Source of the DNA: a virus
Length of the DNA stretch: 26,903 nucleotides
Strand: one strand, 5' to 3'
IMG/VR virus record: IMGVR_UViG_3300027833_000187
Span: 1 to 26,903 of that record
The position numbers were made by a program, and so were the translations under genes. This document shows, piece by piece, positions 1-26,903 of the stretch. How positions within the stretch are numbered: position 1 is the first letter of the stretch; each line of letters opens with the position of its first letter. The notes below the pieces were generated by a model that ran no database searches, was not told the origin of the DNA, and saw only the letters and a list, made by a program, of their open reading frames with translations.

Positions 1-63
1 GAATGTAATAGAAAACTGGTTGTTTGACCCGTTAGCTGTATATGTGACTGTAGATACAGGCAT
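1..63 (-). CDS. Tail fibre protein, N-terminal 21 codons (T7 gp17-like), cut by window edge
   Basis: Only the first 21 codons are present; the reading frame stays open to base 1. The visible start reads MPVSTVTYTANGSNNQF, a pattern much like the first residues of T7-type tail fibres (a short polar start, then T-Y-x-x-(D/N)-G-S-N-x-x-F). The ATG at 63-61 has a GGAG ribosome site five bases upstream. It follows the gp16-like gene, which is where T7 carries gene 17, and a hairpin terminator separates the two. In T7 this N-terminal domain anchors the fibre to the tail; the receptor-binding part would lie outside the window. Confidence rests on gene order, ribosome site and a short pattern match. 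Confidence 0.72.
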   Translation of the reverse strand, partial: MPVSTVTYTANGSNNQFSITF

Positions 64-76
64 AATGTCTCCGTTT

Positions 77-121
77 AAAAAAGTATAAAGACCTCACCGT
101 TTCCAGTGAGGCCTTGTTTTT
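77..121 (-). terminator. Hairpin terminator between gp16-like and tail-fibre genes
   Basis: Bases 90-97 pair with 106-113 as an 8-bp stem (one G-U pair in the minus-strand RNA) around an 8-base loop. In the minus direction it is followed by a T-rich stretch (TTTATAC then six Ts, bases 89-77). In the plus direction it is followed by TTGTTTTT (114-121), so it could work both ways. It begins directly after the stop of the gp16-like gene and probably lowers transcription into the tail fibre. Confidence 0.6.
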
Positions 122-3100
122 AGAATTTAATATCAAACTGTTCGTTTAAAAGTTCAGGATTAGCAGGCATACCACCTGCATTTAGTTCATCCTCAACTTC
201 TAATTGACGTTCTATTAGGTCTTCCAGTTCAGGGAATTCCTCAGCCATAACTGACAAGGCTTCCTCCCTATATTCAGCTACGTCTGCTTGAAGTAGGTCG
301 CGCCTAAAGTCTGAAATGCCATATGGTTGTCTTTCAGCATTCCTATCATAACCATAGCTATCAATCGTTTCAGCTAGTCTTTGAACAAGCGTCATACCAT
401 CAATCTTAACGGTGCCATAAAGTCTGTTAAGTTCTTGAAAAGCGGTTGGGCTTAACTCTGCTGTTCCTATTTTTCTTCTAGGACCGCTAAGACCTTTTGG
501 TAGCTTCCTCAATTCCTCAAAGACATAACCTGTATCACCATCCATATTGTCAAAGGTTTTAGATTTTAAGAAACCCCAAGCATACTCAGGAATATCTTGC
601 GCCTCACCAGTTAACCAGAAGTGCTTTGCAGGTGCATTTCTTTCACCACCAGCGGCTTCTAGTACAGGGTCATACATGCGTGACTTTAAAGTTTCAAAGA
701 AGCCGTTCAAATCGCGCATTACACCGTCTTGCTCTTTGTTAAGAGTATAAGATAACGAACTTAGTGGAATCATTGCTGCAACACGGGACTTCAGGAACCT
801 ATTAAACTCCCAAGGTTTTGAATCTCCGCTGGCTACCTGCATAAAGTCGCCTACACTAGACAACGATGACTGCATGGTAACTTGGTTTGCAAACATATTA
901 GCAAGTGCAGCAAAGATAAACGAACCCTCTTGGCCCTCGCCCTCGTACCGATCATAATATTCCTGTGCTTGCCCAACCAAAGTGAAGGCTCCAAAGTGTG
1001 GAAGCATTTTACTCATGTCTGTAAATACTGGGTTGTCATTATCATCCCAACTAACAACAGAGTTTGCTTGCCAGTTTGGTGATTTATGCCACATCTCAGC
1101 GAGTTTTGGGTCTGTGACATAGCTAGGCCCAGAACCTGTAAGCCGCCCTTGGCTTGCCAGATATAGAGCATAGGTTGTCATAGCTACCCCATAGACTACT
1201 TTACCTTTAGCCATAGCTGCTATCTCAGGGTTTGGACTTTCAAGTTCCTTTCTTAAACCAGCAGCTATTTTACCTACGACAGGTACTCGCTGGAAGTTTT
1301 CTCTGAGTACGTTTGTCGGTGTTTGGATGAAGGGTATAACTTGTCTAAGTGCAGGAACTTGTATGACCCACATTTTCGCACCATACATCATACTGTCTTT
1401 AGGTAATGGGGTTGTGAAAGTACCGTGCCTAGCTTCCTCTAATGCTTCTTGGGCATATTTACTGGAAGCATTGTAGCTATCAAGGTTTTTACCCATGAAA
1501 TCAGCTTTAGCACTAGGCTCATCTAGAACCCTACCCTCACGAACTAACTGCGCCCACTGAGAATCTAGCACCTCTTTAGTATTTAAAGAACTTGCAACAG
1601 CATCCTTCATATAATCAATGCGTCTGCGCCTCAATGTACCTTCTGTAAACCCTAAATCTTCAAGGTCTTTCAGTGTCATTTCGGCTGCATCAGTAGCAGC
1701 CGCTGCTTTAACTGTTGACCTGTATATCATGTGCTTAAAGAATTGATCTTCAGCACCCAAAACTCTTGAGGTAGAATTAACTAGCGTACCTGCAAGGTCT
1801 ATTGGCGCACCAATATACTTGTTTATACCAAAATTTCTGGATGATATTTGACGAACAGAATCCCCTTCAGCACCAATTTTACTGGTAGTATCTAGAAGAG
1901 TTTTATCCTTCGCTATAGAAGAGATAGATGAAGCTAGGGCTGAGTTTTGTGTGTTTAATCTAGGTAACAGACCACCATTAAAATGAATTAAATTTAGGTT
2001 TTCTGCTAGTGTAGAAATCATAAAGTATTGTTGTCTCAGACCTTTTCTTGCTGTTTTCATATCGCCTTTCAAAACGGCCCCAACAGTCCTAAGTGTAGGT
2101 CTTGCGACAATATTGATAGAGGATGCGCCTATGTTAAGAGCATGTGTATGAGGTCCAGCGAGAATTCCATTTATAAATAGTTCACCCATCACACCCCATA
2201 CCTTCGACCAAAAACTCGACTGTTGTCTAAATATGGCATTCTTAGCTGCTGGTGTTTTAGCCATCCGCATTTGCCTAATCATGGCATCTACTTTTTTACC
2301 GCCCTGAATAGACCCGCCCATTAGTTCTAAGCGGTCAATAGCTTGGTCTGTTACTCCAGAGTCAATTTTAATCTTATTGGCATTAAGACCTCTCCCAGAA
2401 CCTGTTTTAATAGCCAGTATGCTATTTTGAACATCAGCATGAGCGTCTATTGTTTCTAGGAATGTTCTTCGCAAGTCATCTACGTTTTCACCTTTGGCAA
2501 CTTTTGCATCAATTTGGTCAGCTATTTCAACAATAGCCCTTTCAAGTCTGACCATTTCAATTTTACCAGCTACACCCCAACGATATTGTTCAGAAGCATT
2601 ATCAGCTACTTTTGCCAACTTTGCGCGAAAGGATTTAGGGCTGACATTCAATTCTCTTGCGAGAATATCGATGCTTTCATCAGCTACTTTATCTAAACCT
2701 TCAGTTGTGGCTGTTCCCATTTCCTTAAATAGACCAGCCCTCTCAAGTTCTTTTGAGGTGGCAAGCAAAATTGCATCTGAATCTCTTGGACCCTCAAAAT
2801 ATTTTGGGTTCAAAACAAATCGATCATTTAAGTCTTCTGCCAGCGTTTGTAGCTTTGCAGGGTCTGTCTTCAGTTCTTTTATAGTGTTTGCAACAGCCTT
2901 CGATTTAAACACTTTTAGTGGTTTAGGTGCCGCTGGTGCTACAGGTGCTACAGGTGCTGTTGCCTGTACGCTAGGTGGTTGTGCGCTATCACCCACTTTA
3001 GGTGCCGTGCCTACCTCTGGTGCTTTGGAACCTGCTGGTGCCGCCGTTGGTACTGCAGCGTTATCGGCTGCGCTTGCTGGCAATATTGGTCCCTGTTGTG

Positions 3101-4349
3101 GAGCCTGTAAGCTATTAGCTGCTGGTGCTGCAGGTGCTTCTGTGTCAATCTTAGGTGGCTGTGCTACCTCATCGACAACCTTGGGTGCTGCGCCTGTTTC
3201 CCCAGCGTCTGGTCCTTTAGGTGCTGTAGTTGGTACGTCTGCATCTAGGACACGCGCACCTGTTTCCATACTAAAAACCATGCCATCTTTGGTAGTGATT
3301 TGTTTCAGTTCTGGATTATAGGTAGAACCTTGAATAGGATTAACTGCTTCCCGTTCCACAAGTTCTTTCCAAGTAGTAACTGCATCCTCAATTTCAGCCG
3401 CTTGTGCTGCTGTCTCATCCGATACTTTACCAGTTTCTGCTACTTCTCTAGCAGCTTTACCTTTAATTCTAAGTCCACGATAAATCAGAATGCCTACATC
3501 AAAAGGCGTTGCAAGTGCAGTACCCAAGATGCCATTCTTAACACGGTTCTCCATGTTGGTGAGTTCATCGTTTGAGAATATGTCTACGACAGTTTCATTG
3601 TCACCGATAGAACTTCCCAGACGTATCAGCTTATTCTTGAGTTTTGTATCCCAAGGTCCACCATCACCGTCTGCCAGTGCCTTTGTTACTAACTCAGAAT
3701 CCGCACCAAATTCTTCTTCTAGAATTTTAACAATGTTAGCCATCTCAGGGTCAAAGGCTACAGCATCTGCAGCAAAACCTGCCCCCGTTGCGCCCTTCCA
3801 AGTGGTGAATGCTTTGACTTTGGCTATCTTACCAACTCCAAACATTGCTCCAAGAAACTGAACAGTGCCTTGTGTTAGCGCACCTGCTGTACTGTCCCGC
3901 TGTTTTCCAAATATGGTAACTTTGTCTAGGCCAGCATCAAAAGATTGTTTTCGTTCGGCAGCTTGTTGTAAATCATCGACGCGCTCGTTCTCAAGCTGTG
4001 CTGCTTTATTAGGGTCAAAACCTTCTAGCCCAAGTTTATCTGGGTCAAATGGTATATTTGTTTCACCTACAGTGGCGGTGTCGCTGAAGAACCTAGCGGT
4101 CTCTGTACCAATGGACATGGCACCTTCTACAATGCCTTCACCTATGTCAGCAGCTATGTCACCCCAGCTTTGCTCTTCCTCTACTTCAGGTTCCGCTTCA
4201 ACAGCGGTTGCTGGTTGTTCTACAACAGGTAAAAGTCTCTCTCCTGCACCTGCACCATACTTAGCATTAAAGTCTGACAGCCGATCAGGGTTATCTCGTA
4301 TCCACTGAACCGCCGTTGGGCTTGGTTCTGGATATTCATCTTGTTCCAT
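120..4349 (-). CDS. Internal virion protein D, gp16-like ejection protein
   Basis: A 1409-residue protein in the position of T7 gene 16 (1318 aa), whose product forms part of the internal core and is ejected to make the DNA channel across the cell envelope. Start ATG has GAGG seven bases upstream and follows the gp15-like stop by nine bases. The N-terminus (residues 1-60) is acidic. I do not see the lytic transglycosylase domain that opens T7 gp16: there is no ESxF or GLMQ-type motif. Residues 371-478 are a low-complexity Ala/Pro-rich linker with two imperfect copies of an APKVxD..AQPP..TxAPxAP unit about 60 residues apart. The rest looks globular with small Gly/Ala-rich hydrophobic patches (for example 155-195 and 272-290). 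Assignment is mainly from position, size and composition. Confidence 0.75.
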   Translation of the reverse strand: MEQDEYPEPSPTAVQWIRDNPDRLSDFNAKYGAGAGERLLPVVEQPATAVEAEPEVEEEQSWGDIAADIGEGIVEGAMSIGTETARFFSDTATVGETNIPFDPDKLGLEGFDPNKAAQLENERVDDLQQAAERKQSFDAGLDKVTIFGKQRDSTAGALTQGTVQFLGAMFGVGKIAKVKAFTTWKGATGAGFAADAVAFDPEMANIVKILEEEFGADSELVTKALADGDGGPWDTKLKNKLIRLGSSIGDNETVVDIFSNDELTNMENRVKNGILGTALATPFDVGILIYRGLRIKGKAAREVAETGKVSDETAAQAAEIEDAVTTWKELVEREAVNPIQGSTYNPELKQITTKDGMVFSMETGARVLDADVPTTAPKGPDAGETGAAPKVVDEVAQPPKIDTEAPAAPAANSLQAPQQGPILPASAADNAAVPTAAPAGSKAPEVGTAPKVGDSAQPPSVQATAPVAPVAPAAPKPLKVFKSKAVANTIKELKTDPAKLQTLAEDLNDRFVLNPKYFEGPRDSDAILLATSKELERAGLFKEMGTATTEGLDKVADESIDILARELNVSPKSFRAKLAKVADNASEQYRWGVAGKIEMVRLERAIVEIADQIDAKVAKGENVDDLRRTFLETIDAHADVQNSILAIKTGSGRGLNANKIKIDSGVTDQAIDRLELMGGSIQGGKKVDAMIRQMRMAKTPAAKNAIFRQQSSFWSKVWGVMGELFINGILAGPHTHALNIGASSINIVARPTLRTVGAVLKGDMKTARKGLRQQYFMISTLAENLNLIHFNGGLLPRLNTQNSALASSISSIAKDKTLLDTTSKIGAEGDSVRQISSRNFGINKYIGAPIDLAGTLVNSTSRVLGAEDQFFKHMIYRSTVKAAAATDAAEMTLKDLEDLGFTEGTLRRRRIDYMKDAVASSLNTKEVLDSQWAQLVREGRVLDEPSAKADFMGKNLDSYNASSKYAQEALEEARHGTFTTPLPKDSMMYGAKMWVIQVPALRQVIPFIQTPTNVLRENFQRVPVVGKIAAGLRKELESPNPEIAAMAKGKVVYGVAMTTYALYLASQGRLTGSGPSYVTDPKLAEMWHKSPNWQANSVVSWDDNDNPVFTDMSKMLPHFGAFTLVGQAQEYYDRYEGEGQEGSFIFAALANMFANQVTMQSSLSSVGDFMQVASGDSKPWEFNRFLKSRVAAMIPLSSLSYTLNKEQDGVMRDLNGFFETLKSRMYDPVLEAAGGERNAPAKHFWLTGEAQDIPEYAWGFLKSKTFDNMDGDTGYVFEELRKLPKGLSGPRRKIGTAELSPTAFQELNRLYGTVKIDGMTLVQRLAETIDSYGYDRNAERQPYGISDFRRDLLQADVAEYREEALSVMAEEFPELEDLIERQLEVEDELNAGGMPANPELLNEQFDIKF
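2916..3239 (-). repeat. Ala/Pro-rich linker-coding region with internal repeats in gp16-like gene
   Basis: This part of the gp16-like gene codes for residues 371-478, almost wholly Ala, Pro, Val, Thr and Lys. It includes a 9-bp tandem unit (ggtgctaca on the plus strand) in three nearly full copies at 2935-2958, and a longer unit of roughly 25 residues repeated about 60 residues apart. It is likely to be length-variable between relatives and to act as a flexible hinge. Confidence 0.6.
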
Positions 4350-4358
4350 TTATTAACC

Positions 4359-6233
4359 TCAATCTGGTATGTCGGATGTTTTGGGTTTTTTTGGGGTTAC
4401 TACTACGGGTTGTTCTCCTTCAGCTTCGCCAAATATTAGACCTGATACATTACCCCAACCCCACTTTAGTACTTTGATACCTGTATCAATAGGGCCATCT
4501 CCGTCTGGGTTTTTAATTGCAGATTCTGGACGCTGTGTAGGCGTTCTCACAGGAGTTAAATTTAACTTACCGTCTTGTTGAGCCTGCCGCATAAGTTCTT
4601 CACCTATCTCAGCTACTTCAGATGCGTATAATCCAGTAAGGTCTTGTAACTTTGATGCTGTCCTACCTGCAATAAAGTCGGGACTTGGAAACTGACCGTC
4701 ATTACTAGCTTTATAACTGTTGATTTCTAATGTTAGGTAGTCATCAAGTTCATTTCTAATTGCTGCAGATGCTAGAAGTTGCTTCTGACTTACTTCAAAA
4801 TTTCTCCTAGTACTTCTACCAGCTTTAGGAATTCCTAGATAAGTCTCTTCCCAATTATTCCACTGTCTCTGAACGGGACCAGTAGTTTCATTAAGTGCTG
4901 TCCAGATAGCAGTACCTTTAGCTGATGTAGACAACGATAGTGCTTTGTTGACATGGGCATCTGTAGTAAATGCGCCGTTGGTTAGACCTTCAGTGATTAA
5001 TTTCAGTCTTTCTTCAGGGTCACTCTCATTCTTAATTTTAATCAGTTGAGTTGCGTATGCAGTTTCGTCTGCTACATCATCTTTTTCAAAGGCAGCTTGA
5101 CGGGCAACTACTAGATTTTCTAAGGCTTCTGCACGGGATACAGATTTTGTATCTCCCATGGCTCTTAGTTCCTTTATACGATTTGCAATCCGCATTTCTG
5201 CGCCATTTCTGATAGGTCCAGCAGAACTACCTAACAACGGAAGTTCTTCTGATGCGTCTGCTGATAATTTTTCACGCGCTTCAGTTTCTGCTATCTCTGC
5301 AGTTAGACGGTCCCGTTGCTCTTGCCGATCTATGTTCTGCATTATCTGCACTCGAACCTTTTGGTTCTTCTGTCTAGCATCAAACGTCCCTGCAAGAGAC
5401 CCTTTGCCCACCCTAATCTGACCCATAAACTGTAGGGGCGCAAAGCTGTTAGTTTCTAAAGCACTTAGCCGTAAAGCATCCGCAATAGCAGTACCAACCT
5501 TTAGACGGTCTAATCCATCTATCTCAGCCTGATCTGCCTTGCCTTGGATAAAAGCCTGTAATCCAGCAGCGGCCTTAGTACGTTGGTCTTTAGTAAGTTT
5601 AGGGTCTACCAGACTATATGTGTATGCTGATATCTCATCCCTAAAACCTTCATAGATTTTGGTGGTCATATAGGATGTATGCTTCTCTCTCCAACTTTGC
5701 TTAAAGCTAGTATTAGCCTTCATAGCATTGGGGAGGAAAAACTCAGCAGTCTCAATATCATTAAAATTATCAAAGCCATTCTTATCTACATAGTCTGCTT
5801 GGAACTGTGTGATAAATTCTTCAATTTTCTCAGGGTTGCCATTGTGGTATAGCTTTCGCTTTTCCATTTGATGCGCCAAGTCAGTCGCATAGTTAGCAGA
5901 TAGAACATTTAAGTTTGCAGCCCTGTAACCTTTTTGCAGGTAAGGACTTTCACCCTCTGCGATGATGCCTTTCTTAACAGCTTCACCAATATTTATCCTT
6001 GTTTCAGACCAGAGTTTCTGACCCTCTGCATATTCTCTCTCAGCAGATCGTTGCTCAATACGTCCTATTGCAGGTAGTGCTTTCTGGCTGAAGGCATTTA
6101 AAGATTGCTCTAATGCTTGCCATCCACTCTTCTTTACCTGCGCTTTTTGATAGATATCTACAGGTCTAGCTGTTGCACCTACTGTAGCCACTTGTCCTTC
6201 AAAAGGATTAGCTATTACTCTTCTTTCAGCCAT
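4359..6233 (-). CDS. Internal virion protein C, gp15-like ejection protein
   Basis: A 624-residue, charged, mostly helical protein between the gp14-like and gp16-like genes, matching T7 gene 15 (747 aa). T7 gp15 builds the inner core tube and the periplasmic part of the ejection channel. It starts MAERRVIANPFEGQ, reminiscent of gp15-like proteins of marine podophages, and has long Glu/Lys/Arg/Gln-rich helical segments (for example residues 40-130 and 300-420). The start ATG overlaps the end of the gp14-like gene by 8 bases, suggesting translational coupling. No enzymatic motif is visible. Identification is by position, size and composition. Confidence 0.75.
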   Translation of the reverse strand: MAERRVIANPFEGQVATVGATARPVDIYQKAQVKKSGWQALEQSLNAFSQKALPAIGRIEQRSAEREYAEGQKLWSETRINIGEAVKKGIIAEGESPYLQKGYRAANLNVLSANYATDLAHQMEKRKLYHNGNPEKIEEFITQFQADYVDKNGFDNFNDIETAEFFLPNAMKANTSFKQSWREKHTSYMTTKIYEGFRDEISAYTYSLVDPKLTKDQRTKAAAGLQAFIQGKADQAEIDGLDRLKVGTAIADALRLSALETNSFAPLQFMGQIRVGKGSLAGTFDARQKNQKVRVQIMQNIDRQEQRDRLTAEIAETEAREKLSADASEELPLLGSSAGPIRNGAEMRIANRIKELRAMGDTKSVSRAEALENLVVARQAAFEKDDVADETAYATQLIKIKNESDPEERLKLITEGLTNGAFTTDAHVNKALSLSTSAKGTAIWTALNETTGPVQRQWNNWEETYLGIPKAGRSTRRNFEVSQKQLLASAAIRNELDDYLTLEINSYKASNDGQFPSPDFIAGRTASKLQDLTGLYASEVAEIGEELMRQAQQDGKLNLTPVRTPTQRPESAIKNPDGDGPIDTGIKVLKWGWGNVSGLIFGEAEGEQPVVVTPKKPKTSDIPD

Positions 6234-6825
6234 CGTCTGTACTCGCTTTCGGTGGTGCTAAAGATGCTTTCTTGCCTTGATAATCGGCCATATCCACACC
6301 AAACCCAGCAATGGGTGTCAGGACGTTGAACAGGGTCTCTGTGAAACCTTGTGGCTGCATACTATTAATTCTTGATTGGGCCTCAGTCTGGAAACCTAGT
6401 GCATCCATCTCTGCCTGTTGTTGTATGCCACCAAGTCGTTGATCTATTCTGGATGCCATCAATCCTTCAGATGCCTCAAAGTCTTTAAGCAACTGATCGA
6501 CATTGATACCCTGTACCCCTGCGCCACCAGCAGATGCCATTACAGCACCTTGGGCTTTGAGTGTCTTCAGGTCGGCGTCCTGTTTAGCTTGTGAGGCTTG
6601 TACTTGTTCTTGCCTTAGTCGCAGTGAGTTTTGTTTAGACTTTAGCAGGTAGGCATCCCGTGCGCTCTGTGCATTAGCCTCTGCCGCTGCATTTTGGTTC
6701 TTGGCACTCATAACGGCACCGCCGACACCAGCTACTGCTGTGACACCTTGGATAGCTAAAGCTGTCGATGCCGCTGCGCTTGCAGACATGCCAGTGATTG
6801 CTGCCAGTGATACTGGTTCACACAT
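6226..6825 (-). CDS. Internal virion protein B, gp14-like ejection protein
   Basis: 199 residues (T7 gp14 is 196). The N-terminus starts MCEPVSLAAITG, followed by an Ala/Gly/Ser-rich hydrophobic segment (residues 8-42), then a long Gln/Lys/Glu-rich helical region (43-100) and a Gly-rich middle. This is the usual layout of gp14, which forms the outer-membrane part of the ejected channel. A ribosome site AGGA lies six bases before the ATG and overlaps the end of the gp13-like gene, whose stop is two bases upstream. The product should be packed in the capsid core and ejected with gp15 and gp16. Confidence 0.82.
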   Translation of the reverse strand: MCEPVSLAAITGMSASAAASTALAIQGVTAVAGVGGAVMSAKNQNAAAEANAQSARDAYLLKSKQNSLRLRQEQVQASQAKQDADLKTLKAQGAVMASAGGAGVQGINVDQLLKDFEASEGLMASRIDQRLGGIQQQAEMDALGFQTEAQSRINSMQPQGFTETLFNVLTPIAGFGVDMADYQGKKASLAPPKASTDDG

Positions 6826-6826
6826 A

Positions 6827-7294
6827 TTATATCCTTACAAATTCATAGAAGGGACGCTTTTCTACGCCCCAGTGTTCGTGCTTTTTGATGAACGTGAAGC
6901 CCATCCACTTGAGCCACTTGATGTGGACAGTGTTTCTGGCATCGACACAGTTATGCAAAGCTAGGTAGTTCCTCTGTAATAGAGGTAGAAATGTTTTGCT
7001 TTTTCTCAGAAAGCTAATCTGGTGCTGATGGATGTTATCTGTAGCACACAGCCATATAGCCCCTGCACCTTCGATGTATGATGGGACTACACCAACAATC
7101 CCCACACGCTGACCATCTTTAGGTGAGCGCATGGTTAGTGTTATATCGCCAAGTCTCAAGCCATCCATCAGAACACCTATTGGTTCCCTTCCAGTTGCCG
7201 CTAGACATTCTGATCGATCTGCTTTTCTTAGTCTTGGTGCTAGATAGACAACATCATCCACCGTGGTCGGTGTTAGATATTTATTATTATCCAT
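6827..7294 (-). CDS. gp13-like internal virion / GNAT-fold phage protein
   Basis: 155 residues, in the T7 gene 13 position between tail tube B and gp14. The C-terminal half carries a pattern typical of the phage Gp13 family (Pfam DUF2833), which resembles GNAT acyltransferases: IWLCATDNI, the FLRKSKTFLPLL helix, then VDARNTVHIKWLKWMGF and a final FYEFVRI. T7 gp13 is needed for proper assembly of the internal core. No acetyl-CoA loop is clear enough to claim enzymatic activity. The ATG overlaps the gp12 stop by 8 bases (ATGGATAA), with a weak GAAGA ribosome site. Confidence 0.8.
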   Translation of the reverse strand: MDNNKYLTPTTVDDVVYLAPRLRKADRSECLAATGREPIGVLMDGLRLGDITLTMRSPKDGQRVGIVGVVPSYIEGAGAIWLCATDNIHQHQISFLRKSKTFLPLLQRNYLALHNCVDARNTVHIKWLKWMGFTFIKKHEHWGVEKRPFYEFVRI

Positions 7295-9659
7295 TTAATC
7301 TTCTTGATCTGAGGTGCATCTGGCCTTCCCACTCTGCCGATAGAAACTGGCAGGGTAGATGGCTGTCGCACTCAATGACTACTCTAAGTCGATCTGACTT
7401 GACCATAACAGGGAACCTGAACTCACCTGATGCTAGGGTAGTTGTACCTAATACTGTGGAACCACCACCAATAAAGCGTCCAGTAGATGCATAGGTGTCA
7501 CCGCTAGAGTTACCCCCATATGTCGGGATAACCTTAACAATGAAATCGCCACTATCCTGATATCGCAAAAGCCAGTGTTTAATCTGTAGTCTGCCACCAG
7601 CAATGGACACACGCCCACCCTTGGCTGTTGGTTCCTTCATGTTGGGTGGAGAGAATTCGTAGGTCATTAAATACTTCTCACCCACATAGAATTCTGTGGC
7701 TGAATGGTCACCTCTTACTATCACTTGGGGATAATAGCCTGAACCGCCTGACGAGAACACTGGGATAGTTGTACCTTGGTCGGCCCCACGCTTGACCACA
7801 AAGGGTTCTACAAGCGCATAAGGGGTTGTGATGTAAGTTCTATCAAGAGCGCTGTTGTACACCACCGTACAGGCAGTTTCAGGGAACCTGTAATCCAACC
7901 TAGTCACATAGTTCTGGTTAGTATCAAATCGTCCTGCATCAAAGCTAACTGTACCTAGGATGGTCTTACCACCTTTGTTCCCTAGTACATATAATGCACT
8001 ACCCATAAACTCTGCATCCAGAATGTTCAGACCATTAAATGTATACTTGAACCAAGCTGATTGCAGCTTCTCTCTACCAGCAATGTGATACTTGTAGACG
8101 TACATCGATGAGGTATCACTAGATGATAAACACACCATAACATTCTCAGCGGTACTTACAGCGATTGAATAAAGATTATCAGGAACATACTTAGCCACAT
8201 GGCTTGTTACGTCTGTAGCATCCGATCTGTCGGTGTCATCGATAACGTAGTATTCTCTGATAGATGTGAAGCCACCTCTGGTCGATGAGAAGTACACAAG
8301 GTTACCAGCAGCCGCTGGCTTGGCAGTAGAACTGGCCTCGTATTCTGTTGTCTGAGCAATCGATGTATTCTTAGGCGTGATATATTCAGAACCTTTAAGA
8401 ATAAACTGTGTCTGGTCAGAGAATAGAAGCAGCTTACGGTCAAACGGGATAGCATGTTTAAGGGTAGACACTTTGGTGTGACTAGCAGCCACATCAATAG
8501 GGTCATTATCTAGGACAGTACGCGCAGTTTTTTTGAAGAAATCAAAGTATTCTGAAGTCCTCGACATGACCACATTCTCACCTGACAGAAAACCTAAGCG
8601 GTTCTGAAAGAAGAATACGTCACTAATTTTTCTGCCCACAAATGAAGGCGTAGGTGATGAATTAAGGTCTCCAATTGCTCGGTCTCCCCAATCACCTTGT
8701 TCTAAAGTAAACGAACCGTCTGCCTGTCTAATAAGAAGGTGAGGCATAGTAGCTGGGTCTAGTTCATAAGATATGTTTGGTTGGATTGTTTCAACCCAAG
8801 TGCCAGAACCTAGTGCTGAGTAATTACCGTGGTCTGATACGAACTTAACATAGTAATCATCAAAGTTGTTTGTCTGGTCACCCTGTACCTGTGCGACATA
8901 GTTGTTTGGTGCATAGGCTGGTAGGTCATCAAACCTCTGTACAATACCTGTGGTGCTGGTCATGCCTGTATCGCCCAAGCTATCGTATGTAGCTATGTCG
9001 AATGAGGCATTGCCTGTCTTTGATATAATAACCGTAGAACCATTTGCTGTGGCACTAAACCCACCTGACCCGCTAATTGCAATGGCAAGTCTAGTTGCAA
9101 TTGATGTGGTTCTGGTCTCTATATTATCAGTCTCAGAGGTTGTAATATCAGCGCGCAGCGCACCATCAAGATACACACTATAGCGTTGGTTATAGTCACC
9201 CTGCTTTACCGCTATCAAACCTTGAAATGTATTAGTTGGACTGAGGTTGCTATTATATGCAGGGGTCTTCTCAGTGTTCACGATGAACGTGTAGTCAGCT
9301 ACAGTCACCGCCCTAAACGCTGTGGAAGGGTTACTGGTTGTCAGATAATTAGTTCCATCAGGATAGGTAACAGTCTTCTGGTTACCTACTAGGTCATAGA
9401 TGTCGATCTGGTTAGACGAATTGATTAATGCAAAGTATCGCTCATCTTCAGAACGATTAAGTAGATGCACATAGCTACCAGTTGTTTCGGTATGTGAAAT
9501 ACGCGCTACATGTTCAAGTGGTGGCCTCTTCTGCAATCCTTCCACAAGTGATGGGAATGCATTCTCCTGCTTTTCTGCCTGACTTGACAGACGTAGCGGT
9601 GGAGATTGTTGGCTGACCCCTTGGATTAAGTTTGGGATAGCAGAACTAATCATAGGCAT
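7287..9659 (-). CDS. Tail tubular protein B (gp12-like nozzle)
   Basis: 790 residues, against 794 for T7 gp12. The start MPMISSAIPNLIQGVSQQSP matches the usual opening of this family, (I/V)-x-N-L-x-x-GVSQQ, with the following K-R-P-P-L segment. T7 gp12 is the hexameric nozzle closing the tail tube and binding the fibres. The body is beta-rich and polar, as expected. It starts on the TAATG junction that also ends the gp11-like gene (one-base overlap). A second in-frame ATG two codons later is an alternative start. Confidence 0.9.
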   Translation of the reverse strand: MPMISSAIPNLIQGVSQQSPPLRLSSQAEKQENAFPSLVEGLQKRPPLEHVARISHTETTGSYVHLLNRSEDERYFALINSSNQIDIYDLVGNQKTVTYPDGTNYLTTSNPSTAFRAVTVADYTFIVNTEKTPAYNSNLSPTNTFQGLIAVKQGDYNQRYSVYLDGALRADITTSETDNIETRTTSIATRLAIAISGSGGFSATANGSTVIISKTGNASFDIATYDSLGDTGMTSTTGIVQRFDDLPAYAPNNYVAQVQGDQTNNFDDYYVKFVSDHGNYSALGSGTWVETIQPNISYELDPATMPHLLIRQADGSFTLEQGDWGDRAIGDLNSSPTPSFVGRKISDVFFFQNRLGFLSGENVVMSRTSEYFDFFKKTARTVLDNDPIDVAASHTKVSTLKHAIPFDRKLLLFSDQTQFILKGSEYITPKNTSIAQTTEYEASSTAKPAAAGNLVYFSSTRGGFTSIREYYVIDDTDRSDATDVTSHVAKYVPDNLYSIAVSTAENVMVCLSSSDTSSMYVYKYHIAGREKLQSAWFKYTFNGLNILDAEFMGSALYVLGNKGGKTILGTVSFDAGRFDTNQNYVTRLDYRFPETACTVVYNSALDRTYITTPYALVEPFVVKRGADQGTTIPVFSSGGSGYYPQVIVRGDHSATEFYVGEKYLMTYEFSPPNMKEPTAKGGRVSIAGGRLQIKHWLLRYQDSGDFIVKVIPTYGGNSSGDTYASTGRFIGGGSTVLGTTTLASGEFRFPVMVKSDRLRVVIECDSHLPCQFLSAEWEGQMHLRSRRLNG

Positions 9660-10252
9660 TACATAAGTATCCTCTGATTAGAATTGTTGCGGTTCATAAC
9701 ACGGGACACTGAGTAGCTATCCATCATGTTGAAATCCCCTGTGTCACCCTCAAATGCTTTAAGGTCTGTCAGGGCGTTCTGTTCATCACGCGATAACAGC
9801 TTGTGCATGGTCTCAGAGTTAATCATACGATCTGAGAAGACACGGGATGCTCTGATTGTAATATATCGTTTTACTGCGTCAGGAAGTTCTAAGAAATCCT
9901 GATAGTAAACGATGGTGGCATAAGCAGTGGTGTCAAACGTATACGTTCTATCTGTGAGGTTATACAGCTTACCGCCACGAACAGTTACATTAGTATCTTC
10001 TAGATCGATACGCGCTGCTGTGACTGGGATGTTGATTTGGTTGTTAACGTCAGGTTCTAGAGGGACACGATCTTCTGTATTGAAGTGCCATCCTTGTGAC
10101 TGAACCTCACGACTAACTTCGTTAATAATCTGTTCAGCAATCTTCACGTCTATAACTTGATTGCCGATCAGGGTGTTAACTGGTTGTTCCCCGATAGTTG
10201 TCAGAAGGACATTGACCGCCTCTAGTTCGGTCATGGTTGAAGGTGTTGTCAT
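9659..10252 (-). CDS. Tail tubular protein A (gp11-like adaptor)
   Basis: 197 residues (T7 gp11: 196). The N-terminus TELEAVNVLLTTIGEQPVNTL and the following VSREVQSQGWHFN are characteristic of the family, as is the segment ITIRASRVFSDRM near residue 130. The protein should form the ring linking portal and nozzle, where the fibres attach. GAGG lies five bases before the ATG. The gene comes right after the capsid terminator, the same order as T7 gene 10, terminator, gene 11, so its transcription probably depends on read-through. Confidence 0.9.
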   Translation of the reverse strand: MTTPSTMTELEAVNVLLTTIGEQPVNTLIGNQVIDVKIAEQIINEVSREVQSQGWHFNTEDRVPLEPDVNNQINIPVTAARIDLEDTNVTVRGGKLYNLTDRTYTFDTTAYATIVYYQDFLELPDAVKRYITIRASRVFSDRMINSETMHKLLSRDEQNALTDLKAFEGDTGDFNMMDSYSVSRVMNRNNSNQRILM

Positions 10253-10270
10253 GTTGCCCTCGTAAAAATG

Positions 10271-10308
10271 AAAAAAATGGGCCAGACCCCAAAGAAGAGG
10301 ACTGACCC
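10271..10308 (-). terminator. Intrinsic-type terminator after the capsid gene (T-phi equivalent)
   Basis: In the minus-strand RNA, bases 10308-10302 (GGGTCAG) pair with 10285-10279 (CTGGCCC), seven pairs including one G-U, around a 16-base loop. An A and seven Ts follow (10278-10271), then further Ts. It sits about ten bases after the capsid stop, exactly where T7 places its main phage-polymerase terminator, and would let capsid mRNA exceed tail mRNA. Confidence 0.75.
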
Positions 10309-10317
10309 AAAAGTAAA

Positions 10318-11277
10318 TTAAGAAGCCTTAATTTCGACTGCACACTCAGGACGCAGGATACCGTGACCCATAGCGTATTTAGCTGCCATCAGTGTACCTT
10401 GATACATAATCTCAAAGTCACCAGATGTACGCTCAACCGCAAGGTCCATAAGTTTCACTGTTCCGATTGCAGATTTCTGCATAACCAGAGCAACAGTAGT
10501 AGAGAAGTCACCGTGATAGGTGTTGTTCTCGCCAGAAACTGCAGACACGTTAGTTGTTGGTACGTTGTTAGACTTAACAATCTGAATACCAGCAACTTTC
10601 AGAACAGTACCTTCAGCATACACACCAGCACCGCCGAAATCACGATTGATTACGTCAGTGGTCTGTACGAGGTTGTAGTACTGTGCTGGCTTTACGATTG
10701 CCACACGGTCATTTTCTGGAACGTCTTTTTCGTCCATCGCCTGTGCCGCTGCAAAGATAGAAGCTGCAAGAGATGCACCGTTAGTCGCTGCATCAGCGTC
10801 TGTGATTGCAGTACCGCCGTTACCACCAGTTACGGTAGCTGAACCACGGGCCGCAAGGACGCCAAGCTGCAAGCAGCGCACGTCAAACTGTTTAGCCAGA
10901 GCCATTCCGAGCAAGCGTGAATACTCAGCGCGTACATCGTAGTGGTTCTTTGCTTCATCAATGTTTGCAATGAAGGTATCAGCAATCAGAACGTCATCGA
11001 TGTTAACAACGATTTCGTTGTGTGAGATGTTCTGTGTACCCAGCAGCGGTGTTCCTACAGTGTGGTAGGCCGCGTTTGCCTTTCCTGTGACAGGAAATTG
11101 TGCCGATTTTCCTGAAGAAATCGTGCGGGATACATGTAAGTCTTTCATTACGTTGGTTTCGTCAAACGCTGTGAGAACTTCTCCGGCGAAGACTTTAAGA
11201 AATAGCGCGTTCTTCTGAGCAAAGTTTGCTACTGCGCCATTAGCCGCACCTAAGCGGGAGGGGGTGGCATTAGCCAT
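10318..11277 (-). CDS. Major capsid protein (gp10A-like)
   Basis: 319 residues with the preferred start. Family features are the opening MANATPSRLGAANGA, the KNALFLKVFAGEVLTAFDE segment, the VSRTISSGKSAQFPVTGKA strand, and IDDVLIADTFIANIDEAKNHYDVR in the middle, all typical of T7-like HK97-fold capsids. The reading frame also has an ATG two codons earlier (11283), but AAGGA is only two bases from that ATG and eight from the second, so I chose the second. A structured leader lies upstream and a terminator directly downstream, consistent with high, separately tuned expression. No frameshift-extended minor form (like T7 10B) is evident, because the stop is followed at once by the terminator. Confidence 0.93.
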   Translation of the reverse strand: MANATPSRLGAANGAVANFAQKNALFLKVFAGEVLTAFDETNVMKDLHVSRTISSGKSAQFPVTGKANAAYHTVGTPLLGTQNISHNEIVVNIDDVLIADTFIANIDEAKNHYDVRAEYSRLLGMALAKQFDVRCLQLGVLAARGSATVTGGNGGTAITDADAATNGASLAASIFAAAQAMDEKDVPENDRVAIVKPAQYYNLVQTTDVINRDFGGAGVYAEGTVLKVAGIQIVKSNNVPTTNVSAVSGENNTYHGDFSTTVALVMQKSAIGTVKLMDLAVERTSGDFEIMYQGTLMAAKYAMGHGILRPECAVEIKAS

Positions 11278-11368
11278 AATCATAATCCTTGGGAAATATT
11301 AAAAAGGGGAAATAACTTTCGCCATTACTTGCCAAGATTGTCTGACGCATCAGGTCTAGTCGTTCATT

Positions 11369-11446
11369 GTCGATAGTTCGACTGCCTAACAAGGCATGTC
11401 TCTTTCAGTGAATTGACGGGTGGTCATTTACTATGGGCCACCCGCC
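11369..11446 (-). promoter_or_regulatory. Structured leader of the capsid gene: three stem-loops
   Basis: The scaffold-capsid gap (about 190 bases) holds no ORF but three hairpins. One has stem 11417-11423 with 11438-11444 (7 bp, extendable, 14-base loop). Two smaller ones lie directly side by side, 11383-11396 and 11369-11382, each a perfect 5-bp stem with a 4-base loop. None is followed by a T-run, so they look more like mRNA processing or stability elements than terminators. No phage promoter motif is present in the gap. Confidence 0.5.
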
Positions 11447-11473
11447 AGATGGTAGTGCTGTAGAATTACTTTT

Positions 11474-12190
11474 TTAGAAAACTGAAGACCGCCCTAGCTT
11501 CTCTTCAACGTCTTTGGTGTACGCTGTATCCTTGCCATAGCGGGTATCTTTCATTGCAGCCACAACCTCTGCTGTGGACCTATATTCATCTTTAGGTGCG
11601 CCTCTGGATTTACCAGACAGCAGGTTAGGCTCAACACCCTCCGCGCCTTCACGCTTGGACATCAGCCACTCTACCGCCATCTTAGCGTTATCTGTGCCTG
11701 TCGCTACCATTTGATTATATAGTTTTAATTCTGCTTCCTGAACATTCTCAGATGCCCATTCAGTTAGGTCTTTATATCCATCAGTGCCGCCTGCCACATC
11801 CATGACCGAAGAGACATCAGCGTCAGAGTTCTGTTGTGTACCTCTGATGTATGCTTCAACCATTTCCTTTGGATAACCCATAGCATCAAGTTCTTTGAAA
11901 CTATTATCAGTTAACTCACCTTTATCTGAGAATTCCTCAGAGAACTTGGTGAAGTCAGGTGAATTATTATCTTTAGGCGCATCGTCTGTTTGATCTGGTG
12001 GTGCTTCTACTTGTTCTTTTTTGTCCTCAGTAGACCCACTAGACAACTTTTTCTCTAGTTCGCTGTAAGACTGAGCCATGTCCTCTGCACTATTAAACTT
12101 CTCTGGCAACCATTCTGGTCGTTCAGACGAGTTATCCAGAGGTGCATCTGGGCCTGTCTCAGCTTCTGTTATAGTAATGCTTTCGCCCAT
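11474..12190 (-). CDS. Capsid assembly scaffold protein (gp9-like)
   Basis: 238 residues (T7 gp9: 307), acidic and Ser/Glu/Lys-rich. The segment ERPEWLPEKFNSAEDMAQSYSELEKKL at about residues 23-49 is the common N-terminal block of podophage scaffolds. The protein should line the procapsid during assembly and leave before packaging is finished. It lies between portal and capsid genes as in T7 and begins two bases after the stop of the 44-aa gene. A ribosome site is poor (AGGA 14 bases away), suggesting coupling to the upstream gene. The central region (50-100) is low-complexity and probably disordered. Confidence 0.88.
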   Translation of the reverse strand: MGESITITEAETGPDAPLDNSSERPEWLPEKFNSAEDMAQSYSELEKKLSSGSTEDKKEQVEAPPDQTDDAPKDNNSPDFTKFSEEFSDKGELTDNSFKELDAMGYPKEMVEAYIRGTQQNSDADVSSVMDVAGGTDGYKDLTEWASENVQEAELKLYNQMVATGTDNAKMAVEWLMSKREGAEGVEPNLLSGKSRGAPKDEYRSTAEVVAAMKDTRYGKDTAYTKDVEEKLGRSSVF

Positions 12191-12192
12191 GC

Positions 12193-12327
12193 TTAATAAT
12201 CAGTCCTTGTGCGCTTCTTTTTGAGAATGGTTGGGGTTGCCAATGGTTTCTTGGCAGGTGCTGCAGGTTTAGCAGGGGCTTTACCCTTGCTATCCTTATT
12301 CACCTTGCTGTCTTTGGCTTTCAGCAT
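12193..12327 (-). CDS. Small Lys/Ala/Pro-rich basic protein of unknown function (44 aa)
   Basis: An open frame of 44 codons between portal and scaffold, starting MLKAKDSKVNKDSKG and ending KKKRTRTDY. It has AGGA seven bases before its ATG. It overlaps the last 32 bases of the portal gene in another frame, and its stop is two bases before the scaffold start, so it fills the only gap between these genes. The composition (runs of Lys, Ala, Pro) resembles a histone-tail or nucleic-acid-binding peptide. I do not recognise a family. Support is the ribosome site, exact fit in the gap and the operon context. Confidence 0.6.
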   Translation of the reverse strand: MLKAKDSKVNKDSKGKAPAKPAAPAKKPLATPTILKKKRTRTDY

Positions 12328-13840
12328 ATGAGTTTCCTAACTGTTTAACGCCTTCTTGCATGGCAGCGGGTCCAGCCTGTTGCATCATCTGCATCTGTTG
12401 GGCTTGCTGCTGTTCTTGGGCGATTTGTTCTTCTGATTTAATAAGACCCTCAGTGTCTATACCAAGGGCTGTGGCACGGCGTTTGATGTAGTCCTGAAGG
12501 TTCACATATTGTGCTAGTACTTCTGGTCCTAGTGCCTGTGTCATGCCCTGTATGAACAGGTCTAACTTGCGTAGGTCATGTCCTCGACCTAATGCTTCCA
12601 TGCCTGTGACGATGGTTGGTTTAACAACATCCTCTGGCAGCTTGGGTAGCTTCTTATTTTTAGTCAGTACCTCAATCTTACGATTGACATACGGTAACTG
12701 AAATTCCTGTGACAGTATTGAATAGATGCCAGATAGTGTGTCTTCCAACTCACCAGCTAGGTATCTGATTTCTTCTGCTGTAACTCGTTCTCCATTTCGT
12801 TGAACTGAAGACTGAAGCATAAACTGTTGTGATAGCCGTTCTTCAATTCCTTGCATTGCTTGGTAGGCAACTCGAAAGTCGTTGAACTTGTCCATTTGAA
12901 GGACTGAAACATCATTCCTATTTCCTTCTATGATTGCTGTGTTCTCAGCTTTAGCAATGGTTCTAATACGGGTGGTCCCATTCGGGTTCACCATAAATAG
13001 AACTTTAGCTGCAGCCGCTGCACCTTCCACAATAGCTTGCGATAGACCTTCAAGGGACCGTAAGTCACCTAGTAGTTCTTCCACAAAGCCTCTGCCATAA
13101 TCTTCACCGTCGATGCGAGAGAACCGTAGAGGTAGGAACGGGACTGCATTTGGTTTGTACTTACCGCGCGAACCAGCAATAACAGTTCCCTTTACCTCTT
13201 GGTAAACGTAGAACATGTTAGCTTTTCGCTCAATATGCGTGTAAATCTCTACAGTCTTTTCGTCACCCTCTAGCTTACCGCTGACGGCAGATGCCGTAGT
13301 CTTATCTAGAGCATTCGGTGATACGTTCTCTACAATTACAATCTCTAGCACTTCACCATTTGGTGCGCGACTGACAACATAACTGTCTAGGTGGATGACA
13401 CGAACCTTCTCAGGTCCAACATGTAACAATACATTACCACCAACAATTAAATGCTTGAGTGCTTCATGGACTGCAACACGGTCACCTGAACTTTCAATCT
13501 CGTTCATAACTGCACGTTCAAACTCACCCAATTGTTTCTCAACATTGGTACGGGCGGCAGGGTCTTCTGCCATCTCTTTGAGTGTGTACGGTTCGACCAT
13601 AAACCTGAAGAATGGTGAGTTAGGTGGCATCAGTGCCAGTGATAGCTTTGATGCTAGGTTGTTCACACCTCTGGCACCTATGCCCTGAAAGGGCGTATAG
13701 ATGTCGCTGGTTTCATTATGTGAATCTGGTGGAATTAGTGATGGGATAGTCAGTTCAGAGCAATCTCTAGCCCTGTCGAGGTAGGATTGTCGCGTCTGTT
13801 CTAACTGCCGATAACGTGCCTCGCAGCTTCCCATACTCAC
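12296..13840 (-). CDS. Portal / head-tail connector protein (gp8-like)
   Basis: 514 residues (T7 gp8: 536). Family features include RARDCSELTIPSLIPP near the N-terminus, FQGIGARGVNNLASKLSLALMPP, PFLPLRFSRIDGEDYGRGFVEELLGDLRSLEGLS in the middle, and the GERVTAEEIRYLAGELEDTLSGIYS segment. The Gln/Met-rich tail (about 470-514) is typical. It should form the dodecameric ring through which DNA is packaged and ejected. The GTG at 13840 overlaps the previous stop as GTGA and has GAGA seven bases upstream; an ATG two codons later (13834) is an equally possible start. Confidence 0.93.
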   Translation of the reverse strand: MSMGSCEARYRQLEQTRQSYLDRARDCSELTIPSLIPPDSHNETSDIYTPFQGIGARGVNNLASKLSLALMPPNSPFFRFMVEPYTLKEMAEDPAARTNVEKQLGEFERAVMNEIESSGDRVAVHEALKHLIVGGNVLLHVGPEKVRVIHLDSYVVSRAPNGEVLEIVIVENVSPNALDKTTASAVSGKLEGDEKTVEIYTHIERKANMFYVYQEVKGTVIAGSRGKYKPNAVPFLPLRFSRIDGEDYGRGFVEELLGDLRSLEGLSQAIVEGAAAAAKVLFMVNPNGTTRIRTIAKAENTAIIEGNRNDVSVLQMDKFNDFRVAYQAMQGIEERLSQQFMLQSSVQRNGERVTAEEIRYLAGELEDTLSGIYSILSQEFQLPYVNRKIEVLTKNKKLPKLPEDVVKPTIVTGMEALGRGHDLRKLDLFIQGMTQALGPEVLAQYVNLQDYIKRRATALGIDTEGLIKSEEQIAQEQQQAQQMQMMQQAGPAAMQEGVKQLGNSYAESQRQQGE

Positions 13841-14046
13841 AGCAGGTTCTCAGATGTAAGCCCTGTGTTTGTGTTGGTTGGAGAAGGTGCTGCATCATTT
13901 ACTGTTCGGTTCTTATATTTATCACCACCAATAAATAGCGTTGCACCACCTGATGTAATATCTTTAGGTCTCAGCTTATTTTTTTTCATTAACAGGCTTG
14001 GTAAACCTCCAAGTTTAGTACCCATCTCTGCAAGGGGATTACACAT
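13837..14046 (-). CDS. Small virion-cluster protein starting MCNP (69 aa)
   Basis: 69 residues, beginning MCNPLAEMGTKLGG, with a Gly/Lys-rich middle and a Thr/Asn/Ser-rich tail. A strong ribosome site (AGGAGG) is four bases before the ATG. It sits just before the portal gene, in the region of T7 genes 6.7 to 7.3, which code for small virion proteins needed for infectivity; T7 gp6.7 also begins Met-Cys. No sequence motif gives a function. The stop overlaps the portal GTG start, so translation is likely coupled. Confidence 0.65.
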   Translation of the reverse strand: MCNPLAEMGTKLGGLPSLLMKKNKLRPKDITSGGATLFIGGDKYKNRTVNDAAPSPTNTNTGLTSENLL

Positions 14047-14054
14047 AGAACCTC

Positions 14055-14285
14055 CTAAGTAATCTGAAGACCAGAACCACCAGTACCAATGTTAGCTACT
14101 GTCGGGTCTAGAGGAATAACAAGCTGGGACGTACCTTTAGCTTTGTTAGTGAGCGCACCAAGTTCAGCAGCGATACCACTCTCAGGATTTGACGGGTCAT
14201 ACCCAAGCTGAGTTGTTTGGCGAGGGGCTGCTGCAGGTGCTGCTGCTGGCGGTGGAGGGGGCGGGGGTCGAGATGGTGGACACAT
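14055..14285 (-). CDS. Small proline-rich virion-cluster protein, possibly gp7.3-like (76 aa)
   Basis: 76 residues. It begins MCPPSR followed by seven prolines and an Ala/Pro stretch (to about residue 21). The C-terminus SQLVIPLDPTVANIGTGGSGLQI recalls the end of T7 gp7.3 (K-SL-V...GGGINI), a tail protein needed for fibre attachment and adsorption. Position two genes before portal fits. GAGG lies ten bases before the ATG. The polyproline run would make a ribosome stall without EF-P. The gp7.3 link is tentative, since it rests on a short C-terminal resemblance and gene order. Confidence 0.6.
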   Translation of the reverse strand: MCPPSRPPPPPPPAAAPAAAPRQTTQLGYDPSNPESGIAAELGALTNKAKGTSQLVIPLDPTVANIGTGGSGLQIT

Positions 14286-14290
14286 AAATA

Positions 14291-14473
14291 TTAATCCTCA
14301 GAATTCTCATAAAGTTGTTCTTTATGGAGTTGTGTTAAAAGGTCTACGACTGAGCGCATACCCCCACGCCACATCAGCGTTTCAATGCTCTCACCTTTGT
14401 TTGGTGAAATGTGGGGAATTCTTTCGGCCAGTGCTATGATAAGTTCTTCCGATATATACGGAAATTTGTTCAT
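14291..14473 (-). CDS. Small protein of unknown function (60 aa), first gene after promoter 3
   Basis: 60 residues, MNKFPYISEELIIALAERIPHISP then a helical segment ending in an acidic tail. I do not recognise a family, though short proteins with a (F/Y)-(I/P)-S-x-E-L-I opening are common at this place in marine T7-like phages (from memory, unverified). Its ATG lies 16 bases after the predicted first transcribed base of promoter 3, with GAGGA at the very 5' end acting as the probable ribosome site. It is the leading gene of the virion operon; its stop is five bases before the next ATG. Confidence 0.65.
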   Translation of the reverse strand: MNKFPYISEELIIALAERIPHISPNKGESIETLMWRGGMRSVVDLLTQLHKEQLYENSED

Positions 14474-14488
14474 GATTTTATAAATCCT

Positions 14489-14502
14489 CTATAGTGCAAC
14501 CT
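14489..14502 (-). promoter_or_regulatory. Predicted phage RNA-polymerase promoter 3 (virion operon)
   Basis: The minus strand reads AGGTTGCACTATAG, identical over 14 bases to the two other copies in this window. It contains the T7/SP6 core CACTATAG and differs from the SP6 promoter core (AGGTGACACTATAG) at two bases. It lies between the phoH stop and the first virion-cluster gene. By analogy the first transcribed base is the final G (14489), giving a 16-base leader before the ATG. Confidence 0.85.
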
Positions 14503-15189
14503 TTAAGAGAATGCTCTTGTCCAAGCTGCACAGATACCTGACCTGACCACATCATCATGATTGAAGTTACAGTGGGCTGCAGGGATGTTATGTTTATGCA
14601 TTAGATCGATAGCGACCTGCAGACCTGACTGTGTACCCTTCAGATCGTGTTGGGATATGTCACCGTTCACAACGACTTTGCTATCCTCACCGATACGGGT
14701 CAGGAACATCTTCATCTCATGGACTGTCAGGTTCTGACCTTCATCCAAGATAACGAATGCATCGTTAAAGCTGCGACCACGCATCACCTCAAAGGGTACA
14801 ATCTCAATAGCACCTCGCTTGTGTGCATGTTCATACTTACCCTTACCAAGACGCTGTTGTAGCACCTCAGTGAGTGGGTAGACCCACGGTGCAATCTTGT
14901 CCTCAATAGTACCAGAGAAGAAACCAAGAGATTTACCTGCAGGGATGTTGGGCCTCGTTAGGATTATCTTATGTATCTGGTGCCTGTTGTACATGTCAGC
15001 AGCGATGGCTGCAGCTATGTAAGTCTTACCTGTTCCTGCTGGTCCTGTGACAAAGACTTGAGTGTAACGCTTTATACACTCAATGTAGTTGCGCTGGGCT
15101 GCATTCATTGGAAGTAGGGGCTGCACACGGGGACCATGTGCAACCTCTATATCCTCGACCTTCTTTTTGTACGTTGATTTCTTACGCAT
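14503..15189 (-). CDS. phoH: PhoH-like P-loop ATPase
   Basis: 228 residues, the size of the single PhoH domain. Walker A is GPAGTGKT at 49-56 and Walker B is VILDEGQN at 146-153, followed by VVNGDISQHDL at about 173-183. These match the PhoH family, related to helicase/ribonuclease-associated ATPases. The family is part of the phosphate-starvation regulon in E. coli and is very common in marine phages, where its role is not settled. It begins four bases after the RNR stop, with AGG six bases before the ATG, and is the last gene before promoter 3. The last two bases before promoter 3 end this gene. Confidence 0.93.
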   Translation of the reverse strand: MRKKSTYKKKVEDIEVAHGPRVQPLLPMNAAQRNYIECIKRYTQVFVTGPAGTGKTYIAAAIAADMYNRHQIHKIILTRPNIPAGKSLGFFSGTIEDKIAPWVYPLTEVLQQRLGKGKYEHAHKRGAIEIVPFEVMRGRSFNDAFVILDEGQNLTVHEMKMFLTRIGEDSKVVVNGDISQHDLKGTQSGLQVAIDLMHKHNIPAAHCNFNHDDVVRSGICAAWTRAFS

Positions 15190-15192
15190 TAG

Positions 15193-17163
15193 TTACCTAA
15201 TTGGACATGCACCTGTGGCGCATCCATCATCCTCTAACTCATCAAGGCTGTTGGCTGCATCAAGGTTAATGGGTTTCAATGTAGCTGCATATTCCTCAAA
15301 GGTTTCCTGATCGACCACTTCCTGTGGCAGGTAAGGATACCCTAAGTCTTCTGCAGTTTTGGTAGGGTCATTTCGATAGATGAAAGACACACCGACAAAG
15401 TTGTTCCAGTTCTCTTGGAACCAATCGATGATAGCTTCAATCTCAGTCTGGTCGTAGCTGATGGTGACACTGCAGTTATGGTCAACGTAGTGCTGCATCA
15501 TCATCTTGTAGCGGTCTAGCTGTGCCACTGCGCTCTCTAAGTTAACGTGCTTACCATCCACTGTATCGAAGCTGACACCCTCGTAAGAAACGGGGAAGGT
15601 AGCCAGAACACTATCACCTCCTTGACCTTCATAAGGGTCAGGAAACACACGGTATCCAGCCGCTTCAAGGATGGGAACGAGAGGGTCATGCTTAGAGAAC
15701 TTTATGTTGTTGAAGATGTACTTACCCAGAGGTTTGTGTACGCCTTCTGTAGTTGACATAATTTTAGAAAGTGTACCGCTAGGTTTAACTGTACAGACCG
15801 CTTTAGACCGTGGCAGTCCTAGTTCATCAGCCATACCATGTGCGCCCTTGTGTGCAGCGTTACGCAACAGATCGAACATAGCTGGATTGTTGAGGTGTTC
15901 CCAAGTCACGATACCTGTCAGACCTACACCTGTCAGACGTAGGAACTGGTTGAGTTCGTGCCAGCTACGCTGAAGGATACCGTCATCGAAAGACACACAG
16001 GTTTGCCTGTAGTTTGCACGGGCAATTAAGCCTATCCAATGGCGCACCAGATCAGGGTCCATGCCGTTAGTTTTGTTGAGGTCAAACTCTACTAAGTTAC
16101 AAAAATTCTTATTACCTAGCAAAATCTCTGCACATGGATTGACTCCCTTAAACCAAGGCGCACGGCGTTGTGCTTCAGTGGCATTGATGATGGCAGGTTC
16201 AGACCCACCAGCCTCTGTCATAAGCTGAAAGATATGTGACAGTTGACTGTACGTTGGCTTGTTCCAGAACAGCAGCGAGTTGTTAGACTGCCCCCGTTGT
16301 GGGTTGTCCACCCAGTGGTCCTTCTTAGCAGTGGCAAAGCGTTCCCAATCCTTGTCACCATAGTTCATCACAGCAATCTCAGCAGACCGTCGAGATGATA
16401 GTGTGGTGCCAAGCCAGTTGATTACATCAAGGATATCGATGCGGTCCAGTAGCTGCCCAGCGCGTCTGTTAAGGATAGCGCAGATAGCTTCAAAGGCTTT
16501 GTGAATTGTATTATCACCAGAACTAATCCAGCCGTATCCACTAAGTCTTTCACCTGCTGGTCTGATCTGGCTGAAGTCCAAGACAACCTTATCAACAGGG
16601 TCTTTCATAGCTAGTATCTTGCCAATAGATTTCGCCCATGCCTCTGCGCTGTCACCAACCTCAAGTGTATACACACCATTGTGCGTATGCGCCCTGTTCC
16701 TATCATAGCCACGATAGTCACGGGTGGACCTGATGGTTTCAATCTCTACAGGTTTAGCGAAACCATTGAGGGTTCCGACCACTGGCTCAAAGCCTACACC
16801 ACAGCCCTGTAGCAACAGCCACATGGCATCAACCACATCATGGACTGTCTCTACCTGCCCAAATGAACAGTTGAACTGTGAGGCTTCTCTGCGCTTGGCT
16901 ACGTCTGTGCCACCTAACCAAAGTGTACGACCTGATGGACAGGCAATACGTTTCAGGTAAAGGTCTCGCAGTTCCTCAAGTTCTAGGGTTTCTAGAGGTG
17001 ACAGGTTTGTACCCTTGGCACGTTCCCACAACCACCGCTGATGGTTAATCACACGGTTGATGGTCTGGTCCCATGTTTCAAATTGTTTGCCCTCTTTATC
17101 TAAGGGTCTGTTATATGTTCTGCGCGTTACTACCTGCGCTCTGGTATCTAGTTCTGCTGTCAC
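15193..17163 (-). CDS. nrdJ: Class II (B12-dependent) ribonucleoside-triphosphate reductase
   Basis: 656 residues of the monomeric adenosylcobalamin-dependent type (Lactobacillus RTPR is about 739). It reduces ribonucleoside triphosphates to deoxy forms in the cytoplasm. The sequence shows CPSGRTLWLGGT at 75-86, the redox cysteine in SQFNCSFG (C99), the radical site NPCAEILLG with C344 and E346, the partner cysteine C355 in FCNLVEF, and VKPSGTLSKI. The C-terminal C648 and C653 have the spacing of the thioredoxin-reduced tail pair. No class I radical Tyr subunit is present nearby. The start is GTG, overlapping the mazG stop as GTGA, with GGAG seven bases upstream. It needs host B12 and a host thioredoxin or equivalent. 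Confidence 0.95.
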   Translation of the reverse strand: MTAELDTRAQVVTRRTYNRPLDKEGKQFETWDQTINRVINHQRWLWERAKGTNLSPLETLELEELRDLYLKRIACPSGRTLWLGGTDVAKRREASQFNCSFGQVETVHDVVDAMWLLLQGCGVGFEPVVGTLNGFAKPVEIETIRSTRDYRGYDRNRAHTHNGVYTLEVGDSAEAWAKSIGKILAMKDPVDKVVLDFSQIRPAGERLSGYGWISSGDNTIHKAFEAICAILNRRAGQLLDRIDILDVINWLGTTLSSRRSAEIAVMNYGDKDWERFATAKKDHWVDNPQRGQSNNSLLFWNKPTYSQLSHIFQLMTEAGGSEPAIINATEAQRRAPWFKGVNPCAEILLGNKNFCNLVEFDLNKTNGMDPDLVRHWIGLIARANYRQTCVSFDDGILQRSWHELNQFLRLTGVGLTGIVTWEHLNNPAMFDLLRNAAHKGAHGMADELGLPRSKAVCTVKPSGTLSKIMSTTEGVHKPLGKYIFNNIKFSKHDPLVPILEAAGYRVFPDPYEGQGGDSVLATFPVSYEGVSFDTVDGKHVNLESAVAQLDRYKMMMQHYVDHNCSVTISYDQTEIEAIIDWFQENWNNFVGVSFIYRNDPTKTAEDLGYPYLPQEVVDQETFEEYAATLKPINLDAANSLDELEDDGCATGACPIR

Positions 17164-17510
17164 CTGTTATCTCCATCACCCTTTAGCTGCCCACGCTCTG
17201 CACGGGAAGCTAATTTAGTTGCGTTATTATCTGCAATTATCGACAGCGGTTGTTGCATCAGTCGGGACATCTCAGAGATGAACCACAAGATATCACCGAG
17301 TTCATCGATGACTGCTTGTGTCTCAAAGGGTTTGTCCTTGCGGTAGAACTTGGCAATCTTACCAGCGAATTCACCAGCCTCTGCCACTAGCCCAAGCGAT
17401 AGATATTCTAATGCTCTTTCTTGAGGATAGATGGCAGTCTCGGCTGCAATCGTTTGGTACTGGTTGAAGGTTAGTTCATTGGTTGAAAAGTCTTCACGCC
17501 ATTTAGCCAT
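17160..17510 (-). CDS. mazG: MazG-like nucleotide pyrophosphohydrolase
   Basis: 116 residues from the chosen ATG. The MazG motif is complete: ExxE in LVAEAGEF (E44, E47) and ExxD in VIDELGDILWF (E70, D73), which bind Mg for hydrolysis of (d)NTPs to monophosphates. Phage versions are thought to clean up or recycle nucleotides, and may act on dNTPs freed from host DNA. An upstream in-frame TTG (17531) would add seven residues but is less likely. The chosen ATG overlaps the DUF3310 stop by 8 bases, with AGGG nine bases upstream. It is followed by RNR at a GTGA overlap. Confidence 0.9.
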   Translation of the reverse strand: MAKWREDFSTNELTFNQYQTIAAETAIYPQERALEYLSLGLVAEAGEFAGKIAKFYRKDKPFETQAVIDELGDILWFISEMSRLMQQPLSIIADNNATKLASRAERGQLKGDGDNR

Positions 17511-17748
17511 CAATGATATCCCTTCCCTCAATCTGATTGATACGCATCTCTGCGTAGCGCATTGCTTTCTTCAGGTCGGTCACCTCACTTTCAGCGTATG
17601 ACTTGCCTTCATATTTTTTATTACCAGCGCGACAGGCATACTTAATGATGTTGCCAACATGGAAAGGTAACTCATTTTGCATGATGAAATCTGCTGGCTG
17701 AACCATGAAGTCGGTGTAGTGGCTGGGATGTTTTACAGTGGTGTCCAA
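17503..17748 (-). CDS. DUF3310 family protein (T7 gp1.7-related)
   Basis: 81 residues. The N-terminal HPSHY (7-11), then FHVGNIIKYACRAGNK and VTDLKKAMRYAEMRI follow the DUF3310 pattern (H-P-x-H-Y ... G-N-x-x-K-Y-x-x-R ... D-L-x-K-A). T7 gp1.7, a nucleotide kinase, carries a related domain; whether this short version is enzymatic is not known from sequence. The only start that keeps the HPSHY motif is a TTG at 17748, with AGG seven bases upstream, overlapping the exonuclease stop by 16 bases. It sits with MazG, RNR and ThyX, consistent with a nucleotide-metabolism role. Confidence 0.82.
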   Translation of the reverse strand: MDTTVKHPSHYTDFMVQPADFIMQNELPFHVGNIIKYACRAGNKKYEGKSYAESEVTDLKKAMRYAEMRINQIEGRDIIDG

Positions 17749-18467
17749 GGTGTAACCTTTCCTGATTTGTCTATGTCAGATGCGTGGCAAATACGGGCAA
17801 CCTGTGCCTGTACCAGTGCGTGTTCTTCTGACAATTTTTTGGATTGAAATGCTTTGACTACTAGAGGCCAAAGGTCTTCAGGTTCTTTAGCTGGTGCCAG
17901 TATCTTGGTGGCAGTGACGGGGCCACACCCTGCCAGACCATCATAGTTGTCAGTCTTATCACCTGTCAGTGTCTGGTGCATGTGATAGTATGCAGCTTCA
18001 AAGACGTTGATACACCTGACCGCTGTGTCCTTTGCAGGATTGTACAACATAGCAGGTATGGTCTGTAGGTCTTTGTCCTCACTAACAATGATGGTGGTTG
18101 TAGGGTGTGTGGTAGCCTCAATGCCCAGTAGGTCATCAGCTTCCAAGTTGTCAGTGAGTACTGCACCCTGTTCCTCAATCATCCACTCTCTGACAGCCTG
18201 AAGTACCAGAGGTTTGCGGGTATCTTTCCTATTCTCTTTGTATGTCGGAAGGATATCTTTACGCCAGTTGTCTGGTCCTGTGAGATACAGTGTGTAGTCC
18301 TTACAAATCAGGTCACGCCTTACATTTGAGATATAAGTAAGGCATTGTTCGATGGCCTCATGCTCATACGCATGTAAGGTCCACAGCCCATCACCCCACT
18401 TGATTGGATGTTCAACTGCAGCGGCTGCTTTGAACGCTATGATGTCAGCATCAAACAGCAACCTCAT
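17733..18467 (-). CDS. 5'-3' exonuclease (gp6-like, FEN superfamily)
   Basis: 244 residues. Metal-binding acidic residues are in LLFDADI (D6, D8), NLEADDLLG (E109, D111, D112), SEDKDLQ (D131, D133) and TGDKTDNYDG (D170, D173). A basic YKENR helix at 77-81 and the GLAGCGPVTATKIL helix-three-turn-helix (about 177-190) complete the fold. T7 gp6 removes RNA primers and degrades host DNA to nucleotides. The ATG overlaps the previous stop as ATGA. In T7 gene 6 directly follows gene 5; here HNH, ThyX and a small ORF have been inserted between them. Confidence 0.92.
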   Translation of the reverse strand: MRLLFDADIIAFKAAAAVEHPIKWGDGLWTLHAYEHEAIEQCLTYISNVRRDLICKDYTLYLTGPDNWRKDILPTYKENRKDTRKPLVLQAVREWMIEEQGAVLTDNLEADDLLGIEATTHPTTTIIVSEDKDLQTIPAMLYNPAKDTAVRCINVFEAAYYHMHQTLTGDKTDNYDGLAGCGPVTATKILAPAKEPEDLWPLVVKAFQSKKLSEEHALVQAQVARICHASDIDKSGKVTPWTPL

Positions 18468-18679
18468 TGTGGCTTACCTACAAAAGGCATCACACTTAGG
18501 TCAGGCTTTCTCTTAGGCTGAACCCGTTCACTCAGAATGAAAGCTGTGTCCAAAAGAATACTTCTGAATGGGCAATCGTTATCCTGAATTCTTGCGGCCT
18601 GAATACATAACTCGCTCAGTACTTGTGTGGTTGCTAATAGTTCTGCGATGTCTACGCTTACTGCTAATTGTTCATCCAT
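18464..18679 (-). CDS. Small protein of unknown function (71 aa)
   Basis: 71 residues beginning MDEQLAVSVDIAELLATTQ. The first two thirds look like two amphipathic helices; the end (RVQPKRKPDLSVMPFVGKP) is basic and Pro-rich. No family recognised. AGGAG lies ten bases before the ATG, the start overlaps the thyX end by 8 bases and the stop overlaps the exonuclease ATG as ATGA, so it is firmly set in the operon between two conserved genes. Confidence 0.72.
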   Translation of the reverse strand: MDEQLAVSVDIAELLATTQVLSELCIQAARIQDNDCPFRSILLDTAFILSERVQPKRKPDLSVMPFVGKPQ

Positions 18680-19313
18680 TTCTGGTTAACTCCTGCCATG
18701 CGATTGGAAATAAAGACGCCATCTGTTCACCTAGTAGTTCGGCAAACTCTTGGACTTCGCGCTGGGCGTCAGGCTTGATGCGAAGGTTGTAGACACGGGA
18801 CCAGAACAGGAGACTGCCTGTCCATACCCACTCAGTGATGACACCTTGCGGTAAGATACCCCGCGCCTGTTCAGCACAAATTCCGAGTGCAACCATCTTG
18901 TTGTAGGTGGCAATCGCATCGATGCAGATGTCATGATATTCTTCTAGGAATTCCTCACTGCGCCTGTGTGCTTCAGGGTTAGACCCTTGCTTTACATCAG
19001 GTGCTGCAGACCTAAAGAAGTCAGGCTTCCAGTAGCTGGGTGAGGACTTCACATACCGTCTGCTTACTTCATTCCATGTTCCACCGACTTGGTGCTTTGC
19101 AAGTTGTCTGCTTATGAAGATGCTGGTGCTGCATCGGAATGTAGCTTGTGGATGTGAGAAGGGATGCAGGTGGTTCTCTCTTGCTAGGAATGCAATCAGC
19201 CCTGCGTTCCTTGCGGGTCCATAGTTCTCTGCTTGTTTGTCGAATGAGACCCGCGCTGCATCAGCAACTAGATCGTCATCGCCCATGTGGGTCATGTAGT
19301 GTATGTCAGTCAT
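18672..19313 (-). CDS. thyX: Flavin-dependent thymidylate synthase ThyX
   Basis: 213 residues, normal for ThyX, which makes dTMP from dUMP with FAD, NADPH and methylene-tetrahydrofolate. The signature region reads SRQLAKHQVGGTWNEVSRRYV (68-88): the usual RHRX7S is altered to KHQ with eight residues before Ser84, while NE-x-S-x-RY is kept. Downstream EQARGILPQGVITEW and LRIKPDAQREVQEFA match the substrate-binding part. AGGA is seven bases before the ATG. It lies between polymerase/HNH and the exonuclease and complements RNR by supplying thymidine nucleotides. Confidence 0.93.
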   Translation of the reverse strand: MTDIHYMTHMGDDDLVADAARVSFDKQAENYGPARNAGLIAFLARENHLHPFSHPQATFRCSTSIFISRQLAKHQVGGTWNEVSRRYVKSSPSYWKPDFFRSAAPDVKQGSNPEAHRRSEEFLEEYHDICIDAIATYNKMVALGICAEQARGILPQGVITEWVWTGSLLFWSRVYNLRIKPDAQREVQEFAELLGEQMASLFPIAWQELTRNG

Positions 19314-19329
19314 GTCTAGTTCCTAATGA

Positions 19330-19716
19330 TTAATGGTTAGATTTGATAAAGCGAGGGTCATTCTCGTAGTGTACTATTCGATGACAACAGGCGCACAGCA
19401 GCGCACACTTGTCAGCTTCAGCTAGTATCCTAGACCACTGCAGGTCTAAGTTACTTGAGTGCAGGGTGAATGATTTCTGCGTTGGGTCTATGTGATGGAA
19501 GTCATAGGCGGCAGGGTGATGCTCAGTATTACATCGCTCACACTTGCCACCTTTGTACTGGATAAGGCCCAGCTTTCTCTGCCTTCGCCTCTGCTGTTTA
19601 TCAGTGGGTATCGTACCATGTGCGTCCGACTTTGTACTCTCCATCGATGGGGATTTTAAAGTTGAAGTGTTCTCCTGCTTGTTGAAAAGATCGTACTGCT
19701 TCTCTTCCGATTTCAT
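19330..19716 (-). CDS. HNH endonuclease
   Basis: 128 residues. The C-terminal part (50-120) has the layout of a zinc-stabilised HNH nuclease: CERC (59-62), DFHHIDP (H74, H75) and CALLCACCHRIVHYE (C108, C111, H112, H116). Residues 1-45 are charged and unstructured. The ATG has AGGA eight bases upstream but lies 116 bases inside the 3' end of the DNA polymerase gene, in another frame; an internal ATG at 19644 has no ribosome site. Free-standing HNH genes next to phage DNA polymerase genes are often homing endonucleases that spread by cutting related phages. That role is inference here. Confidence 0.88.
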   Translation of the reverse strand: MKSEEKQYDLFNKQENTSTLKSPSMESTKSDAHGTIPTDKQQRRRQRKLGLIQYKGGKCERCNTEHHPAAYDFHHIDPTQKSFTLHSSNLDLQWSRILAEADKCALLCACCHRIVHYENDPRFIKSNH

Positions 19717-21379
19717 CTGCTATTTCCTGACGGGCTATTAGCTGCACCTCGTCATGGACATGAGCCACAAGAGCGTAGTCTTTGCCAAAAGCGTAGCCCT
19801 TTGTGGTTAGATTTTGATACAGGATTACTGTTGCTTTCTTAGCAAGCAGCGCACCTGCGCTCTGTAACAACATGTTGAGTGCTGAGTGGGGTGAGCGAAT
19901 GGGTAGCTGTCTGCCATCCAATCCTTTTAGGTAACCGTTTAGTTTTGCCCTAAATAAAACTCTCTCACGCAGCAGCTTGAGTGCTGGTGTAGCTTCCATA
20001 AACTTAGCGATTAACTGTCTGCCTACCTTGTCATCACCGCCAACTATAGAACCTATACGCTCCGCACCTCCACCGTAGAGGAATGCGTAGATAAATGTTT
20101 TCGATTGGTTACGTGAACTTAGACCAGCAGCCTTCTGGTTCACTGTGTGAATGTCACCATTTAAGATGACATCAGCATACGCACCACCATCATATTTCCA
20201 CATGAACTGGGCAAGACATCTTAACTCCAAGCCAGATAAATCAGCACCTACTAATGCATAGCCTTCAGGTGCATGGAACAAGGCACGGCACTCTGCACCG
20301 TATGGCGAGTTGATGCTAGGTGTCTGGCTGACGTTAGGTTTTGAATGCGTACACCTGCCAGTTGCAGCACCATTGGTGTTGACCCTGCCATGTATCTTCC
20401 CATCCTTCACCATCTTCAGCCACGCATTGTTACCTGTTGCCAGCATACCAATACGCTTGTTGATTAGCATAACCTCCGAGAGAATAACTGCTTCTGGATA
20501 GTCCAGTTTAGACAGAACACTTTCATCAACCTGTGGCTTACCGCTGGGTGTGTATAGGGTAGGAACCCAGCCGCGAACCTTCTGCAATCTATCGGCAATC
20601 TGGTCACGGGAGGCAGCATTGAACACAACGTCTTTGACCTTGTAGGTCTTGACGCCCTTCACATATCCTCTGGTCTTGTTGTTGGCCTTGGGTGTGAATG
20701 GTTCCTTAACCTGCCACGGTGGGAAAGACTTCTGCAACTCAGCTTCTAGTTCAGCATGTCTGCTTTGCAGTGTAGCCAGCAGCTTGTGTGCTGCATCCTC
20801 ATTGAAGTTAAATCCTTGGGCTTCCTGCTTCAGGATGATAGCAGCAAAGTCATGCTCTAGCTTGATACTCTCTGCTGTTGGTTTCTTAGACAGCATCAGT
20901 TTGTATAGCTGCAGGTTCAGGTGACAGTCCTGTTCACAGTAGTCCTGCATTTCTTTAGACCACTGAGCAAACTTCTCAACACTGTATTCAAAGTCACCCT
21001 TGTAGTTACCAAGCCTATGACCCCATGCCTTTAAGCTGTGACTGCCGATCAGTCTGCCCGTGACTTTCTTTTCCCTGAAGTCATCACCCTTCAAGTCCGA
21101 CCAGATCAGGCGGGACATCAGCAGGGTGTCATGTATCTCACCAGTGAACTTAAAGCCGTACAGCTTCTCAAGCTGCGGGAGGTCGTAGCCCATGATGTTG
21201 TGGCCTGTCAGGATGTCAGCCTGTGACATCATGTGAAGCCCTTCATCGATAGGCATGTAGCCTTTCTGGTTGTCAGCGCAGCTTACCTTAACGCCACTGT
21301 TCACATCAATGATAACGATGGAGTGACACACGGTTGCATCAAGACCATCAGTCTCAATGTCGAACAGTAGGTTAATCAT
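19601..21379 (-). CDS. Family A DNA polymerase with 3'-5' exonuclease (gp5-like)
   Basis: 592 residues (T7 gp5: 704). Proofreading motifs: LLFDIETDG (D7, E9), LTGHNIMGYDLPQL (D66) and YCEQDC (D151). Polymerase motifs: A in GADLSGLELR (D380), B in RNQSKTFIYAFLYGGG (R423, K427, Y431, Y435) and C in VHDEVQ (H542, D543). Tyr431 corresponds to E. coli Pol I F762 and T7 Y526, the state common in virulent phages. Between FPPW (219-222) and VVFN (251-254) there are only 28 residues, where T7 has its thioredoxin-binding segment. The ATG overlaps the transporter stop as ATGA. Followed by the overlapping HNH gene. Confidence 0.96.
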   Translation of the reverse strand: MINLLFDIETDGLDATVCHSIVIIDVNSGVKVSCADNQKGYMPIDEGLHMMSQADILTGHNIMGYDLPQLEKLYGFKFTGEIHDTLLMSRLIWSDLKGDDFREKKVTGRLIGSHSLKAWGHRLGNYKGDFEYSVEKFAQWSKEMQDYCEQDCHLNLQLYKLMLSKKPTAESIKLEHDFAAIILKQEAQGFNFNEDAAHKLLATLQSRHAELEAELQKSFPPWQVKEPFTPKANNKTRGYVKGVKTYKVKDVVFNAASRDQIADRLQKVRGWVPTLYTPSGKPQVDESVLSKLDYPEAVILSEVMLINKRIGMLATGNNAWLKMVKDGKIHGRVNTNGAATGRCTHSKPNVSQTPSINSPYGAECRALFHAPEGYALVGADLSGLELRCLAQFMWKYDGGAYADVILNGDIHTVNQKAAGLSSRNQSKTFIYAFLYGGGAERIGSIVGGDDKVGRQLIAKFMEATPALKLLRERVLFRAKLNGYLKGLDGRQLPIRSPHSALNMLLQSAGALLAKKATVILYQNLTTKGYAFGKDYALVAHVHDEVQLIARQEIADEIGREAVRSFQQAGEHFNFKIPIDGEYKVGRTWYDTH

Positions 21380-21385
21380 GGTACT
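21366..21385. repeat. 20-bp direct repeat, copy at the polymerase start
   Basis: The minus strand reads AGTACCATGATTAACCTACT. It matches the copy at 21797-21816 at 17 of 20 positions, 431 bp apart. Both copies sit over a CCATGA stop/start overlap in the same phase, one at each edge of the transporter gene. Confidence 0.75.
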
Positions 21386-21810
21386 ATTCTCCCAACAAAC
21401 TTAGATATGTGATTGACAAACGGCAGTAGACTAGCAGCCATCAAAAGGTTCACGCCTGTATGGACTAGAGCGATACGAAGTGTGTCACCTTTTGGCATTC
21501 CATCAGAGACTAACAATCCTGCCAGCCAGATGGTCCCTGTTGTACCAATGTTAGCACCTAAGACACATGCAATTGCTGCAGGTAAAGGTACTGCACCAGA
21601 TGCAACTAGCGCGATGATGGCAGTGGTAGATAGAGAACTACTCTGCCATGCCAAGGTCATAACAATGCCACCAAAGAACATGTAAATTGGGTTAGCTATG
21701 AACCACTGTAGGTGGTCGATGTTACCCATAGATTTCATGCCACCTGAAAACATTTTAAGACCAATGTAAAAGATGACTAGACCAACACTAATCTGTACTA
21801 GATTAATCAT
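21376..21810 (-). CDS. Half-length Na+/phosphate cotransporter-like membrane protein (NptA/PF02690 type)
   Basis: 144 residues from the chosen ATG; an upstream in-frame start at 21900 would run antisense of nothing but through the preceding small gene and is rejected. It carries one repeat unit of the Na/Pi-cotransporter family: GGMKSMG (23-29), the QSSSLSTTA motif (56-64), LGANIGTTGT (84-93) and a final ALVHTGVNLLMAASLLPF helix (114-131). About four to five membrane segments are visible (4-22, 41-55, 60-74, 78-100, 111-131). Full transporters have two such repeats, so this might act as a dimer, pair with a host half or modify phosphate uptake. It overlaps the 55-aa gene (ATGA) upstream and the polymerase (ATGA) downstream. 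AAAGG lies nine bases before the ATG. Confidence 0.85.
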   Translation of the reverse strand: MINLVQISVGLVIFYIGLKMFSGGMKSMGNIDHLQWFIANPIYMFFGGIVMTLAWQSSSLSTTAIIALVASGAVPLPAAIACVLGANIGTTGTIWLAGLLVSDGMPKGDTLRIALVHTGVNLLMAASLLPFVNHISKFVGRIVP

Positions 21811-21816
21811 GGTGCT
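21797..21816. repeat. 20-bp direct repeat, copy at the transporter start
   Basis: The minus strand reads AGCACCATGATTAATCTAGT, partner of the copy at 21366-21385. The repeat includes the last codons of the 55-aa gene and the first codons of the transporter; together the two copies bracket the transporter exactly. Confidence 0.75.
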
Positions 21817-21974
21817 GTACCTTTCCAGAGTTTTAGCTGTGCCTTCAGCTTGCCGTTGCGGATGACTAGAAGTTTTGCTTCGCTTTCCCAGTAGTCGCAT
21901 TCACGTTGCTGGGTCTTGATGTACTCTTCCAGTTCGGCACACTTCTCGTGCCAGTACTTATCTTTAAAAGTCAT
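21807..21974 (-). CDS. Small helical, charged protein of unknown function (55 aa)
   Basis: A 55-codon frame filling the space between primase-helicase and the transporter. It begins MTFKDKYWHEKCAELEEYI and continues as one Glu/Lys-rich helix with heptad-like Leu/Tyr/Trp spacing, ending LKLWKGTAP; a coiled coil is likely. The ATG lies 11 bases inside the primase-helicase gene, with GAGG nine bases upstream (within the acidic tail codons). Its TGA overlaps the transporter ATG as ATGA. No family recognised. Position between helicase and polymerase suggests a replication accessory role, but that is only inference. Confidence 0.72.
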   Translation of the reverse strand: MTFKDKYWHEKCAELEEYIKTQQRECDYWESEAKLLVIRNGKLKAQLKLWKGTAP

Positions 21975-23598
21975 CCTGTTCTTCCTCTACTTCAAAGACA
22001 CTAGCTTGTGTCACTTCAGTCATCCTGCCTGTGTCGATGTTGTAGTTAAGCAAGCATCCGATACCCGTCTCACCGCTGAACCTGTTCTTCAGGACACGCA
22101 CGGTAGATTGGTTGGGGTTGTCACCCTGCTGGTCACGCTCAACCGACAGACACATGTCTGATAGCTGGGCGATACTTGCAGAGCCACGCAGGGAATTGAG
22201 TGTAACCTCAAGGCCATTCTCCCAGCCACGTTCACCAGATGGGCGGCGTAGGTGGGACACAAGGATAAGGCCAATGCCTGTCTCTTCACACAATGACCGT
22301 AGCTTGGTCATTACAACGTCGATGTTCTTTCGTTCATCACCGTCATCGATACCACTGACCACGATAGATAGGTGGTCAAGTATCACATAAGATACTCCAC
22401 AACCTTTGGCTAAGTAGCGTACTTTGTTAAGTAAGTTGTCTGTCTCTAGCGACCCAAAGTGGTCATAAAGATATACGCTACCGCTGCCAACTGTAAGATC
22501 AAAAGCAGATCGTAAGTCATCGTCTGATACTCCTTCTTTCGTGAGGTGTAATGGCTTGTCTAAAGCCAACCCCATGAGGCCAAGGGCGGTGCGCTTCACG
22601 TTCTCTTCTAGCGCAATGTAGCCAATAGATTGGCCTTGGTTGATAAGGTGGTATGCAATCTCTTTGCACACCTGCGATTTACCTACGCCACTGCCAGCAC
22701 AGATGGTCACCAGTTCACCTCGACGTATGCCGTGTGTCTTGATGTTCAGCGATTGGAATGGGTAGGGAATAGACGGGGTGTCAGCATCTATAGATACGTC
22801 ATCCCATAGGTCTGTACCTGCAAGGATACCATCAGGTCGATGGACCTTCGCTTGCCACATGGCATCGATCAGTTCTTTGGTGCGCCCAGCCACCAGCATT
22901 TCGTTGGGGTCTTTGAGTGGCAGGGTGGCGATGGCAGCTTTGCTTGGGGTTAGCAGTTCAGCAATCTCTACGCTTGCCGCACGGCCTACATCATCGTTGT
23001 CCAGCATGATAATCACACGGTCAAAACTCTCAACGAATTCAAGTGAGTTTTGCACCGCACGTTTAGCACCCTGACAACCGTTGGGAACTGACACCACAGG
23101 GAAGCGATTGCCCTGTGCTTGGCTCATAGAACAGGCATCAATTTCACCCTCTACAATCACCAACATTTTAGCGTTGCCAGCAGACCAGAGGTGCTGCCCG
23201 TACAGGCCAGCAGCCTTGGTGTCACCTAAGAACTTGAAGCCCTTGTCAGCGAAGCGCAGCTTCTGTGCTACCACCTGACCTGAGTTGTTGCGGTAGTTAG
23301 CAACATGACAGGGCTGACCGTTGTACTCACCAATGTTATAACCAAATTTCTTGCAGGTTTCTTCAGTCAGCTTGCGCCGTGGCAGAGCCTGTGGTTCGCC
23401 AATGGCGATAAGATTAGTCTGCATTTTTTGAGATACCTTTCGGACAGGTGCGGTGGAACTGTCACGGGATGACTTATTCACCCCGCAACTGAAGCAGTGA
23501 CTGCCATTGCTGTAGACCCCCAGTGCATCTGAAGAACCACAGTCAGGGCAGCTTTCATGGCCGAAGAATTCAGCCTCTTGCGAGTTTATATTCTGCAT
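21964..23598 (-). CDS. Primase-helicase (gp4-like)
   Basis: 544 residues (T7 gp4: 566). N-terminal primase: zinc site CPDC and CFSC (C17, C20, C35, C38), TOPRIM residues E150 in VIVEGEIDA and D200/D202 in MLDNDDVGR. C-terminal DnaB/RecA-type helicase: Walker A GSGVGKS (302-308), EEN at 331-333, Walker B VILDH (D408), H449 in VSHLRRPSGE and the arginine-finger-like KNRFSGETG at 504-512. The acidic tail EEEQDDF ends in Phe, as in T7, where this residue contacts the polymerase. So the full-length bifunctional form is present. Start ATG has GGGG about five bases upstream and overlaps the HTH gene by 29 bases. Confidence 0.96.
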   Translation of the reverse strand: MQNINSQEAEFFGHESCPDCGSSDALGVYSNGSHCFSCGVNKSSRDSSTAPVRKVSQKMQTNLIAIGEPQALPRRKLTEETCKKFGYNIGEYNGQPCHVANYRNNSGQVVAQKLRFADKGFKFLGDTKAAGLYGQHLWSAGNAKMLVIVEGEIDACSMSQAQGNRFPVVSVPNGCQGAKRAVQNSLEFVESFDRVIIMLDNDDVGRAASVEIAELLTPSKAAIATLPLKDPNEMLVAGRTKELIDAMWQAKVHRPDGILAGTDLWDDVSIDADTPSIPYPFQSLNIKTHGIRRGELVTICAGSGVGKSQVCKEIAYHLINQGQSIGYIALEENVKRTALGLMGLALDKPLHLTKEGVSDDDLRSAFDLTVGSGSVYLYDHFGSLETDNLLNKVRYLAKGCGVSYVILDHLSIVVSGIDDGDERKNIDVVMTKLRSLCEETGIGLILVSHLRRPSGERGWENGLEVTLNSLRGSASIAQLSDMCLSVERDQQGDNPNQSTVRVLKNRFSGETGIGCLLNYNIDTGRMTEVTQASVFEVEEEQDDF

Positions 23599-23770
23599 AC
23601 TTGGCCCCTGATGGTGCTGTCTTCATGTTCATCACGATGTCAGTGCCAGCGTTCTTCAGCCGATTTACAACAGCAGCCAACCGCCAGATGTTGTAGTTCG
23701 ATTGGGCTTCCAGTGGGCTGATAGAACCAAAGGTGTTGAGGTGCTTAGTAACTGTTTGCATTTGTGTCAT
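23570..23770 (-). CDS. Small helix-turn-helix protein (HTH_39-like, 66 aa)
   Basis: 66 residues from an ATG with GGAG six bases upstream; the longer frame begins at a TTG four codons earlier and is less likely. The sequence HLNTFGSISPLEAQSNYNIWRL, then VNRLKNAGTDIV and GAKYAEYKL, fits the phage winged-helix domain HTH_39 (SITPLEAL..GI-RLAA.I..L...G..I pattern). Such domains usually bind DNA, but most phage examples have no known job. It is the first gene after promoter 2, directly upstream of primase-helicase (29-base overlap), so it may regulate replication or transcription. T7 has no counterpart here. Confidence 0.82.
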   Translation of the reverse strand: MTQMQTVTKHLNTFGSISPLEAQSNYNIWRLAAVVNRLKNAGTDIVMNMKTAPSGAKYAEYKLARG

Positions 23771-23802
23771 GCGTATCTCCAAGATGTCTGGGATTTAAAG
23801 AA

Positions 23803-23830
23803 GCCCACCCAACAGAATTGTTGAGTGAGC
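23803..23830 (-). promoter_or_regulatory. 5'-terminal stem-loop of promoter-2 transcripts
   Basis: In the minus-strand RNA, bases 23830-23819 pair with 23814-23803: twelve pairs including two G-U, closed by a four-base AUUC loop. The first pair uses the predicted first transcribed base. A UUCUUU stretch follows, so for transcripts reading through from the amidase gene it could also act as a weak terminator. On the plus-strand RNA the two G-U pairs become A-C mismatches, so the fold fits the minus transcript. Confidence 0.6.
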
Positions 23831-23843
23831 TATAGTGCAACCT
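23830..23843 (-). promoter_or_regulatory. Predicted phage RNA-polymerase promoter 2 (replication / nucleotide operon)
   Basis: The minus strand reads AGGTTGCACTATAG, the same 14 bases as promoters 1 and 3. It overlaps the last two bases of the amidase stop codon and drives the long operon from the HTH gene to phoH. Predicted first base is 23830. Confidence 0.85.
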
Positions 23844-24282
23844 AGAAAGTTTTCTTTAGTTCACCTGTGTCAAACCACAGGGCAGCATCGAAGTTCGGAC
23901 AGGTCTTGCCGCTGTCAAAATCAGTGTGACCTTTGACCTCGGTGTCCTCTCCGAATAGTTCCTGCTGTTCTTCCAGCACCTCTCGCAGTGCTGTGTACTG
24001 AGCATCAGTGTAGTTAATCTCTGGGCCTTTCTTGTCGGCGGTCATGCCACCGATCAGGCAGATGCCCACAGATTTATTATTGATGCTGCGAACATGTGCG
24101 CCCTGCTTGTTATAGGGGCGACCTCGCTCGACTTTACCATTTCTCTTGATAACCACATGGTAACCACACCCCAGCCAGCCTTTCTCGCGGTGCCACTGGT
24201 CAATCTCTTTGACACCAATGTTCATGGCTGGTGGGGTGTAGGCACAGTGGACGATAAGATACTTAACGTCTGTCCTCTTCAT
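23842..24282 (-). CDS. N-acetylmuramoyl-L-alanine amidase / T7 lysozyme-like (gp3.5)
   Basis: 146 residues (T7 lysozyme: 151). Zinc ligands H12 (IVHC), H119 (KGHTD) and C128 (GKTCPNFD), and catalytic Y41 (GCGYHVVI) and K126, are all present. The block GVKEIDQWHREKGWLGCGYHVVIKRNGKVERGR is very close to T7 lysozyme. The enzyme cuts the amide bond between peptidoglycan sugar and peptide. In T7 it also binds the phage RNA polymerase and lowers transcription, helping lysis timing and packaging; the same is plausible here since a T7-type polymerase is present. The ATG overlaps the endonuclease stop as ATGA. No signal peptide; a holin is not visible in the window. Confidence 0.95.
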   Translation of the reverse strand: MKRTDVKYLIVHCAYTPPAMNIGVKEIDQWHREKGWLGCGYHVVIKRNGKVERGRPYNKQGAHVRSINNKSVGICLIGGMTADKKGPEINYTDAQYTALREVLEEQQELFGEDTEVKGHTDFDSGKTCPNFDAALWFDTGELKKTF

Positions 24283-24737
24283 TCATCTATCCATTCTTGT
24301 GGGACAACGCGCTTTGAGTAGAGGAAGCAATGCTTCTCACACCACATCGCGTAGGTTGTCTTTGATTGTTTTGAAATTTTGGTATTAGGGTTGGAGAAGA
24401 CCAGCCGAATATCAAGGTCAGGATGCTGTGCTTTTACTAACAACATCTTGGCTCTGTCTTCTGTTTTAAATTGACCTTTTGATTCAATCACAATGGTCTT
24501 ACCTGACCGTGTAGTGATGTAGAAATCTGGGGTGTAGGTAGCAGTGCGTTCAGGTACGAGATACTTTAACTTGTTCTCTTCATACTTAAACTGCACACCT
24601 TTCACAGTGAGGTCGGCGGCTAGACTTTCCTCAAGTCCTGACCGCCAACCATTCGCTATTGCTCTTTGCCTTGTTGTGCTGGGATAGCGTATGCCACCAA
24701 TATTAGAAATCAGTGTCACCATAGTCGATGGTATCAT
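24279..24737 (-). CDS. Endonuclease I, Holliday-junction resolvase (gp3-like)
   Basis: 152 residues from the first ATG; the frame is open further to a TTG (24749), and another ATG lies at 24722. None has a clear ribosome site, so it is probably translated by coupling to the SSB stop it overlaps. Counting from the TTG, catalytic residues matching T7 E20, D55, E65 and K67 are E40 (RSGLEE), D75 (YTPDF), E89 and K91 (VIESKG). The end QHPDLDIRLVFSN and CEKH...VPQEWI also match T7 gp3. It resolves branched DNA before packaging and helps break host DNA. The N-terminus is about 15-20 residues longer than in T7. Confidence 0.92.
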   Translation of the reverse strand: MIPSTMVTLISNIGGIRYPSTTRQRAIANGWRSGLEESLAADLTVKGVQFKYEENKLKYLVPERTATYTPDFYITTRSGKTIVIESKGQFKTEDRAKMLLVKAQHPDLDIRLVFSNPNTKISKQSKTTYAMWCEKHCFLYSKRVVPQEWIDE

Positions 24738-25335
24738 CTGGTTTAGCAAAGGTGCTGGCTACTTCAGATACATCATCTTCGAACCCATCCTCTTCAGAGA
24801 ACATAGACCCATCGCCAGCCGCTGTATAATCAAGCAGGTGGATAACCTGCACAGCACTTAGTCGTAGTGAGATACCAACTGACTTGCTGCTGGGCATTGT
24901 GTACGGGACGATGGTTACCGCAACTTTGATTATGGAACCGCCCCCAATCTCAGCGTTTGTCGGACGCCGCTTGGCATCGAAGAGGGCAACTTTCATATCA
25001 ACTAGACCGTTGTTAGTTTGTATTTGTGCCTTCTGTTTTGTCTTCAGTAACCAGTTACCTGTCAGATTACCTTGGTCATCCACCTCTTCCTCAATGGGTA
25101 GGCGAGGTGTGAACTGTTTGACCTTCGGGTTCTGGGAAATTTCTTCTGCCTGATACTGGTCAAGAATTTTTTGCAGTCGATCAATGACGGGCTGGGCTGC
25201 AGCCTCTGTCAGCTTGACCGATACTTTGTATTCACCAGCACCACCCTGATCGAACTTGGTGTCAGGTGAGTTCAGGTGAGGCCACACTGCGATACCTGTG
25301 GGTGAAACCATTTTTTCGTATTGAATTTTAGCCAT
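24703..25335 (-). CDS. Single-stranded DNA-binding protein (gp2.5-like)
   Basis: 210 residues (T7 gp2.5: 232). It opens MAKIQYEKMVSPTGIAVWP, continues with GEYKVSVKL, and has the core IGGGSIIKVAVTIVPY (about 135-150) shared with T7 gp2.5. The C-terminus is strongly acidic (FSEEDGFEDD ... DYGDTDF) and ends in Phe; in T7 this tail contacts the polymerase and helicase. AAGGA is eight bases before the ATG. It is second in the promoter-1 transcript, 14 bases after the 47-aa gene. Confidence 0.9.
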   Translation of the reverse strand: MAKIQYEKMVSPTGIAVWPHLNSPDTKFDQGGAGEYKVSVKLTEAAAQPVIDRLQKILDQYQAEEISQNPKVKQFTPRLPIEEEVDDQGNLTGNWLLKTKQKAQIQTNNGLVDMKVALFDAKRRPTNAEIGGGSIIKVAVTIVPYTMPSSKSVGISLRLSAVQVIHLLDYTAAGDGSMFSEEDGFEDDVSEVASTFAKPDDTIDYGDTDF

Positions 25336-25349
25336 GTGGTTTTTCCTTC

Positions 25350-25493
25350 TTAGCTATATTTTGAAACGTCCACACCGACCTCAAGCAGTCTGGCGAGAAT
25401 GTCAGTCGGCACGGGGTCACCGCGCAGGTGCAGTATCTCTGCGGTGTGAAGTAAACCTTCTTTGGACAGAGGTTTGTGGGTTGTGTCGCTCAT
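25350..25493 (-). CDS. Small protein of unknown function (47 aa), first gene after promoter 1
   Basis: 47 codons: starts MSDTTHKPLSKEGLLHTAEIL and ends ARLLEVGVDVSKYS. It looks like two short helices with a Gly-Asp-Pro turn between them. No family recognised. AAGGA lies six bases before the ATG, but both the ribosome site and the start codon fall inside a predicted 5'-end hairpin. It fills most of the space between RNA polymerase and SSB and is the first gene transcribed from promoter 1. Support is the ribosome site, the position and the tight fit with SSB. Confidence 0.68.
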   Translation of the reverse strand: MSDTTHKPLSKEGLLHTAEILHLRGDPVPTDILARLLEVGVDVSKYS

Positions 25494-25513
25494 AAGAAAT
25501 CCTTTCGATAAGC
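25488..25513 (-). promoter_or_regulatory. 5'-terminal stem-loop of promoter-1 transcripts covering a start codon
   Basis: In the minus-strand RNA the first six bases from the predicted start (GCUUAU) pair with AUGAGC at 25493-25488, which contains the AUG of the 47-aa gene. An inner stem GAAA/UUUC closes on a GGA loop that is part of the ribosome site. A 1x2 internal loop separates the stems. Confidence 0.55.
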
Positions 25514-25526
25514 TATAGTGCAACCT
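25513..25526 (-). promoter_or_regulatory. Predicted phage RNA-polymerase promoter 1 (SSB operon)
   Basis: The minus strand reads AGGTTGCACTATAG, identical to promoters 2 and 3, 36 bases after the RNA polymerase stop. Predicted first transcribed base is 25513, giving a 19-base leader before the 47-aa gene. No hairpin terminator separates the RNA polymerase gene from it. Confidence 0.85.
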
Positions 25527-25561
25527 TGAGATTTACTGATTAGAATTCACATATGGTTAGA

Positions 25562-26903
25562 TTATGCGAAGAAGAATTCGCTGTGCTTAACCTGTGTGAT
25601 ATCCAAATCACCAGTGGCTGGCAGAGGTGGTAGTTCCAAGCCAGATTGTGCCTCTGCCTGAGACTTGAACAACTGAAGTGGGTTGTTGTGTTCGTACAGA
25701 TCGATGAAAGCCTCGCGCAGACAGGCACCAAACATCTCAACGTCAGCAGCGTGGCAGCTAAAGCTGTCATGTATCATTCCGAAATGCGTGACACCGTTTG
25801 CCTTAGCAAGATTGACAGACATGCGGAGATGACACCCATCATTTGCATGGACCCAGTTAGGGCTGATGCCGTTACCTTGCCGTCTGCTGTCCAGCTTGTT
25901 TTCTTTCGGCTCCTGCAGTGTTAGATAGATCAGCTTGTCACCAAACTTTGTCTTCACCCTGCGCTTCGACATGTCGAGATAGTTCTGCATGACAGGCAGA
26001 CCATCGACTGTGGTCCACACGATAGGCAGGTTCTGTTTAGCCAGTACCTTTGCGCTTTCCTGTAGCCAATCCATACCGTTTTTAGCAGCGATGACAGTCT
26101 TGTTAATGCTGTCCCACACATGCTTGGCAAGGTAGACACTGGCCTCAAATTCATAACCATCTAGCACTGAAACATAAGACTTATCTTTCTCAAGCCTCTT
26201 AGCGTCAGTTTCTGTCAGGTATTCTTGGATAAATTTTCTAGCCGAAAACAAAGTGGACCCATAGACACGGGTCATCGTACATCTTTTGGCAGTCTTACGT
26301 GTCATGCCATACTCAAGCCACAGCTTGGCTAAAGATCGTGTAGTGATAGTCTCTTTGTCATCGACATAGCCTGTGCTTCTGAGGTCAGCATGAACTTTCT
26401 TTTTTGTCAGATCGATGACAGCCTGATAGATATCAGACGGGAGGTCAGACGGTATCAGTGAGACTGCAGCACCACCGATTGGGTCACGCAGGGCAGCGGA
26501 GAAGTGCTGCAAGCCAGAGCAACTCCCATCCTTAGCGCAAGGTATGTATGACACATGGTCATAGCCGTTCTCACAGTAGCCAACCCATTCGTTACAGAAG
26601 GCGAGGAACGACCATGCATCATCAGCTTCCTTGGCCCACCACAGGTCATCCAGAGGGGCAGTGCCAGCCTGTAGGATACGGTCTTGGTTCTTGACCACCC
26701 AATCGACACGCTCTTGCATACTGGCCTTGTCATAGCCAAAACAATTGGCCCCGTGTATCGCCAGTTCACATGCCGCCTCGTTAGTACCTAGTGGCTTACC
26801 ATCAGCGAACCGTAAGAGACCTTTGGCAAGCGAGTTGCCTTGTGGGTTGAGGTACATAGCAGTTGGATATGCACGGCCCCTAAAGTCGAGGGTGTGCGGG
26901 AAA
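25562..26903 (-). CDS. T7-type single-subunit RNA polymerase, C-terminal 446 residues
   Basis: Open to the right edge, so the N-terminal half lies outside the window. Visible landmarks: DFRGRAY just upstream of the internal Met at 26857 (T7 421-427), NPQGNSLAKGLL, then, counting from that Met, D110 in KDGSCSGLQHF (T7 D537), K191 and Y199 in RKTAKRCTMTRVYGS (T7 K631, Y639), and D364 in MIHDSFS (T7 D812). The end SEFFFA matches the T7 foot SDFAFA. The promoter-specificity loop should lie near residues 290-333. It transcribes middle and late phage genes and is probably the reader of the three promoters listed here. Confidence 0.97.
   Translation of the reverse strand, partial: FPHTLDFRGRAYPTAMYLNPQGNSLAKGLLRFADGKPLGTNEAACELAIHGANCFGYDKASMQERVDWVVKNQDRILQAGTAPLDDLWWAKEADDAWSFLAFCNEWVGYCENGYDHVSYIPCAKDGSCSGLQHFSAALRDPIGGAAVSLIPSDLPSDIYQAVIDLTKKKVHADLRSTGYVDDKETITTRSLAKLWLEYGMTRKTAKRCTMTRVYGSTLFSARKFIQEYLTETDAKRLEKDKSYVSVLDGYEFEASVYLAKHVWDSINKTVIAAKNGMDWLQESAKVLAKQNLPIVWTTVDGLPVMQNYLDMSKRRVKTKFGDKLIYLTLQEPKENKLDSRRQGNGISPNWVHANDGCHLRMSVNLAKANGVTHFGMIHDSFSCHAADVEMFGACLREAFIDLYEHNNPLQLFKSQAEAQSGLELPPLPATGDLDITQVKHSEFFFA

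Follow-up and report, generated by a model that had tools for sequence, protein, structure and literature searches.

A Na/Pi cotransporter gene bracketed by direct repeats, present in some and absent from other genomes of a genus of T7-like phages

The stretch of DNA analysed here, called the window throughout, is a 26,903-bp virus record of a marine phage in which genes for a helicase-primase, a protein of 55 aa (orf55), a Na+/Pi cotransporter (NaPi) and a DNA polymerase follow one another in that order on the minus strand. The helicase-primase (21964..23598, minus strand) is T7 gp4-like and includes Helic-prim_T7_N, DnaB_C and Toprim matches (PHROG 239), and the polymerase (19601..21379, minus strand) is a T7-like family A enzyme (Pfam DNA_pol_A, E 7.1e-41; PHROG 17). 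Between these, orf55 (21807..21974, minus strand) encodes a small, probably coiled-coil protein ending LWKGTAP, for which nothing was found in PHROGs or NCBIfam and no relative in INPHARED, and NaPi (21376..21810, minus strand) encodes 144 aa and has ATGA stop/start overlaps at both ends. A NaPi ORF of 174 aa was rejected because its start lies upstream, inside orf55. An HNH endonuclease ORF (19330-19716) shares 116 bp with the 3' end of the polymerase gene, and one relative (L203) carries a 54-bp insertion near window position 19598. Genes for an exonuclease and an SSB, assigned from gene order and the annotation of isolates, belong to the same module as NaPi, and a phoH-like gene, a second gene of this NaPi-bearing phage often tied to phosphate stress, is at 14503-15189. 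The nearest isolates are the Autographiviridae roseophages CRP-114, CRP-125, CRP-361 and CRP-113 (nucleotide identity ~67-69 %), described previously together with their phoH, mazG and RNR genes (PMC11092137). They share with the window the order helicase-primase, polymerase, HNH, thyX and exonuclease but, unlike it, all four isolates inspected lack both orf55 and NaPi.

The protein named as a transporter in the initial annotation matches Pfam PF02690 (Na_Pi_cotrans) with E 2.8e-16 and 60.2 bits against a cut-off of 29.1. WQSSS is invariant in the 28 aligned members and includes QSSS, which we take to be the signature of the Na_Pi_cotrans family. However, a full-length Na/Pi symporter has two repeats and ~300 aa, and NaPi, with one repeat in 144 aa, matches either half of the profiles NF037997 and TIGR00704, scoring 43.1 bits (cut-off 50) and 50.9 bits (cut-off 210.1), respectively. 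A sequence search found SLC34A2a chains at 1.5e-15. We make no claim about the fold because the AlphaFold2 model, built from 28 sequences, has a mean pLDDT of 64.8 and its PDB matches, none at E<=0.001, are not meaningful. The single-repeat form is highly conserved across unrelated phages (L001-L080) and may need to act as a dimer, and membership of the family points to phosphate uptake as the probable function.

NaPi relatives are encoded by at least 585 IMG/VR stretches, and the best 80 of these are 81-100 % identical to NaPi, though the polymerases of many of these 80 carriers are just 22-30 % like that of the window. In unrelated carriers thyX is often adjacent, and the polymerase of one carrier is closest to that of roseophage CRP-6. 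No relative above 60 % was found in INPHARED and NaPi was not found among the PLSDB plasmids. In 84,980 species genomes, searched with exact peptide words that distant homologues can escape, the best match was 74 %, in one MAG contig, and the next 37 %; thus, no close cellular homologue was found in that set. The contig concerned, assigned to Chloroflexi (PAAV01000031.1), is possibly a phage contig binned there. Given the spread in IMG/VR, the lack of a close cellular homologue and the presence of carriers among HMO-2011-type phages, NaPi is best called a phage gene family. Hence, the earlier description of the gene as host-derived is not supported by these comparisons, and any host origin would be distant.

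Two near-identical sequences lie over the ends of NaPi. The upstream copy, AGCACCATGATTAATCTAGT (21797..21816, minus strand), covers the ATGA overlap of the orf55 stop and the NaPi start, and the downstream copy, AGTACCATGATTAACCTACT (21366..21385, minus strand), covers that of the NaPi stop and the polymerase start. The two are identical at 17 of 20 positions, are spaced 431 bp apart and lie over the overlaps in the same phase; their longest exact common stretch is ACCATGATTAA (11 bp). A repeat search of the window returned 18-nt copies that are 89 % identical (16/18), also spaced by 431. The left half of the upstream copy corresponds to the conserved tail of orf55, which is present in unrelated phages too, and the right half of the downstream copy to the polymerase start (MINLL). 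When in-register 20-mers over the 30 gene starts in the window were compared (435 pairs), this pair scored 17/20 and the next best 13/20. No other 20-mer in the window, on either strand, matched the polymerase-side copy at more than 14/20, and 400 random 20-mers yielded no same-strand match of 17/20 within 1 kb. The repeats around NaPi noted in the initial annotation are, therefore, confirmed as real.

Contigs from the same genus as the window were recovered via the polymerase, the helicase and a degenerate polymerase-start pattern, and the ten obtained, together with the window, gave 11 genomes, most of them fragments. NaPi is present in eight of the 11 and absent from 3300006191_001250 (L085/L138/L203), 3300047353_000210 (L087/L137/L200) and 3300025138_004825 (L136/L091), which come from three metagenomes, all other than that of the window. 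The distance from the helicase stop to the polymerase start is 584 nt in genomes with NaPi and 153 nt in those without, a difference of exactly 431 bp, and when the window was aligned to the three empty genomes over 5.6-11 kb the 431-bp gap was the only one of 55 bp or more. In the empty genomes orf55 is intact, and at the joint with the polymerase gene GGAAAGGTACAGCAC is followed by C or A and then directly by ATGATTAACCTACTG, so that a single repeat copy is left, with the polymerase start and the ATGA overlap kept. Natural empty alleles of the repeat-bracketed gene thus exist, in three genomes and with exact junctions. It had been predicted that removal of 431 bp would join the 55-aa gene to the polymerase gene with the same coupling and that some relatives might have a single repeat copy and lack the transporter, and the three empty genomes match this to the base.

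As the empty joints are in metagenome contigs and the breakpoint lies at a repeat, they could be errors in which the repeat was collapsed during assembly. However, the empty joint is seen in three orf55 haplotypes from three metagenomes, and an assembly error was rejected on this basis. In addition, the longest exact repeat (11-12 bp) is shorter than the k-mers usually used in assembly, and isolates outside the genus also lack NaPi, making this explanation barely credible. A second possibility is that NaPi entered as a transposon or homing-type element and that the repeats are its target-site duplication, which would fit with two near-identical flanks of 18-20 bp around a gene that is missing elsewhere. 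However, the 431 bp encode NaPi only, with no ORF for a transposase, integrase or endonuclease, and include no terminal inverted repeats, and the HNH ORF is ~1.7 kb away, past the polymerase gene, and is also found in the isolates that are free of NaPi. As element genes are missing, this origin was also rejected, and we consider it very improbable.

The 11 genomes fall into three orf55 types that share ~97-98 % identity or more within a type and 79-92 % between types, and each type has members with and without NaPi. Type 1 includes the window, L001, L003 and L135 with the gene and L136 (97 % to the window) without it, type 2 includes L002 with and L085 without, and type 3 includes L004-L006 with and L087 without. 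The orf55 of each empty allele is ~98 % identical to that of some genome bearing NaPi. Hence, either NaPi was gained or lost on at least three occasions, or its presence and absence were exchanged by recombination. Individual switches cannot be polarised as gain or loss.

The joint in L136 combines an orf55 of the window type with the variant CACA/ATGA, otherwise seen at the NaPi/polymerase joint of L005 and L006, and at positions 47, 59 and 60 of its polymerase gene L136 has the SNPs of the L004-L006/L087 type. Judged from these positions, the empty junction of L136 is likely to be a crossover hybrid of two alleles that contained NaPi, though a point mutation could also account for the A in place of C. 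Over 431 nt NaPi is 100 % identical in the window, L001, L002, L003 and L135, though the divergence of L002 from the window is 3.3 % for the helicase, 8 % for orf55 and 6.7 % for the early part of the polymerase gene. In pairwise alignments, the tract spanning NaPi was the longest identical one: 573 nt with L201 (next 314; 11.9 kb aligned), 573 nt with L204 (next 278) and 519 nt with L002 (next 142). The 573-nt tract that the window shares with L201 and L204 covers 21308..21882. This pattern suggests that one NaPi allele spread recently by recombination, although mosaicism is general in these genomes.

These findings also bear on the possibility that allelic exchange is all that occurs, with old presence and absence alleles shuffled by homologous recombination in the flanks (orf55, helicase and polymerase) and the repeats now idle. 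The genomes of this genus are generally mosaic, the genome nearest to L136 differing from block to block, and the long identical tracts take in the 3' end of orf55 and the 5' end of the polymerase gene beyond NaPi, both of which are in its favour. Indeed, the long homologous flanks could have been the route of most switches, and the repeats may have served a single time or not at all. However, exchange of existing alleles leaves unexplained both the original event, which was exact to the base over a repeat matching at 17/20, and the hybrid CACA sequence at the L136 joint. We therefore give this explanation a substantial chance of being correct, somewhat short of even.

The origin of the repeats was also considered. 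Most relatives carry ACAACTATG where the start of NaPi reads TTAAYCTA; at the other end of the gene, CACC or TACC corresponds to GTAGG or GTCAA in relatives. Each repeat copy, in the half for which it has no need, is similar to the joint at which orf55 meets the polymerase gene in the empty genomes. Because these unneeded halves match, the repeat may be a duplicate of the original orf55/polymerase joint, made when NaPi entered. Independent similarity, by inheritance plus chance, is also possible, as the NaPi proteins of L010 and L013 start MTNLVQ, one residue from MINLVQ. In the NaPi tree no lineage was resolved as sister to the window's clade. A related view is that the repeat is only a by-product of translational and codon constraints (the ATGA overlap, starts encoding MINL and the spacing of the ribosome site), with selection keeping those deletions that are gene-precise. 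ATGA overlaps are common in the window, MINLVQ may be plain inheritance given the MTNLVQ starts, and the orf55 tails of unrelated phages already end ACAGCACC. However, no other pair among the 30 gene starts exceeds 13/20, and the copies match in their unneeded halves too, CACC before the polymerase gene and TTAAYCTA in NaPi, in which they differ from most other NaPi genes. We therefore view this explanation as unlikely, though well short of negligible.

The reading that we prefer, and consider likely to be correct, is that the region separating the helicase-primase gene from the polymerase gene in these T7-like roseophages is a translation-coupled gene slot, in which near-identical copies of the joint allow precise loss or gain of NaPi by recombination. 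The 3' end of each gene would hold the ribosome-binding site of the next together with the ATGA stop/start overlap. The 3' end of orf55 carries a Shine-Dalgarno-like GGAAAGG, and in its last bases, read directly as TGGAAAGGTACAGCACC followed by ATGA, an AAGG resembling a ribosome-binding site precedes the ATG by 9 nt. At a similar spacing, GGGAG is present in the end of NaPi, GTTGGGAGAATAGTACC followed by ATGA. Removal of NaPi therefore replaces one coupling site with another. With NaPi (431 bp from repeat to repeat) bracketed by the two copies, annealing or homologous recombination between them would delete the gene and rejoin orf55 to the polymerase gene with the coupling intact, and the most likely agent would be the phage's own T7-type exonuclease/SSB annealing machinery. 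NaPi could be regained by recombination with a genome that carries it, either in the joint or in orf55 and the polymerase start, and phosphate supply would be the benefit that retains it in some genomes. The use of the repeats as substrate, and the step and direction in which they acted, we infer from the sequences. As the exact common core is just 11-12 bp, recombination rates could be low.

Homologues of orf55, 33-89 aa long, lie immediately 5' of NaPi in unrelated phages, and of 37 variable sites in orf55, counted by hand, 22 are at third codon positions. A scan of IMG/VR for TGGAAAGGNACAGCACMRTGA returned 77 contigs, and nearly all of these and the window have a small orf55-like ORF ending LWKGTAP upstream, though the scan cannot separate protein from DNA conservation because the pattern fixed the DNA. 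The gene that follows the LWKGTAP/ATGA joint is NaPi in 39 (by BLAST) plus one in which it is truncated, and the polymerase gene in three, the empty genomes. In all, the joint precedes at least seven different genes, including NaPi, the polymerase gene and at least five small genes: those for MIQRLLDWIEKKL (51 aa), MSDEVKAAAQ (66-69 aa) and RQHIYDTW (105 aa), a 34-aa membrane-like protein and a 54-aa gene. The earlier suggestion that another gene might occupy the slot is thus borne out, but outside the genus, in unrelated phages. The 51-aa protein (MIQRLLDWIEKKLDNRDTPDYFRGNPSLEE...) follows the joint in ~17 contigs, including L208, L213, L223, L226, L231, L254 and L265. In L007 (NaPi at 568) and L047 (NaPi at 2352), compared with the otherwise similar phages L043, L046 and L035, the 34-aa gene is inserted precisely where the LWKGTAP joint meets NaPi. 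When L014 (after 689) and L029 (after 3828) are compared, a segment of ~95 bp with an ATGA joint at each end separates NaPi from thyX in one of them and is missing from the other.

When NaPi loci of unrelated phages were compared in pairs, indels of 60 bp or more clustered at the two joints that flank NaPi, usually leaving 2-18 nt of overlapping sequence; indels inside NaPi are invisible in this comparison because NaPi was the bait. Such clustering does not prove a sequence-directed process, since selection alone keeps breakpoints at gene boundaries. We tentatively propose, as a possibility rather less probable than not, that the LWKGTAP-ending family provides a shared docking joint, its conserved 3' end serving as protein tail, as ribosome-binding site for the following gene and as recombination homology, into which unrelated marine phages plug accessory genes at one translation-coupled slot. 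If so, the genes that can be swapped would include a phosphate transporter, small proteins of unknown function and even a DNA polymerase.

Overall, the comparisons support the proposed clean gain or loss of the repeat-bracketed NaPi, for which the exact empty alleles are the main evidence. One qualification is that NaPi is not in every case the whole of the mobile unit, since unrelated phages have orf55-like genes alongside it and the nearest isolates have neither. The means by which accessory metabolic genes enter and leave the packed essential operons of lytic phages are usually unclear, and at the NaPi slot a metabolic gene can come and go without damage to its essential neighbours. As a single genus offers the full and the empty allele together with the joint sequence and a probable crossover hybrid, the process is directly testable. 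That unrelated marine phages use the same coupled joint repeatedly points to a general route by which accessory genes may be swapped with the translation of the neighbours undisturbed, and joints of the LWKGTAP/ATGA type are a simple sequence pattern with which other swappable genes might be found.

The replication and recombination enzymes of T7 type can delete DNA between direct repeats of 10-20 bp. That process was seen in laboratory constructs, whereas the alleles described here are natural and preserve translational coupling. Modular shuffling at the PeSLs of T4-type phages was reportedly described by Arbiol et al. in 2010 and Comeau et al. in 2014, both cited in PMC4503421. PeSLs are promoter/stem-loop elements between genes and, like the joint in the window, are short repeats proposed to let accessory genes be exchanged; unlike PeSLs, the joint lies within overlapping coding sequence and includes a ribosome-binding site. 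A PF02690 Na/Pi cotransporter gene is also found in HMO-2011-type marine phages, in eight subgroup I genomes, where it was proposed to raise phosphate uptake by the host (PMC9038755). The window phage is T7-like, not HMO-2011-type, and the orf55 partner, the repeat joints and the presence/absence alleles are features of the window group that the available part of PMC9038755 does not describe. The NaPi slot is an unusually clear, new case of the modular gene exchange already known in phages.
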